This document shows, in pieces, positions 1 through 64,000 of a DNA stretch of 64,000 nucleotides. The notes below the pieces were generated by a model that saw only the letters and a program-made list of their open reading frames with translations, had not been told where the DNA came from and ran no database searches. Within the stretch, counting starts at the first letter, position 1. Every line of letters begins with the position of its first letter. This stretch comes from Chloroflexota bacterium (GTDB lineage Bacteria; Chloroflexota; Anaerolineae; UBA1429): contig JAIOAW010000014.1 of the NCBI GenBank assembly GCA_019873625.1, positions 1 through 64,000 on the forward strand. Reading direction: 5' to 3'. A program made the position numbers and the translations under genes.

Positions 1-594
1 CCTACTCAAACAGCCACGCCAACCAGCACGCCAACACCCACGGCGACCTGGACGGCTACGCCGACGGTAACCAGCACCCCAACGGCCACAGCCACGAATA
101 CGCCGACCCAAACATCTACGCCGACCCACACGCCCACCGCCACGGCCACGCCGACTCATACGCCAACAGCGACGAGCACCCCGACGCCAACGGCCACCTC
201 TACGCCGACGCCGACGGCGACGAGCACCCCTACTCAAACAGCCACGCCAACACCCACGGCGACCTGGACGGCTACGCCCACAGTAACCACCACGCCAACG
301 GCCACAGCCACGAATACGCCAACCCATACGCCCACCGCCACAGCAACCTGGACGCCTACGCCATCTCCCACGGCCACTCATACGCCCACCCCCACGAGCA
401 CCGGGACGCCTACCTTTACGCCGACCTTTACGACCACCCCAACCTCTACCCAAACCGCCACACCCACGTTGACGCAGACCCCTACCCTGACGCCGACGCC
501 TTCGGTTACGCCGCTCCCCACGCCCTCCACTACCGCCACACCCTTGCCCCCTCGCATCTGGTTAGCCCTGATCCTCCTTCAATGGGCGAGGTGA
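1..594 (+). CDS. C-terminal part of a Thr/Pro-rich secreted surface protein (5' end outside window)
   Basis: Frame 1 is open from the first base to a TGA at 592-594. It encodes about 180 residues of almost pure Thr-Pro with Ala, Ser, His and Asn (units such as TPTATPT, TPTHTPT, TWTATPT). Imperfect longer repeats share a core [13 protein letters not shown]. The tract ends in a short hydrophobic tail, [14 protein letters not shown]. Long Thr-Pro linkers followed by a short hydrophobic C-terminus are common in exported proteins of Chloroflexota. The linker is probably an extended, possibly O-glycosylated stalk, and the tail may be an anchoring or sorting signal; both points are inference. The catalytic or binding domain lies upstream of the window, so function cannot be assigned. 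The tract is coding low complexity, not a non-coding tandem repeat. Confidence 0.75.
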
Positions 595-792
595 CGTACG
601 GCCGGCGGATGGCCTCCCTTCGAACCAACATCCCCAATAGGGCTTTCAAAGCCACGGCGTGGCTAATGGCCGCGAAATGTGTGGTATACTAAAGCACCGT
701 TTGGAAGGCAGGCTCGAAAGATTCGCCATAGTGGGATGGCTGAGGAGCGGCCATAGTCCATCCCCACCGAACGCAATGTGTGGAGGTGCTCT
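595..792 (+). other. Intergenic leader with an extended -10 promoter candidate and a hairpin
   Basis: No gene is seen here. TATACT at 685-690 is preceded by TGG, giving an extended -10 element without a recognisable -35. A stem follows, formed by 731-739 (GTGGGATGG) and 758-767 (CCATCCCCAC) with one bulged base. The Shine-Dalgarno GGAGGTG of the next gene starts at 782. No known riboswitch core was recognised. Confidence 0.35.
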
Positions 793-1179
793 ATGGAAAT
801 GTGCCTTTTCGTGCTCCGCGAGGTCGCTAAGGTGGACCGGCTTCTGCAGGCCTGGAATGCCGTGGGCCTGCAGGGAATCGCTGTTCTAGAGGGGGAGTGC
901 GTCGTGAAGCCCATCATGCCGCACGTGGGCGCGCGGCATGCCTTCGGCTTTCACGGCACGCGCCGCCTCGAGGAGCCGGAGTTGATCCTTCTCGGTGTGG
1001 CCCAGGAGAAGGCCCAAGTGGAGGCCTGCCTTGCCGCCACAGAGGAGATCGTCGGAAGCCTCTCTGAGCCAGGCCGGGGCCTCTTCCTCTCTTGGCCGCT
1101 GGCCGTCGCCAAGGGGTTGGCCGCACAAACCTCTGCCGATGACGCGCATTCCGAGGAGGGGGCCATATGGTCTGGGTAA
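793..1179 (+). CDS. PII-like small signalling protein
   Basis: 128 aa. The start at 793 is chosen over the in-frame 778 because GGAGGT lies 6-7 bases upstream of it. Residues 1-37 read like the first beta-alpha-beta unit of PII/ferredoxin-like proteins (LFVLREVAKVDRLLQAWNAVG, then a strand leading to GECV). Residues around 68-110 resemble the second half (ELILLGVAQEKAQVEACLAATEEIVG). No classical T-loop Tyr or Ser motif is visible, so this is a PII-like relative and not GlnB/GlnK. The 3' end overlaps the start of the cation antiporter gene by 13 bases, so the two are translationally coupled. PII proteins often bind the transporter encoded beside them (GlnK-AmtB, SbtB-SbtA); control of the antiporter is therefore a reasonable inference. 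The fold is deduced by eye only. Confidence 0.55.
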   Translation: MEMCLFVLREVAKVDRLLQAWNAVGLQGIAVLEGECVVKPIMPHVGARHAFGFHGTRRLEEPELILLGVAQEKAQVEACLAATEEIVGSLSEPGRGLFLSWPLAVAKGLAAQTSADDAHSEEGAIWSG

Positions 1180-2162
1180 CCTTTGTCCTCAGCGCGGCGG
1201 TGGTGGTGCTCGCGGCCATCAAACTGGCCGATTACGGTGATGTGATCAGCGCGCGCACGGGCTTGGGCGGGATGTTCATCGGCACCATATTTATGGCGGC
1301 GGCCACCTCGCTCCCGGAGTTGCTCACGGCCGCGAATGCCATCCGCAACGGGGTGATCTCCCTCACCGTGGGCGATATTTTCGGCAGCAGTATGTTCAAT
1401 ATGTTCCTCATCGCCCTGATCGACCTCGCCTTTCACCATATGCGCGTGTTGCGGCGCGTGGCCATCAGCCATGCGATGAGCGCGGGGCTGGCCGTCTTTA
1501 TGATGACTATGGCGATGTTTTTCATCCTTGCTGACCTGAATATCACCCTCGGCTGGGTGGGGTTGGATAGTCTCCTCCTCATCGCGGGCTACCTATTCGG
1601 GATGTGGCTCATCCGCAACAGCCGCTTCTCGCTCGCCGTGGAAGCGGAGGCCGTGGATGAGGCCGCACTCGCTCAGATGATCAGCCTGCGCCGGGCCGTG
1701 CTGGGCTATTTGGTCTGCGCCGGGATTTTGGTCGGGGTAACGCCCATTATGGTGCGCAGTGCCATCGGCATCACGGAGGTTACGGGGCTGACGAGCGGCC
1801 TGGTGGGCGTGATCCTCGTCGCCATCGTAACCTCTCTGCCGGAGGCGGTTACGACGGTGGCTGCGGTCAAAATCGGCGCGTTCGATTTGGCCGTCGGCAA
1901 TTTGTTCGGCAGCAACATCTTTAATATGGCCATCCTGGCCTTGATAGACGTGTTTTACACAGGGGGCAGCCTTCTTGCGCAAGTCAACCCCACGATGGTG
2001 CTTGCGGGGATGATCGGCCTGGTGATGACGGCCCTGGCGGGGTTGGGCAATCTGGCGGGCGTGGAACGGCGCGTGGGCATTATAGAGATTGATGCCCTGG
2101 CCATCATCCTGGCCTATGGGCTGGGGATGTGGTTCCTCATCCAGCGGGGGTTGGTGCACTGA
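1167..2162 (+). CDS. Sodium/calcium (CaCA family) antiporter
   Basis: 331 aa integral membrane protein with about ten hydrophobic segments in two homologous halves. Each half carries the CaCA alpha-repeat signature: a TSLPEL motif followed by GDIFGSSMFN in the first half, and TSLPEA followed by GNLFGSNIFN in the second. These repeats form the ion-binding site in YrbG/NCX-type exchangers, which expel Ca2+ in exchange for Na+ or H+. Length fits the prokaryotic YrbG type. The second half is preceded by a cytoplasmic stretch around residues 150-180 rich in Glu and Asp. The gene begins inside the 3' end of the PII-like gene. Which cation is transported cannot be told from sequence. Confidence 0.9.
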   Translation: MVWVTFVLSAAVVVLAAIKLADYGDVISARTGLGGMFIGTIFMAAATSLPELLTAANAIRNGVISLTVGDIFGSSMFNMFLIALIDLAFHHMRVLRRVAISHAMSAGLAVFMMTMAMFFILADLNITLGWVGLDSLLLIAGYLFGMWLIRNSRFSLAVEAEAVDEAALAQMISLRRAVLGYLVCAGILVGVTPIMVRSAIGITEVTGLTSGLVGVILVAIVTSLPEAVTTVAAVKIGAFDLAVGNLFGSNIFNMAILALIDVFYTGGSLLAQVNPTMVLAGMIGLVMTALAGLGNLAGVERRVGIIEIDALAIILAYGLGMWFLIQRGLVH

Positions 2163-2175
2163 GAGGGAAGGGTCC

Positions 2176-2208
2176 ATCCTCCCGCAGGCTTGGTGCCTGC
2201 GGGAGGAT
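2176..2208. terminator. Bidirectional terminator-like hairpin between convergent genes
   Basis: A perfect 14-bp stem (ATCCTCCCGCAGGC at 2176-2189, complement at 2195-2208) has a TTGGT loop and is followed by TTTATGTT. It sits between the convergent ends of the antiporter and hydratase genes. The core CCTCCCGCAGG recurs in the hairpin at 56589-56625. Confidence 0.65.
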
Positions 2209-2218
2209 TTATGTTCCT

Positions 2219-2998
2219 CTAGACGAACGCCTTTTCCACCACGCCGAGGGTAGAAAATTCGGCGCGGTAGGTGGACCCTTGGGCAATGGGCAAGATGGGC
2301 GTGAGCGTGCCTGTCATCACGATATCCCCAGCGCGGAGCGAACGGCCGCGTTCGGCGAGTTTGGCCGCGAGCCAGAGGACGGCCTTGGCCGGGTGCCCCA
2401 TCGCCGCCTCGCCCTTGCCGCGGGCGATCTCTTGGCCATCCTGGTAGAGGATGACCTCCTCGTTGAGGAGGTCCACCTTCTCCGGCGCCACCCAGCCGAT
2501 GCCCCCCAACACGATGCGCGCCGAAAAGCCGTTATCGGCAAAAAAGTCAGGGTAGGGGCACTTCCAATCTTTGATGCGCGCATCGCAGATTTCAAACGAG
2601 GCCCGCACCCCCTCGGTGGCCCCTAGCACCCGCTCGACGGTCAATCCCTGGCCGCTCAAGGGCGCGCCCAGTTTGAAGGCGATTTCGCACTCGATGCGCG
2701 GGGCGATGAGTTGGCTCATCTCAAACGCGCCGCCATTTTCCAGCACCATACTCTCCAGCAGATAGCCATAGGTCGAATCGGGCAAGCCCATCCGCTCGCG
2801 GACGGGGATGTTCGTGAACCCCACCTTGTAGCCCACCAGCCGTTCACCCGCCGCGAGGCGCGCTTGGATGTTCGCCTCGCAGATGGTATGTGCGGCCTCC
2901 AGGGTCAGCCCGCCGGGCACCAGGTCAGAGAGCGGCCCGATGGGGATGCGCTCCCTTTCTGCGCGGATGAGGATTTCACGTTCGCGTTCGTACGCCAC
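2219..2998 (-). CDS. 2-keto-4-pentenoate hydratase / fumarylacetoacetate hydrolase-superfamily enzyme
   Basis: 259 aa. The GTG start at 2998 is chosen because AGGAGG (3005-3010) lies six bases upstream; a longer in-frame extension to 3076 has no such site. Recognisable MhpD/FAH-type features are the KVGF segment near residue 65, a PRIECEIAFKLG strand carrying the acidic metal ligands near residues 105-115, and DARIKDWK further on. Enzymes of this group add water to, or decarboxylate, short 2-oxo-enoates from aromatic meta-cleavage or sugar-acid breakdown using Mg2+ or Mn2+. The upstream sulfatase stop codon (3010-3012) overlaps this gene's Shine-Dalgarno, so the two are tightly coupled. The exact substrate is unknown; no other aromatic-catabolism gene is nearby. 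Confidence 0.8.
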   Translation of the reverse strand: MAYEREREILIRAERERIPIGPLSDLVPGGLTLEAAHTICEANIQARLAAGERLVGYKVGFTNIPVRERMGLPDSTYGYLLESMVLENGGAFEMSQLIAPRIECEIAFKLGAPLSGQGLTVERVLGATEGVRASFEICDARIKDWKCPYPDFFADNGFSARIVLGGIGWVAPEKVDLLNEEVILYQDGQEIARGKGEAAMGHPAKAVLWLAAKLAERGRSLRAGDIVMTGTLTPILPIAQGSTYRAEFSTLGVVEKAFV

Positions 2999-3009
2999 TG
3001 GGAACCTCC

Positions 3010-4383
3010 TTATCGTGTGGAATGCGTAGGATGGGTGGTGGTGCCGCGCAGGCGCGGCAGCCAATACTCCGCCCAACGGCGCTCGATATCGGCGCGCCAG
3101 GCCTCCGCGAGGGCCTTGAGTTCGGCGGTCAACTCGGGGTAAGCGTCGGCGAGGTTGTGGCGCTCGCCCATATCCACCTCCAGGTCCGAAAGGTGAACGT
3201 CATCCTCCGGCGGCGCGCCCTCCACAAGTTGGCCCTTGAGCACGAGTTTCCATTTGCCTCGGCGCACGGCCGTCTGCGCCTCCATCTCCCAAAAGATCGT
3301 GCGTTCGGGCATCGGTCGGCCCTGGGCGACGTAGGGCCACAGATCAAGGCCATCTATCGCATAGCGGCTGGGGTCGCCCCCCGCCAAACGGATGACCGTG
3401 GGGAAGATGTCCATCGCGGCGCACGGCGCCGTAAAGACCTGGCCAGCGGGGATGTGCCCCGGCCAGTACATAATGCCCGGCGAGCGGATGCCCCCCTCAT
3501 ACAAACTGAACTTGTGCCCTTTGAGGAGGCCCGCCGACCCGCCGTAATAGGGGTCCGGCGTGCCATCCAACCAGTTCCGTGCCTCGCGCGAGGGGCCGTT
3601 GTCGGACATAAAGAAGATGAACGTCTCCTCAAGGAGGCCCTGGCGTTCCAGTTCATCTACGATGGCTCCCACGCCGTCATCCACGGCGCTCAACATCGCC
3701 GCCATAATGCGCCGATCGGGGGCGAGGTGAGGGAAGCGATCCACATACTTTTTGGGGGCGTGCATCGGGTAATGCGGCGCGTTCCAGGGCACGTAGAGGA
3801 AGAAGGGAGCCTTGTTTTGGGCTGCCCGGCGGATCCAGCCCACGGCGCGGTCGGTGATGAGGTCGGTGAAATACTCGCCGTTCAACCAGATTTCGCGGTT
3901 ATTCTCCCACAGGTCGTGCAGGGGGTTCGTGCCACCCGAAAGGCCCCAATAAAAGATGTGGGAATAGTAGTCAATGCACCCGGCCATAAACCCGAACCAG
4001 TCATCGAACCCGTGGTTATGGGGGCGGCAGCCCTCGGCCAGGCCCAAGTGCCATTTGCCGATCATCGCCGTTTGGTAGCCCAATTTCTTGAGTTCGCTAG
4101 AGAGCGTGGGCACCTCGGCGAGGAGGCCGCTCGCCGTGCGGTGGCCCGCCAAAATGGCCCGCACACCGGCATTTGCCGGATAGCGCCCCGTGAGGAGCGA
4201 GGCGCGCGAGGGTGAACAGACGGGGCTGTTGGAATACCAATCGGTAAAGCGCACACCGTTTGCCGCCAACCGATCCAAATGGGGCGTGCGGAAATCGGTA
4301 GCCCCCATACAAGAAAGGTCGGCATATCCTTGGTCATCGGTGAGAAAGAGGATGATATTCGGCCGCTGGCCCGGCTCCGCCAT
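3010..4383 (-). CDS. Sulfatase (type I, formylglycine-dependent)
   Basis: 457 aa. The ATG at 4383 is preceded by AAGGAGG (4392-4398), which excludes the longer open frame running into argJ. Residues 8-17 ([10 protein letters not shown]) supply the metal-binding Asp pair. C56-S-P-S-R followed by ASLLTGR is the formylglycine signature: Cys56 must be oxidised by a sulfatase-modifying enzyme before the protein is active. The central SDNGPS and the later KGHK segment fit the remaining metal and sulfate ligands. Length is typical of arylsulfatase/choline-sulfatase relatives. No signal peptide is apparent, suggesting a cytoplasmic role. It is first in an operon with the hydratase. Substrate specificity cannot be read from the sequence. 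Confidence 0.9.
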
Positions 4384-4423
4384 AGCGCATACCCTCCTTT
4401 CGGTGAAGCGCTCCTGCGCGTAG

Positions 4424-4452
4424 AGTGTACCCGATGCGCTATGGCGGAGCAA
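4424..4452 (-). promoter_or_regulatory. Promoter candidate for the sulfatase-hydratase operon
   Basis: Read on the minus strand: TTGCTC (4452-4447), 17 bp, TACACT (4429-4424), about 35 bases before the sulfatase ATG. It lies back to back with the argJ promoter. Confidence 0.45.
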
Positions 4453-4464
4453 ATCGCTCGGAAA

Positions 4465-4494
4465 TTGACAGGCCCGCCCCTCGCGCCTTATACT
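4465..4494 (+). promoter_or_regulatory. argJ promoter
   Basis: TTGACA (4465-4470), 18 bp, TATACT (4489-4494), giving a leader of roughly 30 bases before the ATG at 4529. Confidence 0.7.
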
Positions 4495-4528
4495 CGGCCC
4501 GATAATGCCTGCGGATGAGGAGAGGGGT

Positions 4529-5758
4529 ATGATCCAACTCGAAGACCTTCCCCACGGGAGTGTCACGACGCCGCGCGGCTTTCGCGCGGCGGGCGTGGCC
4601 TGTGGCTTGAAAAAGAATAACGCGCTTGACCTGGCCCTGGTGGCCGCTGAGGTGCCCTGTGTGGCGGCGGCCCTATTCACCACGAACCGCGTCCAGGCGG
4701 CGCCCGTCCTGTACGATAAGCGCGTACTCGCCCAGAATGCGAGCGGCCTGCGGGGCGTGGTCATCAACAGCGGTTGTGCCAACGCCTGCACGGGCGAGCA
4801 AGGCGTGCGCGATGCCGAAGCCACCGCCCAGGGCGCGGCCTCGCGCCTCGGCGGGCAGGTGGGCGATTATATGGTGATGTCTACCGGGGTCATCGGCCAA
4901 CACCTGCCGATGGAAAAGATCCTGCGCGGCATCGAACTGGCCTCCGGCGCGCTTTCTGCCGACGAATCTGCCGGCCACGAGGCGGCGCGCGCCATTATGA
5001 CCACCGACACGCGCCCCAAAGAGGCGGCGGTGCGCGTCCACTGGGAGGGCGGCTCCTGCCTCATCGCGGGGATGGCCAAGGGGTCGGGGATGATCCACCC
5101 CCAGTTGGCCACGATGCTTTGCCTCATCACCACCGACGCGCGGCTGACCCCGGAGGTCGCTCAACAGGCCCTGCACCAGGCCGCCGAGGTGAGTTTGAAC
5201 CGTGTAACGGTGGATGGCGACACGAGCACGAACGATACAGCGCTCCTTATGGCGAGCGGCCTTGCCGAGATGCCTCTCCTCGCCGCGCCCCAAGGAGAGG
5301 CCTACGAGGCCTTTGTGCAGGGCCTAAAGGCCGTGATGGTCGCATTGGCCAAGGCCATCGCGCGCGATGGGGAAGGGGCCAGCCATTTCATCGAGATTAC
5401 CGTGCGCGGCGCGCCCAGCGAGGCCGAGGCCAAACAGGTGGCCAAGGCCATCGCCCATTCGCCCTTGGTCAAGACGGCCATCTACGGGCAAGATGCGAAC
5501 TGGGGGCGCATCGTCTGCGCGGCGGGGTATAGCGGCGTGCCCGTTGAGCCGGAACGTATGCGCGTGTGGCTGGGAGATTTGGAACTCTTTCGCGAGGGCA
5601 GGCCCTACCATGTGGACGAGGTGCGCGCCAAAGAGATCTTGGCCCAGCCGGATGTGCAGATTACGCTCGATTTGCAGATGGGCCAAGCAGAGGCCACCGT
5701 GTGGACCTGCGACCTGACGCACCGCTACATTGATATCAACGCCCACTACCGCACTTAG
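4529..5758 (+). CDS. argJ: Bifunctional glutamate N-acetyltransferase / ornithine acetyltransferase
   Basis: 409 aa. The ATG at 4529 is preferred to the in-frame ATG at 4505 because GAGGAGAGG (4517-4525) immediately precedes it. ArgJ transfers the acetyl group of N-acetylornithine to glutamate (cyclic arginine pathway) and may also make N-acetylglutamate from acetyl-CoA. Signatures are [14 protein letters not shown] (residues 76-89), MSTGVIG (117-123) and [14 protein letters not shown] (184-197). The last contains the Ala-Thr bond, about A194/T195, at which the precursor cleaves itself into alpha and beta chains; the new N-terminal Thr is the nucleophile. Length is normal. No other arg gene is adjacent, so it is transcribed alone and ends at a strong terminator. 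Confidence 0.95.
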
Positions 5759-5772
5759 AACTGTGGCCGGAA

Positions 5773-5806
5773 GGGGGCGGCTCAAAAGGCCGCCCCCTCC
5801 TTTTTT
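5773..5806 (+). terminator. Rho-independent terminator after argJ
   Basis: GGGGGCGGC (5773-5781), a 7-nt loop, GCCGCCCCC (5789-5797), then TCC and six T residues. The T run overlaps the stop codon end of the convergent GH127 gene. Confidence 0.9.
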
Positions 5807-7682
5807 ATCCCTCCAGCCAGGGGAACTCAGTTACGCGCAGGTTGGTAGCCCCGTAAGGGATGAGCGAGACCTCTTCCAAGGGTTCTTCGGTATGCACCGG
5901 GCTGAAGGGCAAGGGGCCGGCGGCGTGATGCTCCAATTGCCACGAGGGGAGCCGCCGGGCTAGGGCGCGGGCCGAGAGCGGGGCGCCATCCGGAGAGAAA
6001 GGGCAGTGCCCAAGCGGGCGCCGTGTAAACGTGAGGGCCTTTTCCGGCGCGGCAGGGTCCAAGGCGAGGGCATAGTTCCAGGGCGTGGTGGGGTACACCT
6101 CCCAATCGGCATGGGGCGGTTCGCCCCGCAAAAGGCGCCACTCCTCGCCGATGCGCAGGCTATAGACGAGCGGGCCGCGATGGATGGCGATGCTGTGATG
6201 GTAGCGGTGTTCCACGCGCACGCCCATAGGGAGGCATAAGGTAAGGGTCTCGCCGCCCCGCCAAAGCCGTTCGAAGGTGGCAAAGCGCCCCGCTTGGAGG
6301 GCGACGAGGTCCCCTTCGGGCGCGACGGCCCGTGGCGAGGTGCACCAGCCCGGCACGCGCAGATGCAGCGCGAACCGCACCGGCCGTTCAACGCTCACCG
6401 TGAAACGTAAGGTATCCTCAAAGGGGTATTCCGTATCCAGAGAGATGCGGACGGGCACGCCGCGAACCTCGGCGTGCACTTGGCTGGGGGCATAGGCCAC
6501 GGCGGCCAGGCCGCCATCGGGCGAACGCATCCAGAGGTGAGCGGCGAATTTGGGCCAGCCTTGGTGCATATTTGCCGTGCAGCAGCCAAAATTCGGTTCT
6601 AGGCCAAAGATGTTCGCGTCAGGGCCGTTGCTCGTGTAGATGCGGTCGTCGGCGACGCAGCAGATGACCTGGTTGGCCTGCTGGTCATATTGGTGCGCCC
6701 ACATATCCGGCGAGAAGGTGGCCGGCAGGGCATTGAAGGCGATGCGTTCCAGGCGGTCGCCCAGGGCCGGCTCCCCCAGGATGCTCAAGAGGACCTCGAG
6801 CGAGAAGAGATACTCCACCACGGCGCAGAGTTCCGTTCCTTGGGAGGGGTTCAGCCCGGCATAGTGCTCATCCCCCGTAAAGACGCCGGTGGCCTGGCCG
6901 TGATAGGCATCCAGGCGTTCCATACTGAGGAGGGCGGCCTCGCGATCGGCCGCATCGCCCGATTGGCGGTACCACACGCCGGGCGCTTTGATGCCCATCG
7001 CCCCGTTGACCACGTGCGTCGCAAGGGTGCACTGGTCGCGCGGAGTGCGTTCGCGGTAGGGGAACTCGACCCAGTGCGCGCGCCAATCGTACCCCTGGGC
7101 GTGCACCTTGGCGGCCAAAGGCAAGAGCCAAGGCTCGTGCGTCTTTTCATAGAGCCAGTGTATGCTGAGGACCAAATCGGCCCAGCGATACTGCCCCCAC
7201 ACAAAGAGAGGGCGCTCGTCGAGGAGGGCATCCAGTTTGCGCAGGAAGCGCAGCATAGCCGGGAGAGCGCGAGGCTCATCAGCAACCTCAGTATATTGCC
7301 TCAGGGCTTTTAGGAAGATGAACACCGGCCACGGGTCATAGGGCTGATAGCGCCCTTTGGCCAGGTCTTGAATGGGGCCAAGCCAACCATCGGCCTGTTG
7401 ATGGGCAAGGATATAATCCACCCAACGGCTCACCTTGGCCTGGAGGCGGGCATCTTTCAACAGGTAGGCGAGCGGGACGAGGCCATCTAGCCAGTAGGGG
7501 CCGCGCTCCCAACCCTCGGCGTCCCCGCCGATCCAGGCGCTTCGGGCCACATCGGGCCAGAATTCGTCCAAATGGCCGCTCAGGCCTTCGGCCTGAATGC
7601 GGAGTTGGTTGGCCAGCCAACCCTGCGGGCTAATGCTCCCCAAAGGGAGCGGCTCGAAAGCCAAGGGCAAGAGAGAGGTCAT
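5805..7682 (-). CDS. Glycoside hydrolase family 127-type protein (beta-L-arabinofuranosidase-like, DUF1680)
   Basis: 625 aa with no signal peptide. The alpha/alpha toroid signature SQGTELCAVVEYLFSLE is clear. In the characterised GH127 enzyme HypBA1 a Glu-x-Cys pair and a later Cys-Cys pair bind zinc, and one of those Cys is the nucleophile. Here the equivalents are E284, C286, C367 and C368 (NFGCC), and E272 in GDEHYAG probably corresponds to the acid/base. All catalytic residues are therefore present. Family members remove terminal beta-L-arabinofuranose from plant-type glycans, but related GH146 and uncharacterised members vary in specificity. GGAGAAAGACG precedes the ATG. It lies 10 bases downstream of the M20 hydrolase gene, probably in the same transcript. 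Confidence 0.85.
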   Translation of the reverse strand: MTSLLPLAFEPLPLGSISPQGWLANQLRIQAEGLSGHLDEFWPDVARSAWIGGDAEGWERGPYWLDGLVPLAYLLKDARLQAKVSRWVDYILAHQQADGWLGPIQDLAKGRYQPYDPWPVFIFLKALRQYTEVADEPRALPAMLRFLRKLDALLDERPLFVWGQYRWADLVLSIHWLYEKTHEPWLLPLAAKVHAQGYDWRAHWVEFPYRERTPRDQCTLATHVVNGAMGIKAPGVWYRQSGDAADREAALLSMERLDAYHGQATGVFTGDEHYAGLNPSQGTELCAVVEYLFSLEVLLSILGEPALGDRLERIAFNALPATFSPDMWAHQYDQQANQVICCVADDRIYTSNGPDANIFGLEPNFGCCTANMHQGWPKFAAHLWMRSPDGGLAAVAYAPSQVHAEVRGVPVRISLDTEYPFEDTLRFTVSVERPVRFALHLRVPGWCTSPRAVAPEGDLVALQAGRFATFERLWRGGETLTLCLPMGVRVEHRYHHSIAIHRGPLVYSLRIGEEWRLLRGEPPHADWEVYPTTPWNYALALDPAAPEKALTFTRRPLGHCPFSPDGAPLSARALARRLPSWQLEHHAAGPLPFSPVHTEEPLEEVSLIPYGATNLRVTEFPWLEG

Positions 7683-7692
7683 CGTCTTTCTC

Positions 7693-8874
7693 CTAACTCA
7701 AAAGGTGCACCGCCAGGGCGGCGTACACTTGGGCGGCGGATTCGATATCGCGCAGGCGCACTTGCTCATCCACAGTATGGGCGAAGCGTTCTTCCCCCGG
7801 CCCAAACCCGATGGTGGGGATGCCCGCCACGCCCATCGTATAGACGCCATCGGTAGAAAAATCCCACCGCACCAAGCGGGGGGCAAAGCCCAGTTCCGCT
7901 TCGACGACGCGCGAGGCGGCCACGAGGAGGGGATCGTCCTCCGAGATCATCCAGAAAGGGAAGGATTGCGGGGCCTCCACCGGCAGGCCCGTGTAGGTGG
8001 TGGCGCGGTAGGGGGGCATCTCCACGGTGGCCTTGATCCCCTCCCGCGTGAGGACGCGGCGCAATTCGGCCAGGGCCTTGGCCTCCGTCTCGCCAAGGGT
8101 CAGGCGGCGGTCAATGGTCAGGGTGCACACGTCGGGGATGACGTTGCGGCTCCCGGCCTCGGCATGGATGGACGTTACGGCGACCGTCCCTTTGCCCAGA
8201 AAGGGGTCTTGGTTGAACTGGGGGGCGAGGAGCGCCAACCCCACGATAAAGCGCGAGGCCTCATAGATGGCGTTGACGCCCCGCTCGGGCGCGGAGGCGT
8301 GGGCGGCGCGCCCTTCAATGGTTACTGCGAATTCGATGCGCCCCCTTTGGCCGCGGGCAATCTGCAAATCGGTCGGCTCTCCCAAAATGACCCAATCGGG
8401 CCTCAAGCCCCCCTCTTCGACGATGTGCCGCACGGCCAGGCCCTCGCAAGGCTCCTCTTGCACCACCGCGGCGACATAGAGCGCACCGCGTAAAGCGGCC
8501 CCTCGGCGCGCGAGGAGGCCCCCCGCGTGCACCATCGCGGCCAGGGCGCCCTTCATATCGGCGGCGCCTCGCCCGTAAAGGATGCCGTTCACCACCTCGC
8601 CGCCGAAGGGCGGGTGCTCCCAACGCGCGGGGTTCTCCACGCCGACGGTATCCATATGGGCATCGAAGAGGAGGCGCTTGCCCCCTTCGGGGCCGACGCG
8701 CCCGATGACGTTGCCCATCGCATCGGTATGCACGGCGTCATAGCCCAGGCAGCGCATCTCCTCGGCCACCAAGGCGGCCACGGCGCCCTCTTGGGTAGAG
8801 GGGCTGGGCGTTTGCACCAGGCGCTGGGCGAATTGGATGAGCGCATCCCGTTCATTCGGTGTGAGAGGGGGCAT
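7693..8874 (-). CDS. M20-family metallohydrolase (YgeY/ArgE/DapE type)
   Basis: 393 aa. Di-zinc ligands are visible: H73 and D75 in FDAHMDTVG, D106 in GRGAADMKG, and the E140-E141 pair followed by PCEG. A dimerisation domain with RAAHAS and GSRNVIPD is inserted centrally. The motif set is closest to the YgeY branch, often annotated as selenium-metabolism hydrolase, with ArgE and DapE as alternatives. Family reactions are hydrolysis of N-acyl or dipeptide amide bonds. AAGGAG precedes the ATG by eight bases. It begins 20 bases after the sugar transferase gene and is followed closely by the GH127 gene. The selenium link is known only by genomic association in other bacteria; here selD lies far away at 35 kb. 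Confidence 0.8.
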   Translation of the reverse strand: MPPLTPNERDALIQFAQRLVQTPSPSTQEGAVAALVAEEMRCLGYDAVHTDAMGNVIGRVGPEGGKRLLFDAHMDTVGVENPARWEHPPFGGEVVNGILYGRGAADMKGALAAMVHAGGLLARRGAALRGALYVAAVVQEEPCEGLAVRHIVEEGGLRPDWVILGEPTDLQIARGQRGRIEFAVTIEGRAAHASAPERGVNAIYEASRFIVGLALLAPQFNQDPFLGKGTVAVTSIHAEAGSRNVIPDVCTLTIDRRLTLGETEAKALAELRRVLTREGIKATVEMPPYRATTYTGLPVEAPQSFPFWMISEDDPLLVAASRVVEAELGFAPRLVRWDFSTDGVYTMGVAGIPTIGFGPGEERFAHTVDEQVRLRDIESAAQVYAALAVHLLS

Positions 8875-8894
8875 CGCAACGTCTCCTTTCGGGC

Positions 8895-10340
8895 CTAGTA
8901 CGCCCCTTTGCCGGATAGCACCGTGGGAATCGTCCTGAGGAGGATGACCAGGTCAAGGAGGGGTGACCAGTTCTCGATATAGTACACATCCAGGAGCACC
9001 ATTTCGTCAAAGGTCAAGTCGCTGCGGCCGCTCACCTGCCACAGGCCGGTGATGCCGGGGGCCACTTCCAGCCGGCGCAGGTGCCACGGCTCATACGCCT
9101 CCACCTCGGAGGGGATGGCCGGGCGCGGGCCGATGAGGCTCATTTCCCCTTTGAGGACGTTCCACAACTGGGGGAGTTCGTCGAGGCTCGTGCGGCGCAG
9201 GAATTGGCCTACGCGCGTGCGGCGGGGGTCTTCTTTGATTTTGAAAAGGGGGCCGCTGGCCTCATTGCGTTCGCGCAAGGCGGCTAGGCGCGCTTCGGCA
9301 TCCACATACATCGAGCGGAACTTGTAGCAGGTGAACTCTCGACGCCCGCGGCCCACGCGGGTCTGCTTAAAGATAACCGGCCCCGGCGAATCGAGTTTGA
9401 TGGCGATGGCCAGCGCAAGGAATAGCGGCGAAAGGGCGATGAGGCCCACCGTCGCCCCGAGGATATCCACCAGGCGCTTGAGAACGCGCTGCCAATCTCT
9501 CAGGGCCGGCTCGCCCACGCTGATGAGCGGCACTCCGTCCAAGTGCTCCACGACGACGCGATCCAGGGTAATCTGAAAGAGATCGGGCACGATGCGCACT
9601 TGGCGATGAGCCTTTTGGCACAGGTGCATCAGGTGCAAGATCTTGCGATAAGCCGTCCATGGCAAGGCGATGATGACCTCATCAATCCACCACTTTTCGG
9701 CGAGGATCGCGGGGAGATCGTCCGTCGTGCCCAAGCCCTGGAATTTGCCGATTTCTTTCTGGGCGCGTTCGGGGTCATCATCCACAAACCCCACGATGCG
9801 GTAGCCAAGGTTGGGGCGCGCGACGATGGTGCGCATCACCGAGCGGCCCATCTCGCCCGCGCCCACGATGAGCACGTGGCGGACGCCCTGCCCCTGCCGA
9901 TAGCGATACAGGCGCAACGCATATTCGATGGCCCGGCTAGCCCCCAAAAAAAGGAGGAGTAGGACCCCCGTATAGCCAAAGATGAGCCGCGAATAGTAGG
10001 TGGGCGTGGCCAAAAAGATGATAAAGATCATAATGGCAATGCTGATCAACGCGCTGCGGAAGACGAGATAGAACTCGTTGAACAGCCCCCGGCCGCGCTC
10101 GACGCGGTAGGCGCCCTCCAGCCACAGGGTGGCGAGGAGGATGGCCCCAAGCGCGAGCATACTGGGGATGTACACGCGAAAAGGCACATAATAGCGCGGC
10201 TCCACCTCCAAAAACCACTGGAGGCGGTAGCGCACGATATAGGCCGTGAGGAAGGCCAGGCACGTCAAGGCCAAATCCACTACAGGTTTTAGGTAGCACC
10301 ATGCGGTGCGGTCAGCCTGGGTTCTCGCTTTCGCTGGCAT
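8895..10340 (-). CDS. Polyprenyl-phosphate sugar (glycosyl-1-phosphate) transferase
   Basis: 481 aa. The ATG at 10340 (residues MPAKARTQ) is chosen because the longer frame runs deep into the upstream gene. Residues 15-140 hold about five membrane helices, then comes a Rossmann-like CoA-binding domain ([11 protein letters not shown]). The C-terminal third is the bacterial sugar transferase domain: [33 protein letters not shown] and [12 protein letters not shown]. Enzymes of the WbaP/WcaJ class load the first sugar phosphate on undecaprenyl phosphate to start capsule, exopolysaccharide or O-unit synthesis. The start overlaps the 3' end of the preceding GT4 gene by 29 bases, so the two are coupled. 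The first sugar is not predictable. Confidence 0.93.
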
Positions 10341-11478
10341 CGTTCCCCTGCAAGATATGATGATAGACGGCCGCCGTGCGCTGGGCCGTGCGGCGCCAGG
10401 TGAGTTGCGCGGCGCGTTCCAAACCGGCGCGTCGTAAAGTCTCGCGGAGGGCGGCATCCTCCAGAAGCGCGGCCATCGCCTCGGCGAGCGCTTGGGGATC
10501 ATCTGGGTCAACCAAAAGGCCGGCCTCGCCTACCGCCTCCGGCAGCGACGACGCGCGCGAGGCGATCACCGGGGTGCCGCAGGCCATCGCCTCGAGGGGC
10601 GGCAGGCCAAACCCCTCGTAGCGCGAGGGGTAGACGAATATCTCGGCGGCGCTGTACCAATAAGGGAGATCGCCATCCGCTGCGTACCCCGCAAAGCGCA
10701 CCGCTTGCCCCAGCCCCAAGTGCGAGGCGCGCTCAAAAAGGGCCTCATAATACCATCCCTTCCCGCCCACCAAGACGAGCATATGCGGCACGCGGTGGCG
10801 CGCCTTGAGCAGGGCAAAGGCCTCGAGGAGGAGGGAAAGGTTCTTGCGCGGCTCCAGCGTCCCCACAAAGAGGATGTAAGGGCGCTCCAGCCCTTGGCGC
10901 TGGCGAAAGGCCGCGAGGGCCGACGGGTCCGCGATGGGATGCAAGGTTTCCTCCACGCCCAAAGGGATGGCCGTAACGCGCTCTGGCGGGGCGCCCAAGA
11001 TGCGGATCACATCCTGCCGGGTGGCCTCGGAATCCGCGATGATGTGCACCGCCTGGCGCGCCGAACGCCGCAGTTGCGTCTGCTGATAAAGACGCCGCGA
11101 GGGCCGATAAAGTTCTGGGAAGAGAAAGGGCGAAAGGTCATGAATCGTAACCACCGTGGGGCACGGTGCCCACGGCGGGATGACGTTCACCGGAGCGTGG
11201 AGCAGGGCCACGCCGGCCCGCCTGCTCTGCCAGGGCAAGCCGAGGAATTCCCAGGCGACGCGCGCCGGCGGCCAAGCCGTGCGCCATAGAGAGCGCCATC
11301 CTTCCCAGCCCGCTGGAGCGGTATGGCCCGGCGAAAGAAAGGCGATATAATCGCAAAAGGGGTCCACCTGGGGCAGCCATTCGAGGAGCCGCTCGATGTA
11401 GCGGCTGACGCCCGCCTTGCGGTAAGAGGTTTCATAAGATAGAAGGTGAGCGTTCAAGCCCACCCGTGCTCTCCTCAC
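10312..11478 (-). CDS. GT4 family glycosyltransferase
   Basis: 388 aa starting at GTG 11478, preceded by AGGAGG. GT-B fold features: an N-terminal acceptor domain with [11 protein letters not shown], the hinge [21 protein letters not shown] near residue 200, and the nucleotide-sugar site [23 protein letters not shown], which contains the family E-x7-E motif. Such enzymes transfer a sugar, often mannose or related, from an NDP donor during surface polysaccharide assembly. Neighbours are the initiating sugar transferase downstream and a second GT4 upstream, all on the same strand. The acceptor and donor cannot be assigned. Confidence 0.9.
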
Positions 11479-11521
11479 CGGGCCGCCTCCTGCGAAACCT
11501 TTGGGGTCGCTACGCGCCGAA

Positions 11522-12633
11522 TCATCGAGAAAGCACCTCGCGATAGAAAGCCACCGTCTTGGCGGCGATCTGGGCTTGGGAGTAATGCGCGAGCACGCGA
11601 TCGCGGCCCCGGCGCGCTAGGTCTTGGCGCAAAGCGCCATCGTTCTGGAGCCTCTCCAAGCATTGGCGCAGACGCAAAGCCTCCCCTTCGGGGAAGATGA
11701 GGCCGGCCTCGCCGATGACGTGGGGGATTTCGCCGGAATCCGAGCCGATGACGGGCACCCCACAGGCCATAGCCTCGATGAGCACGCGCCCGAATTGTTC
11801 CTTCCAATTGGGCCGCGTGCGCGAGGGGAGCACGAGGACGTCCATCTGCGCGAGGAAGGACGGCATATCGCGCGAGGGGATATACCCCGCAAAATGGGCG
11901 CGGGCGCCCAGCCCTGCCTGTTCCAGTGCCTTTTCCATCCGATCGCGATACGGCCCCTGCCCGCCGATGAGAAGCCGCCATTCGCCCCCCAGGCCGGCGA
12001 GCGCCTCGACCAACGTACCTAACCCCTTTGCCTCCTCCAGCCGGCCCGCATAGCCAATGGTAAAAGGGCGGTCGGCAGCCGGCTGGGGAGAGGGAGCAAA
12101 AAGGGTTGGATCCACCCCGAATTGGGGGATGACCTCAAGCGGCCCGCGATACCCCTTTTGGCGGAGCACCTCGGCGGCCGCGCGGTTGCCGGCGATTGCG
12201 CCATCCACCCCCGCATAGACGGCCTTCTCCAGCCGAGAAAACGGCCAGGGGTAGCGCCGCGCGATGTTCTGCCAGGTGAAAAGATGGCCTTTGCTCCCAC
12301 CCGTCGCGCCGCCCGCAGGGCGTGATAGGTGGCCCAGTTGTAGGGTTCCTCGTCAATATGGCAAAGGTCGGGCCGCGTTTCGGCCAGAATCTGCCCTAGG
12401 CGGGGGTAAAAGTGCAGATGATAGGCCCCGTTGAAGGCCATCGGCGTGACGATGAGGCGGTACCCTTCGGTGTGGGCCTGCTCCAGCGCGATGCGCTGGC
12501 GGCCTTCGCGCCAATAGGGGGGCACGACGGCTGTGAGTTCCAACTCTGGGGCACAGCGGGCCATCTCGACGAGTTTCGTCTGGTAGGCGCCTATGACAAA
12601 GGCTTTGGAAATGAGCGTTACCCTCAAGTGCAT
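11522..12633 (-). pseudogene. GT4 glycosyltransferase interrupted by a one-base frameshift
   Basis: Two overlapping frames together make one GT4. The first half, from ATG 12633 (MHLRVTLISKAF), continues through the DEEPYNWATYHALRAARR segment. The second half carries GYAGRLEEAKG and RVLIEAMACGVPVIGSDSGEIP and ends at 11522. The switch falls at the AAAA run at 12279-12282 (TTTT in the gene). One extra T there would read IFFTWQNIARRY and restore a single frame of exactly 371 codons. This pattern suits either a homopolymer sequencing error or a recent inactivating deletion. A GTG at 12654 is an alternative start. It heads the surface-polysaccharide cluster that continues with the GT4 and sugar transferase genes. 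Confidence 0.8.
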
Positions 12634-12654
12634 CCCCCCGTTGGATCTTTGCAC

Positions 12655-12946
12655 TGCCTTGAGGCGTGAGCGACGGCCACCATTCTAACCTTGCCGCCGA
12701 AGGGCTGCAAAAATCAATCCCGGCCGATTCCCTCTGTGGCCGGCGAGGCACCTCCGCACTCGGTTCTTTCGGGAGGGGCAGCGTGCCCAACAAGCGCTGG
12801 GGGGAGCAACCAGGCTTGAGAAGGCCGATGCGGCCCACGCGAGGCGCGAAAACAAGCCCCTGAGATGGGGTTCCCCACACCACCCAAGGGATTATACGGT
12901 CAAGTTGGCCGAAGCGTCAAAGTGCGGCTGTCGCCAAGGGTAAAGG
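12655..12946. other. Divergent intergenic region with no gene seen
   Basis: About 290 bases separate the two divergent glycosyltransferase genes. Short open frames exist but have no credible ribosome site or family features. Apart from the promoter candidate that follows for the plus-strand gene, nothing specific was recognised. Confidence 0.4.
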
Positions 12947-12974
12947 TTGCATCTAGCCGCCCACCCTCTATAAT
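12947..12974 (+). promoter_or_regulatory. Promoter candidate for the plus-strand GT4
   Basis: A perfect TATAAT (12969-12974) lies 16 bp after a weak TTGCAT (12947-12952), 32 bases upstream of the ATG. Confidence 0.45.
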
Positions 12975-13006
12975 GCCCATAGAACACGTGCTATAGGAGG
13001 GGCGCG

Positions 13007-14209
13007 ATGCGCATCGTGATGTTGAGTTGGGAATATCCGCCCCATGTGGTAGGGGGCCTGGGCAAGCACGTGGGCGATCTATCGCCTGCCCTGGCGCGGC
13101 GGGGGGTTCACGTCCACGTCGTAACGCCCTGGGCCAGCCCGACGCAGCGCGAGGAACAGGCCCCCGGCCTTTGGGTGCACCGCCTCTCTGCCCCGATGGA
13201 AGGCGGATATGGCACTTCATTCTATGACCAGGCGATGGCAACCAACGCGGCCCTTTCGGCCGCCTTGCCCGAAATCGTTGAACGCTGGGGGCCTTTTGAC
13301 CTCATCCATACGCATGATTGGCTCACGGCGCCCTGCGCCCGCGACCTGAAACACCGCTACAAACTCCCCCTCATCGCCACCATCCATGCCACCGAGCGCG
13401 GGCGCGGCCGGGGGCACCTTCCCAACGAGCAGGCGCACCGCATCAACGCCCTCGAGTGGGAACTCACCTATGAGGCTTGGCGCGTCATCTGTTGCACGCG
13501 CTATATGGCGCGAGAAATCCAAGATTACTTTGCCACCCCGCCCGATAAGATAGACGTCATCCCCAACGGCGTAGACCCCTCTCAATTCGACGCCCTGAAC
13601 GGCCTCGACCTTTCGGCCTTTCGGGCGCGCTATGCCTTGCCCGAGGAAAAGATCGTCTTTTATGTGGGGCGCATCGTGGCCGAAAAGGGGGTGGATGTCC
13701 TCATCCAGGCGGTGCCCCGCGTGCTCGAGGGCTATCCTCAGGCCAAGTTCGTCATCGCTGGCCAAGGCCCCGAGTTGGGGCGCCTGCAAGCGATGGCCGA
13801 GGCCCTGAGCGTAGGGCATAAGGTGCTCTTTACGGGGTACATCTCCGATGAGGAGCGCAACCGCCTGTTCAAAGTGGCCGACTGCGCCGTCTTCCCCAGC
13901 CTGTATGAGCCATTCGGCATCGTCGCACTCGAGGCGATGGCCGCTGGCGTGCCCGTGGTGGTGAGCGAGGTGGGCGGCCTGGCGGAGGTGGTGCAACACG
14001 GCGAGACGGGCATCACCATCTATCCGAATGACCCGGCCTCTTGCGCCTGGGGAATCCTGCACACGCTCCAGCACCCCCATTGGGCACAGCGCCGCGTGGA
14101 GAACGCCCAACGCGTGGTGCGCACCGTGTACAATTGGGATACTATCGCCGCGCAGACGGAGGCCGTTTACCGCCGGATCATCGAAGAGCGCGCCCGCGTG
14201 GCCTGGTGA
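13007..14209 (+). CDS. GT4 glycosyltransferase of the glycogen-synthase-like type
   Basis: 400 aa, ATG preceded by AGGAGGGG. The N-terminus MRIVMLSWEYPPHVVGGLGKH carries the GGLG loop typical of starch/glycogen synthases and their GT4 relatives. Further on are HTHDWLT, FYVGRIVAEKGVDVLIQA, and the donor-site motif PSLYEPFGIVALEAMAAGVPVV with its E-x7-E pair. Family members make alpha-1,4-glucan, glucosylglycerate-like compounds or cell-surface glycans. Transcribed alone; the next gene converges with a two-base gap. malQ near the window end could belong to the same alpha-glucan metabolism, but that is only a suggestion. Confidence 0.85.
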   Translation: MRIVMLSWEYPPHVVGGLGKHVGDLSPALARRGVHVHVVTPWASPTQREEQAPGLWVHRLSAPMEGGYGTSFYDQAMATNAALSAALPEIVERWGPFDLIHTHDWLTAPCARDLKHRYKLPLIATIHATERGRGRGHLPNEQAHRINALEWELTYEAWRVICCTRYMAREIQDYFATPPDKIDVIPNGVDPSQFDALNGLDLSAFRARYALPEEKIVFYVGRIVAEKGVDVLIQAVPRVLEGYPQAKFVIAGQGPELGRLQAMAEALSVGHKVLFTGYISDEERNRLFKVADCAVFPSLYEPFGIVALEAMAAGVPVVVSEVGGLAEVVQHGETGITIYPNDPASCAWGILHTLQHPHWAQRRVENAQRVVRTVYNWDTIAAQTEAVYRRIIEERARVAW

Positions 14210-14211
14210 GG

Positions 14212-15522
14212 TTAAACGCCGCGCAGGATATCGTAAATGAGCGGGGGAGCCTGCACCGGTGCCTCCGCCCACTGGCAGGCCGCAAGGACGCGCTGCGCGG
14301 CCATTTGAGCAGAAGCCTCATCCGCCGCGTGGATGACCGCCAGCGGTTCCCCGCGGGGGATGTCCTCTCCCATCTTGTGCATCAGAGCGATCCCCACGCG
14401 GGGGTCAATGGCATCCTCCTTGCGCGCCCGCCCCGCACCCAGCATCACCGCCGTGAGGCCGATTTCCTGGGCATCGAGCGCCGCCAGGTACCCCTCGCGC
14501 GGCGCGGGAACGACCAGCCGATAAGGGGCTTGGGGCAACAGGGTGGGGTCATCCGCCACGCGGGGGTCCCCGCCCTGGCCAGCGATCCAGGCGCGGAACC
14601 GCTCCAAGGCGGCGCCGCTGGCGAGGGCCTGCTCAAGCGCCTGGCGCGCTTCGGGCACATCGTTCGCGGCCCCGCCGAGCACGGCCATCTCGCTCGCCAC
14701 TGCCAGGCAGTGCTCGCGGAGATCGTGCGGCCCCCCTCCTCGGAGCGTTTCAATCGCCTCGGCCACCTCCAAAGCATTGCCCACGGCCAGGCCCAAAGGT
14801 TGGTTCATATCCGAGAGGACGGCCACCACCCGCCGCCCCACCCCTTGGCCGATGCGCATCATCAAGCGGGCCAGTTCGCGGGCGCTGGCCAGGTCCGCCA
14901 TAAAGGCCCCCCGCCCCACTTTGACATCGAGCACGATGGCGCTAGCCCCGCCGGCGATCTTTTTGCTCATCACGGAACTCGCGATGAGGGGGATGCTCTC
15001 CACGGTGGCCGTCACATCGCGCAGGGCGTAGAGTTTGCCATCGGCCGGCACGAGGTGCGCCGTCTGAGAGGCCACCACGATGCCCGTGCGCCGTACCGTC
15101 TCGAGGAACTCTTCCAGGGAAAGTGAAACCCGCATCCCAGGGATGGATTCGAGTTTATCCAGCGTCCCGCCGGAAAACCCTAGCCCCCGGCCCGACATTT
15201 TCGCCACCGGCAACCCCACGGCCGCCACGAGCGGCGCCACGACGAGGGTCGTCTTGTCTCCCACGCCGCCCGTGGAGTGTTTATCCACCACGGGGGCGCC
15301 CAGGGCGCTGAGGTCTATCACTTCGCCCGAATGGACCATCGCCATCGTCAAGGCGATGATCTCCTCCTCGGTCATCCCCCGCAGATACACGGCCATCAGC
15401 CAGGCCGCCGCCTGATAATCTGGAATGTCGCCGCGCGCGTACCCCTGCACAAAGAAGGCGATCTCTTCCGGCGTAAGGGGCAAACCATCTCGCTTTTTGG
15501 CGATGATCTCCACGGCGCGCAC
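14212..15522 (-). CDS. pdp: Pyrimidine-nucleoside phosphorylase
   Basis: 436 aa from GTG 15522 with AGGAGG upstream. It cleaves uridine, thymidine or deoxyuridine with phosphate to give the base and (deoxy)ribose-1-phosphate in nucleoside salvage. The N-terminal alpha domain contains GMTEEEIIALTMAMVHSGE. The phosphate and nucleoside site is shown by DKHSTGGVGDKTTL and SGRGLGFSGGTLDKLESIPG, which is the family signature region. The C-terminal mixed domain ends near residue 430. Length fits Pdp/DeoA, and Pdp is preferred over strict thymidine phosphorylase only by general similarity. It lies 18 bases downstream of the YdjM-like gene and is probably cotranscribed. Confidence 0.93.
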   Translation of the reverse strand: MRAVEIIAKKRDGLPLTPEEIAFFVQGYARGDIPDYQAAAWLMAVYLRGMTEEEIIALTMAMVHSGEVIDLSALGAPVVDKHSTGGVGDKTTLVVAPLVAAVGLPVAKMSGRGLGFSGGTLDKLESIPGMRVSLSLEEFLETVRRTGIVVASQTAHLVPADGKLYALRDVTATVESIPLIASSVMSKKIAGGASAIVLDVKVGRGAFMADLASARELARLMMRIGQGVGRRVVAVLSDMNQPLGLAVGNALEVAEAIETLRGGGPHDLREHCLAVASEMAVLGGAANDVPEARQALEQALASGAALERFRAWIAGQGGDPRVADDPTLLPQAPYRLVVPAPREGYLAALDAQEIGLTAVMLGAGRARKEDAIDPRVGIALMHKMGEDIPRGEPLAVIHAADEASAQMAAQRVLAACQWAEAPVQAPPLIYDILRGV

Positions 15523-15540
15523 GGTCTTCCTCCTCTCCCC

Positions 15541-16008
15541 TCAACGCGTTGTGATGAACCGGCCGCCCCCGCTACGCCACCAAAGGGCGATGCCCAGGAT
15601 GGCTAAGGTAGCCTCTAAAAGGAGGGACGTCTTTGAGAAATCCCCCAGGCTGCTCCGCAGGCCCGTGGGGCCGGTGTGATACGTATAACGTTTGAAAGGC
15701 CACCAAGGGTAGATGCGCCCTGGGTTGAAATGGGCGTTCACCTCATCGCAGAGGAGGTGAACACCGTAGCCCACCGCCCACCCCTTGGCGAAGGATCGGC
15801 CCGCCAAATGGCCGGCGAGGTATGTCGTCGCCCCCCAAAAAAGGAGGCTATGCGCCGGGATGCGGTCGTTCGGGGTGATCCGCGTGAGCCAACGGATGGG
15901 TTTGTCAATCATATCGGGGCACATCGAAGCGGCCATAGCCCCTCGGGTAGGCACGCGGAGCGCTTTGCTCGCGATGAACGCGGCCGCGATATGCCCTGGC
16001 AAGATCAT
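15541..16008 (-). CDS. YdjM-like (DUF457) membrane-bound metal-dependent hydrolase family protein
   Basis: 155 aa, with AAGGAGAAGG upstream of the ATG. Short membrane protein with the His/Asp pattern of the DUF457 family: GHIAAAF at the N-terminus, CPDMIDKP, IPAHSLLFW, and VHLLCDEVN, followed by a Trp-rich segment PWWPFKRYTYHTG. These residues are thought to bind a metal, by analogy with phospholipase C-like folds; no activity is proven for the family. It precedes the nucleoside phosphorylase gene on the same transcript, which does not clarify its role. Confidence 0.7.
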   Translation of the reverse strand: MILPGHIAAAFIASKALRVPTRGAMAASMCPDMIDKPIRWLTRITPNDRIPAHSLLFWGATTYLAGHLAGRSFAKGWAVGYGVHLLCDEVNAHFNPGRIYPWWPFKRYTYHTGPTGLRSSLGDFSKTSLLLEATLAILGIALWWRSGGGRFITTR

Positions 16009-16067
16009 TGGCCCTTCTCCTTGGGGGGATTCTAGGGGGTGGGCGAGGCGCCGTCAAGTGCTTGGGT

Positions 16068-16096
16068 TTGTGAGGTTGCCCTGGCAATGTTACAAT
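16068..16096 (+). promoter_or_regulatory. Promoter of the GT39-like membrane protein gene
   Basis: TTGTGA (16068-16073), 17 bp, TACAAT (16091-16096). A start point near 16103 supports the ATG at 16125 over the one at 16095. Confidence 0.6.
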
Positions 16097-16124
16097 GCGC
16101 CCGTTCACCAACCGCGAGGGCCTG

Positions 16125-18443
16125 ATGAAACGCCTTTTGCCCATCTTCTCCAAACTGCGCGCGTTCAGGATTCCCGATGTGCGCTCGAAGGTTAAAATCG
16201 CCTTCAAGCGCTCGCGGGGCGCCCTCACTGCAGCCCAAGAAGCGGCCTCTCAGGCTTTTGCGCTCCTCATCGCCGGATGGCGCGCGCTGTGCCTCCTTGG
16301 GCCGCGTTGGCCTCGGCGCCACCCAGCGCGCGCGGCCGGCGAAGGCGTGGGGCGGCGCTTTGCGCGAACCCTTTCCACAGCGTGTAGGGCGCTCCTGATA
16401 GGCCTCCTTCTCGGCGCGCTGCGCGTCAGCCGCCTGCGCATCCCCAAGGCGCCTTGGCCCCCAATCTGCCGTCGGATAGGGGCGCGCCTGGGGCGCCTTG
16501 GGCGAGGGCTTTTTGCAAGAGATCGGGGTATCTTTGGGGGTCTCCTCTTGCTCGCCGGCCTGATGCGTTTTATGGAGATGGACGCCATCCCCTTCGGGCC
16601 GGGAGAGGCTTATCCTCTGGCGCAGGCCGAAACGCTCCTGCGCTCGCTCGGCTCCTCCGGCCTCCCCGAAAGGGCGCCGCTTCTGGCGATCCTTCTTGCC
16701 ATACCGGTGGCGCTCAACCGAGACCCCCGCTGGGCGGCTGGGTTTGTGGCCCTCCTCAACGTGGGCGCCCTTGCGCTCTTCTATGCCGCCCTACGGCGCT
16801 ATTGGGGACGGCGATTGGCTGCGTTAGTAGGCCTCCTCGTGGCCGTTTTGCCGTGGGCCGTCTTGCCGGCGCGGAGCCTCGCCCCGGAGGGATTCCTCTT
16901 GCCGCTTGGGCTTGTCGTGTTCTCCGTCCTTTTGAGCGGCATCGAGGGGCGCAACCCTTGGGCCTGGGCAGCGGCGCCCTTGGCCGCTGGGTTGGCTTTC
17001 TTCGCCTCGCCGTGGGGCCTTACGCTCGTATTCATCCTCGCGGTGGCGATTCTCTTTTACTGGCGGCGCGTTCGCTGGGGATATGTGGCCCTAGGGTGCG
17101 CCCTCCTCGCCTTGGCCGCAGGACCCTATCTCGATTCGCTACTGCGGGCGAAGGGCAACCTGGCGGGCCTGTGGGCCTCATCTCCCGCCCCGAACGCCCC
17201 CCTCTTGGAGGGGCTTTCTCCCTTTATGGCCCTCTTGGCTCAAAGGGATGCCCTTTTGGAGGGCGTCGGCTATTTCATCTACGGCTTGTGGGGGGCCTCG
17301 CTCGTCCTTTCCGTCTGGGGGACCTTTTACGCCTGGAGCCACTGGCAAGCGGGGCAGCCCATCAGCCGTTACCTGTTGAGCGCCATCTGGAACGGGGCCA
17401 TACTCCTCGCTGTGGCGCTCAAGCCGATGCCCTTGGCGCCGAGGGAATTGGCCGCCCTCTTGGTGCCCGGCAGTGCGGTGGGGGTGGCACTGATCCTGGA
17501 CCTTTCGGCCCTTTTGCCACGGGGCCGGCACGCTCAGCGGCGCTCTAGAGCGGCAGTTTGGCTGGGGCTTATCCCGTGGGTTGTGTGCCTGGCCCTAGTG
17601 CTGTGGGGTGTATATGCCGTGGGGTTGATAGAAGCCTCTGCCACGGAGGGGTACCTCGCCGGCTATGGCAAAACTTACTATGCCTGGCGCGAGGCCCGCG
17701 AGGCCGTACTGCGCGAGGCCCGCACCGCCCAGGGCGACCAGGTATGGATCGTAGAAGTTGCCGCACCGGCCCCGTGGGAAGCGCAAGGCCAACCTCTGCG
17801 CTACCTCCTCGGCCAGGAGATGGGCGCTGCCACGCTCTACCAAAAGCCGGGGGCCATCCTTTTGCCGGCCGAGAGGCCGGGCGTCTATGTGCGCTTTGGA
17901 GAGGCGCCTTGGCTGGAGCGCCTCATCGCCTATTTGGGCGAAGGCACCTCTCTCCCAAGGCCCCAAGGCGACCTCTTGGTGAACATCCTACCCGCGCGAA
18001 GGGCCGAGGAGATGCTGGCCCTCATCCCCGAGCGAACCCTGTACTCGTTCGACGCGGGCTTGCACCTTGTGGGCTACCAATGGCCTGAGGCCCACTCGGG
18101 TGAGATCATCGCCCTCGCCACATACTGGGCGTTTTGGGATATTCCCCCGCGCGAGCAGGCCTTCGCGCACCGCCTCGTGCTCACCTTGGCCGATGCGCAA
18201 GGCCGCCCCCTCGCGCAAAGCGAGGGCTTGGGCCTCGAGGCGCACGATTGGCAAGAGGGTCTGCTCCTCGAGCAGTGGCACCTGCTCGACCTAGCCGGTG
18301 TGCCGCCGGGGGCCTATGCCCTGGTGGTGCGCCTCGAGCGAAGCGACGGCACTCTTTGCCTGTATGTGAGCGAGACGGGCACGCCTCTGGGGAGCGGCGT
18401 GGCCCTCGGGCCGGTGACCGTGCTGCCTCGCCTCAAGCCCTAA
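16125..18443 (+). CDS. Large polytopic membrane protein, GT39/ArnT-like glycosyltransferase relative
   Basis: 772 aa from ATG 16125, preceded by GAGG. The first 140 residues are strongly basic with scattered hydrophobic stretches. About ten membrane helices follow (roughly residues 140-520). A soluble C-terminal part contains a beta-sandwich-like region near residues 640-765 (LVGYQWPEAHSGEIIALATYWAFWDIPP). Dolichyl/polyprenyl-phosphate sugar transferases of the GT39/ArnT group keep a conserved Asp-Glu in the first external loop. The corresponding loop here reads IPFGPGEAYPLAQA and lacks that pair, so activity is uncertain. Similar proteins with this C-terminal domain are frequent in Chloroflexota. 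It converges with the MgtC-like gene, overlapping by four bases. Confidence 0.65.
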   Translation: MKRLLPIFSKLRAFRIPDVRSKVKIAFKRSRGALTAAQEAASQAFALLIAGWRALCLLGPRWPRRHPARAAGEGVGRRFARTLSTACRALLIGLLLGALRVSRLRIPKAPWPPICRRIGARLGRLGRGLFARDRGIFGGLLLLAGLMRFMEMDAIPFGPGEAYPLAQAETLLRSLGSSGLPERAPLLAILLAIPVALNRDPRWAAGFVALLNVGALALFYAALRRYWGRRLAALVGLLVAVLPWAVLPARSLAPEGFLLPLGLVVFSVLLSGIEGRNPWAWAAAPLAAGLAFFASPWGLTLVFILAVAILFYWRRVRWGYVALGCALLALAAGPYLDSLLRAKGNLAGLWASSPAPNAPLLEGLSPFMALLAQRDALLEGVGYFIYGLWGASLVLSVWGTFYAWSHWQAGQPISRYLLSAIWNGAILLAVALKPMPLAPRELAALLVPGSAVGVALILDLSALLPRGRHAQRRSRAAVWLGLIPWVVCLALVLWGVYAVGLIEASATEGYLAGYGKTYYAWREAREAVLREARTAQGDQVWIVEVAAPAPWEAQGQPLRYLLGQEMGAATLYQKPGAILLPAERPGVYVRFGEAPWLERLIAYLGEGTSLPRPQGDLLVNILPARRAEEMLALIPERTLYSFDAGLHLVGYQWPEAHSGEIIALATYWAFWDIPPREQAFAHRLVLTLADAQGRPLAQSEGLGLEAHDWQEGLLLEQWHLLDLAGVPPGAYALVVRLERSDGTLCLYVSETGTPLGSGVALGPVTVLPRLKP

Positions 18444-18892
18444 CGATCCGAAGGCGGGCGTGAACCCTCCGAATGGATCCAGCGATCGGCGAGTTTGCCC
18501 ATCCAATGCAAGATGATGAACACGAGCACGCAGGCGGGCACCGCCACCTCATAGACGCCGATGCCCACGGCATAGCCGATGGCCGCTGCCGCCCACAGCG
18601 AGGCCGCCGTAGTCAGCCAGCGCACCTCCGCCCGAGATTGAAGGATGACGCCCGCCCCCAGGAACCCGATTCCCTGGGCGATACCGGCCATAGCGCGCAC
18701 GGCATCCAACGTTTCGCCCGAACGCTCGGCGGCAAAGGTCGCGCTCATCACATAGATGGTCGAGGCCAACGAAACGAGCATCACCGTGCGAAAGCCAGCC
18801 GGCTTGTGCTGTTTTTCGCGCTCCCAGCCGATGATCCCGCCGAGAAGCGCCGAGAGAAGCAACTTGCCGATGACCTCAAGCCAAATACCCAT
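18440..18892 (-). CDS. MgtC/SapB family membrane protein
   Basis: 150 aa. AGGAG precedes the ATG by seven bases. The N-terminal half contains the family core GGIIGWEREKQHKPAGFRT, then LVSLASTIYVMSA and GIGFLGAGVILQ, with about four membrane helices. Compared with Salmonella MgtC the C-terminal ACT-like domain is absent, so this is the short SapB-like form. Full-length MgtC modulates F-ATPase and Mg2+ homeostasis; the role of short forms is unsettled. Transcribed alone. Confidence 0.9.
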   Translation of the reverse strand: MGIWLEVIGKLLLSALLGGIIGWEREKQHKPAGFRTVMLVSLASTIYVMSATFAAERSGETLDAVRAMAGIAQGIGFLGAGVILQSRAEVRWLTTAASLWAAAAIGYAVGIGVYEVAVPACVLVFIILHWMGKLADRWIHSEGSRPPSDR

Positions 18893-18925
18893 CGCTGCAC
18901 TCCTGAAAGGGTCTCACAAAACTGC

Positions 18926-18954
18926 TTGAAAAGGGCCTGCATTTGGGCTAGAAT
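18926..18954 (+). promoter_or_regulatory. Promoter of the anchored beta-propeller-like gene
   Basis: TTGAAA (18926-18931), 17 bp, TAGAAT (18949-18954), 30 bases before the ATG at 18985. Confidence 0.6.
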
Positions 18955-18984
18955 GACGCCCAAGGGCGCCCGAAACGAGGGTTT

Positions 18985-19989
18985 ATGAACCGCCGATCAT
19001 GCCTTGTGCAATTGGTGTTTTTCATCTTGATTATGATCGTCATTGCGACGGCCATTCAGCGTTGCCGTACGCGCCCGGCCCTCGTCCAGAGCGCTCTCTC
19101 CCCTTCGCGCTCCAGCACGCCCTCTGCCCAAGCGCCCTCCTTGCTAGGAAGGCTCCAAGCCGCCCTTCCCTTTTTACAAGGGCGCTCGCCCGAAACGGCT
19201 GCATCCCCCACGCCAACGCCCACGCTCGACCTTGAGCATATGGGCATCAAAGGGTTGGGCCTGCCCGTCGTGCAACCTCTCCTCTTCGAAATTCCCAAAG
19301 TGCGTGGGCTGGAGGTAGCCGGAGAGACCCTGTACATCGCCGGCTACGATGGCGACCGCAAACTGGGCCTTCTCTACCAGACGAATCGCGAAGGCCGGGC
19401 CATCCTCCAAATGCGCACCTATGCCCAGGGCGCCCTCTATCGCCTGGGCGGCCTGCACCTCGGCCCCGAACGGCTCTGGGTGCCCCTTTCGGCGGAAGAT
19501 GAGGCGCAAGCGGGCCTCATCCTCGGTTTGGACCCCCTCTATCTCACGGTTGCCCAAACGGTGCAAACGCCGGAGGGCATCCGCGCCGTGGCCCAGGTGG
19601 ATGCCCATTCCCTCGTCGGCGTGAACGAGGCGGGGGATACGCTCTATCGCTGGGCGCTGGATGGCACGCTCCTCAAAAAGACCTCCGCCCCGGCGGATAT
19701 CCAATATAAGGATATGGACGTCATCCGTGGGAGCCTCATCGCCGCAGGGAAGACGAACGACCGCCTCGGTGCGCTCGACGTGCTCGACCCGGCCACCTTG
19801 AGCCTCCTCGTGCGCTACCCGTGTTACGGGCGCTCGCCCGCCGGCGAACTGGTTACCAGCCGAGGGTTCGCCTTTGATGGCGAGCGCTTTTACTTTTTGC
19901 CCGAACAGGGCAAATTCCCCTCCCTGATGACCTACGAACTGGCCCAAGGGACTTTGGCCGATTATATCCCAAGCACCGCCGAACCGTGA
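18985..19989 (+). CDS. Membrane-anchored protein of unknown function, propeller-like repeats
   Basis: 334 aa. A single hydrophobic helix (about residues 8-24) follows MNRRSC, then a Ser/Pro-rich linker with TPTPTPT to about residue 75. The remainder has repeated short strands with a (V/L)xxxTLYIAGYDGD or SLVGVNEAGDTLYRW pattern, suggesting an extracytoplasmic beta-propeller or sensor fold. No catalytic motif is recognised. The helix most likely anchors the protein in the membrane with the propeller outside. It stands alone and is followed by the 6S-like RNA. Function unknown. Confidence 0.6.
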   Translation: MNRRSCLVQLVFFILIMIVIATAIQRCRTRPALVQSALSPSRSSTPSAQAPSLLGRLQAALPFLQGRSPETAASPTPTPTLDLEHMGIKGLGLPVVQPLLFEIPKVRGLEVAGETLYIAGYDGDRKLGLLYQTNREGRAILQMRTYAQGALYRLGGLHLGPERLWVPLSAEDEAQAGLILGLDPLYLTVAQTVQTPEGIRAVAQVDAHSLVGVNEAGDTLYRWALDGTLLKKTSAPADIQYKDMDVIRGSLIAAGKTNDRLGALDVLDPATLSLLVRYPCYGRSPAGELVTSRGFAFDGERFYFLPEQGKFPSLMTYELAQGTLADYIPSTAEP

Positions 19990-20010
19990 AACGGGGCCTA
20001 GTAGGGCATT

Positions 20011-20038
20011 TTGTCTAGCGGGCTAAATATGATATAGT
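20011..20038 (+). promoter_or_regulatory. Promoter of the 6S-like RNA
   Basis: TTGTCT (20011-20016), 16 bp, TATAGT (20033-20038). The expected start near 20046 coincides with the first base of the closing stem of the RNA. Confidence 0.6.
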
Positions 20039-20045
20039 ATAAGCG

Positions 20046-20222
20046 TAATCCCTGTGGTGTGCGTGATGCCTTTTTGGTATTGATCCAACACCTTAAGCAA
20101 GGGGGCCGTTCTCGCGAGAGACGGCAGGGGCCTTTAGCGCCCTCGTCTCCGGTAGGCGCCCACTTGACTCCAGAGGTTCACATACTGATAAGGCACACGG
20201 CACTATGGGGGTTACCTTTTTT
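20046..20222 (+). ncRNA. ssrS: Structured small RNA, 6S RNA candidate
   Basis: About 175 nt with no plausible gene. The ends pair: AATCCC and GTGTGC near the 5' end (20047-20063) match GCACAC and GGGGGTT near the 3' end (20193-20213), with bulges. Inside, GCCGT/ACGGC with TCTC/GAGA forms a terminal hairpin (20105-20125). GCGCC/GGCGC makes a side hairpin on the 3' strand (20137-20159). Unpaired stretches lie between them. A long imperfect rod of this length with a central bubble and a side hairpin is the 6S RNA architecture, which mimics an open promoter and binds housekeeping RNA polymerase. A promoter sits directly upstream, and GGGGGTTACC then six T residues closes it. The identity is inferred from shape, not from a covariance search. 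Confidence 0.5.
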
Positions 20223-20233
20223 CGCGCATACCC

Positions 20234-21022
20234 TCAGGGCTGGGCAGGTTCTGCCTCATCCGACCGCACGGCAAGGGCCTCTTGGCGCACTCCCTGGAAA
20301 ATGGCCTCGATGAGAAGGGCCGCTGCCCCGAAGGAGGGTTTGCCTTCTTCTCCGCACAGGAGCACCTCTTCTGCGGCCAAGGCGCAGGCCGAGACGGGAG
20401 AGATCACCAGGGCCGAGGTCCAAGCGCCCTGCGCGCGCGCCTGCCGGATGAAGCGGGCCACTTCGTCGCTTTCGGGGCCAAGCGCCACGGCCACCACCGC
20501 ACAGCCCGCCCCTACCTCAGGGAGGATCATCTGCAAAGAAAGGGCATCAGCCAAGGGGCTTTCTGCGCTCGCCCCTTGAGCGCGCAACCCGTATGCCAAG
20601 AGGTGTGCCAAAGCCGCCGAGGTGCCCTGGCCGATGACATAGATTCGCCGCGCCCGGCGCAGGGCCTGCCACAGCGCGGGCACATCGGCCGGCAGGTGGC
20701 TGAGGACCCTCTGGGCGCGTTCCACCTCGGCCTGGGCGTAGGCCCCCAGCCCCGCCTCAGCGCGGGGCGCCCGCTCTGCCTCCCGCAGGCCGAGTTCCTC
20801 GCGCACGGCCTGGGCGATATCGGCCATCATTTCCGGGTAGCCCCGGTAGCCGATGCGCTGGGCAAAACGGATGACCGTCGCCTCGTTCATACCCAACTTT
20901 TCGGCAAGGGCCGAGGCCGTGAGAAAGACCGCTTCGCGGTAGGAGGAGGCCAGGTAATCGGCCAGGCGTTGATGGCTTTTGGTCAAAAAGGGGTAAACTT
21001 GGCGAATTCGCTCAAAGATCAT
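20234..21022 (-). CDS. RpiR/MurR family transcriptional regulator (HTH plus SIS)
   Basis: 262 aa. Residues 1-77 form the HTH_6 domain: TKSHQRLADYL, then TASALAEKLGMNEATVIRFAQRIGYRGYPEM, the recognition-helix region. Residues 115-250 are a SIS domain that binds a phosphosugar (RRIYVIGQGTSAALAHLLAYGL; the usual SRSG-type loop reads ALGPESDEV here). Such regulators control sugar or amino-sugar catabolic genes. No sugar operon adjoins; the closest candidate target is the divergent MBL gene 170 bases away, or the SIS/kinase operon at 57-59 kb. The 3' end lies just beyond the 6S-like RNA. Confidence 0.9.
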   Translation of the reverse strand: MIFERIRQVYPFLTKSHQRLADYLASSYREAVFLTASALAEKLGMNEATVIRFAQRIGYRGYPEMMADIAQAVREELGLREAERAPRAEAGLGAYAQAEVERAQRVLSHLPADVPALWQALRRARRIYVIGQGTSAALAHLLAYGLRAQGASAESPLADALSLQMILPEVGAGCAVVAVALGPESDEVARFIRQARAQGAWTSALVISPVSACALAAEEVLLCGEEGKPSFGAAALLIEAIFQGVRQEALAVRSDEAEPAQP

Positions 21023-21050
21023 CCTGCCCCCTCGAAGCCGTTCTCGGCTG

Positions 21051-21079
21051 AGTATAGCAGGATTTATTTTTTAGGTCAA
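21051..21079 (-). promoter_or_regulatory. Promoter of the RpiR-type regulator
   Basis: On the minus strand TTGACC (21079-21074), 17 bp, TATACT (21056-21051), about 30 bases before the ATG. Confidence 0.65.
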
Positions 21080-21106
21080 AGCCCAATGCAGATTTCCCTG
21101 CGCCTC

Positions 21107-21135
21107 TTGACAGGGGGGCACAAGTGTGGTAAAAA
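21107..21135 (+). promoter_or_regulatory. Promoter of the MBL-fold hydrolase gene
   Basis: TTGACA (21107-21112), 17 bp, TAAAAA (21130-21135) with a TG extension at 21127-21128. Confidence 0.6.
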
Positions 21136-21194
21136 GGGGCGCACATTGCGCAATGCCTTGCGCTTGAGGCGGCTTGTGGCAAGGAGGATGGCCC

Positions 21195-22025
21195 GTGAGG
21201 ATTGACCGCGTCGCGGAGAATGTATACGTCTTTATCAGCGACCTCTATGTTCAGGTGGTTTCCACAGCCATCCTCACCGCCGAAGGGGCCGTGGTAGTGG
21301 ATGCGCTAGCCTTCCCTTCCGAAACGCGGGAGGCCATCGCCTTCATCGAGCGCACCTACAGGCCTGGCGCCATCCGCTACCTCATCCTCACGCACCATCA
21401 CGCGGACCATACCTACGGTGCCTACCTCTTTGAGGGGGCCGAGGTGCTCGCCCAGGCCGGCTGTCGAGAGATGCTGGAGCGCGTCGGGCCGGCCACCCTG
21501 GCCCGCGCCAAGCGAGAGACGCCGGCCCTTGCGGAGGTCGAACTCCGCCTGCCGAATATGACCTTCGAGCGCGAACTGCACCTCCACCTGGGCGATGCCC
21601 ATTTGCAGGTCTTTCATACGCCCGGCCACACGGCAGATGGCATCAGCGTCTTTTATACGGAGGAAAAGATCCTCATCACGGGGGATGCGATGATGCCCGT
21701 GCCGCACATCGTCCACGGCGATGTGCAGGCCCTCAAGGCGTCTCTCCAAAAGATGCTCGATTTGAACCCGGGTTTCATCATCCAAGGGCATGGGGAGGTC
21801 ATCCTGCGGGGAGAGGTGGAGGAGGCCATTCAGGGGAGCATCGCCTACCTCGATACCATCGTCGCGCGCGTCTCGGAGGTCATCGAGAAGGGCGCTCCCC
21901 CTTCGACCTTGCGGGAGATTGACATCGAATCCTGCGGGCGCTCGCGCATCCCTTTGGATGGCCTCGTGAGCCGCCTGCACTTGGATAACCTCATCGCCCT
22001 CTACAAGCGTATGGCGCCGCGCTAA
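21195..22025 (+). CDS. MBL-fold metallohydrolase
   Basis: 276 aa from GTG 21195, which follows AAGGAGG (21181-21187) at good spacing; the longer frame starting at 21174 would run through that ribosome site. Zinc ligands are THHHADHTYG (the HxHxDH motif), HTPGHT, GDA and a C-terminal QGHG. The protein resembles the glyoxalase II/beta-lactamase-like class of broad hydrolases; the substrate could be a thioester, lactone or phosphoester. Divergent from the RpiR-type gene and convergent with a small hypothetical gene, overlapping it by four bases. Confidence 0.88.
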   Translation: MRIDRVAENVYVFISDLYVQVVSTAILTAEGAVVVDALAFPSETREAIAFIERTYRPGAIRYLILTHHHADHTYGAYLFEGAEVLAQAGCREMLERVGPATLARAKRETPALAEVELRLPNMTFERELHLHLGDAHLQVFHTPGHTADGISVFYTEEKILITGDAMMPVPHIVHGDVQALKASLQKMLDLNPGFIIQGHGEVILRGEVEEAIQGSIAYLDTIVARVSEVIEKGAPPSTLREIDIESCGRSRIPLDGLVSRLHLDNLIALYKRMAPR

Positions 22026-22357
22026 TCAACCCGTTCGGGGAGGTTTAGCCACCCCCGGCGGGCGATTTCGCGGGCGATCCACTTCTGCCTTTCGGTAACA
22101 ATCTCTGGGTTGCGGCCTACGCATTCTTCATAGACCAGCCGAGGATGGATGCTCCCAAAGGCAGGCGCACGGGCTACGCATTCGCCAATGGCCCGCGCGT
22201 CGCAGCGGAGCACGCCCAAGAGATAGGTGATCACCAGGCCCCGTTCGAGGTCGCTACCTAGCGGGCCGCGCCTCTCCTCGTACTCGCGGAGAAACCCGTC
22301 GAGGAGATCCAACAGTTCTTGGACGAAACTAATCGTGCCATCCTCAGCGATCATCAT
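22022..22357 (-). CDS. Hypothetical protein, 111 aa
   Basis: Not recognised. A GGGGGGA element precedes the double ATG at 22357/22354. The sequence is amphipathic and mostly helical by composition, with two Cys (CDARAIGEC) and no membrane segment. It ends four bases inside the convergent MBL gene. Its codon use looks like that of its neighbours. It precedes prfB on the other side of a 60-base gap and could be a small regulatory or scaffold protein; this is speculation. Confidence 0.55.
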   Translation of the reverse strand: MMIAEDGTISFVQELLDLLDGFLREYEERRGPLGSDLERGLVITYLLGVLRCDARAIGECVARAPAFGSIHPRLVYEECVGRNPEIVTERQKWIAREIARRGWLNLPERVD

Positions 22358-22418
22358 TCCCCCCTGAATCGAGCATCTGGCGCACGAATTATAGGTGGCG
22401 CGCGCCTTTGGGCAAGCC

Positions 22419-23523
22419 TTAGCGCTTTGGCCCTACGGACCAACGCAAATAGGCCTCGATGAACTCGTCGAGTTCGCCATCCAACACGGCGGTGGTGTTG
22501 CCCGTCTCGTAATCGGTGCGGAGGTCTTTGACCATACGGTAAGGATGCAGGACGTAAGAGCGAATCTGGTTCCCCCACCCCGCCGTGATGTGCTCGCCGC
22601 GCAGTTTGGCGCGCTCCTCCTCCTGGCGCTGGAGTTCCAAATCGTACAGCCGCGCACGGAGCACCGCCATAGCCCGCTCCTTGTTCTGCACCAGCGAGCG
22701 CTCGTTCTGGCAACTCACCACGATGCCCGTGGGCAGGTGCGTAATGCGCACGGCTGTGGCGTTCTTTTGCACGTTCTGCCCACCGTGGCCCGAAGCATGG
22801 AATACGTCAATGCGCAGGTCATCGGGATTGATCTCGACCTCGATCTCTTCGCCGATATCCGGGATGACCTCCACCAGGGCAAAGGAGGTATGGCGGCGCC
22901 GCGCGTTATCGAAGGGCGAGATGCGCACTAGCCGGTGCACGCCTCGCTCGGAGCGGAGCAGGCCGTAGGCATTGCGCCCGTGAATCTCTACCGTCACGCT
23001 CTTGAGGCCCGCCTCTTCGCCCTCCATCTGGTCAATGATTTCGGCCTCAAATTTGTGGCGCTCGGCCCAGCGCAGGTACATCCTGAGGAGCATCTCGGCC
23101 CAATCCTGCGCTTCGGTGCCCCCTGCGCCGGCATAGATGGAAAGGATCGCATCGCGCGCGTCGTGAGGGCCGCTCAAGAGGAGTTCCATACGCATTTCGG
23201 CCAGGGTGGAGGCCAGAGCCTCCATCTCGGCGCGAATCTCCTCGTTCAGGCCGTCATCCTGCTCCGCCTCAGCTAACTCCAAGAGTTCCTGGAGTTCGTT
23301 GATTTTAGCATCCACCGCGCGCCAGCGGTGGACGTGCTCCTCCAATTCGGCGAGCCTTTGCATCGTCTCTTGGGCGGCAGCGGGATCATCCCAAAAGCCC
23401 GGTTCCGCCGAACGCGCGTGGAGCGTGGCGATTTCGGCTTCATCGCGCGCGATGTCAAAGGCGCTCCAAGAGGTCATCCACCTCGCGGCGCATTTCCATC
23501 AGCATCGTTTTCGGTTCATCCAT
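22419..23523 (-). CDS. prfB: Peptide chain release factor 2 with programmed +1 frameshift
   Basis: RF2 recognises UGA and UAA and releases the finished peptide. Translation starts at ATG 23523, preceded by GGAGGTGA, and runs 22 codons (MDEPKTMLMEMRR... ERL) to an in-frame TGA at 23457-23455. The site reads CTT TGA C with GGAG three bases before the CTT, exactly the arrangement of the autoregulatory bacterial RF2 frameshift. A +1 shift continues as DIARDEAEIATL to 22419, giving 367 aa. Downstream are the UGA-specific SPF tripeptide (RISPFDNARR) and the catalytic GGQ (GHGGQNVQKN). Low RF2 favours the shift, so RF2 controls its own level. It lies 27 bases after ftsY. Confidence 0.95.
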
Positions 23524-23550
23524 AGCATCACCTCCATAGCGAAAGGGTAT

Positions 23551-24471
23551 TTATGCCTCGTCGCGGTCGAACAATCCCTCGACAAAGGCCACAGGGTCAA
23601 ACGGCGCAAAATCATCGAGGTGTTCACCCGTCCCCACAAAGAGCACAGGCAGGCGCATCTCGTGGGCGATGGGGAAGACCATACCCCCCTTGGCCGTGCT
23701 ATCGAGTTTGGCCAAGATCACGCCCGTCACACCGAGCATCTCGGTAAAGGCCCGCGCCTGGTTGAGCGCATTTTGGCCGTTCGTCGCATCCAACACGAGG
23801 AGCGTCTCGTGGGGGGCCTGGTGCACCTGTTTGCGGGCGATGCTGCTGATCTTGCGCAATTCCTGCATCAGGTTGTGCTGGGTGTGCAGGCGCCCCGCCG
23901 TATCAATGATCAACACGTCTGCCTGGCGAGATTGGCAGGCGCGGATGGCATCATACACCACCGCACCGGGATCGGCCTTGGGTTGGTGGGCAATGACCTC
24001 CACCCCCGCGCGCTGGCCCCAGATTTGCAATTGGTCAATGGCCGCCGCACGGAAGGTATCCGCCGCCGCCAAGATGACCTTCTGCCCGCGCGCCTTGTGA
24101 TAGCGCGCCAATTTGGCGATGCTCGTCGTCTTGCCGGAGCCATTCACCCCCACCACCAAGATGACGTGCAACAGCCTCTCGCCCGGCAAATAGGGCCTTT
24201 GCACCGCCTTGAGGATGTTCACCAGTTCCGCCTTGAGGAGCGCCTTGGCCGCTTCGGGGTCTTGCACGCGAGCGGCCTCGGCCTGGGCGCGCACCCGGGC
24301 GATGAGATCCGCCGCCGTGCGCGCGCCCACATCGCTCTGGATGAGGAGCGCCTCCAGTTCCTCCCACGTCTCCTCGGTGAGATTTTGCCGGAAAAGCCGC
24401 GCAATGCGGCTGAAAAAGGATTGCCGCGTCTTGGTAAGGCTTGAGGCGATGGCGTCTTTCGAATCGGGCAA
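23551..24471 (-). CDS. ftsY: Signal recognition particle receptor FtsY
   Basis: 306 aa from TTG 24471, seven bases after GAGGAG (24484-24479); the longer frame to 24705 covers the promoter and is rejected. FtsY receives ribosome-SRP complexes at the membrane and hydrolyses GTP together with Ffh. The short N domain (residues 15-95) is followed by the G domain: GVNGSGKTT (108-116), DTFRAAA (138-144), DTAGR and [10 protein letters not shown]. The acidic A domain of E. coli FtsY is absent, as in many bacteria. The second gene of the transcript is prfB. Confidence 0.93.
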
Positions 24472-24511
24472 GGTCTTGCTCCTCAATGCAAATACACAAT
24501 CCCAACAGCCC

Positions 24512-24540
24512 ATTATACCAGCCGCGCCGAGCGCAGCCAA
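24512..24540 (-). promoter_or_regulatory. ftsY-prfB promoter
   Basis: Minus strand TTGGCT (24540-24535), 17 bp, TATAAT (24517-24512), about 40 bases before the TTG start. Confidence 0.6.
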
Positions 24541-24755
24541 AAGATTGTGCTTGTGCCTAGAGGAAAGGGGTATATTACCTCGTGCCCCACAGAAGCCGGC
24601 CCAATCCTTGGCGTGCGAGGCTCCTGCTTCGCACGCGGGCCAGAGGCCCGCGCCCCTTTCCCTTGTGGAGTGCGCAAACCATCCTAGCGCGCAAAAAAGG
24701 GGCACGCGACCGCGCGCCCCTACGGGAACCAGCCCAAGACGAGGCCCCCGAATCT
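24541..24755. repeat. Spacer with GC-rich dispersed inverted repeats
   Basis: No gene seen. It holds two perfect hairpins: GCGTGCGA/TCGCACGC (24611-24618 with 24629-24636) and GCGGGCC-AGA-GGCCCGC (24635-24651). The second is the same family as 49319-49336 and the elements near 56735 and 56870. They probably act as terminators or mobile palindromic repeats. Confidence 0.5.
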
Positions 24756-26168
24756 CTACCCTGCCCCAGGCGCAGTGCTCACCGGCACCCCCTGGGGCGC
24801 CAGAGGCAGGGTGAACGAAAAGGTGCTCCCCTTGCCCACGGTAGATTCAAGCCCCACCTTGCCCCCATAGCGCTCGACGATGCCTTTGAAGATAGAGAGG
24901 CCCAGCCCCGTGCCGTGCCGGGCGATGGCCTTCGCCTCTTCGGTGCGGTAAAAGGCCTCAAAGATGCGCTCCATCTCTTCGGGGTGGATGCCGATGCCCG
25001 TGTCGCTCACCGCGCCGTACAAATGGTCCCCTTCGCGCCGCAGTTCGACGGTGATGGAGCCGCCTTCCGGCGTATATTTGATGGCGTTGCTGATGAGGTT
25101 GATCCAAATCTGCTTCATATGCTCGGTGCTCAAGGGCGCTTGCGGCAGGCCCTCTTCTACGCGGGTATGCACATTCAGTTTTTTATCCTCAATGCGCGCT
25201 TGGAACATATCGAGCACATCGGAGAGCACCTTCGCGGCATCGGTAAACTCGGGCTTGGCCTGCGCGGAGGGCACATCCTGCAAGTGGGCAAAGTCGAGCA
25301 AGTCGCTGATGAGGTCCAGTTGATCCCTCGCGCGCTGTTCGGCCTTGCTGACGATCTCCTGCAAGCGCTCTGGGGGGACGTAACCATCCAAAATGAGCCG
25401 CAGATAACTCTGGATGGCCGCCACCGGCGCGCGCAATTCGTGCGTTACGAGGCGAATGAAATCCGACCGGCTGTTATCTAACTCGCGCAGGCGTTCGTTG
25501 AGGCGGGCCAACTCTTCGGAGCGCAACTCACAAGAGACGTTCGCCTCATACAACTGGCGCTCGCCCTCCCGCAACCGCTCGGAGACGTCTGCCGAGAGGA
25601 AACTCACGCCAAAGTTCGCCGTCACGAGGACGAAACTCTCGGCCAAGATGTGCCCCACCTCGCGATAGCGCATTGGCAGGCGAAAACCGACGAGGTTGTA
25701 ATGGGGCAAAAACCCGGTCGCCTCTGCCACGAGTAGCCCTACCCAAAGGATGGAGGCCACTGCCGCGTAGAGCAGGCTGGCCCGTTTGGTCATCAACACG
25801 CTCCCCACGGCCACCAAGAGCACATAATAAGTCGAAAAGGGGTTCTCTAGGCCGCCGGAGTAGTGCAAGAGCACCGTCAGGGCGACGAGGTCGGCCAAGA
25901 TTTGGGCGTGGAGCAGAATCTCGTGGAGTTGGTAGGGCGCCCCTGGCCCGATGAGCCGGTGGGCCACCACCCAGAAAATCCCGTTGTAAACGGCCATGGC
26001 GGCCACAGTCGCCCACAAGGCCTTGGCCGGGAGGATGTTCCCCAGCCACCAGTTGGCCGCGAGGATCATCGCCGCCGCCAAGGCCAGCACAATCCAACGC
26101 AGTGAGACGAGCCACCGCGCCCGCTCGCTCAATTCGCGGTTGACGGGAATGTGCAAGAGTTCGCTCAC
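24756..26168 (-). CDS. RegB-like redox sensor histidine kinase
   Basis: 470 aa. Six membrane helices span about residues 22-192. The loop after the third contains G105-G-L-E-N-P-F111, matching the GGxxNPF box that binds ubiquinone in RegB/PrrB. A coiled linker (195-235, with C213) leads to the H box [12 protein letters not shown] (H243), then the ATPase domain with [21 protein letters not shown] and GTGLGLSI. It should autophosphorylate according to the quinone redox state and pass phosphate to receivers. It is the last gene of the operon that also encodes NuoE, NuoF and four receiver-domain proteins, which are its obvious partners. The quinone inference rests on the motif alone. Confidence 0.87.
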
Positions 26169-26184
26169 GCTATTCCCCCCGATC

Positions 26185-26667
26185 TTACGGCAGGGCGAAC
26201 ACGCGGTGCAGGGCCGCGACCGCCCGTTCGCACGCCTCTTCTTGGATGACGCACGAGATGGTCGAGATGGACGTGCTCACCGCCAAGATGTTGATGCCTT
26301 CCTCGGCCAAGGCGCCGAACACCCTCCCCGCGATGCCGGGGCGTTCGCGGAAATCCGGCCCATAGACGGAAACGAGCGCCACCGAAGGCGTAACGGTTAC
26401 CTTGCGCGCCTTGAGGGCCTGCGCCACAGGTTCGATGACCTCCAGCGCCCGCTCGCGGTCGGCGTTATCGGTGCAAAAGAGGATGTGCGAATCGTTATTC
26501 AAGTCAATGCACTGGACGATGAATTGGGCGTTCAGTTCGGCCTGGCCCAACGCGCCAAAGATCGCGGAAGCCAGCCCCGGCCGGTCGGGCGCAGACATCA
26601 CGCCCACCAAGCACAATGGGCGGAACTTCAGAATGCCCCCAACCCGTATTCTGGCATCGCGCGTCAT
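26185..26667 (-). CDS. Double-ACT-domain protein
   Basis: 160 aa. Two ACT units are visible: residues 15-80 (LVGVMSAPDRPGLASAIFGALGQAELNAQFIVQ) and 92-158 (LVSVYGPDFRERPGIAGRVFGALAEEGINILAVSTSISTISCVI). The second closely resembles the C-terminal regulatory tail of aspartokinase. No catalytic domain is attached, so it is a free small-molecule sensor that probably binds an amino acid at the interface between ACT domains. It lies between a receiver gene and the RegB-like kinase with gaps of 8 and 16 bases, which makes it part of the signalling operon and not of lysine synthesis. Confidence 0.85.
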   Translation of the reverse strand: MTRDARIRVGGILKFRPLCLVGVMSAPDRPGLASAIFGALGQAELNAQFIVQCIDLNNDSHILFCTDNADRERALEVIEPVAQALKARKVTVTPSVALVSVYGPDFRERPGIAGRVFGALAEEGINILAVSTSISTISCVIQEEACERAVAALHRVFALP

Positions 26668-26675
26668 CGTTCCCC

Positions 26676-27059
26676 CTATGCCCTGCGATCCAACAGGGCC
26701 TCTGTGCGGGCCAACAGGTCTTGTGGTGAGATGGGTTTGGAGATGAACCCGTTGATATGGATATACTCATCGGTGGGGAAGAGCGCCGCGTAATCCGTAT
26801 TCGCGATGGAGGTTACCATCAGGATGGGGATTTGGCGCTTTTCCGGGTCTTCCGCCATCTGTCGGCTCATATGAAGGCCATCCAGCACCGTCTTCATAAT
26901 GATATCCAAGATGACGAGGTCGGGCTTTTCTTGGGCCACCATCCTCAACCCCTCATCGCCATCTGCAGCGCTCACCACCGTATGCCCGGCGGATTCCAGC
27001 ACGAGGCGCGTCGTCTCGACGAAATCGGGGTCATCATCCACGATGAGAATCTTGGCCAT
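26676..27059 (-). CDS. Single-domain response regulator (receiver only)
   Basis: 127 aa. Acidic pocket VDDDPDF at residues 7-13, phosphoacceptor Asp in DLVILDIIM near residue 51, and the conserved Lys in FISKPIS near the end. There is no output domain. The alpha4 region has an unusual FPTDEY segment shared with two other receivers of this operon. It follows NuoF by 16 bases. It may be a phosphate sink or relay for the RegB-like kinase, or bind a partner protein. Confidence 0.9.
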   Translation of the reverse strand: MAKILIVDDDPDFVETTRLVLESAGHTVVSAADGDEGLRMVAQEKPDLVILDIIMKTVLDGLHMSRQMAEDPEKRQIPILMVTSIANTDYAALFPTDEYIHINGFISKPISPQDLLARTEALLDRRA

Positions 27060-27075
27060 AGGGTCTCCTCCTTAC

Positions 27076-28401
27076 CTATGCGGCGGCATGGGTAGAAGCG
27101 CCGGGCGCCTTTTCGCGGATGGGCGCCCCCTCTTGGTAGGGCAGGCCCAAAGGGCAGCGCTTCAACGCCACGTGGGCATGGAACTCTTCCATAAACTTGA
27201 AGGTCCCCCGCAGGGCGGCTACCAAGGCATCTCCCATAGGGCAGAACGTCTTGCCGGCCATACCATCCACCAAATCCACCAGTTGATCAATGAGCCGCGA
27301 ATCCCCTTCGCCCGCTTCGATGCGCTCCAGGAGCCGCACGGCCTGCTGAGTGCCCACACGGCAGGGTGTGCAGCGCCCGCAGGATTCGTGGGCAAAGAAC
27401 CGCGCCGTGCGCCGCGCCACATCCACAATGCAGGTATCCTCATCCATCACGATGATGGCGCCCGTGCCCAGGGCCGAGCCGACCGCCGCGAGGGATTCGA
27501 AATCCATCGTGACATCGAGTTCATCCCCCGTGAGGAGCGGCGTTGAGGCGCCCCCAGGGATGACCGCCTTGACCTTTTTGCCGCCCGGCACCCCGCCCGC
27601 GTGGGTATAGATGATCTCATGGAGCGGCGTGCCCATAGGGAGTTCATAAACCCCACGGCGAAAGACGTGCCCGCTCACGCAAAAGACCTTAGGCCCCGTG
27701 CTCTGCTCGGTGCCGATGGAGGCATACCACTCGGCGCCCCGGTTCACGATGTGGGGGACGTTCGCCAAAGTCTCCACATTGTGGACGAGCGTGGGCTGGC
27801 GCAAATACCCGATTTGCGCCGGGTAAGGGGGTTTGAGGCGCGGCTCGCCGCGCTTCCCCTCGAGCGATTCGATCATCGCCGTCTCTTCGCCGCAGATGTA
27901 GGCCCCCGCCCCGCGATGCACGGACATATCCAGGCTGTACGAGGTGCCCAGGATGTTCTTGCCCAAGAACCCACGGGCGTAAGCATCGGCGATGGCCTTG
28001 ATCCACCGCTTGACCCCCAAAAAGAACTCGCCGCGGATGTACACAAAGGCCCTCTGGGCGCCCACGGCATAGGCCGCGATGATGGCTCCTTCGATGATCT
28101 GATGGGGGTCCTTTTCCACCAACTCGCGGTCTTTGAAGGTGCCCGGTTCGCCCTCATCGGTGTTCACGCAGAGATATTTCGTCACGTTTTCTGGCGTCAT
28201 AAAGCCCCATTTCAGCCCCGTGGGGAACCCTGCGCCGCCCCGCCCGCGCAGTTTGGAGCGCTTGACGAGATCAATCAGTTCGGCGGGTTTCATCTCGAGC
28301 GCCTTGGGCAGCGCCTGGTAGCCGCCGTTCGCCATATAGACCTCGATCGTCTCCGACCGGGGCAAGGAGGCCCGCTTGAGCAGTACTGGCTCGAACATCA
28401 T
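27076..28401 (-). CDS. nuoF: NADH:acceptor oxidoreductase flavoprotein subunit (NuoF-like)
   Basis: 441 aa. It accepts hydride from NADH on FMN and passes electrons to a 4Fe-4S cluster. The FMN loop is RGRGGAGFPTGLKW (residues 52-65). The NADH site is GAGAYICGEETAMIESLEGKRGEPR. The SLBB domain is central. The cluster ligands are ESCGRCTPCRVG near residue 345 with a further Cys in KTFCPMGD. It lacks the extra N-terminal thioredoxin and C-terminal ferredoxin domains of HydB/HoxF-type proteins. The start overlaps the nuoE stop (ATGATG). No NuoG, hydrogenase, formate dehydrogenase or other complex I genes are in the window, so its electron acceptor is unknown. Confidence 0.93.
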   Translation of the reverse strand: MMFEPVLLKRASLPRSETIEVYMANGGYQALPKALEMKPAELIDLVKRSKLRGRGGAGFPTGLKWGFMTPENVTKYLCVNTDEGEPGTFKDRELVEKDPHQIIEGAIIAAYAVGAQRAFVYIRGEFFLGVKRWIKAIADAYARGFLGKNILGTSYSLDMSVHRGAGAYICGEETAMIESLEGKRGEPRLKPPYPAQIGYLRQPTLVHNVETLANVPHIVNRGAEWYASIGTEQSTGPKVFCVSGHVFRRGVYELPMGTPLHEIIYTHAGGVPGGKKVKAVIPGGASTPLLTGDELDVTMDFESLAAVGSALGTGAIIVMDEDTCIVDVARRTARFFAHESCGRCTPCRVGTQQAVRLLERIEAGEGDSRLIDQLVDLVDGMAGKTFCPMGDALVAALRGTFKFMEEFHAHVALKRCPLGLPYQEGAPIREKAPGASTHAAA

Positions 28402-28853
28402 CCCTCCCCTCGCAGTGCTTGCAAAATCATATCCACCTTATCGGTGGTCAGGCTTTCATAGAGCGTATCGTCAATGCGCATCGTGGGAGACGTGCCGCAC
28501 GAGGCCAGGCATTGCACCGTCTGCAAGGTGAACATCCCATCGAGCGTGGTCTCTCCAGGGCCGATGCCCAAGGTACGCTGGAGATACTCCACCAGGCGCT
28601 CCGCCCCCCCTGCCAGGTGGCAGGAGAGGCCCTCGCACACTTGGATGACGTGCCTCCCCACGGGCTTGAAGCGGAACATCGAATAGAAAGTGGCCGTCTC
28701 GTACACGTCTTCAGGGGCCATATTGAGGCGCTCGGCCACCCGCGCGATGGCCTGCGGGCTTAGGTAGCCGAATTGCTCCTGCGCGATGAACAACGCGGTG
28801 AGCACCATCGCCCGCTTGGCCGGATCTTGAACGGCGAACTTGCCTGCCTCCAT
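28398..28853 (-). CDS. nuoE: NADH oxidoreductase 2Fe-2S subunit (NuoE-like)
   Basis: 151 aa, GGAGGG upstream of the ATG. A thioredoxin-like domain binds one 2Fe-2S cluster. Ligands are the pair in CEGLSC and the pair in CLASCG, spaced as in NuoE/HydC. The N-terminal helical part (AMVLTALFIAQEQFGYLSPQAIARVAERLNM) is also standard. It pairs with NuoF as the diaphorase half of complex I-like or hydrogenase complexes. Flanked upstream by lone receivers and downstream by nuoF with a four-base overlap. Confidence 0.93.
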   Translation of the reverse strand: MEAGKFAVQDPAKRAMVLTALFIAQEQFGYLSPQAIARVAERLNMAPEDVYETATFYSMFRFKPVGRHVIQVCEGLSCHLAGGAERLVEYLQRTLGIGPGETTLDGMFTLQTVQCLASCGTSPTMRIDDTLYESLTTDKVDMILQALRGEG

Positions 28854-28863
28854 CCTACCCTCC

Positions 28864-29253
28864 TTATGATGATGGAATAAGCCTCGCCACGCGTTCGAGC
28901 AAGGCCGAAGGTTCCAGCGGTTTGCTCATAAAATCATCCACCTGCGCCTTGCGGATCATCGGGCCGACGGAATCATCCCGATCGCTGACGATGGCCGAGA
29001 CCATCATCAGGGGGATGTGCCGCAACTGCGGGTCGGCGCGCATCTCCTGGCAGATGTTCCAACCGTCCAGCGCGTACGAAATCATCACATCGGCGATGAC
29101 AAGGTCGGGCGGGTTGGCCCGCATCATCTCCAGGCCGGTGCGGGCATTGGCCGCCGTCTGCACCTCGTAGCCATGCGCGCCCAGGATGATGCCGACGTAA
29201 TCGAGAAAATCGGGGTCATCATCGATCACCAAGATGCGCTTTGGCCTGGTCAT
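28864..29253 (-). CDS. Single-domain response regulator (divergent receiver)
   Basis: 129 aa. VIDDDPDF acidic pocket, phosphoacceptor Asp in LVIADVMI, Lys in FMSKPLEP. It lacks the FPTDE segment of its three operon mates and has DDSVGPMIRKAQ there instead, so it may have a different partner. It lies directly before nuoE (10-base gap). Confidence 0.88.
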   Translation of the reverse strand: MTRPKRILVIDDDPDFLDYVGIILGAHGYEVQTAANARTGLEMMRANPPDLVIADVMISYALDGWNICQEMRADPQLRHIPLMMVSAIVSDRDDSVGPMIRKAQVDDFMSKPLEPSALLERVARLIPSS

Positions 29254-29299
29254 CCGTTGCCGCGCCCCTTTCGCCCACGATGGGCGGCGTGAAGAACCA

Positions 29300-29704
29300 T
29301 CAAGGATTGGGCTTATCGTTCGCTAGGGTGGGTTCCCCCACCAGCCGGCGGACCTTGGCGAGCAGGTCTTGCGGTTGAACGGGCTTGGAGAGCCACAGGT
29401 CTATAGGCAAATATTCATCGGTCGGGAACATCCCCGCCATAGGGCTATTCGTGATGGAAGAGACCATAATGATGGGGATGTGCCGCGCGCCCTCTTCCTC
29501 AAGCGTGCGGGCCACGTGCACCCCATCCAGGATGCCGCGCATCATCACATCCAAAAGGATGAGATCGGGCGGGCGCTCTCGCACCTTGCGCAGGGCCACA
29601 TCGCCGCTGGGGGCCGTCTCCACCTCATAATGGGCGCTCGTCAGGATGAGCCGCGCAATCTCGCAAAAGTCGGGGTCATCGTCGACCACTAGAATTCGCG
29701 TCAT
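29300..29704 (-). CDS. Single-domain response regulator (receiver only)
   Basis: 134 aa. VVDDDPDF pocket, phosphoacceptor Asp in LILLDVMM, conserved Lys in WLSKPVQP, and the FPTDEY segment in alpha4. It closely resembles the 26676-27059 receiver and the receiver half of the Lrp fusion, which suggests duplication within the operon. It is second in the transcript, eight bases after the fusion gene. Confidence 0.9.
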   Translation of the reverse strand: MTRILVVDDDPDFCEIARLILTSAHYEVETAPSGDVALRKVRERPPDLILLDVMMRGILDGVHVARTLEEEGARHIPIIMVSSITNSPMAGMFPTDEYLPIDLWLSKPVQPQDLLAKVRRLVGEPTLANDKPNP

Positions 29705-29712
29705 CTCGCCTC

Positions 29713-30549
29713 CTAGGCTCGCCGCCGGCTCAAGAGGCGCCTGACCTCGGCGAGCAACGTCTCAGGCGCCACGGGCTTGGAGATAAAGTTATCAATCAGA
29801 TGGTCCTCATCGGTGGGGAACATCGAAAGGTAATCGGAACTCGTGATGGAACTCACCACGAGGATGGGCGTGTGGCGCAGTTGCGGGTTCGCACGGATGC
29901 GCCCGCTCGCATCCCACCCGTCCAGGATGCCATCCATCATAATGTCGAGGATCACGAGGTCGGGCGGCGTGGCGGTCATCGCCCGCAGGGCCTCTTGGCC
30001 GTTGGCCGCCGAATGGACGTCATACCCCTCGCGTGCCAGCACCATCCGCGCCGCCTCGACGAAATCGGGGTCATCGTCCACCACGAGGATGACGGGCGTG
30101 GGATGGAGGGGCACCACCCAATCGGCCGGCTGTTTGGCCACCCGCAGGATATGCGCCGTGTGGCTGCCCAACACACCGGGGATGCGCCCCACCTTCTCGC
30201 TGAGGAAGGCCATCAGGCGCTCGTTGGATTCGAACACGGCCTCCACCGCCAGGTCATACCCGCCCGTGATGACGTAAACCGCCATCACCTCGGGGAATTG
30301 GCTAAGGTGCCGCGCCGTGGCATCTACGCGGGGGAGTTCCACGTTTAAAAGGATGAGGGCACGCACGGCATAGCCCAGGTGACGCGGGTCCACCACCGCC
30401 GAGACCCTCAGGACCCCCTCGCGGATCAGGCGCTCCACGCGTTTGCGCACCGTCCCTTCCGAAATGCCCAACTCGCGGGCGATTTCCACATTGGAACGGC
30501 GGCCATCTTCGCGCAGCAACTCGATAATCTGTCTATCCAGCAGGTCCAT
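29713..30549 (-). CDS. Lrp/AsnC-type regulator fused to a response-regulator receiver
   Basis: 278 aa. Residues 1-50 are the AsnC-type HTH (LDRQIIELLREDGRRSNVEIARELGISEGTVRKRVERL, shown only in part as evidence). Residues 60-138 are the RAM/effector domain (ALILLNVELP, MAVYVITGGYDL). A short linker is followed by a full receiver, residues 152-275: D158-D160 pocket, phosphoacceptor D202 in LVILDIMMDG, K258 in FISKPVAP, and the FPTDE segment. Lrp-family proteins normally sense amino acids and have no receiver. This protein could integrate an amino acid and a phospho-signal. It is the first gene of the operon and the only one with a DNA-binding domain. GGGGGTG precedes the ATG. Confidence 0.9.
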   Translation of the reverse strand: MDLLDRQIIELLREDGRRSNVEIARELGISEGTVRKRVERLIREGVLRVSAVVDPRHLGYAVRALILLNVELPRVDATARHLSQFPEVMAVYVITGGYDLAVEAVFESNERLMAFLSEKVGRIPGVLGSHTAHILRVAKQPADWVVPLHPTPVILVVDDDPDFVEAARMVLAREGYDVHSAANGQEALRAMTATPPDLVILDIMMDGILDGWDASGRIRANPQLRHTPILVVSSITSSDYLSMFPTDEDHLIDNFISKPVAPETLLAEVRRLLSRRRA

Positions 30550-30589
30550 CGCACCCCCGTTCGGCCTTCATTGGCCCTTTTCGTGATTC

Positions 30590-30618
30590 ACTATAGCACA
30601 AAATACGAATTTCGTCAA
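30590..30618 (-). promoter_or_regulatory. Promoter and overlapping operator-like palindrome of the NuoEF/receiver operon
   Basis: Minus strand TTGACG (30618-30613), 17 bp, TATAGT (30595-30590). The near-palindrome ACGAATTTCGT (30605-30615) covers the end of the -35 and the spacer. A second A/T-rich element, AAAATTCGAAAAATTT, lies at 30631-30646. Lrp-family proteins bind A/T-rich inverted repeats, so autoregulation by the first gene product is likely. Confidence 0.65.
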
Positions 30619-30746
30619 TAGGTTTTCATCAAAATTCGAAAAATTTACGCGCGGCATTTGGGAAGGCCCCAAGGCCTTATTGCCTTCTGGCTAGGCTGTG
30701 ATAAACTCATTGCGAGCCACAAGGCCGAACCCTTAGGAGGCGCGAG

Positions 30747-31430
30747 ATGCAGGCCCTGCTCGTGTGCGATGATTACGATGAGTCGGCCATCCTCAGCCTG
30801 GCGATGCAGCGCGTCGGCCTGACCGTGACGGCCACCCAGGATATCGAGCGCGCCAGCCGCCTCTTTGCCGAACACGGTTATGAATTCATCCTCCTCGCCG
30901 TGCGCATCGGCCGCCCGGCCGACCAGGTGCGGCGCTTCCGCCGCGAGACGGAGGTGCCCATCGTCATCATCTCCAACTCTTCCAATGAGGACGTCCTCTG
31001 CCAGGCCCTCGATGCCGGCGCCGATTGGGTGCTCACGCGGCCTTATAGCGCCCGTTTGCTCATTATGCAGTTGCGCGCCCTTTTGCGCCGCACCAAAGAT
31101 ACGGCCTTTTTGCGCCTGCCTATTTTGAGCGTGGGCCAGGTGCGGCTGGATCCCTCCACGCGCACCGTGGCCGTGGGAGAAAAGCCCTCGCGGCGCCTCA
31201 CGCCGCTCGAATTCCGCCTGCTCTATACGCTGATGATCCACCGTGGGCAGACGGTGCCCACCCTCACCCTCATCGAACGCGTGTGGGGGTATGAGGGCGA
31301 GGGGAGTATGGAATTGGCGCGGGGCCTGGTGAGCCGCCTGCGCGCCAAGATCGAAGAGAACCCCAAATCGCCGCGCTATATCCTCACCGTGCCGGGCATC
31401 GGGTATATGCTCACCAACCCGGAGGAATGA
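30747..31430 (+). CDS. OmpR/PhoB-type regulator with a degenerate receiver
   Basis: 227 aa, ATG preceded by AGGAGG. The receiver (1-115) keeps D8-D9 but has A51 where the phosphoacceptor Asp should be (EFILLAVRIG), and the conserved Lys is R98 (VLTRPY). It is therefore unlikely to be activated by phosphorylation. The C-terminal winged helix (about 128-225) is intact: RRLTPLEFRLLYTLMIHRG, LIERVWGY, and the GIGYML wing end. It is transcribed divergently from the Lrp-receiver operon, 197 bases away, and may share its control region. Such atypical regulators respond to ligands or protein partners. Confidence 0.88.
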   Translation: MQALLVCDDYDESAILSLAMQRVGLTVTATQDIERASRLFAEHGYEFILLAVRIGRPADQVRRFRRETEVPIVIISNSSNEDVLCQALDAGADWVLTRPYSARLLIMQLRALLRRTKDTAFLRLPILSVGQVRLDPSTRTVAVGEKPSRRLTPLEFRLLYTLMIHRGQTVPTLTLIERVWGYEGEGSMELARGLVSRLRAKIEENPKSPRYILTVPGIGYMLTNPEE

Positions 31431-31562
31431 CCCTCGCAAATCTTGCACATCCTTCCTTTTTTAGGCCCGTTCTTTGTATGCCCCTTTTACCGAGTTTGCA
31501 CAATAGCGCGCTATACTGATCAAAGAAACCGTGCTATGCTATCCTTTCAGCGGGAGGTGCCT

Positions 31563-31799
31563 ATGCCCTATGCCATTTGCCCCGAGTGCGACGAAGACAT
31601 TTACATCCGCCATATGCCCAAACTGGGAGATATCGTCTACTGCCCTTCGTGTGAGACGCGCCTCGAGGTCGTGAACCTCAACCCCCTCGAGTTGGATTGG
31701 CCCTGGGATGAAGACGAAGAGGAGGAAGAGGAGGATTTGTTCGAGGATGAGGACCTAGAGGACGAGGATTTGGAGGATGAAGACCTGGGCGATGCGTAA
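31563..31799 (+). CDS. LysW-like zinc-ribbon protein with a poly-acidic tail
   Basis: 78 aa from ATG 31563, with GGGAGGTG upstream; the longer frame from 31443 has no ribosome site. C6/C9 and C27/C30 form a zinc ribbon (CPECDEDIYI ... GDIVYCPSC), followed by ETRLEVVNLNPLELDW as in LysW/ArgW amino-group carrier proteins. The tail is almost all Asp and Glu with three repeats of EDEDL. True LysW ends in a C-terminal Glu that carries the amino acid (EDWGE-like); this one ends DLGDA, so carrier function is doubtful. No lys or arg genes adjoin. It could be a decoy, adaptor or nucleic-acid mimic. Confidence 0.75.
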   Translation: MPYAICPECDEDIYIRHMPKLGDIVYCPSCETRLEVVNLNPLELDWPWDEDEEEEEEDLFEDEDLEDEDLEDEDLGDA

Positions 31800-31926
31800 G
31801 GCCCTTTCCCTCGCCCGTTTGGGGAACGAGGGCTTGTAAACGCAGGGGCGGCGTGGCATACTGCCCCTGCGTTCATTTTGGCTCGGCCTGAGCCACGGTG
31901 CAGATTCCCTAGGAAAGGAGTGCCCC

Positions 31927-33336
31927 TTGGAACGGCCCAATATCCTCTTTATCCTCGTAGATGACCTGGGTTGGCGCGACATCGGCTGTTACGGCACCGC
32001 GTTTTACGAGACGCCCCATATTGACCGCCTCGCGGTGGAAGGCATTCGCTTTACCGATGCTTACGCGGCCTGCCCCGTCTGCTCGCCTACGCGCGCCAGC
32101 CTCCTGACGGGCAAATATCCGGCCACGGTGGGCGTTACGGATTGGATTGACTGGGCCGGCGCCATCCACCCCGCCCGAGGCCGCCTGGTGGACGTGCCCT
32201 ACCTCAAACACCTGCCGCGCAGCGAATTCACCTTGGCCCACGCCCTGGCCGAGGCGGGCTATGCCACCTGGCATGTGGGCAAATGGCACTTGGGCGGAGA
32301 GGGGTCCCTGCCCACCGACCACGGCTTTCAGGTGAATATCGGCGGGTGCCATTGGGGGTCTCCGGGGAACGAGGGCTACTTTAGCCCCTGGGGCATCCCC
32401 GCCCTCAAAGACGCCGACGTGCCCCCCGGCACCTACTTGGACGATTACCTCACCGATCAGGCCATCGCCCTCATCGAAAATCATCGCGGGCGCCCCTTCT
32501 TCCTCAATCTGTGGTACTATCTCGTGCACATCCCCTGCCAGGCCAAAAAGGAGACCATCCGCAAATACCGGGCCAAGGCCCGCCGTTTGGGGCTGGATCG
32601 GATCAACCCCTTTGAGGAGGGGGAGTTCTTCCCCTGTGAGCACAAACGCCATCTGCGCATCCAGCGCCGGCGCTTCCAATCGGACCCGGTCTACGCCGCG
32701 ATGGTAGAGCACCTTGACGAAAACGTGGGGCGTTTGCTCGCCGCCCTTGAGCGCACGGGCCAGGCCGAAGACACCCTCGTCATCTTTACGTCCGACAACG
32801 GCGGCTTGGCCACGGCGGAGGGTTCGCCCACCTGCAATGCGCCCCTCGCCGAGGGCAAGGGGTGGATGTACGAGGGCGGCACGCGCGAGCCGCTCCTCAT
32901 CCGCTGGCCGGGGGTCGTGCGGCCGGGGGCCGTGTGCGAGGTGCCCGTCACCAGCCCCGATTTCTACCCCACCCTGCTTGATTTGGCGGGCCTGCCCCTC
33001 CGCCCCGAGCAGCATACGGACGGAGTCTCGTTTGCGCCCCTCTTGCGGGGCGAGGCCCAGCCTCTCGAGCGGGAGGCGATCTTTTGGCACTATCCGCACT
33101 ATGGCAACCAAGGGGGCACGCCCGGCTGCTCGCTGCGCGCCGGGGATTATAAACTCATCGAGTTCTTCGAAGACGGCCGCTTGGAACTCTACAACCTGCG
33201 CGAGGATATCAGCGAGGCCCACAACCTAGCCGAGGAGATGCCCGCCTTGGCGCGCTCTCTCCACGAGCGGTTGATCGCCTGGCGCGAGCGCGTCGAGGCC
33301 AAGATCCCCCAGCGAAACGAGGCCTGGAAGGATTAG
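31927..33336 (+). CDS. Sulfatase (type I)
   Basis: 469 aa from TTG 31927, six bases after AAGGAG. Residues 4-13 (PNILFILVDD) hold the metal ligands, and C52-S-P-T-R-ASLLTGKYP is the formylglycine site. Further signatures are HVGKWHLGG, FTSDNGG and a late metal-binding/sulfate region (WMYEGGTREP). There is no signal peptide. It is followed after 30 bases by another sulfatase-superfamily gene in the same direction, so they probably act on one substrate. Identity of the sulfate ester is not predictable. Confidence 0.92.
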   Translation: MERPNILFILVDDLGWRDIGCYGTAFYETPHIDRLAVEGIRFTDAYAACPVCSPTRASLLTGKYPATVGVTDWIDWAGAIHPARGRLVDVPYLKHLPRSEFTLAHALAEAGYATWHVGKWHLGGEGSLPTDHGFQVNIGGCHWGSPGNEGYFSPWGIPALKDADVPPGTYLDDYLTDQAIALIENHRGRPFFLNLWYYLVHIPCQAKKETIRKYRAKARRLGLDRINPFEEGEFFPCEHKRHLRIQRRRFQSDPVYAAMVEHLDENVGRLLAALERTGQAEDTLVIFTSDNGGLATAEGSPTCNAPLAEGKGWMYEGGTREPLLIRWPGVVRPGAVCEVPVTSPDFYPTLLDLAGLPLRPEQHTDGVSFAPLLRGEAQPLEREAIFWHYPHYGNQGGTPGCSLRAGDYKLIEFFEDGRLELYNLREDISEAHNLAEEMPALARSLHERLIAWRERVEAKIPQRNEAWKD

Positions 33337-33366
33337 GCTTTCCCATCTTCCCATCGAGGAGGCGCG

Positions 33367-34725
33367 ATGAACGTCATCGTCATCTTGGCAGATTCTCTCC
33401 GTTACGATCACCTGGGGTGCAACGGCAACCCCTGGATTCAAACGCCCCACGTGGATGCCTTTGCCCAAGAGGCCATCCGTTTTACGCGGGCCTATTCCGA
33501 AGGCCTGCCCACGCTCCCCACGCGCACGGCCTATTGGACGGGGCGCTTCACCTTGCCCTTCCGGGGATGGCAGTCGCCCGTCCCCACCGATCCGCTCCTC
33601 GCAGAACTCCTGTGGGGCCACGGCTATACCACGGCCCTCGTTACGGACGTATATCATCTCCACTGGCCGGGGATGTCGTTCAACCGGGGGTTCGACACCG
33701 TGCGCTTCATCCGTGGGCAGGAATACGACCGTTGGATTGCCCTGCCCGATGAGGCGGTGGATATCCAGACCTACCATCGCCTCAACGGCATCCCTGAGGA
33801 TGACGCCCTGTGGAGGCCGCGCTTTCTGCAATATATGAAGAACATCAGCGTGCGCCAGGGCGAAGAGACCTATTTTGCGCCGCAAGTGGTGAACGCGGCC
33901 ATCGCGTGGCTGGAGGCCCAAAAACAAAAGGATCGCCTCTTCCTGTGGGTGGATCTTTTTGACCCGCACGAGCCGTGGGATCCCCCTGCCCCCTTCGATA
34001 CGCTGTACGACCCCGGCTATACCGGCCAGGTGCTTATTGACCCGGTGCCCGGCTTTGTGGAAGGCTATATGACGCCGGAGGAGGTGCGCCACACGGCCGC
34101 GCTCTATGCCGGGGAGGTCTCGTTTGTGGATAAATGGGTGGGCAAACTGTTTGAGGCCATCAAGGCGCTCGATTTGTGGGAGAACTCGCTCATCCTCTTT
34201 ACAAGCGACCACGGGGAATTCCTGGGCGAGCGGAACTGCATCCGCAAGGCGCGCCCCTGGCCTTATGAGGAACTGGCGCGCATCCCCTTTCTCGTCAAAA
34301 TGCCCGGCGGCGAAGGGGCTGGCCGCACGGTGGAGGCGTTCATCCAAACGGCGGACCTTGCCCCTACCCTGTGCGACCTGTTGGGCCTGCCGCCCCTGCC
34401 CGGCGCCACGGGGCGCAGCCTCTTGCCCATCCTGCAAGGGAAAGCGCACGCCGTGCGCGATGAGGCCATCAGCGGCTGGTATGGGCGCTCGTGGAGCATC
34501 CGCAATGCCGAGTGGAGCCTCTACCTCTGGCTGGAGGGCTACGGCCCTCAGCCGTGGGACCCCCGCCAGCCCGGCCAGCGAGAACTCTACGCCCTGGCCC
34601 AAGACCCCGGAGAGACGACCAACCTGGCGAGCATCTACCCCAACGTGGCCGATGCCCTCGAACTCAAACTGCGCCGCATAATAGACGGCCTCACGTGGGA
34701 ACCCGCCCCGCCACCCCGGTTGTGA
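33367..34725 (+). CDS. Sulfatase/alkaline-phosphatase superfamily hydrolase with Thr nucleophile position
   Basis: 452 aa, GAGGAGG upstream. It has the sulfatase N-terminus (NVIVILADSLRYDHLGCNGN) and the late SDHGEFLGE and ARIPFLVKMPG segments. Where sulfatases have C/S-x-P-x-R it reads T49-L-P-T-R followed by TAYWTGR. A Thr cannot become formylglycine, but Thr is the nucleophile in phosphodiesterase members of the alkaline phosphatase superfamily. It may therefore be a phosphodiesterase, a phosphonate-type hydrolase, or inactive. Metal-binding Asp and His residues appear to be present. Cotranscribed with the preceding sulfatase. Confidence 0.85.
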   Translation: MNVIVILADSLRYDHLGCNGNPWIQTPHVDAFAQEAIRFTRAYSEGLPTLPTRTAYWTGRFTLPFRGWQSPVPTDPLLAELLWGHGYTTALVTDVYHLHWPGMSFNRGFDTVRFIRGQEYDRWIALPDEAVDIQTYHRLNGIPEDDALWRPRFLQYMKNISVRQGEETYFAPQVVNAAIAWLEAQKQKDRLFLWVDLFDPHEPWDPPAPFDTLYDPGYTGQVLIDPVPGFVEGYMTPEEVRHTAALYAGEVSFVDKWVGKLFEAIKALDLWENSLILFTSDHGEFLGERNCIRKARPWPYEELARIPFLVKMPGGEGAGRTVEAFIQTADLAPTLCDLLGLPPLPGATGRSLLPILQGKAHAVRDEAISGWYGRSWSIRNAEWSLYLWLEGYGPQPWDPRQPGQRELYALAQDPGETTNLASIYPNVADALELKLRRIIDGLTWEPAPPPRL

Positions 34726-34731
34726 GAACAA

Positions 34732-34755
34732 GGCCCCCGCTAAAAAGCGGGGGCC
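34732..34755. terminator. Terminator-like hairpin between convergent genes
   Basis: GGCCCCCGC (34732-34740), TAAAAA loop, GCGGGGGCC (34747-34755); a perfect 9-bp stem without a clear T run on either strand, placed between the sulfatase-like gene and selD. Confidence 0.55.
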
Positions 34756-34775
34756 TAAGCATCTATCGCCGACGA

Positions 34776-35855
34776 TTACACGACGTCAATGTGCGGCGGC
34801 CCCTCGAGCACCTCGCCGATGACCCACGTCGGCTGGCCGAACGCCTCGGCGCGCGCCCGGTAAGCCTCGGCTTCCTCCGGCGGTAAGGAGAGGAACAGCC
34901 CACCCGAGGTCTCCGGCGAGAAGCAGAGCATCTGTTCCTCGTATTCGAGGGCGGGCGCAAAGGAGACGTGTTCCCCATAATCGCTCGCGTTATGCCCGGC
35001 CATCGCCGGGAAAAGGAGGTCCTCCGCATACTGCCGCGCGCCCTCGATAAAGGGCAGCGCCTCAAAGTGCACGCTCAAGCGTACGCCGCTCCGCTCGGCC
35101 ACTTCCCAGGCATGCCCTAAGAGGCCAAAACCGGTGATATCCGTTACGGCGTGGGGCGGCGGGCCGCCCCGGAGGGCCTCGGCGGCGGCCTTGTTCAGGC
35201 GCTTCATCCATTCCACCGCCGCGGCGAGGTGTTCCCAATCGGCCGCATCGGCCTTGGCCGCCGTGGTGATGAGGCCCGTCCCCAGTGGCTTGGTGAGGAG
35301 GAGAACATCCCCCGGCTGCGCGGCGCCCTTGGTGCCCAGGCGCACCGGGTTCGCCCACCCCAGGGCCACCAGGCCGAACTTGGGTTCCTCGTCGTCTATC
35401 GTATGGCCACCTGCGATGACAGCCCCGGCCTCTCGCACCTTTTCGGCCGCACCGCGAAAGATGGCCGCGATCATCTCCTCCGGCAGATGGGCCGGCATCG
35501 CGGCCAGGTTCAGCGCCAGGAACGGCTTCCCGCCCATCGCGTAAATATCGCTCAAGGCATTGGCCGCCGCGATGGCCCCATAATCAAACGGATCATCCAC
35601 CACGGGGGTAAAGAAATCCGCCGTGATGACAAGCGCGCGCTCCTCCGAGACGCGCCAAACGGCCGCATCATCGGGCACGGCCAACCCCACCAACAGGTCG
35701 GGGAAATCCGCCGCGCGGAAAAAGTCGCTCAAAGGGCGCGTGACACGCGCCAGCGCGCCTGCGGCGCGCTTACCCCCTCAACCGGCCGCCTTGGCCAGCG
35801 CCGTTAGGCGAATCGTTTTTCCATCGGGTGCCCTCGGGGGCAGATCGCAACCCAT
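34776..35855 (-). CDS. selD: Selenide, water dikinase, a selenoprotein with UGA-encoded Sec26
   Basis: 359 aa when the in-frame TGA at 35780-35778 is read as selenocysteine. SelD makes selenophosphate from selenide and ATP. The ATG at 35855 follows GGGAGG. The N-terminus reads LTALAKAAG-Sec-GGKR; Sec26 and K29 match the Cys17 and Lys20 active-site pair of E. coli SelD. Seven bases after the TGA starts a perfect stem, AGCGCGCC/GGCGCGCT with GCA between (35770-35752), with apical-loop spacing suitable for a bacterial SECIS. Downstream are the ATP site VIAGGHTIDDEEPKFG and TDITGFGLLGHAWE. A conventional caller would start at 35732 and lose the active site. Confidence 0.93.
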
Positions 35856-36015
35856 CGTCCCTCCCTTTCGCCCCAGTATACCATACCTTGGCCCCTAGGG
35901 CGAGAGGCGATAATGGCCCTCGCGCCAAGAGGCTGCTAGCGGGCATCGGTGAGGGGCCAGGAGTTCAAGAGCATTCCCGCCCCATATGAAGATGCCCAAT
36001 CACCCATATGGGCGA
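35856..36015. other. Divergent intergenic region with operator-like palindrome
   Basis: No gene. TATACT (35880-35875, minus strand) with a TG extension may serve selD. On the other side lies a 22-bp near-perfect palindrome at 35997-36018, with arms CAATCACCCAT and ATGGGCGATTG, next to the surface-protein promoter. A partial copy, CCCATATG, is at 35981. Confidence 0.5.
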
Positions 36016-36043
36016 TTGACCTTTGGGGCCTTTATCGTATAAG
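36016..36043 (+). promoter_or_regulatory. Promoter of the secreted repeat protein gene
   Basis: TTGACC (36016-36021), 16 bp, TATAAG (36038-36043). The palindrome at 35997-36018 overlaps the first three bases of the -35, a position suitable for repression or activation. Confidence 0.65.
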
Positions 36044-36115
36044 ATGGAGGCAGGAAGAGATGGCCTAGTCCGCGTTTCGAACGTGGACTCATTCGAAATG
36101 CCTAAGGAGGGCGAT

Positions 36116-37573
36116 ATGAAGCGAATTTTGGCGGTGATTTTCGTGGTAGGGCTGCTGGCCTCGCTCCTCGTGCCGATGGCGGCCTCGGCCCAAGGCGCCT
36201 TGACCTACGAATCGGCCTGGCAGGTGCAGAACCTGGAGAACCAGCCGGGGTCGTTGGTCATCTCATTCTACGATGAGAACGGCGACCTCATCTCGGCGGC
36301 CACCATCAACGATACGATCGCGGCGAATGGGTCGAACAACTATTTCGCCATCAAGAATCTCAACCTGCCCACGCCCTTCCAGGGTTCGGCGGTGATCGCC
36401 TCGGATCGCGAACTGCGCGTCATCCATAACCTGATGGCCCATAACGCACAGGGCGTGCTCTATGGCGCAAGCAGTGGCGGCTATACGAAGGGCGCCACCG
36501 TTGTGAACCTGCCCCTCATTATGCGCAACAACAACGGGTATAACACCTGGTTCAGCGTGCAGAACGCCGGGGATGCCGACACCGAGGTGACCGTCGAGTT
36601 CAAGGCCGGCCCAGCGGGCAACAACTATACGGCGCCCAAGGTAACCATCAAGCCCGGCGGCGCGGTAATCTTTGACCAGGCAGCGCCGGGGATGAGCGTC
36701 TTGGGCACCAAGTTCGTGGGCGCGGTCAAGATCACGTCTGACCCGGAGCCTGTGGTGGCCACGTGCGTGGAGGTCAGCCCGACGGACTTGATGGCCTACG
36801 ATGGCTTCGGCATGGGCACCGAACTCGTGGCGCAGATCGGCTATGCCAAGTTTGTGGGGCCGATCTTCCACTATGACAACCCCGTGAAGGATGAGTACTG
36901 GAGCGGCGTGCAGGTGCAGAACGTGGGTTCGCTCCCCACGACCGTCACGTTGGAGTTCGTCCCGCAGGATGCGTCTTCAGGCCATTATTGCACCGAGACG
37001 CAGACCATCCAGCCCTGGTCTTCAGGGACGTTCGGCGTGCTCAGTTTCGCGGGCCATCCGGCGGCGCCCCCCAATACGTGCTATGCGAACAACCTGCGCA
37101 ACAAGTTCGTTGGCTCGGTGGCGGTGCTCTCGAACTCGGCCAACCAGCCCCTCAACGCCATCGTGAACCAGACGAACCAAACGCGCCGCAAGGCGGCCTC
37201 GTACAGCGCCTTTATGGAGGAAGAAGCCACCCGCTGCGTGAGCCTGCCGCTTATTATGGATCGCAACTATGGCTATGACACGAACGTGACGATCTATAAC
37301 GCGAGCACGGTTACAGCCACGGTGGATATCACCTACACCGCCGAAAAGCCCGAGAAGGCCATCTACAACCGCACCGATACTTACACCATCGCGCCCAAGA
37401 CCTCCAAGGTCATCGTGAACGGTGGAAATATCGGCCCGGGCTTTGTCGGGTCGGCCTTGGCCTGCGACCGCGATGCGAATGGCAAGTTACTCGCCATCGT
37501 GAACGAGATTCGCCATGCCGAGTATGGGGATTCCTTCTACGTCTACAACGGGTTCAACCTCCAAGGCCCGTGA
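36116..37573 (+). CDS. Secreted surface protein with internal repeats and LPLIM motifs
   Basis: 485 aa from ATG 36116, after AAGGAGG; the frame opens earlier at 36023 but without a ribosome site. A signal peptide is clear: MKRILAVIFVVGLLASLLVPMAASA then QG. The mature part has at least three related beta-rich units of about 120-140 residues. They share a pattern: LPLIM(R/D)xNxGYxTxxxVxNAG, a strand series, then a (K)FVGxAxxxSxxxP step (FVGAVKITSDPE, FVGSVAVLSNSA, FVGSALACDRDA). The first unit is less conserved. No enzyme motif is seen. It is probably an S-layer-like or adhesive exported protein, strongly promoted and ending at a hairpin. Confidence 0.75.
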   Translation: MKRILAVIFVVGLLASLLVPMAASAQGALTYESAWQVQNLENQPGSLVISFYDENGDLISAATINDTIAANGSNNYFAIKNLNLPTPFQGSAVIASDRELRVIHNLMAHNAQGVLYGASSGGYTKGATVVNLPLIMRNNNGYNTWFSVQNAGDADTEVTVEFKAGPAGNNYTAPKVTIKPGGAVIFDQAAPGMSVLGTKFVGAVKITSDPEPVVATCVEVSPTDLMAYDGFGMGTELVAQIGYAKFVGPIFHYDNPVKDEYWSGVQVQNVGSLPTTVTLEFVPQDASSGHYCTETQTIQPWSSGTFGVLSFAGHPAAPPNTCYANNLRNKFVGSVAVLSNSANQPLNAIVNQTNQTRRKAASYSAFMEEEATRCVSLPLIMDRNYGYDTNVTIYNASTVTATVDITYTAEKPEKAIYNRTDTYTIAPKTSKVIVNGGNIGPGFVGSALACDRDANGKLLAIVNEIRHAEYGDSFYVYNGFNLQGP

Positions 37574-37608
37574 CCTGGGCATCGCGCCACAAGCCGTAAG
37601 CGATTCGA

Positions 37609-37635
37609 AGAGGGGGGCCTAGTAGGTCCCCCTCT
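37609..37635 (+). terminator. Terminator-like hairpin after the surface protein
   Basis: AGAGGGGG (37609-37616) pairs with CCCCCTCT (37628-37635) across an 11-base loop, with only a weak pyrimidine tail. Confidence 0.5.
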
Positions 37636-37682
37636 CTATGCAAAAGGGCATAGGAATTACGCAATTTTTACGCATCGCGGCC

Positions 37683-37712
37683 TTGCTTTGTGATAAAGCG
37701 CGGATGTATAAT
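37683..37712 (+). promoter_or_regulatory. Promoter of the SH3b protein gene
   Basis: TTGCTT (37683-37688), 18 bp, TATAAT (37707-37712). The transcript would have a leader of about 70 bases before the ATG at 37791. Confidence 0.6.
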
Positions 37713-37790
37713 GCCCTTTGAGAGGGTTCGCTATGGGATGCGAACTCGGACGCTCTCTTCAGTAGGCTCGAAACCCATAAGGAGGAAAGG

Positions 37791-38357
37791 ATGAGGAAGA
37801 CGGTACAAATGGTGTTGCCTTTGGTCGCGCTCTTGGCGCTGCTCGTGGCGCCGATGGTGGCCTCCGCCGATGCCAACGGCGACACGGGCGAGTGGACCAC
37901 GGTCGTGAACGCGCGCTTGGGGCTGCGGGTGCGCTCCGGGCCAAGCCTCACCGAGCCAGTGACCTTTGTCCTGTATAATGGGCAAGAGGTCAAGGTGGTG
38001 GGGGAACCGGTATGGTACCAAGGCATCCGCTGGGTGGAGTTGGACTTTGACCGGTGGGATGGCGTGCACGTCTCCGGCTGGTGCGCCTCCGCCTACTTGG
38101 CCAACTACCCCGGCTATGAGGAGCCGCAAGATGGCTACACCGGCGAAGAGGGCTACAAGGTGACCTCGAGCATCGGCCTGCGCTTGCGTTCTGGCCCCGG
38201 CCTGGGCTATGCCGTTCAGCGCATCGTGCCCTACGGCACCATCTTGGAGCGCACCGATACGGCAAGCGTTACGGCGGATGGGTTGACCTGGGTGGAACTC
38301 GACGTGAATGGCACCGGCCTCTGGGCCGCGAGCGAGTATCTCACCAAAGTGCCGTAA
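37791..38357 (+). CDS. Secreted protein with two bacterial SH3 (SH3b) domains
   Basis: 188 aa; AAGGAGGAAAGG upstream. Signal peptide of about 26 residues (MRKTVQMVLPLVALLALLVAPMVASA). The two SH3b domains are shown by the pair of LRVRSGPS/LRLRSGPG motifs (about residues 45 and 130) and their WVELD strands. They are joined by a short acidic linker (YEEPQDGYTGEE). SH3b domains usually bind peptidoglycan or other wall polymers; no catalytic domain is attached. The N-terminal sequence resembles that of the preceding surface protein, suggesting the same export route. Confidence 0.85.
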   Translation: MRKTVQMVLPLVALLALLVAPMVASADANGDTGEWTTVVNARLGLRVRSGPSLTEPVTFVLYNGQEVKVVGEPVWYQGIRWVELDFDRWDGVHVSGWCASAYLANYPGYEEPQDGYTGEEGYKVTSSIGLRLRSGPGLGYAVQRIVPYGTILERTDTASVTADGLTWVELDVNGTGLWAASEYLTKVP

Positions 38358-38385
38358 ATCACATCTCGGCCAGCAGATCGTTCAG

Positions 38386-38418
38386 TCCTCCGTGGAGGCT
38401 CTCCACGGAGGACTTTTG
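38386..38418. terminator. Strong bidirectional terminator
   Basis: TCCTCCGTGGAG (38386-38397), GCT loop, CTCCACGGAGGA (38401-38412), then CTTTTG; a perfect 12-bp stem between the convergent SH3b and GT2 genes. Confidence 0.8.
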
Positions 38419-38432
38419 TTGACAGGTCGTCC

Positions 38433-39578
38433 TCATCTCCCCCGGAACTGGTAGGCTCGCCCCTTCCAGACCGTGCCGGGGCCGAACAGGCTGTGGGCTA
38501 CCGAATCCATAGCAAAGAGGATGGCCACGATCACAGTGAGCGCCATCAAAAGGCCATAGCGCCTGGGCACCCCAAAGCGCTCGTGAATGGCCCCCAGCGC
38601 AAGGCACACAAGGAGGATCTGCACGAGCGGAAGCCCCAAATGGGGCCAATCTACCCAGCCCAGACGCAACGCCCCATAAACGGCCACGTAAGGCCCAAGG
38701 AGGGCGGTCCCCAACACGGCAACGGCCAAGACCAGCCCCAGCAAGGAATAATCAAAGGCGGCAAAGGCGCTCTTGGCCAAGCCGTGCCAAGCCTCGGCAA
38801 AACTCTGATAGAACTCGACGCGCAAGACCGAAGCTCCCTCCACAAGCGCGACGCGCCCCCTGACCCTCTTGACCCACCGCGCGATGAATACATCATCCAC
38901 AATGTCGCGGCGCACGGCCTCGTATCCGCCGAAAGCCTGATACACCTTCTTGCGAAAGAGCATAAACGGGCCAAGAGCCGCCGCCAGGTTCGGCGAGCGG
39001 GCCTCGGTAAAGAGCCAATGCGGCACGCACGCCATAAACACAAAGGGGATAATCGCCATAATGACGCGCAGGCCAAACGTCTTGAGGCCCATATCGGGCA
39101 AGAGGCTCACGAGGTCAAAACCGCGCGCACTGGCCAGCGCCACCGCGGAAGAGACGGCATTGGGCTGGTGGCGCGTATCCGCATCGGCAAAGAGGAGCCA
39201 CTCACCCTGAGCCTCCTGGCCCAGTTGATAGCAGGCCCAGGCCTTGCCGTGCCACTCTGAGGGAAGGGGCCGCCCCCGAATGAGGCGAACGTGCGCATAG
39301 CGCGCGGCCATCTCTTCGACGATGCGCGCCGTCTCGTCGGAGGAATCGTCATCTAATACGAGGATTTCGAGGTTGGGGTAATCCTGCGCGACGAGGGATT
39401 CGAGGCAGGCGCCAATGTTGCGCGCCTCGTTGCGGGCCGGTATCAAGACGGATACGAGCGGCAGGCCCTCGGGCAGGGCCTCGCCCGAAGGCAGGCGCGG
39501 CATATGGCGCAAGTTGTATAGGGTCGTGCAGAAAATGTACAAAGCGATGAGGGTCATCCCCAGTTGGTAGATCATCAC
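38433..39578 (-). CDS. GT2 family membrane glycosyltransferase
   Basis: 381 aa. One N-terminal helix precedes the GT-A domain: VSVLIPARNEARNIGACLESL, LDDDSSDETARI, LLFADADTRHQP (the DxD-type metal site), and FGGYEAVRRDIVDDV. The C-terminal 130 residues hold about four membrane helices. The arrangement matches membrane GT2 proteins that glycosylate lipids, including carotenoid or hopanoid-type transferases. It follows plsY by 15 bases, so a role in lipid or envelope synthesis is reasonable. Acceptor unknown. Confidence 0.88.
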   Translation of the reverse strand: MMIYQLGMTLIALYIFCTTLYNLRHMPRLPSGEALPEGLPLVSVLIPARNEARNIGACLESLVAQDYPNLEILVLDDDSSDETARIVEEMAARYAHVRLIRGRPLPSEWHGKAWACYQLGQEAQGEWLLFADADTRHQPNAVSSAVALASARGFDLVSLLPDMGLKTFGLRVIMAIIPFVFMACVPHWLFTEARSPNLAAALGPFMLFRKKVYQAFGGYEAVRRDIVDDVFIARWVKRVRGRVALVEGASVLRVEFYQSFAEAWHGLAKSAFAAFDYSLLGLVLAVAVLGTALLGPYVAVYGALRLGWVDWPHLGLPLVQILLVCLALGAIHERFGVPRRYGLLMALTVIVAILFAMDSVAHSLFGPGTVWKGRAYQFRGR

Positions 39579-39593
39579 GCCCCCCCAAAGATG

Positions 39594-40226
39594 TTAGGTG
39601 TCGTTGTGGCGGCGCGCTTGGCGCGCGTGGGCCAGGCCCTCGATCCAGCCGCTCTTGGCGCGGATGGCCCGCTCATGGGGCAAATCAACCAGTTTCTTGA
39701 GGCCGGCCATCCCCAAAAAGAGGACGATGAACACCAGCCCCTCGACATTATTCCCCTCCCATAGGGTCAGGAAGGGAAAGGCCGCGCCCGCCACGGCAAA
39801 GGCAAGGTTGAAATCGGGGATGATCCTCCGCGCCACGATGAGGATGACCACCGTCGCGAGCACCGAATACGGCCACATCGGCAAGAGGAACCCGCTCGCC
39901 GGGCCCAGGCCCTTGCCCCCTCGCCACCTCAGCCACACCGGGAAGCCGTGCCCCAGCATCAAGGCAAACCCCGCCAGGTACAGGACGATCTGGCTAGACC
40001 CCCAGCGATGCCCCACATAATACGCGGCTGCCCCTTTGCTCGCATCCAAAAGGAGGGTGGCCAGGCCCGCTACCGGCCCAGCCACGTGAAGCACATTCCG
40101 CGCGCCGACGTTTCCCTCGCCCTCAAAACGGATGTCTTTGCCCGTCACCCAGCGCGTGATGAGATACGCAAAGGGAATGGAACCCAACAGATACCCTGCC
40201 AGCACGATGGCGATATCGCGAACCAT
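39594..40226 (-). CDS. plsY: Acyl-phosphate:glycerol-3-phosphate acyltransferase
   Basis: 210 aa with about six hydrophobic segments. PlsY transfers an acyl group from acyl-phosphate to glycerol-3-phosphate, the first committed step of phospholipid synthesis in most bacteria. The three family motifs are visible: GSIPFAYLI then GEGNVGARNV, LLLDASKGAAAY, and GHGFPVWLRWRGGKG. GEGNVGARN is a mild variant of the usual GSGNxGATN. The C-terminal tail is Arg/His-rich. Upstream of its ATG lies a stable hairpin at 40269-40300. It is cotranscribed with the GT2 gene. Confidence 0.93.
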   Translation of the reverse strand: MVRDIAIVLAGYLLGSIPFAYLITRWVTGKDIRFEGEGNVGARNVLHVAGPVAGLATLLLDASKGAAAYYVGHRWGSSQIVLYLAGFALMLGHGFPVWLRWRGGKGLGPASGFLLPMWPYSVLATVVILIVARRIIPDFNLAFAVAGAAFPFLTLWEGNNVEGLVFIVLFLGMAGLKKLVDLPHERAIRAKSGWIEGLAHARQARRHNDT

Positions 40227-40268
40227 GATGGCTCCCCCCTATTCTGTTTTGGGCTTCATCTTCTATAA

Positions 40269-40300
40269 CCCGATGGCGCAACGCAAGTTGCCCCATCGGG
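40269..40300. other. Stable hairpin in the plsY upstream region
   Basis: CCCGATGG (40269-40276) pairs with CCATCGGG (40293-40300). Inside, GCAAC-GCAA-GTTGC makes a second stem with one C-C mismatch between. It could be a leader structure of plsY or a transcription roadblock between the divergent genes. Confidence 0.45.
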
Positions 40301-40380
40301 GTGAAAATCATCATATTCTGCCGGGCCGATTTGTAAAGAAAACGCGTCGCCCTATTCAGGCGATTCTTGGGCGATTTTGT

Positions 40381-40409
40381 TTGCTTTTTCGTGAGGCTAT
40401 GGCTATAAT
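40381..40409 (+). promoter_or_regulatory. Promoter of the 96-aa hypothetical gene
   Basis: TTGCTT (40381-40386), 17 bp, TATAAT (40404-40409). Leader of about 65 bases. Confidence 0.65.
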
Positions 40410-40482
40410 GAGTTTACCCTAAACCCTAGGGTGAGAGGGATGGCGCAAGCATCACGCATCAACGTACATGGGAGGAAGAGCG

Positions 40483-40773
40483 ATGGATGAACAGATCACC
40501 CGCCTCAAGAACTGGGTAAGCCATGGGACGATGCGCCAGTTTTACACCGAGATGCAGGCCAAACTGGCCAACACAGAGTACACGGTAGAACTCTCGGGGG
40601 ATACCGTTACATTCTACCGCGTGCGCAAAGAGGGCGGTTTCTTGGGCCTCTTTGCTCGCCGTGTGCGCGAACAACTCTTGCAGGTCTCCCGCCAGAATGA
40701 TCAGATCGTCATTGCGGAGGGGGCCAACCCGGAGTTCCTTCAGTACGTCAACGGCCTCTTGAAGCAGCACTAG
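40483..40773 (+). CDS. Hypothetical protein, 96 aa
   Basis: Not recognised. GGAGGAAG precedes the ATG at 40483. Soluble, no Cys, mixed alpha/beta. The centre has a short strand-turn-strand stretch (YTVELSGDTVTFYRVRKEGG), and it ends in a helix (NPEFLQYVNGLLKQH). The following gene is a sensor kinase 77 bases downstream in the same direction, so a link with that two-component pair is possible but not shown. Confidence 0.7.
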   Translation: MDEQITRLKNWVSHGTMRQFYTEMQAKLANTEYTVELSGDTVTFYRVRKEGGFLGLFARRVREQLLQVSRQNDQIVIAEGANPEFLQYVNGLLKQH

Positions 40774-40850
40774 GTCCCACACGGGTGAAATTTTGAGAGG
40801 CCATCTAAAAGGAGTACAGAGGCAGCCCACTGGGGTATGCTCACCTTGCG

Positions 40851-42821
40851 ATGACCCTTCCGTTGAGCGGCGAAAATGGGCGGTTCTCGACCGGTTCGCC
40901 AGCGCTCGATGCCCTTTTCGAGGAGGTGCGCGCTGGCGATAATGTTGTGTTCTATTCAAACGGCGTCCAAGACTACCGCCCCTTTGTACGTTCGGCGGTT
41001 CGCTTTGCCCTGGGCGAGGGCATTCCTCTCATCTATGTGCGCGCCTCCGGCTCGCTCGACGATCTTCTCCTAGCCCACGAAGGCATTTCGGTCTGGGAGG
41101 TGGCCCATCTGGCCGAAGAAGGCCCCATCGTGCAAGCCTTTGTACGCCGCGCCGTAGAAGCGCCTTCTTTGGCATATTATATCTTTGAGCCGCTCATCGC
41201 CCTGGCCCCTTGGCTCCCCGACGAGGCGGAGATCGTCCGCGCCTTTGAAACCTGGTGCCCCCTCCTTTACGAACGACGCTCGGTGGCCTATTGGGAACTC
41301 ACGCGCGGCTACTTTGAAAAGAACACCATCGCGGCCATTCGCGATTGCACGCAAATCTTTATCCGGCTGGAGCACGACGCGCACGGCCTCACGTTGATGC
41401 CCCTCAAAGTCTGGGGGCGCTATGCCGAAAGGATGTTCCAGCCTCATCGCGTCGAGGTGGTGGATGGCGAGATTCGCATCGTCCCCATCCCGCCCGGCGC
41501 GGAGGGCTATGAGGAATATGTGCGCGCCCTCGCCGATAAGAACCGCGAACTCGCCGAGATACGCGATGCCCTGCACGCCGTGAACGCCACGCTGCGCCGG
41601 CGCAATGAGGAACTCGCCGCCCTGAATGCCCGTTTTCAGGAACAGAGCCGCCTGTACGAATCATTGCGCAATAACTTGGAAAGCCTACTGGCCCTCTTTC
41701 GTGTGAGCCGGGAGATCGGCTCCAGCCTGGTCATCGAACAGGTATACGAGGCGATCTTGGCGGCAGCTATGCGCCTGTTTGACGTAGAGGCGAGCGCCCT
41801 GCACCTGCGCAGTTTTGGAGAATGCCCACCGGTCGAGATGCTTCGCGGCGAGATGCCTATGGAGGGTATGGAAGAGGCCCTCGCCCCAATGCGCCGCGAG
41901 GCGCTCGAAAGGCGCGAGGTTCTCTCCTTGGAATGGCCCCGCGAGGCCGCCCTGCCCGCCAGTGCGGCCATCGCGCCGATTATCCTCAGGGGGGAATGCC
42001 CCGGCACGGTGGAGGTCTATGCCCCCGATGGGCGCCTGCATAACGAAGGCTCGCGGACGCTCCTCGGCTATTTGGCCTCCGAGGCGAGCATCGCTTTGGA
42101 TAACGCCCACCTCTACCGCGAGAGCGACCGCCAAAAGGCCCAACTGCGCTCCTTTGTGGATAGTTTTATCCTCAAAGTGGAGCAAGAAAGCCGCCAACTG
42201 GCGCTTGACCTGCACGATGGCCTCGTGCAGTTGATCGTGGCCTCCTTCCAGCATTTGCAGACGGCGCAAGCCTGGCGCGGGCGCGACCCAGCCGTCGAAG
42301 AGAAAGAACTGGCGCGCGGTACGCAGATTCTTCAGCAGGCCATTTATGAGGCGCGGCGGCTCATCGGCCAACTGCGCCCGGCGGGGCTGGATGATTTCGG
42401 CCTGGCCCACGCCCTGCGCACGTTTGTCTCTCAACTAGCGGCCGAAGAGGGTTGGCGCATCACCTTGGAGATTGATCCGCGCTGGAAGCCCCTGCCCCCC
42501 ACGCTAGAGGCGGGCCTCTTTCGCATTGTGCAAGAGGCCACGAACAACGCCCGTAAATATGCCGAGGCCGATCGCCTACACATCGCCCTGCGGGTAGAAG
42601 GGGAACACCTCGTCCTCTCGGTGAGAGATTGGGGCAAGGGATTTGACCCAGTATCCGTCGCGGCGGAACCGGAGAAGGGCCTGCATATCGGCTTGGTGGG
42701 CATTCGCGAGCGTGCGCTCCTCTTTGGCGGGGAGTGCCTCATCAAGAGCGCACCCGGCCAGGGGACGACGATCACCGTTCGCCTGCCGCGCCCTAAAATC
42801 GCCGCCCCGGAGGCTAGATGA
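40851..42821 (+). CDS. NarL-type sensor histidine kinase with degenerate KaiC-like N-domain and GAF
   Basis: 656 aa, no membrane helices. Residues 11-215 look like a RecA/KaiC-type or MEDS sensory domain: FSTGSPALDALFEEVRAGDNVVF matches the lead-in, but the P-loop is replaced by YSNGVQDYRP, so ATP binding is unlikely. A coiled coil (225-275) leads to a GAF domain (288-425). HisKA_3 carries H455 in LALDLHDGLVQ, and the HATPase has EATNNARKYA, VRDWGKGFDP and GLVGIRERA. It signals to the LuxR-type regulator whose start overlaps this stop by four bases. The stimulus is not evident; relatives with MEDS domains sense one-carbon compounds. Confidence 0.88.
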   Translation: MTLPLSGENGRFSTGSPALDALFEEVRAGDNVVFYSNGVQDYRPFVRSAVRFALGEGIPLIYVRASGSLDDLLLAHEGISVWEVAHLAEEGPIVQAFVRRAVEAPSLAYYIFEPLIALAPWLPDEAEIVRAFETWCPLLYERRSVAYWELTRGYFEKNTIAAIRDCTQIFIRLEHDAHGLTLMPLKVWGRYAERMFQPHRVEVVDGEIRIVPIPPGAEGYEEYVRALADKNRELAEIRDALHAVNATLRRRNEELAALNARFQEQSRLYESLRNNLESLLALFRVSREIGSSLVIEQVYEAILAAAMRLFDVEASALHLRSFGECPPVEMLRGEMPMEGMEEALAPMRREALERREVLSLEWPREAALPASAAIAPIILRGECPGTVEVYAPDGRLHNEGSRTLLGYLASEASIALDNAHLYRESDRQKAQLRSFVDSFILKVEQESRQLALDLHDGLVQLIVASFQHLQTAQAWRGRDPAVEEKELARGTQILQQAIYEARRLIGQLRPAGLDDFGLAHALRTFVSQLAAEEGWRITLEIDPRWKPLPPTLEAGLFRIVQEATNNARKYAEADRLHIALRVEGEHLVLSVRDWGKGFDPVSVAAEPEKGLHIGLVGIRERALLFGGECLIKSAPGQGTTITVRLPRPKIAAPEAR

Positions 42822-43465
42822 TCCGCGTGCTCTTGGTAGATGATCAAGCCATCGTGCGCGAGGGACTGCGTTCGATGCTCAGCCCCGAGCCGGATATCGT
42901 CGTGGTGGGGGAGGCCGGAGATGGCCACGAGGCCGTGCGCCTGGTCGTGGAACGTTCCCCTCACATCGTGTTGATGGATGTGCGTATGCCCGGTATGGAT
43001 GGCCTCGCCGCCCTGGAAGCCATCAAGCGCGTCTCCAGCCGCACGAGCGTCATTATGGTAACCCTCTATGACGATGCGGATTACCTGATGCGGGCCGTCT
43101 CGGCGGGCGCCGCGGGCTATATCCTCAAAGATGCCTCGCGCGATGAATTGGTGCGCGCCGTCCGCGTAACGGCCGAGGGCGGCGCGATCATCGCCCCGAG
43201 TATGCTCCCGCAACTCCTCAAACGGATGAGCCACCTTATGGCCGAAAACGCGCCCTCCAGCCCGCCGAGGGTACGCCTTTCCGAGCGCGAAATCGAGGTC
43301 CTGCGCTTGATGGCCGAGGGCCTTACCAACCAAGAGATCGCCGAACGCCTTTTCCTCAGCCCCACCACGGTCAAGACGCACGTGCAGAACATTCTCCAAA
43401 AACTGGACGTTTCAGACCGCACCCAGGCCGCCGTCTGCGCTGTGCGCTACGGGTTGATTGACTGA
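42818..43465 (+). CDS. NarL/LuxR family response regulator
   Basis: 215 aa. The receiver has D9-D10, phosphoacceptor D54 in VLMDVRMPGMDG and the Lys in ILKDAS. The C-terminal LuxR HTH reads LSEREIEVLRLMAEGLTNQEIAERLFLSPTTVKTHVQNIL (given as family evidence in part). It is the cognate partner of the preceding kinase (ATGA overlap). Its target genes are not indicated; a nearby candidate is the GltS-like gene 280 bases downstream. Confidence 0.95.
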   Translation: MIRVLLVDDQAIVREGLRSMLSPEPDIVVVGEAGDGHEAVRLVVERSPHIVLMDVRMPGMDGLAALEAIKRVSSRTSVIMVTLYDDADYLMRAVSAGAAGYILKDASRDELVRAVRVTAEGGAIIAPSMLPQLLKRMSHLMAENAPSSPPRVRLSEREIEVLRLMAEGLTNQEIAERLFLSPTTVKTHVQNILQKLDVSDRTQAAVCAVRYGLID

Positions 43466-43476
43466 GCGGCACTCCC

Positions 43477-43528
43477 CATCCTCCAAATGGAGTAGGCCGC
43501 AGGGCCACAATCCCCCATTTGGAGGATG
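43477..43528. terminator. Long inverted repeat, probable terminator of the two-component operon
   Basis: CATCCTCCAAATGG (43477-43490) pairs perfectly with CCATTTGGAGGATG (43515-43528). The 24-base loop itself folds by GGCC-GCAG-GGCC. No T run follows. Confidence 0.55.
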
Positions 43529-43545
43529 CGAGAAGGAATAGATTG

Positions 43546-43742
43546 TGCTATAGTAACGGCGGTTTTGCCCCATCTTTAGGCGAGTGGTACACTCGCGCGG
43601 CCACACTGCAGGTGGCCTCCCCTCAGCGTTGTGGATTCCCCAAGGTCGGTGTTCCCCCTATGGTTGATCCTTCGCCATAGCGCGCCAATGCCCTTTTGGC
43701 TCGCCGTGGTCAAGGCCATTTTAGAGAGGAGATGCTGAAGAC
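43546..43742 (+). promoter_or_regulatory. Extended -10 promoter and long structured leader of the GltS-like gene
   Basis: TATAGT at 43549-43554 is preceded by TGC (extended -10). The leader of about 180 bases has at least two hairpins: CGAGTG-GTA-CACTCG (43581-43595) and GGCCAC/GTGGCC (43599-43617). It ends with GAGAGGAGA before the ATG. It could hold an attenuator or ligand-binding RNA; no known class was recognised. Confidence 0.4.
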
Positions 43743-45335
43743 ATGGGAAACTTGGCTCGACCTAACTCGAACGACATCACGCAGACGACCAACCGCTCGC
43801 GCGATGTTGTGCCCAGTTCGGGGCTTTGCACCCGCTGCATTGATGGCTGCACAGGCAACTGCGAAATCTTTAAAACCACCTTTCGGGGCCGTGAAGTCCT
43901 CTACCCTAGCCCCTTTGGCACCGTCACAGCCGGCGGCGATAAAGACTACCCCGTAGATTTCTCGCACTTTAACATCCAAGGGTACGCCTTGGGCGCCTAC
44001 GGCCTTCCTGAGGATGTGGAGCCTTCGCCCGATAACACCCTGTTCACGATGGTCAATACCGAAACGGAGATCGGCCGCGAGCATCGCGAAAAACTGCGTA
44101 TGCCCATCATCAGCGGTGCGCTCGGCTCCACCGAGATCGCCCGCGCCAACTGGGAACACTTTGCCGTGGGCGCGGCCATTTCGGGCGTGGTGCTCACCTG
44201 CGGCGAGAACGTCTGCGGCATTGACCCCGGCCTCCAGTTGAACGATAAGGGCAAGATCGTCGAATCGCCCGAACTGCGCCGCCGTGTGGAAATCTACCGC
44301 CGCTGGTACGAAGGGTACGGCGATATCCACGTGCAGATGAACGTCGAAGATACGCGCTTTGGCGTGGCCGAATATGCCATCGAAAAACTGGGTGTCGAGA
44401 CCATCGAACTCAAGTGGGGCCAGGGCGCCAAATGCATCGGCGGCGAGATCAAGGTAGATTCCTTGGAGCGCGCCCTCGAACTCCAGCGGCGCGGCTACCT
44501 CGTCACGCCGGACCCGTCCTCGGAGGCCATTCAGAAGGCCTACCGCGATGGGGCCATCAAGCAGTTTGAGCGCCATTCGCGGTTGGGCTTTGTGGACGAA
44601 GAGGCCTTTGGGCGCGAGGTGGAGCGCCTGCGCAAATTGGGCGCCAAGCGCGTCACCCTCAAGACGGGCGCTTACCCTATGCGCGAACTCGCGATGGCGC
44701 TCCGCTGGTCTTCCGATTGCGGGGTGGACCTGGTAACCATTGACGGCGCCGGCGGTGGCACCGGGATGAGCCCCTGGCGTATGATGGTGGAATGGGGAGT
44801 GCCCACCGTCTACCTCGAGGCGATGACCTATCAACTCTGCGAGAAACTCGCTGCCCGTGGCGCCTACATCCCCGATATTGCCATCGGCGGCGGCCTATCC
44901 ACTGAGGATCATATCTTCAAGGCGCTCGCGCTCGGTGCGCCGTACGTCAAGGCCGTCTGCCTGGGGCGCGCCATTATGATCCCCGGTATGGTGGGCAAGA
45001 ATATCGGCCTTTGGCTCAAACAAGGCAACCTGCCGCGCACCGTTTCGGCCTACGGCAACTCCATCGAAGAGATCTTCATTATGTACGAGACGCTCAAGGC
45101 CCGCTACGGCTCTGCTGTGGATGAAATGCCCCTCGGCGCCATCGGCTGGTACACCTATGTGGATAAACTCCGCGTCGGCCTCCAGCAACTGATGGCCGGC
45201 AGCCGCAACTTCTCGCTCAAGACGATTTCCCGTCGAGATTTGATGGCCCTCACCCGCGAGGCCGCCGACGTGACCGGCATCGCCTACGTGATGGACGCCT
45301 ACCGCGCCGAAGCCGAAGAGATCATCTCCCGCTGA
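43743..45335 (+). CDS. FMN-binding glutamate synthase-family protein
   Basis: 530 aa. The bulk matches the FMN/3Fe-4S synthase domain of GltB: ISGALGSTEIARANWEHFAVGAAISG, ELKWGQGAKCIGGEI, VDLVTIDGAGGGTGMSPW, and IAIGGGLSTEDHIFKALALGA. It lacks the N-terminal glutaminase domain, as do stand-alone archaeal-type synthase domains. The N-terminus has a Cys cluster, C29-x2-C32-x3-C36-x3-C40 (GLCTRCIDGCTGNC), that could bind an iron-sulfur centre. It may form glutamate from 2-oxoglutarate using separate ammonia and electron-transfer subunits, or act on another substrate. It is transcribed alone and ends at a strong hairpin. Confidence 0.85.
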   Translation: MGNLARPNSNDITQTTNRSRDVVPSSGLCTRCIDGCTGNCEIFKTTFRGREVLYPSPFGTVTAGGDKDYPVDFSHFNIQGYALGAYGLPEDVEPSPDNTLFTMVNTETEIGREHREKLRMPIISGALGSTEIARANWEHFAVGAAISGVVLTCGENVCGIDPGLQLNDKGKIVESPELRRRVEIYRRWYEGYGDIHVQMNVEDTRFGVAEYAIEKLGVETIELKWGQGAKCIGGEIKVDSLERALELQRRGYLVTPDPSSEAIQKAYRDGAIKQFERHSRLGFVDEEAFGREVERLRKLGAKRVTLKTGAYPMRELAMALRWSSDCGVDLVTIDGAGGGTGMSPWRMMVEWGVPTVYLEAMTYQLCEKLAARGAYIPDIAIGGGLSTEDHIFKALALGAPYVKAVCLGRAIMIPGMVGKNIGLWLKQGNLPRTVSAYGNSIEEIFIMYETLKARYGSAVDEMPLGAIGWYTYVDKLRVGLQQLMAGSRNFSLKTISRRDLMALTREAADVTGIAYVMDAYRAEAEEIISR

Positions 45336-45358
45336 TTGGCGCTCCTGAACCCCTTGCG

Positions 45359-45396
45359 GCCATCGCCCTCCGCAGGCCCTCGCGGAGGGCGATGGC
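45359..45396 (+). terminator. Terminator-like hairpin after the GltS-like gene
   Basis: A perfect 15-bp stem, GCCATCGCCCTCCGC (45359-45373) and its complement (45382-45396), with an 8-base loop, followed by GTTTC. Confidence 0.65.
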
Positions 45397-45448
45397 GTTT
45401 CAGGCAAGGCCCATAAGCACCTCCCCACGTGCGAAACTCTCCGATAAT

Positions 45449-45476
45449 TTGACGCAAGGGCCAAGCCGCCTATAAT
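45449..45476 (+). promoter_or_regulatory. Promoter of the tRNA cluster
   Basis: TTGACG (45449-45454), 16 bp, TATAAT (45471-45476), about 48 bases before the first tRNA. Confidence 0.75.
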
Positions 45477-45523
45477 AAGCACGTCCTAGGCATTTGAGAA
45501 GGTGCCCTGGCAAAAGGCATTTC

Positions 45524-45596
45524 GGGCCGCTAGCTCAATCGGCAGAGCCACTGACTCTTAATCAGTTGGTTCCAGGTTCGAGTCCTGGGCGGCTCA
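45524..45596 (+). tRNA. tRNA-Lys (CTT)
   Basis: 73 nt cloverleaf. Acceptor GGGCCGC/GCGGCTC, D arm GCTC/GAGC, anticodon loop CTCTTAA with anticodon CTT on stem ACTGA/TCAGT, T arm CCAGG-TTCGAGT-CCTGG, discriminator A. CCA is not encoded. Confidence 0.95.
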
Positions 45597-45626
45597 TCGG
45601 CGGGGAAGGGCGGTTCCCCCGTTCGT

Positions 45627-45708
45627 GGGGAAGTGTCGGAACTGGCAGACGAGCGTGACTTAGGATCACGTGGAGCAATCCGTGAGAGTTCAAGTCTCTC
45701 CTTCCCCA
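45627..45708 (+). tRNA. tRNA-Leu (TAG)
   Basis: 82 nt class II tRNA. Acceptor GGGGAAG/CTTCCCC, D stem TCG/CGA, anticodon loop CTTAGGA with anticodon TAG on stem CGTGA/TCACG, a variable arm, T arm GAGAG-TTCAAGT-CTCTC, discriminator A. Confidence 0.94.
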
Positions 45709-45722
45709 CTGGTTCACATTAT

Positions 45723-45794
45723 GCGGAAGTGGCTCAGTGGTAGAGCATCTCCTTGCCAAGGAGAGGGTCGCGAGTTCGAATCTCGTCTTCCGCT
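45723..45794 (+). tRNA. tRNA-Gly (GCC)
   Basis: 72 nt. Acceptor GCGGAAG/CTTCCGC, D arm GCTC/GAGC, anticodon loop TTGCCAA with anticodon GCC on stem TCTCC/GGAGA, T arm GCGAG/CTCGT with TTCGAAT loop, discriminator T. Confidence 0.95.
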
Positions 45795-45882
45795 CAATGC
45801 GACGTAACGGCCCGTTTTACGGCGCTGGTTCCCGGAGGTCGCCCGCGAGCCAGCGTTTTTCTTGAGATTTGTTCTCAGCGCT

Positions 45883-45907
45883 CTTTTCGGTGCACGGCGC
45901 CGAAAAG
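45883..45907 (+). promoter_or_regulatory. Hairpin in the trigger factor leader
   Basis: CTTTTCGG (45883-45890) pairs with CCGAAAAG (45900-45907), 25 bases upstream of the tig start. It could terminate the tRNA transcript or tune tig expression. Confidence 0.4.
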
Positions 45908-45935
45908 TGCGCTATCCTACTATGGAGGCATGGCG

Positions 45936-47345
45936 TTGAAAGTTACCACAGTGCCGATTGGCCCCAGAGAAGTGGAATTGACTATCGAGCCGGATGCGGA
46001 TTTCTTGGCCCAGGCGATGCGCCAGGCCGCTCAGCGCATCTCGCGCTATCGGCCCGTGCCAGGCTATCGGCCCGGCCGGGCGCCGTATGCCTTGGTCGAG
46101 CGCATTTATGGCCGCGAGATCATCCTCAACGAGGCCCTGGATCACGAAGCCCGAAATATCTTTGAGCAGGCCATCCGAGAGGCCGCCATCGAGCCGCTTA
46201 CGCAGGAACAGATGTCCATCGCCAGCCAAGACCCCGTCACCCTCAAAGTGCGCGTCTCTCTGGTGCCTGAGGTCACGCTAGGAGATTACAAGAGCATCAC
46301 GCTCGAACCCAAACCGCCCATCTCCATCTCTGAAGAGACGTTGAACGAGATGTTGGAGGATATCCGCCGGCGCCACGCCGAGGTCATCACGGTGGATCGC
46401 CCTCTCGCTTTGGGTGATGAGGCCCTGATGAATATCCGTGGCGAAGTGGAGGGCCAGACGGTCATCAACCGCCCCGAAGTCGCCCAAGACGTAACGGCCG
46501 AGATGGAGCCGCCTGGCTTTGCCGAGGCGATCGTCGGGATGAAGGCGGGTGAGACGCGCGAGTTTACCCTGAGTTACCCTGAGGATTACGAGGATAAAGA
46601 ACTCGCCGGGAAGCAGGTGGCCTTTACGGTAACGGTCCTGCGCGTTTCGGAGGTCAAACTGCCCCCCTTGGATGATGAATTGGCCAAGTTGGAGGGCGAG
46701 TATGACTCGTTAGAGGCCCTGCGCCAGCACTTGGCCGAGGTTGTGAAGCGCAATGAGGAGCAAGCGCGGCGCGCCCAAGAGATTGAAGAGGCCGTCGAGC
46801 GGCTCATCGAAATCAGCCAGTTCGATTACCCAGATGTGATGCTGCACGACGAGTTGGATCGCCTCATCAACGAACGCCGGGTGATGGCCGAGAGCCTAGG
46901 CTATTCGTTCGAGAACTATTTGCGGCTGACGGGCACCAATGAGACGAGGCTCCGCGAGGAATTGACGCCTCAGGCGATGCGCAACATCGCGCGAGACCTG
47001 GTCCTTTCGGAATTGGCCAAGGCGGAAGGGTTGACCCTTTCCGAAAAAGAGCAGAACGATGCCCTCAACGCCTGGTACTTTCGCCTGTATATGACCTACG
47101 GCTCCCAAGAACGGGCGCAAGAGGCGGCGCGAGAGATGCTGCGGCGCGGCGCGATGATCAGGATCTTGAGCCGTGCGCTCTCTGAAAAGGCGGCGACTTA
47201 TCTCGCCCTGCTCGCGACGGGCCGCCACGAAGAGGCCGCCGCGCTCAAGGCCGGCGAGGCCCCTTCTGAAACGCAAGAATCCGCCGCCGAAGCACAGCCC
47301 CCGGCCGGCGAGGCAGAAGATTCTGCCCAAGAGGCCGAGGCCTAA
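45936..47345 (+). CDS. tig: Trigger factor (ribosome-associated chaperone, peptidyl-prolyl isomerase)
   Basis: About 469 aa. I place the start at TTG 45936 because GGAGG (45924-45928) is seven bases upstream and the product then begins MKVTTVPIGPREVEL, as trigger factors do. The ATG at 45930 is only one base from the ribosome site. The frame is open further back, into the tRNA-Gly gene, but that part is not coding. The N-terminal ribosome-binding domain has the loop GYRPGRAP, a variant of the GFRxGKxP signature. The PPIase domain follows (GMKAGETREFTLSYPEDY), then a helical C-domain and an Ala/Glu-rich tail. It is the first gene of tig-clpP-clpX. Confidence 0.92.
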   Translation: MKVTTVPIGPREVELTIEPDADFLAQAMRQAAQRISRYRPVPGYRPGRAPYALVERIYGREIILNEALDHEARNIFEQAIREAAIEPLTQEQMSIASQDPVTLKVRVSLVPEVTLGDYKSITLEPKPPISISEETLNEMLEDIRRRHAEVITVDRPLALGDEALMNIRGEVEGQTVINRPEVAQDVTAEMEPPGFAEAIVGMKAGETREFTLSYPEDYEDKELAGKQVAFTVTVLRVSEVKLPPLDDELAKLEGEYDSLEALRQHLAEVVKRNEEQARRAQEIEEAVERLIEISQFDYPDVMLHDELDRLINERRVMAESLGYSFENYLRLTGTNETRLREELTPQAMRNIARDLVLSELAKAEGLTLSEKEQNDALNAWYFRLYMTYGSQERAQEAAREMLRRGAMIRILSRALSEKAATYLALLATGRHEEAAALKAGEAPSETQESAAEAQPPAGEAEDSAQEAEA

Positions 47346-47387
47346 CGGTTTTTAGCCCCCAAGGCGGGGGCGAGAAGGAGGGAACAT

Positions 47388-48005
47388 ATGGACCCCAGAG
47401 CACTTATTCCGATGGTTATCGAATCCACAGGGCGCGGCGAGCGAGCCTATGACATCTACTCGCTCCTGCTCAAAGAGCGCATCGTCTTTTTGGGCACGCC
47501 CATTGATGATAACGTCGCTGGGCTGATCGTAGCCCAAATCCTGTTTTTGGATCGCGAAGATCCCGAGCGCGAGATCAAACTGTACATCCAATCGCCGGGG
47601 GGCGTCATCTACGCGGGCCTGGCCATCTACGATACGATGCAGGTGGTGCGGGCGCCCATCTCCACCATTGCCATCGGGAGCACGGCGAGTATGGGCACCG
47701 TCCTCCTCGCCGCGGGCACGCCCGGCCGGCGCTTTGCCTTGCCCAACGCCACCATTCACCTACATCAGCCCTTGGGCGGGGCGCGCGGGCAGGCCACCGA
47801 TATCCAAATCCAGGCCGAAGAGATCTTGCGCTTGCGCAAACGCCTGAACGAGATCTTGGCCTACCACACCGGCCAGCCGCTGGAGCGCATCGAGCGCGAC
47901 ACCGATCGAGACTTTTTTATGGATGCGGAGATGGCGCGCCAGTACGGCATCATTGACGAAGTGATCAAGCCCTTTCCGCGCGAAAAGCGCCAGGAGAACA
48001 AATAA
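47388..48005 (+). CDS. clpP: ATP-dependent Clp protease proteolytic subunit
   Basis: 205 aa, AGGAGGG upstream. ClpP is the serine protease barrel that degrades substrates fed by ClpX. The catalytic Ser is in [14 protein letters not shown], the His in [15 protein letters not shown], and the Asp in [18 protein letters not shown] replaces the common MIHQPLGG; the key His remains. A small hairpin, GCCCCC-AAGGC-GGGGGC, lies in the 42-base gap after tig. The TAA stop overlaps the clpX ATG. Confidence 0.96.
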
Positions 48006-49270
48006 TGCGTGAACCTTCTCTCGAGCCGCGGTGCTCCTTTTGCGATCAGCCGGAGCACCGCGTGCGCCGGATGATTTCTGGCCCGAACGGCGTGTACATT
48101 TGCGATGCCTGCGTCAACCTCTGCAAGCAGATTCTCGACGCGGGTCTTGCGAATGCCAAGAACACGCCGCCGATTACCCGGGTCCCTTCTCCCAAAGAGA
48201 TTTACCAAGCCCTTTCGGATTACGTCATCGGCCAAGACCGCGCCAAAAAGACCCTGGCCGTGGCCGTGTATAACCACTACAAGCGCATCTTGGCCGGCCT
48301 TGACCGTAAGGAGAAACAGACCACAGCCCAGGAGGATATCGAGGTCCAAAAGAGCAACGTCCTCCTCATCGGGCCAACGGGTTGCGGGAAGACGCTGCTT
48401 GCCCAAACCTTGGCGCGTTTTTTGGACGTGCCCTTCTGCATCGCCGATGCCACGGCCCTCACCGAAGCGGGTTACGTGGGCGAGGATGTCGAGAACATCC
48501 TCTTGAGGCTGATTCAGGCGGCCGATTACGACTTGGAGCGCGCCGAACGGGGCATCGTGTACATTGATGAGATTGACAAGATCGCCCGCAAGACGGGCGA
48601 TAACCCCTCCATTACGCGAGATGTGTCCGGCGAGGGCGTTCAGCAGGCCCTGCTCAAGATCCTCGAGGGGACGGTGGCGAACGTCCCCCCGCAGGGCGGG
48701 CGCAAGCATCCCCATCAAGAGTTCATCCAACTCGATACGACGAACATCCTTTTCATCTGCGGGGGGGCCTTCGACGGGTTAGAGGATGTCATCGCCGAAC
48801 GCGTGCATACCAAATCGGCCTTGGGGTTCCGCGTAGAGGCCGAGGCGCGCACTCGCCCCGAGGTGAGCGATCTCTTGCGCCAGGTTACGCCGGATGATCT
48901 CTTGCGCTATGGGATGATCCCCGAATTCGTGGGGCGGCTGCCCGTCATCGTCACGGTGGACGCCTTGACCGAGGATGACCTGGTGCGCATCCTCACCGAA
49001 CCTAAGAACGCCCTCGTGCGGCAGTATCAAAAACTGTTGGCGCTGGATCACGTCGAACTCGAGTTCACCGAAGAGGCTTTGCGCACCGCCGCCCAAGAGG
49101 CCCTGCGGCGCAAGATGGGCGCACGTGGGTTGCGCACCATCATCGAAGAGACGCTCCTCGACGTGATGTACGAACTCCCCTCGCGGCCCGATATCCGCAA
49201 GTGGGTCGTTACGGCCGAGGCCATCCGCAACCGCCGCGAACAGCGGTTGGAACTTTCCAACGTCGCCTGA
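48005..49270 (+). CDS. clpX: Clp protease ATP-binding subunit ClpX
   Basis: 421 aa. ClpX unfolds tagged proteins and passes them to ClpP. The N-terminal zinc-binding domain is CSFC ... CDAC (residues 10-38). The AAA+ core has Walker [13 protein letters not shown], Walker [12 protein letters not shown], the pore loop region [11 protein letters not shown], and the ClpP-docking IGF-type loop, which reads ALGFRVE here. Sensor-2 lies in [11 protein letters not shown]. Start ATG overlaps the clpP stop, with AGGAGA upstream. Confidence 0.96.
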
Positions 49271-49296
49271 TAGGGGCGCATAGGTATGCGCCCCTA
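49271..49296. repeat. Perfect inverted repeat after clpX
   Basis: TAGGGGCGCATA (49271-49282), GG, TATGCGCCCCTA (49285-49296), beginning directly after the clpX stop. It is probably a terminator or a palindromic dispersed repeat. Confidence 0.6.
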
Positions 49297-49318
49297 CGGG
49301 GCTTATTGGCTAGCCTGG

Positions 49319-49346
49319 GCGGGCCGAGAGGCCCGCGCTTTTCTTT
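49319..49346 (+). terminator. Terminator of the tig-clpP-clpX operon
   Basis: GCGGGCC-GAGA-GGCCCGC (49319-49336) followed by GCTTTTCTTTT. It belongs to the same repeat family as 24635-24651. Confidence 0.7.
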
Positions 49347-49431
49347 TCTCGCGGTGGGGGCGTGCGGCGCCTGCCTTACGAGCGGGTTTACGGCTCCGCG
49401 CCTTTTCCGATTGCCCTCTACCCTCACCCCT

Positions 49432-49460
49432 TTGACACGGCGCCCCCCTTCGGCTAGAAT
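49432..49460 (+). promoter_or_regulatory. alaS operon promoter
   Basis: TTGACA (49432-49437), 17 bp, TAGAAT (49455-49460); near consensus, 34 bases before the ATG. Confidence 0.8.
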
Positions 49461-49493
49461 CTCGTACGTATGGATACCAAGTAGGGGAATCGT

Positions 49494-52136
49494 ATGATAA
49501 AGAGTGCCGAAATTCGCAGCCGCTTTCTGCAATTCTTTGCCGATCGAGGGCATACCATCGTCAAGAGTTCTTCCCTCGTGCCGGCCAATGACCCCACGCT
49601 CCTCTTTACCAACGCGGGGATGGTCCAATTCAAAGACGTCTTCCTCGGCTTGGAAAAGCGGCCCTACACGCGTGCCGCCACGGCCCAAAAGGTCCTGCGC
49701 GTGAGCGGCAAGCATAATGACCTCGAATCCGTAGGCCCCTCGCCTCGGCACCACACCTTTTTCGAGATGCTCGGCAATTTCTCCTTTGGCGACTATTTCA
49801 AGGCCGAGGCCATTGCCTATGCGTACGAGTTCCTGACGCAGGATATCGGCCTGGACCCCTCTCGCCTGTATGCCTCCATCTACCAGGAGGATGAAGAGGC
49901 CTTTACCCTCTGGCATAAGCGCATCGGCCTGCCGGCCGATCATATCATCCGCTTGGGCGCCAAAGATAACTTTTGGGAGATGGGCGATACCGGCCCTTGC
50001 GGCCCCTGCTCCGAGATCTTTTACGATCGCGGGCCGCGCTTTTGCTCCTGCGGCCGGCCCGATTGCTCGCCGGCGCACTCGTGCGACCGCTGGCCCGAGT
50101 TGTGGAACCTCGTCTTTATGCAGTATGAGCGCCATGAAGATGGCAGCCTCACCCCCCTGCCGCGCCCCAGCATTGATACGGGCCTGGGCTTTGAGCGCTT
50201 TACGGCGGTGTTGCAGGATGCCGAAAGCAATTACGATACCGACCTCTTTATGCCCATCATCCGGCGCACGCAGGAATTGCTCGGCCACAGCGATGAAGCG
50301 CGCCGCCGCCATTATGTGGCTTACCGCGTCATCGCCGACCACAGCCGCGCCATCACCTTCCTCATTGCCGATGGCGTGATGCCCGGTAACGAGGGGCGCA
50401 ATTACGTCTTGCGGCTCATCTTGCGGCGGGCGGCGCGCTACGGCCGGCGGTTGGGGTTCACCCAACCCTTCCTCGCCGAGACGGCCGACGTCGTCATCGA
50501 GACGATGGGCGGCCACTACCGCGAACTCGTCGAGCGCCGCGATTTCATCCGCCAAGCCATTACGCAGGAGGAAGAGCGCTTCCTGCCCACCCTAGATGTG
50601 GGGCTGGCGCGGCTCGACCAACTCATAGCGCGCCTGCGCGCCGAAGACCGCCGCGAGATTGCCGGCGAAGAGGCCTTCCGCCTGTATGATACATACGGCT
50701 TCCCCTTGGAATTGACGCGCGACGCCGCCCAAGAGGCCGGTTTTACGGTGGATGAAGACGGCTTCCGCGCGGCGATGGCCGCCCAACGCGAACGCGCCCG
50801 TGCCGCACAGCGCTTTGCGGCCGATGCCGAGGCCGCCCTCTACCGCGAGATGGGTTTGCCCTCCACTACCTTCCTGGGGTATGAGCGCCTGGAGGCCGAG
50901 GCACACGTCGTGGCCATCGTGCAGGATGGGCATATGGTGGAATCGGCCAAGGCCGGGGAAAGGGTGGATCTCGTCCTCGACCGGACGCCTTTCTACGCCG
51001 AATCGGGCGGGCAGGTGGGCGATACGGGCCTCATCACCCACGCCGAGGCGCGCCTCGAGGTTACGGATACCGTCAAACCCATCCCAGAGGTCATCGTGCA
51101 CCGCGTGCACGTTTTAGAGGGCACGGTGCGCGTGGGAGATGCCGTCTATGCTGCCGTGGATGTCGAGCGCCGCCTGGATATCGCCCGCAACCACACGGCC
51201 ACGCACCTTTTGCACCGCGCCTTGCGCCAGGTGCTCGGCGAGCACGCCGCCCAGGCCGGGTCGCTCGTGGCGCCCGACCGGCTCCGTTTTGACTTTGCTC
51301 ACCTCTCGGCATTGACGCCCGATGAACTCCGCCGCGTCGCCGAAATCGTCAACGCGGAAATCCGCGCCGATCGCCCTGTGCGCACGCGCATCACCTCGTT
51401 CGATGAGGCCACGCGCGAGGGCGCCATCGCCCTATTCGGCGAAAAATACGGCGACCAAGTGCGCGTGGTGACGGTGGAAGGGTTCACCAGCGAGTTATGC
51501 GGCGGCACGCACCTCGAGCGGACGGGGCAAATTGGCTTTTTCCTCATCGAGAGCGAATCGAGCGTGGGGGCCGGTTTGCGCCGCATCGAGGCGCTCACCG
51601 GCCGCGGCGCGGAGGCCTATGTGCGCGAACTGCGCGAGCGTATGCAGGCCCTCGATGACATCCTTGCGGCTCGCCCCGGCGAGGAATGCCAGCGCGCCCA
51701 GGAACTCGTCTCCCAATGGCGCGAACAGCGCCGCACCATCCAAGACCTTCAGCGCACCCTGAGTGCGCTCACGGCTGAGCAACTCCTGGCCCAGGCCGTC
51801 GAGGTTCAAGGCACCCGCGTGCTCGCGGCGCAGACCTCCGCCGTAGATGCCGACGCGCTCCGCGAACTTTCCGATCGCCTACGCGACCGCTTGGGCAGCG
51901 CCGTGGTGGCCTTGGGCGCCGTGATAGACGACCGGCCTTTGCTCGTGGTGAGCCTGACGCCTGACCTCGTCTCCAAAGGGCTGCACGCCGGCCGCCTGGC
52001 GAATGAGGCGGCGCGTTGCCTGGGCGGCGGGGGCGGCGGGCGCCCCAATATGGCCACGGCGGGCGGCAAAGAGGCGGCACGCCTGCCCGAGGCGCTGAAC
52101 CAGGTGGTAACCTTGGTGCGCCGCACCCTTGCCTAG
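49494..52136 (+). CDS. alaS: Alanyl-tRNA synthetase
   Basis: 880 aa, full length. It charges tRNA-Ala and edits Ser/Gly mischarging. The catalytic domain has FFADRGHTIVKSSSLVPANDPTLLFTNAGM (partly quoted here as family evidence), GKHNDLESVG and NFSFGDYFK. The tRNA-binding region is central. The editing domain zinc site is HTATHLLH plus CGGTHLERTGQIG. The C-Ala domain ends with GGGGGGRPNMA. Some positions vary from the consensus, such as RVSGKHND instead of RAGGKHND. It is the first gene of a five-gene operon. Confidence 0.97.
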   Translation: MIKSAEIRSRFLQFFADRGHTIVKSSSLVPANDPTLLFTNAGMVQFKDVFLGLEKRPYTRAATAQKVLRVSGKHNDLESVGPSPRHHTFFEMLGNFSFGDYFKAEAIAYAYEFLTQDIGLDPSRLYASIYQEDEEAFTLWHKRIGLPADHIIRLGAKDNFWEMGDTGPCGPCSEIFYDRGPRFCSCGRPDCSPAHSCDRWPELWNLVFMQYERHEDGSLTPLPRPSIDTGLGFERFTAVLQDAESNYDTDLFMPIIRRTQELLGHSDEARRRHYVAYRVIADHSRAITFLIADGVMPGNEGRNYVLRLILRRAARYGRRLGFTQPFLAETADVVIETMGGHYRELVERRDFIRQAITQEEERFLPTLDVGLARLDQLIARLRAEDRREIAGEEAFRLYDTYGFPLELTRDAAQEAGFTVDEDGFRAAMAAQRERARAAQRFAADAEAALYREMGLPSTTFLGYERLEAEAHVVAIVQDGHMVESAKAGERVDLVLDRTPFYAESGGQVGDTGLITHAEARLEVTDTVKPIPEVIVHRVHVLEGTVRVGDAVYAAVDVERRLDIARNHTATHLLHRALRQVLGEHAAQAGSLVAPDRLRFDFAHLSALTPDELRRVAEIVNAEIRADRPVRTRITSFDEATREGAIALFGEKYGDQVRVVTVEGFTSELCGGTHLERTGQIGFFLIESESSVGAGLRRIEALTGRGAEAYVRELRERMQALDDILAARPGEECQRAQELVSQWREQRRTIQDLQRTLSALTAEQLLAQAVEVQGTRVLAAQTSAVDADALRELSDRLRDRLGSAVVALGAVIDDRPLLVVSLTPDLVSKGLHAGRLANEAARCLGGGGGGRPNMATAGGKEAARLPEALNQVVTLVRRTLA

Positions 52137-52166
52137 GATGATGACGCCAAACGCCTTCGCTGCGGA

Positions 52167-53447
52167 ATGGGAATGGTCTTGCTGAGCCGAACGCCGAAAG
52201 TAGGGCCGATGCCGGAGATGCGCCACCACACCCTAATGACATGGGAGCACGGCCACGTGCGAGCGGCGGTGCTCCAGTTGAACGAGGGCACCGCCGAGAT
52301 TATGGGCGTGGCGGCGGCGCCCGTGCACGGCATCGGCGGGACGAACCTGCCCGACGTGGAGCGCTGGTACATCGGCGGCGAGCGCGCCCTCACCCAGGCC
52401 GAGGAGATGACGGCGCATTCCAGTTCGCGCAAGGTCGTGCCCGATGACGTCACAATGTGCATCCCCTCCGAGGTGACGCGAGACCTTCCGGTTACGGTCT
52501 CTCAGCGGCGCCGCAACGCGAAACGCCCCATCTCCCTCGAAGAGATGGCCGCCCTCTTGCGGCGGGGTTACCGCACCGCGCAAGATCGCGCTCAAGACCA
52601 GGGCTATAGCGCCTCGGAGGATATCGTCTGCGGCTGTTTGACGCGCCTCACCGTGGATGGGCAAAGCGTGCTGGACCCCATAGGCCTTTACGGTGAGGCG
52701 GTTGAGGCGCAGTTATGCTTCTTCTTAGCCCCCGTGGTTTGGATTCGCGCCCTGGAGGCCGTCGCCGCACGGTTGGAATTGGCCCTGACTTCCATCGTAC
52801 CGCATCATATGGCCTACGCCGCACCCTTGGGCGAACCCGAGGCGTTGATGGTCCTCTTGGATGAGGATCACTCGCTGATGGCGCTCGTGCGCAACGGTCG
52901 CATCGAGTGGACGGCGCGCGCCCCTGTGGGCGCCGGGAAAATGCTCCAAGGGGCCACGGAGGATTTCAACCTCTCCAGCCCTCAGCATATCGCCCTCCTG
53001 ATGCGCGCCTATCGGGCCGGGCAATTGCGGGAGGATTTCGAAGAGACGCTGGCGCGGGCCTTCTGGCGTGAACTCCGCCATTGGATGACCGCCCTAGCCG
53101 AACAGGCCCAACGGGCTGCGTCGGTTCAGCACTTTCCGCCGCGCCTCTTTTTCTTCGATGTGCCCCGGGCTGTGCCCGAGGCGCGCCTATCGCTGGAAAC
53201 GCCTTTCTGGGAACGCTGTTTGCCCTTTGGCCGCTGCCCAGAGGTGCTCGAAATGGAGACCTCCAACGTGCGCAACGTCTTGGATTGGACCTCGCGGGCC
53301 GGTGGTCCGGCCTTTCTCCTTCTGCGCTCGGCGGCGCATCACATCGCCCGCGTGTACGCGCCGAGCCATGCGCTAGAGCGCCTACTCATCGAGATGATCC
53401 ACTGGCGCCGCGCCGCCGCCAAGCATCCCTCGCGGCGCGGGCGCTAG
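52167..53447 (+). CDS. FtsA/PilM-like actin-fold protein with degenerate ATP site
   Basis: 426 aa. The sequence follows the FtsA/PilM pattern. There is an N-terminal strand pair (WEHGHVRAAVLQ, then GVAAAPVHGIGG) and the SHS2-like insertion (VTMCIPSEVTRDLPVT). A middle section matches the FtsA stretch of the vDGxxxxxPiGlxG type (LTVDGQSVLDPIGLYGEAVEAQL). The phosphate-binding motifs are eroded: the first Asp of DxG is replaced by Glu (WEHG), and the DIGGGT motif reads DEDHSL. It is probably a scaffold and not an ATPase. It lies 30 bases after alaS and 16 before the membrane protein that likely partners it, as PilM does with PilN. The start codon has a weak ribosome site; ATG 52209 or 52218 is possible. 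Confidence 0.6.
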   Translation: MGMVLLSRTPKVGPMPEMRHHTLMTWEHGHVRAAVLQLNEGTAEIMGVAAAPVHGIGGTNLPDVERWYIGGERALTQAEEMTAHSSSRKVVPDDVTMCIPSEVTRDLPVTVSQRRRNAKRPISLEEMAALLRRGYRTAQDRAQDQGYSASEDIVCGCLTRLTVDGQSVLDPIGLYGEAVEAQLCFFLAPVVWIRALEAVAARLELALTSIVPHHMAYAAPLGEPEALMVLLDEDHSLMALVRNGRIEWTARAPVGAGKMLQGATEDFNLSSPQHIALLMRAYRAGQLREDFEETLARAFWRELRHWMTALAEQAQRAASVQHFPPRLFFFDVPRAVPEARLSLETPFWERCLPFGRCPEVLEMETSNVRNVLDWTSRAGGPAFLLLRSAAHHIARVYAPSHALERLLIEMIHWRRAAAKHPSRRGR

Positions 53448-53463
53448 GGCTTAGGAGGTTTGT

Positions 53464-54987
53464 TTGCACGAGACACAGGTCATCCGCCTTTCGCGGAGGG
53501 ATACCCTCGATGCCCTTTGCCAGGTGATCGAAGACTCCCCGCCGAACACGAGCCTCTGGCTCGTGGCCCCTTGGCAGTGGGGCATCACGCGTCGGTTGTT
53601 CAACCTCAAACGCTTGGCCTACGCCGCCGAGCGCGCCCACGTGGCCTTACACCTCGTTTCGGCCCATCGCGAAACGCGCCTGCTCGCACGGGAGGCCGGG
53701 CTAGCCGCCCATTGGATGCTCCCGTTTCGCCTGCGCCGCTACGCCCGCCGCCTTGGCAAGCCGCACGGGCGGCCCAGTTCGCTCGTGGCGCGCCGCGCCA
53801 TCGTCGAGGGCGTGCTGGAAAAGCGCCTGGGCTATCGCCGCCGCTTGAGCCTAGGGGGCGCCCTGGCCGGCCTCTTGACGATCGCCTTGCTAGCAGCCAC
53901 CGGGGCGGCCACCTTCGTGGCCCTCGTGCCCCAGGCCGAGGTGCAGATCCAGCCCGTGGCGCAGCCCGTAAGCGTCTCCTTCCGGGTGCGCGCCAGCCCC
54001 GTCTACCGCGAGGTAGATTACGGCGCCGCCGTCATCCCGGCCCGGCCGGTGCAGGTCATCGTGGAGGAACGTGCCGAAGAGCCGGCCACCGGTGGGTTGG
54101 ATGTGCCCGATGGCTATGCCTCGGGCGAGGTCATCTTTGCCAACCGCACCGATCAGCCCGTGCTCGTGCCCAAGGGGACCATCGTGCGCACGGGTTCGGG
54201 GGTGAACGCCCGCTTCGCCACGGTGAGCGACGTCGAGGTGCCCGGCCAACTGTACGCCCACGCCCGCGTGGGCATCGTCGCGCTTGACCCCGGCCCCGTG
54301 GGCAACGCCCAGCCCCTCACCATCAACATCGTCGAGGGGGATATCGGCTACAAGGTAGATGTGCTGAACACCAGCCCCACCCAAGGGGGCACGGTGCGGC
54401 GCACCCCGGTCGTTACCGCGGAGGATTTCGAGCGCCTATCGGCGAAACTCCTCGAACAACTTACGCAAGATGCTTACGCCCAACTGGTGGGCGAACTCGA
54501 AGAGGGCGAATTCATCCCTGCGCAGAGCCTCGATGTGCGCATTATGTCTCAGAAGTATGACCAAGTGGTAGGCCAGCGGAGCGCCGTGGCCTCGATGACG
54601 ATGAAGGTGGTGGCGCGGGGCACCGCTGTGGATGGCAAGGCCCTCGAACAACTCGCCACGCAGTTCCTCATCCAGCGCCAAAGCGAGGGTGAGGAATTGC
54701 AGATTATCCCCGATAGCCTGGTGATCCGCCGGGGGGAAGAGATCGAAAAGGATCGCGACGAAATCCTGTTCGACGTCCAGGCGCGCGGGATGGTTACGCC
54801 GGTCATCAACATCGCCCGCCTGCAAGCCCACCTGCGCGGTAAGACGGCGCCTGCCGCCGAAGACTGGCTGCGCGAAAACCTCACCCTGGCCAGCCCACCC
54901 GAAGTCTCCATCCAACCCACCTGGTGGGAGCGCCTGCCCTGGCTGCCGGCGCGCCTCAAGGTACACATCCTTGCGGGAGAGACGTAA
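53464..54987 (+). CDS. Single-pass membrane protein with large external domain (baseplate J-like)
   Basis: 507 aa from TTG 53464, eight bases after AGGAGG. Residues 1-120 are a cytoplasmic alpha/beta domain (VIRLSRRDTLDALCQVIEDSPP, LWLVAPW, VALHLVSAHRETRLLAREAGL). One membrane helix lies at about 123-148. The rest is an extracytoplasmic beta-rich region with the pattern seen in baseplate-J-like domains (ASGEVIFANRTDQPVLVPKGTIVRTGSG, AVNAQ-type steps) and a C-terminal KTAPAAEDWL region. Similar proteins are annotated as baseplate J in Chloroflexota although no phage genes are present. With the FtsA-like neighbour it may form an envelope assembly. Function unproven. Confidence 0.65.
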   Translation: MHETQVIRLSRRDTLDALCQVIEDSPPNTSLWLVAPWQWGITRRLFNLKRLAYAAERAHVALHLVSAHRETRLLAREAGLAAHWMLPFRLRRYARRLGKPHGRPSSLVARRAIVEGVLEKRLGYRRRLSLGGALAGLLTIALLAATGAATFVALVPQAEVQIQPVAQPVSVSFRVRASPVYREVDYGAAVIPARPVQVIVEERAEEPATGGLDVPDGYASGEVIFANRTDQPVLVPKGTIVRTGSGVNARFATVSDVEVPGQLYAHARVGIVALDPGPVGNAQPLTINIVEGDIGYKVDVLNTSPTQGGTVRRTPVVTAEDFERLSAKLLEQLTQDAYAQLVGELEEGEFIPAQSLDVRIMSQKYDQVVGQRSAVASMTMKVVARGTAVDGKALEQLATQFLIQRQSEGEELQIIPDSLVIRRGEEIEKDRDEILFDVQARGMVTPVINIARLQAHLRGKTAPAAEDWLRENLTLASPPEVSIQPTWWERLPWLPARLKVHILAGET

Positions 54988-55410
54988 ATGCGCTACCTCG
55001 CCCTCGATGTAGGCGACGAGCGCATCGGCCTGGCCATCAGCGATGCCACCGGCCTCTTGGCGCGGCCGCTCACGGTCATCGCGCGGCGCCCAGGGCCGGG
55101 CAGTTTTCGGCAGATCGCGGCCCTCGTCGCCGAGCACGGCGTTGAGGCCCTCGTCGTGGGGCTGCCGCTTCTCCCCAGCGGCGAAGAGGGCAAACAGGCG
55201 GCCTCGGTGCGCGCTTATGTCAAGGGATTGATAGAATATATCGCGCTCCCCATCTATTGGCAAGATGAGCGCGATACCACCCGCGAGGCCGAGGCGATTA
55301 TGGCCGAGACGAGGCGTTCGGCGCGGCGCCGCCGCCGCTGGCAAGATGCAGTGGCCGCCGCGGTCATCTTGCAGGCCTTTTTGAACGAACGGAGGGAAAA
55401 TCCCCTGTGA
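54988..55410 (+). CDS. ruvX: Putative Holliday junction resolvase RuvX/YqgF
   Basis: 140 aa. RNase H-like fold. The first catalytic Asp is D7 in YLALDVGDERIGLAISD, the Glu lies in VVGLPLL followed by GEEGKQA, and the last Asp in WQDAVAAAVILQ near residue 120. YqgF family members process 16S rRNA 5' ends and were proposed to resolve Holliday junctions. The ATG follows the preceding stop without a gap, and the stop overlaps the mltG start. A position near alaS and mltG is conserved in many bacteria. Confidence 0.93.
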   Translation: MRYLALDVGDERIGLAISDATGLLARPLTVIARRPGPGSFRQIAALVAEHGVEALVVGLPLLPSGEEGKQAASVRAYVKGLIEYIALPIYWQDERDTTREAEAIMAETRRSARRRRRWQDAVAAAVILQAFLNERRENPL

Positions 55411-56561
55411 GGACGGTTCGTCTGCTCCTGCGTTTCATCATCACGGTGCTGGCGCTTTCCGCCGTAACCTTTCTCATCACGGGCGGCTTTTGGTATATGT
55501 GGCAAAACGCCCGCGGCAAAACGCCCCAAATTCGCTATACAATCACCTCTGCCAAGTTGGAGCGCGCCGCGCTCGGCCTGTATTTGCGTTACCGGGGGAG
55601 CGACGTAACCGAACCCGCCAACCCCAACGATAACCGCGAGGTGATTTTCACCATCGAGCCAGGCGACCCTGTCATCACCATCGCCTATCGCCTGCAGAAT
55701 ATGGGCCTGGTGAAAGATGCCGAACTCTTTCGACGGGTGGTGCAATATTGGGGTACTGACGCCACCATCCAGGCCGGCGTGTACATCTTGCGGCCCAATA
55801 TGACGATGGAAGAGATTATGCGCGAACTCCAGCACGGCCGCCTGCCCAGCGTCACGGTAACCATCCCCGAGGGCTGGCGCGCCGAGGAGATCGCCGCCCT
55901 CCTCGAGGAGAAGGGCGTTACCACAGCCGAGGCCTTTATGGAAGCGGTCCATGGGGGGCGCACGGACCTCCCCTTCCTCCAAGACCGCCCGCCCGAAAGC
56001 GGCACCAGCGTGGAGGGGTTTCTCTTCCCCGATACGTACCAGTTCCCCGAAAACACGGCGCCGGAACGCATCGTGGAGATTATGCTGCAAAACTGGGGCC
56101 TGCGCGTGCCAGAGAGCGTCTGGCGAAAGGGCGCGCAGGAGCGGGGTATGACTATCTATGAGGTGGTGACCCTCGCCTCCATCGTCGAGCGCGAGGCCGT
56201 GGTGAGCGCCGAACGCCCCATCATCGCCGGCGTCTATTTGAATCGCCTCAAGCAGGGGATGTATCTCCAGGCCGACCCCACCGTGCAGTATGCCAAGGGG
56301 TATGATCCCAAGACGGGCAAATGGTGGAATACAATGCTCCAGGAGGAAGCAAACACGGTCATCTCGCCCTATAATACCTTCCTCCACGGGGGGTTGCCGC
56401 CGGGGCCTATCTGCAACCCCGGCCTAGGGGCCATTATGGCCGTGCTCCAGCCCGCCGAGCATGACTACCTGTTCTTCTACGCCAAGGGGGATGGTTCGCA
56501 CGTCTTTGCCAAGACGTACGAAGAGCATTTGGAAAATCAAAGGCTCTACGGCGGGCGGTAA
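55407..56561 (+). CDS. mltG: Endolytic murein transglycosylase MltG
   Basis: 384 aa from GTG 55407, overlapping the ruvX stop. MltG cuts nascent glycan strands and so sets their length. One N-terminal membrane helix (residues 8-30), a LysM-like region (PGDPVITIAYRLQNMGLVKD), then the YceG catalytic domain: VTIPEGW, EGFLFPDTY, ASIVERE with catalytic E261, and YNTFLHGGLPPGPICNPG. All signature residues are present. It is the last gene of the alaS operon and is followed by a strong hairpin. Confidence 0.95.
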   Translation: MRTVRLLLRFIITVLALSAVTFLITGGFWYMWQNARGKTPQIRYTITSAKLERAALGLYLRYRGSDVTEPANPNDNREVIFTIEPGDPVITIAYRLQNMGLVKDAELFRRVVQYWGTDATIQAGVYILRPNMTMEEIMRELQHGRLPSVTVTIPEGWRAEEIAALLEEKGVTTAEAFMEAVHGGRTDLPFLQDRPPESGTSVEGFLFPDTYQFPENTAPERIVEIMLQNWGLRVPESVWRKGAQERGMTIYEVVTLASIVEREAVVSAERPIIAGVYLNRLKQGMYLQADPTVQYAKGYDPKTGKWWNTMLQEEANTVISPYNTFLHGGLPPGPICNPGLGAIMAVLQPAEHDYLFFYAKGDGSHVFAKTYEEHLENQRLYGGR

Positions 56562-56588
56562 ACATATAGGAGCGCGGGAAGCCCGGAA

Positions 56589-56625
56589 GTAACCTCCCGC
56601 AGGTTTGGAACCTGCGGGAGGTTAC
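56589..56625. terminator. Long hairpin after mltG
   Basis: GTAACCTCCCGCAGGTT (56589-56605), TGG, and its exact complement (56609-56625), a 17-bp perfect stem. The core is shared with the hairpin at 2176-2208. Confidence 0.65.
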
Positions 56626-56647
56626 CTTGCCCTCTCTCTGGCCTTAT

Positions 56648-56893
56648 GGAGCGCGAGGCGCTCTCCGTATGGCGTTCCCTCTCCCACGTTGAGTGGGAGA
56701 GGGTGAGGGGGAGCGGAGGCTCCTGCTTCGCATCGCGGGTCGGGAAGCCCGCGCTCCGGCAATAGGTAAGGGAGCGCGAGGCGCTCTCCGTATGGCGTTC
56801 CCTCTCCCACGTTGAGTGGGAGAGGGTCAGGGTGAGGGGGAGCGCGAGGCCCCTGCCTCGCGCTGCGGACCGGGAGGCCCGCGCTCCGTCTAC
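56648..56893. repeat. Tandem duplication of a hairpin-rich unit
   Basis: Two copies of a unit of about 123 bases start at 56648 and 56771. The first 57 bases (GGAGCGCGAGGCGCTCTCC ... GAGAGGGT) are identical. The rest diverges with a small insertion but keeps the CCCGCGCTCC end. Each copy contains inverted repeats: CCCTCTCCCAC/GTGGGAGAGGG and a GCGGG/CCCGC pair. No coding potential is evident. The second copy reaches the 3' end of the sugar kinase gene. Confidence 0.75.
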
Positions 56894-57832
56894 TTATCCT
56901 CTCCCGTGCGCCGCGAGGTAGGCGTTGGCCTCTTCCCACGTGGGCTGGCCGTTGAAGCCGCCCACCTGGGCCACCGTCAGCGCGCCGCAGGTAACGGCCA
57001 ATTCCACAGCCCGCCTGAGGGGTTCGCCCTTTAGCCAGCCGGCCAGGAACCCGCCGTCGAACGTATCGCCCGCGCCGGTCGTATCCATCACCTGCACGGG
57101 CCAGGCCGGCACGCGGATCCTTTCCTCCCCGCGCACGGCCACGGCCCCTTCCGCGCCGAGTTTCACCACCAAGGTCGGCACGCGCGCCGCCATCTTGGCG
57201 ATGGCGCGTTCGACATCGCGCTCGCCGGTGATGGCCATCACCTCATTCTCGTTCGGCATAAAGACGTCCACATATTCCAGAAGGTCATCCACCTTCCATT
57301 CTTCCGTCGGGTCCCAGTTCGTGTCGAGCGAGACGGTCATCCCTGCCTCGCGCGCTAGGCGCATCATCTTGGGCATATCGGGGCGCAGGGCGGTGAGCAG
57401 GAAGGGGCTGGCCACATGGAGATGTCGCGCCATATGCACCCAATCTTCGCCCAAATCTTCATAGCAAACCTTGGCGATAGACCCCAAATACGTGAGCATC
57501 GCGCGATCTTGGCCCTTGGAGAGGATGATCGTCGCGCCCGTTTTGATGGTGGGGTCTATCTTGACGCGCGCAACATCCACCCCCACGGCGCGCATCGCAT
57601 CGAGCATAAAGTGCCCAAATAGGTCGTCTCCTACGCGGCTCACGTAGAGCACCTTGAGGCCCATCTTGGCGGCGCTCGCGGCAAAGATGCACGCCGACCC
57701 CCCGGCGGAGAGGGTCATATCGTCCACGAGTTTTTCCACCTGGCCGAATTCAGGCTCCACATCGCCTTTGAGCACAAGGTCTATGTTGAGTTCGCCGGCT
57801 ACGATCACATCATAAGGGGCAGGTCTGCTCAT
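56894..57832 (-). CDS. PfkB-family carbohydrate kinase
   Basis: 312 aa from ATG 57832, with GGAG upstream; the frame to 58006 lies inside the next gene. Ribokinase fold: the N-terminal GELNIDLVL, substrate site SAGGSACIFAASAAKMG, and the C-terminal PfkB signature DTTGAGDTFDGGFLAGWL with catalytic Asp in GAGDTF. Substrates in this family include ribose, fructose-6-phosphate, KDG and nucleosides. It overlaps the stop of the SIS gene (ATGA), so the pair probably handles one sugar: kinase first, then an aldose/ketose or deaminase step. The identity of the sugar is unknown. Confidence 0.88.
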   Translation of the reverse strand: MSRPAPYDVIVAGELNIDLVLKGDVEPEFGQVEKLVDDMTLSAGGSACIFAASAAKMGLKVLYVSRVGDDLFGHFMLDAMRAVGVDVARVKIDPTIKTGATIILSKGQDRAMLTYLGSIAKVCYEDLGEDWVHMARHLHVASPFLLTALRPDMPKMMRLAREAGMTVSLDTNWDPTEEWKVDDLLEYVDVFMPNENEVMAITGERDVERAIAKMAARVPTLVVKLGAEGAVAVRGEERIRVPAWPVQVMDTTGAGDTFDGGFLAGWLKGEPLRRAVELAVTCGALTVAQVGGFNGQPTWEEANAYLAAHGRG

Positions 57833-58902
57833 CCGATCATCTCCGTACCGGTTAGTCGGATCGCCATCACCACATTGCGGGGGCGATCGGGGTTCAGGCC
57901 TTTTTTCATCGCGCGGTAATAAGCCAAGAGTTGAAGGAAAGGCAAATAGAGCACACTGCGCGCCCGCTCCGAAACGGGCGCCTCCAGCGCCAAGGCCCCG
58001 TCGCACACGGCCTCCAATCCCTCGGTGGCATTGGCCAGGCCAAAGACGCGCGCCCCGCGCTCTTTTAAATCTCGCAAGACGGCCACTTCATAGGGGCGCG
58101 CCGCCTCGGAAAGGAGCCCCACGATGAGATGCTCCTGGCCCACGAGCGCCATAGGGCCGTGGCGGAACTCCATAAAGTGGTATGGCTCCGCCACTGTTTG
58201 AGACATCTCTTTGACCTTTACCGTGGCCTCGCTGGCCAGGCCGTAAAAAGGCCCCGTGCCCAAATAGGTGATGCGGGCGATCGTCTCATCGGCACCCACT
58301 TTTTGGGCCAGAGGCTTGGCGCGCTCGATGACCCCCGAGGCCAACGCGGGGAGGCGGCGCGTCTCTTCCAAGAGTGCCGCATCTCCGGCCGCGAGGGCGG
58401 CCCAGGTTTGCACGGCCACGAGCATCCCGGCAAAGGAGCGCGTCTGCGCATAACTCTCCTCGCGCCCCCCTGGGATGGCGATGGTCATCGTCGAGGCGCG
58501 AGCGAGGCCCGTATCCTCGTAGCAACTGATGGTCAGCGCTTCACAGCCGCGGGCGCGCATCTTTTCGACGGCAAGGATCGTCTCGCTCGTCTCTCCGGAG
58601 CGCGAGAGCGCCACGATGAGGGGGGCCTCGCCGGGAGCAAGGAGGGTCTCCGTCTGCAAATAGAGTTCTGACGAAGGCGCGGCGCGGCATACGCGCCCCG
58701 TGATACTCTGAAAATACGGCGCCGCCCACAAAGCCAGGTAATGCGTCGAGCCGCAGCCGATGAATAGGATGCGACGCCCAGTATGACGTTCGAACAGGGC
58801 AAGCAGTTCGCGGCGTTGGGCAAGGGTCGCCTCGATGGCCGATTGCCAACTGGCGCCCTGGGTCGTGATCTCTTGATATGAGAAGGCCCCTGGTTCCGTC
58901 AT
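57829..58902 (-). CDS. SIS-domain protein (GlmS/AgaS/deglycase-like sugar isomerase)
   Basis: 357 aa from ATG 58902 with GAGGGG upstream. Two SIS domains: residues 40-165 (ILFIGCGSTHYLALWAAPYFQ, ALSRSGETSETILAVEKM) and 205-345 (ITYLGTGPFYGLASEATVKVKEMSQTVAEPYHFMEFRHGP). The EFRHGP motif and the layout match the isomerase half of GlmS and of phosphosugar deglycases/deaminases such as AgaS or FrlB. No glutaminase domain is attached. With the downstream PfkB kinase it suggests catabolism of an amino sugar or a glycated amino acid. The RpiR-type regulator at 20 kb would be a fitting but distant controller. Confidence 0.88.
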   Translation of the reverse strand: MTEPGAFSYQEITTQGASWQSAIEATLAQRRELLALFERHTGRRILFIGCGSTHYLALWAAPYFQSITGRVCRAAPSSELYLQTETLLAPGEAPLIVALSRSGETSETILAVEKMRARGCEALTISCYEDTGLARASTMTIAIPGGREESYAQTRSFAGMLVAVQTWAALAAGDAALLEETRRLPALASGVIERAKPLAQKVGADETIARITYLGTGPFYGLASEATVKVKEMSQTVAEPYHFMEFRHGPMALVGQEHLIVGLLSEAARPYEVAVLRDLKERGARVFGLANATEGLEAVCDGALALEAPVSERARSVLYLPFLQLLAYYRAMKKGLNPDRPRNVVMAIRLTGTEMIG

Positions 58903-58929
58903 ATCCCCTCCCGTCTTCAAGATGAGCCT

Positions 58930-58958
58930 TTTATACCACACCGCGCGGCCTTGGGCAA
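58930..58958 (-). promoter_or_regulatory. Promoter of the SIS-kinase operon
   Basis: Minus strand TTGCCC (58958-58953), 17 bp, TATAAA (58935-58930), about 28 bases before the ATG. Confidence 0.6.
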
Positions 58959-58988
58959 ACATCCAAGGCGGGGCCGGCGTTTCGATGC

Positions 58989-59016
58989 TTGGCAGGAGGC
59001 GCCAGGGCGCTATAAT
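58989..59016 (+). promoter_or_regulatory. thiI promoter flanked by direct repeats
   Basis: TTGGCA (58989-58994), 16 bp, TATAAT (59011-59016). The decamer GGAGGCGCCA occurs at 58996-59005 and again from 59018, on each side of the -10, as in an operator arrangement. Confidence 0.6.
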
Positions 59017-59045
59017 GGAGGCGCCACCACCTAAGGAGAGCCATC

Positions 59046-60185
59046 GTGGGCCTGATCCTTTTGCGCTATGGAGAGATCGCCCTAAAAGGGCAGAACCGGC
59101 AAGAGTTTCTGCGCTGTTTGCGGCGCAACGTGCGCCGCTGCCTGCGAGAGCATCACATCGCGGGCGAGGTCGAATCGGTAGGCCAGCGCCTCTACGTGCG
59201 CACCGAGCAGGTCGAAGAGGCGCTGGCGCCGCTCAGCCGCGTGTTCGGATTGGTCTCCCTCAGCCCCGTGCGAGAAGTGCCCCGCGATGTGGATGCGATC
59301 ATCGCCGCGGCCATCGAAGAGGCCCGCGCCGCCGGCTTGAACGAAAACTCATCGTTTCGCGTGCAGGCGCGCCGCGCCGATAAGACCTTCCCCCACACCT
59401 CGCCCGAAATCAACCGCCTGGTGGGCGAAGGCGTGGCCCAGGCCCTCCACGCCCGCGTGGACCTTTCGGCCAATGCGGATATAACCCTCGGCGTCGAAAT
59501 CGCCCAGGATGCGGCGCTCGTCTTTGCGCGCGTCATCCCCGCGCCGGGCGGGTTCCCCATCGGCGTGGAGGGGCGCGTCGTGGCGCTCATCTCCGGGGGG
59601 ATTGATTCCCCCGTGGCAGCCTGGATGATGATGAAGCGGGGGTGTTACGTCATCCCCCTCCATTTCAGCCAAAATGAGGTCGAGACCTCCAAAGCGCTCG
59701 ATAACATCGCCCAACTTAGCCGCTACAGTTACGGCTGGGAATTGCGCCCCTTCGTCCTCGACCACGCCGCCACGGTGATGCCTACGTTGGAAAAGTTGCG
59801 CGCCATCGGCGAATCCCGCTGGAACTGCATCTTTTGCAAACGCGTCCTCATCGCAAAGGCCTGCGAAATCGCCGAGGAACAGGGAGCATTAGGCGTGGTG
59901 ATGGGCGATGCCTTGGGCCAGGTGGCCAGCCAATCTCTGGCGAATTTGGCCGCCATCTCCTATGGGGCGCCTTTGCCCATCTTACGGCCGCTCCTCGGCC
60001 TCGATAAGACGGAGATCATCGCCCTGGCGCGGCGCATCGGCACCTTTGCCATTTCAACGCGCGCCCAAGCGCCGTGCGCCTTTTTGCCTAACCACCCCGT
60101 CACGCGCGGCTCCCTATCCAAATTGCGAGACATCCTAAACCGCCTGAAGGCCTTGGAGGCAGAACCCTATGAACCCTCGATTTGA
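59046..60185 (+). CDS. thiI: tRNA 4-thiouridine synthase / sulfurtransferase ThiI
   Basis: 379 aa from GTG 59046, preceded by AAGGAGAG. ThiI adenylates tRNA U8 and inserts sulfur; in some species it also feeds sulfur to thiamine synthesis. A ferredoxin-like and THUMP domain occupy residues 1-165. The PP-loop is LISGGIDSPVAAWMMMKRG near residue 180, followed by a region with WNCIFCKRVLIAKACEIA. The C-terminal rhodanese domain of E. coli ThiI is absent, as in many bacteria and archaea. The stop lies 17 bases inside the next gene, so they are coupled. Confidence 0.94.
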   Translation: MGLILLRYGEIALKGQNRQEFLRCLRRNVRRCLREHHIAGEVESVGQRLYVRTEQVEEALAPLSRVFGLVSLSPVREVPRDVDAIIAAAIEEARAAGLNENSSFRVQARRADKTFPHTSPEINRLVGEGVAQALHARVDLSANADITLGVEIAQDAALVFARVIPAPGGFPIGVEGRVVALISGGIDSPVAAWMMMKRGCYVIPLHFSQNEVETSKALDNIAQLSRYSYGWELRPFVLDHAATVMPTLEKLRAIGESRWNCIFCKRVLIAKACEIAEEQGALGVVMGDALGQVASQSLANLAAISYGAPLPILRPLLGLDKTEIIALARRIGTFAISTRAQAPCAFLPNHPVTRGSLSKLRDILNRLKALEAEPYEPSI

Positions 60186-62817
60186 TTCGCACCCCCCGTC
60201 GTGGGCTGTGCGGTGGGCCGTGGCCCTCATCATCGCCTTCGCCTTTTCCGGTGCGTTGACGGCGTGCAGCGGCTGGGGCCTCTTGCGGCCCATAGCGCCT
60301 AGCCCATCTCCCACGGTGCCGGCCTCTCCACTGCCCCCCACGGCTACAGCGGAGGCCACCCTCGCGCCCACGGCGCCGCCGGCCACCACAACGCCCACGC
60401 CCCGCCCCACCTTGCCCGCTCAGCCGATGGTCATCGGCCGTTTTGCCCTGCCTGGCGTACCCGAGCCGGGCCTGGGGCCTGTGGGGGTAGCCATCGTGGG
60501 CGAACGGGCCTATGTGGCGAATGCGAATACGGATAACGTCTCGATTCTCCAAGGGAACGCGGTGAAAGCCGTGGTGCGCGTAGGGCGCGAGCCGCGCGCC
60601 ATCCTGGCAGACCCCTCCACGGGCCGCGTTTTTGCCCTGAGCGAGCGCGATAGCGCCATCGCCGTGCTGGAAGGCGAGGCCGCTCAGGCCACTTGGCCCC
60701 TGGCGGACCCGCCCTATGCAGCGGCCCTTGCCCCCAATGGCCTGTGGGTGGCCAGCCTCTATAACGGCATCCTCACCCTCCTTTCGCTAGAAGATGGCCA
60801 GCCCCTTCAGCGCATGGCCCTGGCCGACGCGCCCACCCTCTATGGCCTGCTCTCCTCGCCCGATGGGGCCTTCCTCTACGCCGCGGGGCCTTCGCGGCTC
60901 TACCGGATAGACGTGGCCCGGATGCGGGTTGACGCGGCGGATATCGAGAATTACCAGGCGATGGCCCTCTCTCCCGACGGGCGGACCCTTTACCTGGCCC
61001 GCTATGATGAGGCCTCGCTCCAGACGGCCATCGAAATGCGCGATGCGGCTACGCTGGCCGTCATTGGCCAAGGGCCATCCCTCCGGGACCTTTCGGCGCT
61101 CGCTCTCTCGCCGCATGGAGACCGCCTCTACGCCCTTTCGAGCACCTCCGGCGAACTGTGGGCCTGGAATCTGCCCAATTTCTCCGAGGCGGGCCACCTG
61201 GTCGTGGGGCTTGGCCCAGCGGCCTTGGCGCTGAACCCCACGGGGTCGCTCGCCTACATCGCCAATTATGAGGCGGCGAGCCTCGCCGTGGTGGACGCGA
61301 TGAGCCTCCGCCTGGTGGATACGGTGCCCCTCGCTCCCCTCATCGAGGACTTGGCCGTTCACCCCACCGAGGGGAGTGTGTACGTCGCCTTGAGCAGCGC
61401 CGACCGCGTGCTCGTCTACCGCGAAGGGGCCTGGCAGGCCGCCTGGCGCGTTCCGCCCTACCCCTCGCGGCTGGCCTACATCGCCCCCTTGGGGCAACTC
61501 GCCGTCTTGAGCCGCGCCGAAGGCACCCTCGCCTTCCTCGATGGCGAGGGGCGCGCCGTCGCGCGCTATACGGTAGGCGCCAAACCGCAGGGCCTCGCGG
61601 TGGATTTGGCCCATCGGCGCGCCTATGCGGGCGGTGCCATGGTGGATTGGGAAAGGGGAACGACCACCTTTTGGTATGTGCCCGACGCCCTTCAGGCCGA
61701 ATGGCCGCCCATCCACATCGTACTGGATACGCGGCGAGATATACCCTATGCCGTCGCCTTCAACGGCATCCCCGGGTCGAACGGCGGTTACATCATCGTC
61801 CGTTGGAACGGCGAACGCTTTGACCGCTCCCTGCCCGCGCCGGGCAAACTGAGCGTGGCCCAAGCCCTTTATGACGAAAAGATGGATCGGTTCTATTCGA
61901 CTTACGCCCGTATGGGGACCTTTGGCTTGCAGGTGGCGAACGCCGAAGATGCCGCCGAAATCGCCGATATCCCTCTGGAGCGATACCCTACGGCGCTCGT
62001 GCTGAACCCTAGCACGTGGCATCTGTGGGTGGTCCTGCCCGCTCTGGGCCAAGCCGAGCCGGGAGATACGCTGGTGCGCGCCTACGATACGCGCACCTTG
62101 GGCCTTGCCGCCGAAATGGTCCTCCCCGAGCGGCTGGGCGCCGCCGTGTTGGATGCCTCCAATGGCCTCCTTTATCTCGCCAGCCAACGCCGGGGCAACC
62201 TGTTCATCGTGCAGGATGTGCCCTTGCCGGCCCCGCCGCAAGCGCTCGCCCAGCCCACGGCCACTTCTCAGCCGCCTAGGCCCAGCCCTTCGCCCACGTT
62301 CACGCGCACGCCCACCCGCAAGCCCTCTCCCACAGCCACCAAGGTGCCCCCGCCCCCCACGTGCGTGGGCGAGGCCGACGCCCGGCTGCGCAAGGCCTGG
62401 CAAGCGCTCGGCGCAGACGCGGGGATGGGCTGCGCCTACACCTTGGCCGAAGAGGGGCCTTGGGCCACCCAGCCCTTCGAGCACGGCACCCTGTATTGGT
62501 ATGGCAATGCGCAGCAGATCATCGCGCTCCTTGAAGATGGGCGTTGGATGGCCTATGACGACCTCTGGCGCGAAGGGATGCCCCCCGAAAGTTGCCAGGC
62601 CCAGCCGCCGGCCGGGCGTTATGTGCCCATCCGGGGGTTCGGTCACCTATGGTGCCGCGAAACTTTTCTGCGGGACGCCCTAGGTTGGGCCACCGCGCCC
62701 GAACAGGGCTTTCAAGGAATCTATCAAACCTTCGAAAAGGGGGCCATCTTGCGCGAGCCAGACGGGAGCGCCCGGGCCTTTCGCAACGATGGCACGTGGC
62801 AAAAGTTCAACCCATAA
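60169..62817 (+). CDS. Lipoprotein with beta-propeller and C-terminal repeat domain
   Basis: 882 aa, GGAGG upstream. An N-terminal helix ends in the lipobox LTAC (Cys about residue 33), so it is lipid-anchored. A Pro/Thr linker (residues 42-85) is followed by a long YncE-like propeller: repeated units such as AYVANANTDNVSIL, AYIANYEAASLAVVD and VYVALSSADRVLVY. A second Pro/Ser/Thr linker (about 700-740) leads to a 140-residue domain with LGFP-like steps (GWATAPEQGFQGIYQTFEKGAIL). No enzyme motif. Probably an extracellular binding or scaffold protein. It starts within the end of thiI. Confidence 0.8.
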   Translation: MNPRFDSHPPSWAVRWAVALIIAFAFSGALTACSGWGLLRPIAPSPSPTVPASPLPPTATAEATLAPTAPPATTTPTPRPTLPAQPMVIGRFALPGVPEPGLGPVGVAIVGERAYVANANTDNVSILQGNAVKAVVRVGREPRAILADPSTGRVFALSERDSAIAVLEGEAAQATWPLADPPYAAALAPNGLWVASLYNGILTLLSLEDGQPLQRMALADAPTLYGLLSSPDGAFLYAAGPSRLYRIDVARMRVDAADIENYQAMALSPDGRTLYLARYDEASLQTAIEMRDAATLAVIGQGPSLRDLSALALSPHGDRLYALSSTSGELWAWNLPNFSEAGHLVVGLGPAALALNPTGSLAYIANYEAASLAVVDAMSLRLVDTVPLAPLIEDLAVHPTEGSVYVALSSADRVLVYREGAWQAAWRVPPYPSRLAYIAPLGQLAVLSRAEGTLAFLDGEGRAVARYTVGAKPQGLAVDLAHRRAYAGGAMVDWERGTTTFWYVPDALQAEWPPIHIVLDTRRDIPYAVAFNGIPGSNGGYIIVRWNGERFDRSLPAPGKLSVAQALYDEKMDRFYSTYARMGTFGLQVANAEDAAEIADIPLERYPTALVLNPSTWHLWVVLPALGQAEPGDTLVRAYDTRTLGLAAEMVLPERLGAAVLDASNGLLYLASQRRGNLFIVQDVPLPAPPQALAQPTATSQPPRPSPSPTFTRTPTRKPSPTATKVPPPPTCVGEADARLRKAWQALGADAGMGCAYTLAEEGPWATQPFEHGTLYWYGNAQQIIALLEDGRWMAYDDLWREGMPPESCQAQPPAGRYVPIRGFGHLWCRETFLRDALGWATAPEQGFQGIYQTFEKGAILREPDGSARAFRNDGTWQKFNP

Positions 62818-62842
62818 ACGCGTTCAGGGCGAGGAGGCCGAG

Positions 62843-64000
62843 ATGAAACGAGAGCGTGCTTCGGGCATCCTATGCCACCCTACCTGCTTGCCGGGGCCTT
62901 CGGGCATCGGCGACCTGGGCCGGGGGTGCGACCTCCTGCTGGATTTTTTGGCGCGGGCTGGGCAGACCATTTGGCAAACCTTGCCGATTGTGCCCACGGG
63001 GTATGGAGATTCACCTTATCAGCCCTTTTCCGTTTTTGCGGGGAACCCGCTCCTGATAGACCTCGAGCAACTTGCCGATTGGGGCCTGCTCACGCCGGCG
63101 CAGGCGCGGCCCCCAACCCCCTTACCAGAGGATTATGTAGACTATGGCGCGGTGATCGCCTTCAAAGATGGCGCCCTGCGAGCCGCCTTTCGCAAGTTTG
63201 CCCGTTCGCCGGGGAGCCTTGAGGGGGAATTCGAGGCCTTTTGCCGTGAGCATACGGCCTGGCTGGAGGATTACGCCCTGTTTATGGCGCTCAAACGCCA
63301 CTTTCGCTGGGCGCCGTGGACGGCGTGGGAGCGCCCCATCGCCCGCCGAGATGCGCAGGCCCTGGCCGCCTGGCGCGAGCGGCTCGCGGAGGAGGTGGCC
63401 TACCAGCGCTTTATCCAATTCGTGTTCGAAAAGCAGTGGCAGCGCGTGCGCCAGGCCGCCCAGGCGCGCGGCATCCGCATTATGGGGGATATGCCCATCT
63501 TCGTCGGGCATGATAGCGCAGACGTCTGGAGCCACCAGGCCTTGTTCGAACTCGACGAGGACGGCATACCCCTCGCCGTGGCCGGCGTGCCCCCCGATTA
63601 CTTTAGCCCCACCGGGCAACTCTGGGGCAACCCCCTTTATCGCTGGGAGGTGATGCGGCGCGACGGGTACGCCTGGTGGATCGCCCGGCTCAAGCGCGCC
63701 CTCACCCAGGCCGATATGGTGCGCATTGACCATTTTCGCGGTTTTGCCGCTTATTGGCGCGTGCCCGCCGGCGAAGAGACGGCCATCCATGGCGAGTGGG
63801 TGCCCGGCCCCGGCGCGGACTTTTTCCACGCCGTGCGCCAGGCCCTAGGCAGCCTGCCCATCGTCGCCGAGGATTTGGGCCTCATCACGGAGGACGTCAT
63901 CGCCCTGCGCAAGGCTTTCAACCTCCCTGGGATGCGGGTTCTGCAGTTCGCCTTCGACTCCGATGCGACGAACGAACATCTGCCCCACAACCATTCGGCA
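62843..64000 (+). CDS. malQ: 4-alpha-glucanotransferase, 5' part (runs off window)
   Basis: 386 codons are in the window with no stop. ATG 62843 follows GAGGAGG (62831-62837). MalQ (GH77) transfers alpha-1,4-glucan segments during maltodextrin and glycogen metabolism. The start reads SGILCHPTCLPGPSGIGDLGRG, then TIWQTLPIVPTGYGDSPYQPFSVFAGNPLLID, the GH77 N-terminal signature (quoted in parts). Further are IMGDMPIFV, WGNPLYRWEVM, RIDHFRGF with the nucleophile Asp, and IVAEDLG with the acid/base Glu. These residues fit an active enzyme. It may share alpha-glucan metabolism with the GT4 at 13 kb. Confidence 0.95.
   Translation, partial: MKRERASGILCHPTCLPGPSGIGDLGRGCDLLLDFLARAGQTIWQTLPIVPTGYGDSPYQPFSVFAGNPLLIDLEQLADWGLLTPAQARPPTPLPEDYVDYGAVIAFKDGALRAAFRKFARSPGSLEGEFEAFCREHTAWLEDYALFMALKRHFRWAPWTAWERPIARRDAQALAAWRERLAEEVAYQRFIQFVFEKQWQRVRQAAQARGIRIMGDMPIFVGHDSADVWSHQALFELDEDGIPLAVAGVPPDYFSPTGQLWGNPLYRWEVMRRDGYAWWIARLKRALTQADMVRIDHFRGFAAYWRVPAGEETAIHGEWVPGPGADFFHAVRQALGSLPIVAEDLGLITEDVIALRKAFNLPGMRVLQFAFDSDATNEHLPHNHSA

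Follow-up and report, generated by a model that had tools for sequence, protein, structure and literature searches.

A predicted FtsA-superfamily pseudo-ATPase and a membrane-anchored baseplate-J-like protein encoded between alaS and ruvX–mltG in Chloroflexota

Between alaS and the ruvX–mltG pair of a Chloroflexota genome lie two genes whose products, here called A and B, are predicted to be a pseudo-ATPase of the FtsA superfamily and a single-pass membrane protein with a large part outside the cell. B was found only in relatives seemingly able to make a peptidoglycan wall, and the pair therefore looks like an undescribed part of wall building. Our explanation, to which we give just short of an even chance, is that A and B join in a membrane complex belonging to the peptidoglycan machinery, with A docked on B and B in the wall zone next to MltG; A would ancestrally have bound ATP, would now act as a scaffold in the family of the window (the whole 64,000-nucleotide stretch that was analysed), and would have been lost elsewhere. 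The control of MltG and of glycan-strand termination is poorly understood, and the wall of Chloroflexota has been little studied. Our literature search found nothing on the A–B pair, nor on MltG together with RuvX, YqgF or alanyl-tRNA synthetase.

Two proteins within a housekeeping operon

The first-pass annotation had placed two open reading frames between alaS and ruvX–mltG. Both are real and lie where it had put them, in a tight operon on the + strand in the order alaS–A–B–ruvX–mltG:

49432..49460, + strand: promoter-like site 5' of alaS (TTGACA-17-TAGAAT, 11/12, consensus match only)
49494..52136, + strand: alaS, first gene of the operon (tRNA-synt_2c, E 5e-215)
52167..53447, + strand: A, FtsA-superfamily actin-fold protein with an eroded ATP site (predicted pseudo-ATPase), 426 aa
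52233..52265, + strand: former phosphate-1 loop of A; LMTWEHGHVRA replaces the D-x-G-T type, W26 invariant across the window's family
52845..52880, + strand: former phosphate-2 loop of A; LLDEDHS replaces VDIGGGTTD
53145..53180, + strand: former adenosine loop of A; FFFDVPRAVPE replaces the GGG loop, D331 invariant across the window's family
53453..53458, + strand: Shine-Dalgarno sequence AGGAGG of B, preceding its TTG start
53464..54987, + strand: B, predicted bitopic membrane protein with an external baseplate-J-like domain, 507 aa, TTG start
53464..53754, + strand: modelled cytoplasmic alpha/beta (Rossmann-like) domain of B, residues 1–97, better conserved with A present
53845..53928, + strand: predicted transmembrane helix of B, about residues 128–155; one hydrophobic segment from residue 128, basic N side
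54085..54411, + strand: predicted external baseplate-J-like domain of B, about residues 208–316, from profile and fold matches
54988..55410, + strand: ruvX (Pfam RuvX, 128 bits, E 4e-37)
55407..56561, + strand: mltG, lytic transglycosylase of the YceG family (Pfam YceG, 296.5 bits, E 3e-88)

A and B are separated by 16 nt and B and ruvX by 0 nt, and ruvX and mltG overlap by 4 nt; judged from this layout, alaS to mltG is likely a single transcript. Terminator-like sites include one after clpX and, on the + strand from alaS to mltG, one within A, in scans that perform about as chance would (promoter-like sites: 3, with 1.7 expected; terminator-like sites: 4, with 6.5 expected). A may start at the ATG at 52167 or at a downstream start such as 52209, while the TTG start of B is shared by 14 of the 15 members of the window's family. 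Both reading frames are present in 15/15 family genomes, the window's own counted, with identical gene order in 14/14 relatives and low dN/dS, so they are not chance open frames. The direct neighbours are alaS, A, ruvX and mltG, followed by genes for trigger factor, clpP, clpX and PfkB, SIS and ThiI proteins.

The actin fold proposed for A is borne out by its AlphaFold2 model (pLDDT 89), which matches FtsA structures at Z 25–30 over 344–354 aligned residues, covering the whole fold including the inserted 1C/SHS2 domain, and PilM structures at Z 18–24. A comparison by hhalign relates A to FtsA with 99.5% probability over residues 22–397, and the SHS2_FTSA profile (E ≤ 0.1) matches 8 of the 15 family members. 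Many homologues in other lineages keep their ATP motifs, as FtsA does, and three of the four scanned pass Pfam FtsA. The protein in the window differs from FtsA in that it is not encoded beside ftsZ, lies far below the curated cut-off of NCBIfam TIGR01174 (20.2 bits, E 2.5e-4, against 175.85 bits) and has lost all three ATP motifs; this erosion, already recognised in the first-pass annotation, extends to 15/15 members of the family. Twelve residues are invariant in these 15 eroded proteins and found in 0 of 32 intact A homologues, two of them sitting in former ATP loops. The hydrophobic moments of the C-terminal tail of A are non-uniform and overlap those of true FtsA tails, within an uninformative range of the amphipathic-helix comparison.

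B had been described as a single-pass protein with a large external baseplate-J-like domain, and that description stands: there is one hydrophobic segment, and the model (pLDDT 92) places a helix at residues 130–154 and domains at 157–507. Under the positive-inside rule, a helix with a basic N side takes the N-in orientation. Residues 1–90 are modelled as a folded alpha/beta region (ten-residue block means of 85–96 pLDDT); the structural matches of the cytoplasmic domain (Z 5.8–6.9) are at the level of common arrangements, and nothing in Pfam or NCBIfam matched it convincingly. The external domain, of about 100 residues, resembles by profile and fold the Baseplate J/gp47/gp6-type phage wedge proteins: PHROG 6 matches residues 218–312 at E 1.5e-9, PF04865 matches 21 of 28 B members (E ≤ 0.1), though not the window's B itself, and the barrel domain aligns with 8kea_b at Z 13.9 (99 residues at 3.5 Å). 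Unlike those proteins, B is membrane-anchored, belongs to a housekeeping operon and tracks peptidoglycan genes, and its barrel domain alone aligns closely.

Association with peptidoglycan genes and distance from known systems

The first-pass annotation had suggested an envelope complex tied to MltG, and a wall-linked complex fits the distribution of these genes. Among 31 genomes without a MraY match, which are related to each other and do not count as independent events, MltG is found in 0/31, B in 0/31 and RuvX in 29/31; the MraY threshold of E 1e-10 lets in weak matches too, which may be WecA-like, and the curated cut-off was passed by 193 of 301 genomes. B and MltG are alike in sharing an operon, in having a single membrane segment (in MltG one hydrophobic segment near the N-terminus) with a domain outside, and in being absent together where MraY is missing; MltG, however, is an enzyme, whereas B convincingly matched no enzyme family in Pfam or NCBIfam. 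In three sets of loci, mltG follows 3' of B in 23/27, 13/13 and 18/19 of those with room, and alaS lies upstream in 9/27, 8/13 and 15/20. One genome has a Mur ligase in the alaS position upstream of A, and in three loci, all of one clade, mltG is followed by BacA, of the lipid-carrier phosphatase family. B may contact MltG, an enzyme made from the same operon.

The same data can be read more plainly, with B as a general envelope or wall-binding protein, A as its adaptor, and co-transcription with mltG as shared housekeeping regulation involving no contact with MltG. This reading accommodates the 45 genomes that have MltG and a MraY match but no B, from which it follows that MltG does not need B, and also the genomes in which B lies apart from both ruvX and mltG (G221, G289); in three more it lies apart from mltG (G140, G195, G265). 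Moreover, alaS and ruvX share the operon, and we know of no wall role for either. Six genomes have B with no MltG detected, three of which do have RuvX (G141, G172, G236), and among MraY-positive genomes the association between B and MltG is weak (p 0.013). Against general housekeeping regulation, B keeps its place beside ruvX–mltG in seven loci that showed no alaS upstream (L120, L124, L127, L128, L130, L184, L187), and on balance we think the plainer reading unlikely, though it deserves serious weight.

Where, then, does the pair stand with respect to known systems? The genome carries a separate ftsQ–ftsA–ftsZ cluster, with a true FtsA (G000:C10) adjoining FtsZ and FtsQ, and a separate pilus operon that encodes PilM and PilN of its own. 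A and B are therefore not parts of those systems, and the pair constitutes a third one; that A might be the cell's own diverged FtsA was rejected, since the true FtsA is present elsewhere. The first-pass annotation had counted pilus or division operons elsewhere, with closer partners of each protein, against its proposal; this objection applies in half, a division cluster and a pilus operon being present, and a complex of A and B's own is still compatible with them. Its comparison with PilM–PilN holds as an analogy, in that a cytosolic actin-fold protein adjoins a single-pass membrane partner and the two pairs may work alike, but does not extend to membership. By structure A lies closer to FtsA than it does to PilM, and Pfam PilM_2 had no listed match to the window's A up to E 10, a search in which HMMER filters drop most weak matches. 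In type IV pili, PilM binds the N-terminal tail of PilN. PilN has a short unfolded cytoplasmic tail before its membrane helix, whereas B carries a folded domain of some 95 residues on the cytoplasmic side and a J domain outside; Pfam PilN matched neither the window's B nor, at E 0.1, any of 28 B members.

A and B could nevertheless be an accessory platform of a pilus, secretion system or archaellum, a PilM–PilN-like pair encoded beside alaS. A does match PilM folds, the Pfam PilM_2 cut-off is passed by two of the four homologues that were scanned in other lineages, and 6 of the 65 loci searched have, downstream of mltG, a prepilin-peptidase-like gene (L171, L172, L173, L180, L182, L183; two scanned loci by Pfam Peptidase_A24, the other four by tblastn). 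All six belong to one clade with intact or partial A, which leaves a pilus-related role some probability. Other points run against such a platform: the genome's pilus operon is already supplied with PilM and PilN, B goes with MraY and MltG across genomes, the remaining 59 loci searched yielded no such peptidase, and a PilT match was seen in 0/65. Among the window neighbours covered by the scans, a subset, there are no pilus genes. The gene order alaS–ruvX–mltG–aroE–peptidase occurs in Actinobacteria too, where A and B are not known from it. In favour of the platform, Chloroflexota archaella have been proposed to use PilN/PilO (PMC13319060). Overall, we hold this reading to be improbable.

Erosion and loss of A

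B is present in 219 of the 301 Chloroflexota genomes sampled, and A was never seen without it: all 82 genomes with A (E ≤ 1e-20) have B. The statement that two genes intervene here is true at the window, but the arrangement is not special to it, as a synteny survey across Chloroflexota found alaS–A–B–ruvX–mltG in further lineages and alaS–B–ruvX–mltG, with A missing, in many others. As for the reach of B beyond the phylum, a scan of named genomes with a single peptide pattern returned 27 loci, all titled Chloroflexi or Anaerolinea(e/les). With tblastn, divergent A was found in L191, L193 and L194. Of 50 A homologues in a quick tree that leaves out L131, 32 have intact ATP motifs, 2 partial and 16 eroded. 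The motifs were eroded at least twice: the alaS tree rejects a single clade of eroded A (p 8.5e-5), while the tree of A itself, with long branches and with 18 rows left out (mostly near-duplicates, PilM_own among them), does not separate one erosion from several (AU p 0.44). A as a whole was lost several times with B retained.

Might the A of the window's family then be a decaying, functionless leftover? Its ATP motifs are gone and related lineages have lost it; yet it is retained in every one of the family genomes, has acquired new invariant residues, and gives dN/dS values of 0.081, 0.087 and 0.151 in three pairs, against 0.135, 0.129 and 0.144 for alaS, with high dS (≥1.1) in the second and third pairs. 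Eroded A, judged by these ratios, is under purifying selection, and we consider decay very improbable.

Constraint on B tells a related story. In the closest pair, where A gives 0.081, the dN/dS of B is 0.073. At alaS identities of 0.50–0.60, identity in the cytoplasmic domain of B is 0.461 for the 3 pairs with intact A, 0.451 for the 35 with eroded A and 0.235 for the 7 with no A; at 0.40–0.50 the values are 0.363 for 28 pairs with intact A and 0.249 for 5 with no A. The comparison draws on non-independent pairs from loci of our choosing, with few pairs per bin; it leaves out L186 (N-terminus mis-extracted) and counts L180 as intact despite its partial phosphate-2 motif. No such fall is seen, for intact, eroded and no A respectively, in the C-terminal region of B (0.344, 0.343, 0.331) or in mltG (0.409, 0.486, 0.408), and ruvX falls in part (0.421, 0.547, 0.385). 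The cytoplasmic domain is thus, in these alignments, more conserved where A is present, even a dead A. If J-domain identity is used for the matching, the pairs with no A have diverged further in alaS as well (0.426 against 0.547 and 0.577), and general divergence therefore accounts for part of the contrast seen in that way. The idea that the cytoplasmic domain is missing where A is missing was rejected; it is there, but diverged.

Might B instead be left over from, or still belong to, a phage tail or an extracellular injection system? The 22 listed structure matches above Z 8 are baseplate proteins of phages or injection systems, together with GlxA of Streptomyces; viral and profile searches agree, and a survey of phage-tail-derived elements mentions Chloroflexi (PMC4122934). 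The idea is scarcely credible for a membrane-anchored protein under purifying selection that has housekeeping genes and no tail genes as direct neighbours, is this widespread in the phylum, and was matched (E 1e-3) by none of 50,697 phage and 72,556 plasmid records.

A candidate module of the peptidoglycan machinery

How might the proposed complex of A and B work? B would cross the membrane once. A would dock on its cytoplasmic alpha/beta domain, and the external arm of B, in which a baseplate-J barrel sits among alpha/beta domains, would act in the wall zone beside an MltG made from the same message. The ancestral A would have resembled FtsA, binding ATP and serving as an adaptor through which B could have been coupled to an ATP-driven cytoplasmic assembly. 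In the window's family, with the ATP site gone, A would bind B as a fixed scaffold, and in other lineages that have lost A, B would work alone. More tentatively, and with the balance tipping somewhat against it, the pair may represent a hitherto undescribed module of the peptidoglycan machinery in Chloroflexota. In it a phage-baseplate domain, repurposed and fixed to a membrane anchor, would be directed from the cytoplasm by an FtsA paralogue dedicated to it. That paralogue would have become ATP-independent at least twice and dispensable several times, passing from an adaptor driven by ATP through a static scaffold to outright loss, and MltG would be the enzyme under control.

An FtsA-fold protein can remain under selection after losing its ATP site. 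Because that site was lost in at least two lineages on the alaS tree, what the fold contributes structurally can be examined separately from ATP, and the phylum provides a ready comparison, the same B occurring with an A that is intact, dead or absent. B itself, widespread in the phylum, tracking peptidoglycan genes and equipped with an FtsA-like partner of its own, would be a candidate regulator of MltG and glycan-strand termination.

Gene order around the A-B pair and its relation to pilus and division systems

Two genes lie between alaS and ruvX-mltG, in a region preceded by trigger factor, clpP and clpX:

49494-52136, + strand, alaS
52167-53447, + strand, ORF A, FtsA-superfamily actin-fold protein, 426 aa
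53464-54987, + strand, ORF B, bitopic membrane protein with an external baseplate-J-like domain, 507 aa
54988-55410, + strand, ruvX
55407-56561, + strand, mltG

The genes are tightly packed, with 16 nt between A and B, 0 nt between B and ruvX, and 4 nt shared by ruvX and mltG. A promoter-like TTGACA-17-TAGAAT immediately 5' of alaS and a terminator-like site 3' of clpX are both of types found near chance frequency; alaS-A-B-ruvX-mltG is likely a single transcript. The gene order is identical in 14/14 same-family relatives, and A and B are both found in all 15 family genomes, the window genome counted. In 14 of the 15 family members the start codon of B is the rare TTG, preceded by a strong GGAGG-type site (window 53453-53466; relatives' loci L031-L044), and this conserved weak start may control how much B is made in proportion to A.

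The first-pass annotation saw PilM-PilN logic in the pair. This survives as an analogy, as both systems combine a cytosolic actin-fold protein with a single-pass membrane partner, but not as membership: B has no PilN match and differs by its folded cytoplasmic domain. The same annotation had named complete pilus or division operons elsewhere, with closer partners of each protein, as evidence against its reading, and this was borne out in part: the window genome carries its own ftsQ-ftsA-ftsZ cluster and a pilus operon (L168, G000:C1:5000-21000) that encodes PilM, a PilN-type protein in a frame of 1041 aa, an ATPase, a prepilin peptidase and a pseudopilin. The A-B pair is therefore part of neither, and may still form a complex of its own. 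Among the neighbours scanned, which are part of the total, what points to pili over a wall role is a prepilin-peptidase-like gene 3' of mltG in six loci forming one alaS-tree clade (L171, L172, L173, L180, L182, L183; directly after mltG in two). Such a gene was found in 0/59 other loci searched, and a PilT match in none of 65. Actinobacteria have a similar alaS-ruvX-mltG-aroE-peptidase order, which would there be old housekeeping.

Fold and ATP site of ORF A

The structure of A is predicted with confidence (pLDDT 89). In structure comparison it ranks FtsA proteins first (VIA Z 25-30, 344-354 residues, 3.4-4.8 A), followed by PilM (Z 18-24) and then MreB and other actins (Z ~15-17). By hhalign, a 44-sequence A profile matches the family's true FtsA with probability 99.5 over nearly the full length; the FtsA family model gives A just 20 bits against a cut-off of 176.

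Read off an alignment of A homologues, the three ATP motifs are all kept in 32 of the 50 homologues in the tree, partly kept in 2 and gone in 16, namely all 15 window-family members and L117. Conservation of the motif columns is 0.758 in intact A, compared with 0.517 elsewhere in the protein; in the eroded family it is ordinary (0.452 versus 0.423). Twelve positions (H21, W26, P62, W67, Y135, W192, R194, P212, R283, W300, L303 and D331) are fixed in all 15 eroded sequences and in 0/32 intact A, with W26 in the former phosphate-1 loop and D331 in the former adenosine loop. For three pairs, dN/dS of eroded A is 0.081, 0.087 and 0.151 (alaS: 0.135, 0.129 and 0.144), the second and third pairs giving rough values at dS of at least 1.1, which indicates purifying selection. 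Such selection, together with the new invariant residues, makes a decaying gene very unlikely, and on this sequence evidence the family A is best read as a retained pseudo-ATPase.

A second eroded group, family f41 with locus L131, carries replacements different from those of the window family. The AU test on the A tree leaves one versus two erosions undecided (p 0.44); the alaS tree of 40 loci, used as a proxy for genome relationships, needs two origins and rejects a single eroded clade (AU p 8.5e-5). Absence of A takes four changes on the best alaS tree, at least two of them forced by well-supported branches. Searching 22 apparently A-less loci by tblastn with all A types recovered a divergent A in 4 and none in 18.

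Distribution of B and its link to peptidoglycan genes

B occurs in 219/301 phylum genomes (E<=1e-3) and A in 82/301 (E<=1e-20), all 82 also having B; the A count is too low because the divergent forms of f41 and f58 give weak scores or none. In three sets of B loci with sufficient flank, ruvX lies 3' of B in 25/27, 14/14 and 18/19, and mltG in 23/27, 13/13 and 18/19. Upstream, alaS precedes B in 9/27, 8/13 and 15/20, where the 1.5-kb flank of the first set hides any alaS beyond an A gene and the third set was hand-chosen, 15 of its 20 loci being picked for having A. On these counts, ruvX and mltG are B's lasting neighbours. L185 (G221) has B without ruvX, mltG, alaS or A nearby, and the ruvX and mltG of G221 lie together elsewhere. 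In L174 (G025, 7489-9096) a Mur ligase replaces alaS upstream of A-B-ruvX, and BacA lies 3' of mltG in three f28 loci (L169, L170, L178); both fit a wall role. L174 also has an extra 254-aa ORF, without Pfam match, before mltG.

MltG, the transglycosylase responsible for cleaving nascent glycan strands, is found in 258/301 genomes and an MraY-type match in 270/301 (E<=1e-10). Of the 31 genomes that lack an MraY match (20 named directly, the other 11 being the complement of the match list), MltG and B are each found in 0/31. RuvX goes undetected (E<=1e-5) in 16/301 genomes, of which just G223 and G297 are among these 31; the remaining 29 keep RuvX without MltG or B. Thus, B follows the peptidoglycan pathway, not RuvX. 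A phylum survey describes loss of division and cell-wall genes in Dehalococcoidales and SAR202 (PMC10608941), which would fit the joint absence of B, MraY and MltG if the 31 genomes belong to those groups.

Against strict MltG dependence stand 45 genomes with MltG and an MraY match and no B, and 6 with B and no detected MltG. For three of the latter (G225, G264, G285), in which RuvX is likewise not detected and the assemblies comprise 460-1020 contigs, missing contigs may be the explanation; the other three, G141, G172 and G236, do have RuvX. The linkage of B to the wall is well supported. Direct control of MltG is somewhat less likely than not.

Architecture of B and probable docking of A

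The B model (pLDDT 92, pTM 0.56; confidence holds within domains) predicts a cytoplasmic beta-alpha domain (~1-97), a linker, a single helix (130-154) and, outside the cell, several alpha/beta domains among which a baseplate-J barrel (~208-316) is set. PHROG 6 'baseplate wedge' matches window B (E 1.5e-9), solved phage J proteins match B by profile (E 1.9e-6), and 8kea_b by fold (Z 13.9, 99 residues). With PF04865, 21/28 aligned B members reach E<=0.1 and window B does not. In structural superposition the J domain (residues 217-308; window 54112-54387) also fits a domain of GlxA, a homologue of galactose oxidase from Streptomyces (Z 13.4, 90 residues, 1.7 A), so the J fold extends beyond phages; phage and plasmid records gave 0 protein matches to B at E 1e-3. 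The window genome has a single B match and f28 genomes 3 to at least 5 each, among the matches listed. In the three f28 loci B reaches ~900 aa, with ~400 low-complexity-looking residues between cytoplasmic domain and membrane helix in L169.

If A docks on the cytoplasmic domain of B, this domain should be freer to vary where A is gone. Groups were hand-picked from the loci retrieved (A intact 11, one of them partial; eroded 15; no A 14, one dropped), with alaS sequence available for 31/40.

Identity between loci by state of A (intact; eroded; no A), pairs in brackets
B cytoplasmic domain, alaS bin 0.50-0.60: 0.461 (3); 0.451 (35); 0.235 (7)
B C-terminal region, same bin: 0.344; 0.343; 0.331
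mltG, same bin: 0.409; 0.486; 0.408
ruvX, same bin: 0.421; 0.547; 0.385
B cytoplasmic domain, J-domain bin 0.35-0.45: 0.449 (8); 0.431 (16); 0.269 (46)

Of the three controls, just ruvX shows part of the fall. The cytoplasmic domain also falls in alaS bin 0.40-0.50 (intact 0.363, 28 pairs; no A 0.249, 5 pairs) and J-domain bin 0.25-0.35 (0.329, 34 pairs, versus 0.235 without A, 26 pairs). Part of the J-matched contrast is general divergence, because pairs without A in J-domain bin 0.35-0.45 have lower alaS identity too (0.426 versus 0.547 and 0.577). As pairs are non-independent, the test is supportive, short of proof. That constraint with a dead A resembles that with an intact A fits a scaffold role of A, and docking of A on B is moderately supported. 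The A-B pair is best read as a separate envelope module that accompanies peptidoglycan genes in Chloroflexota.
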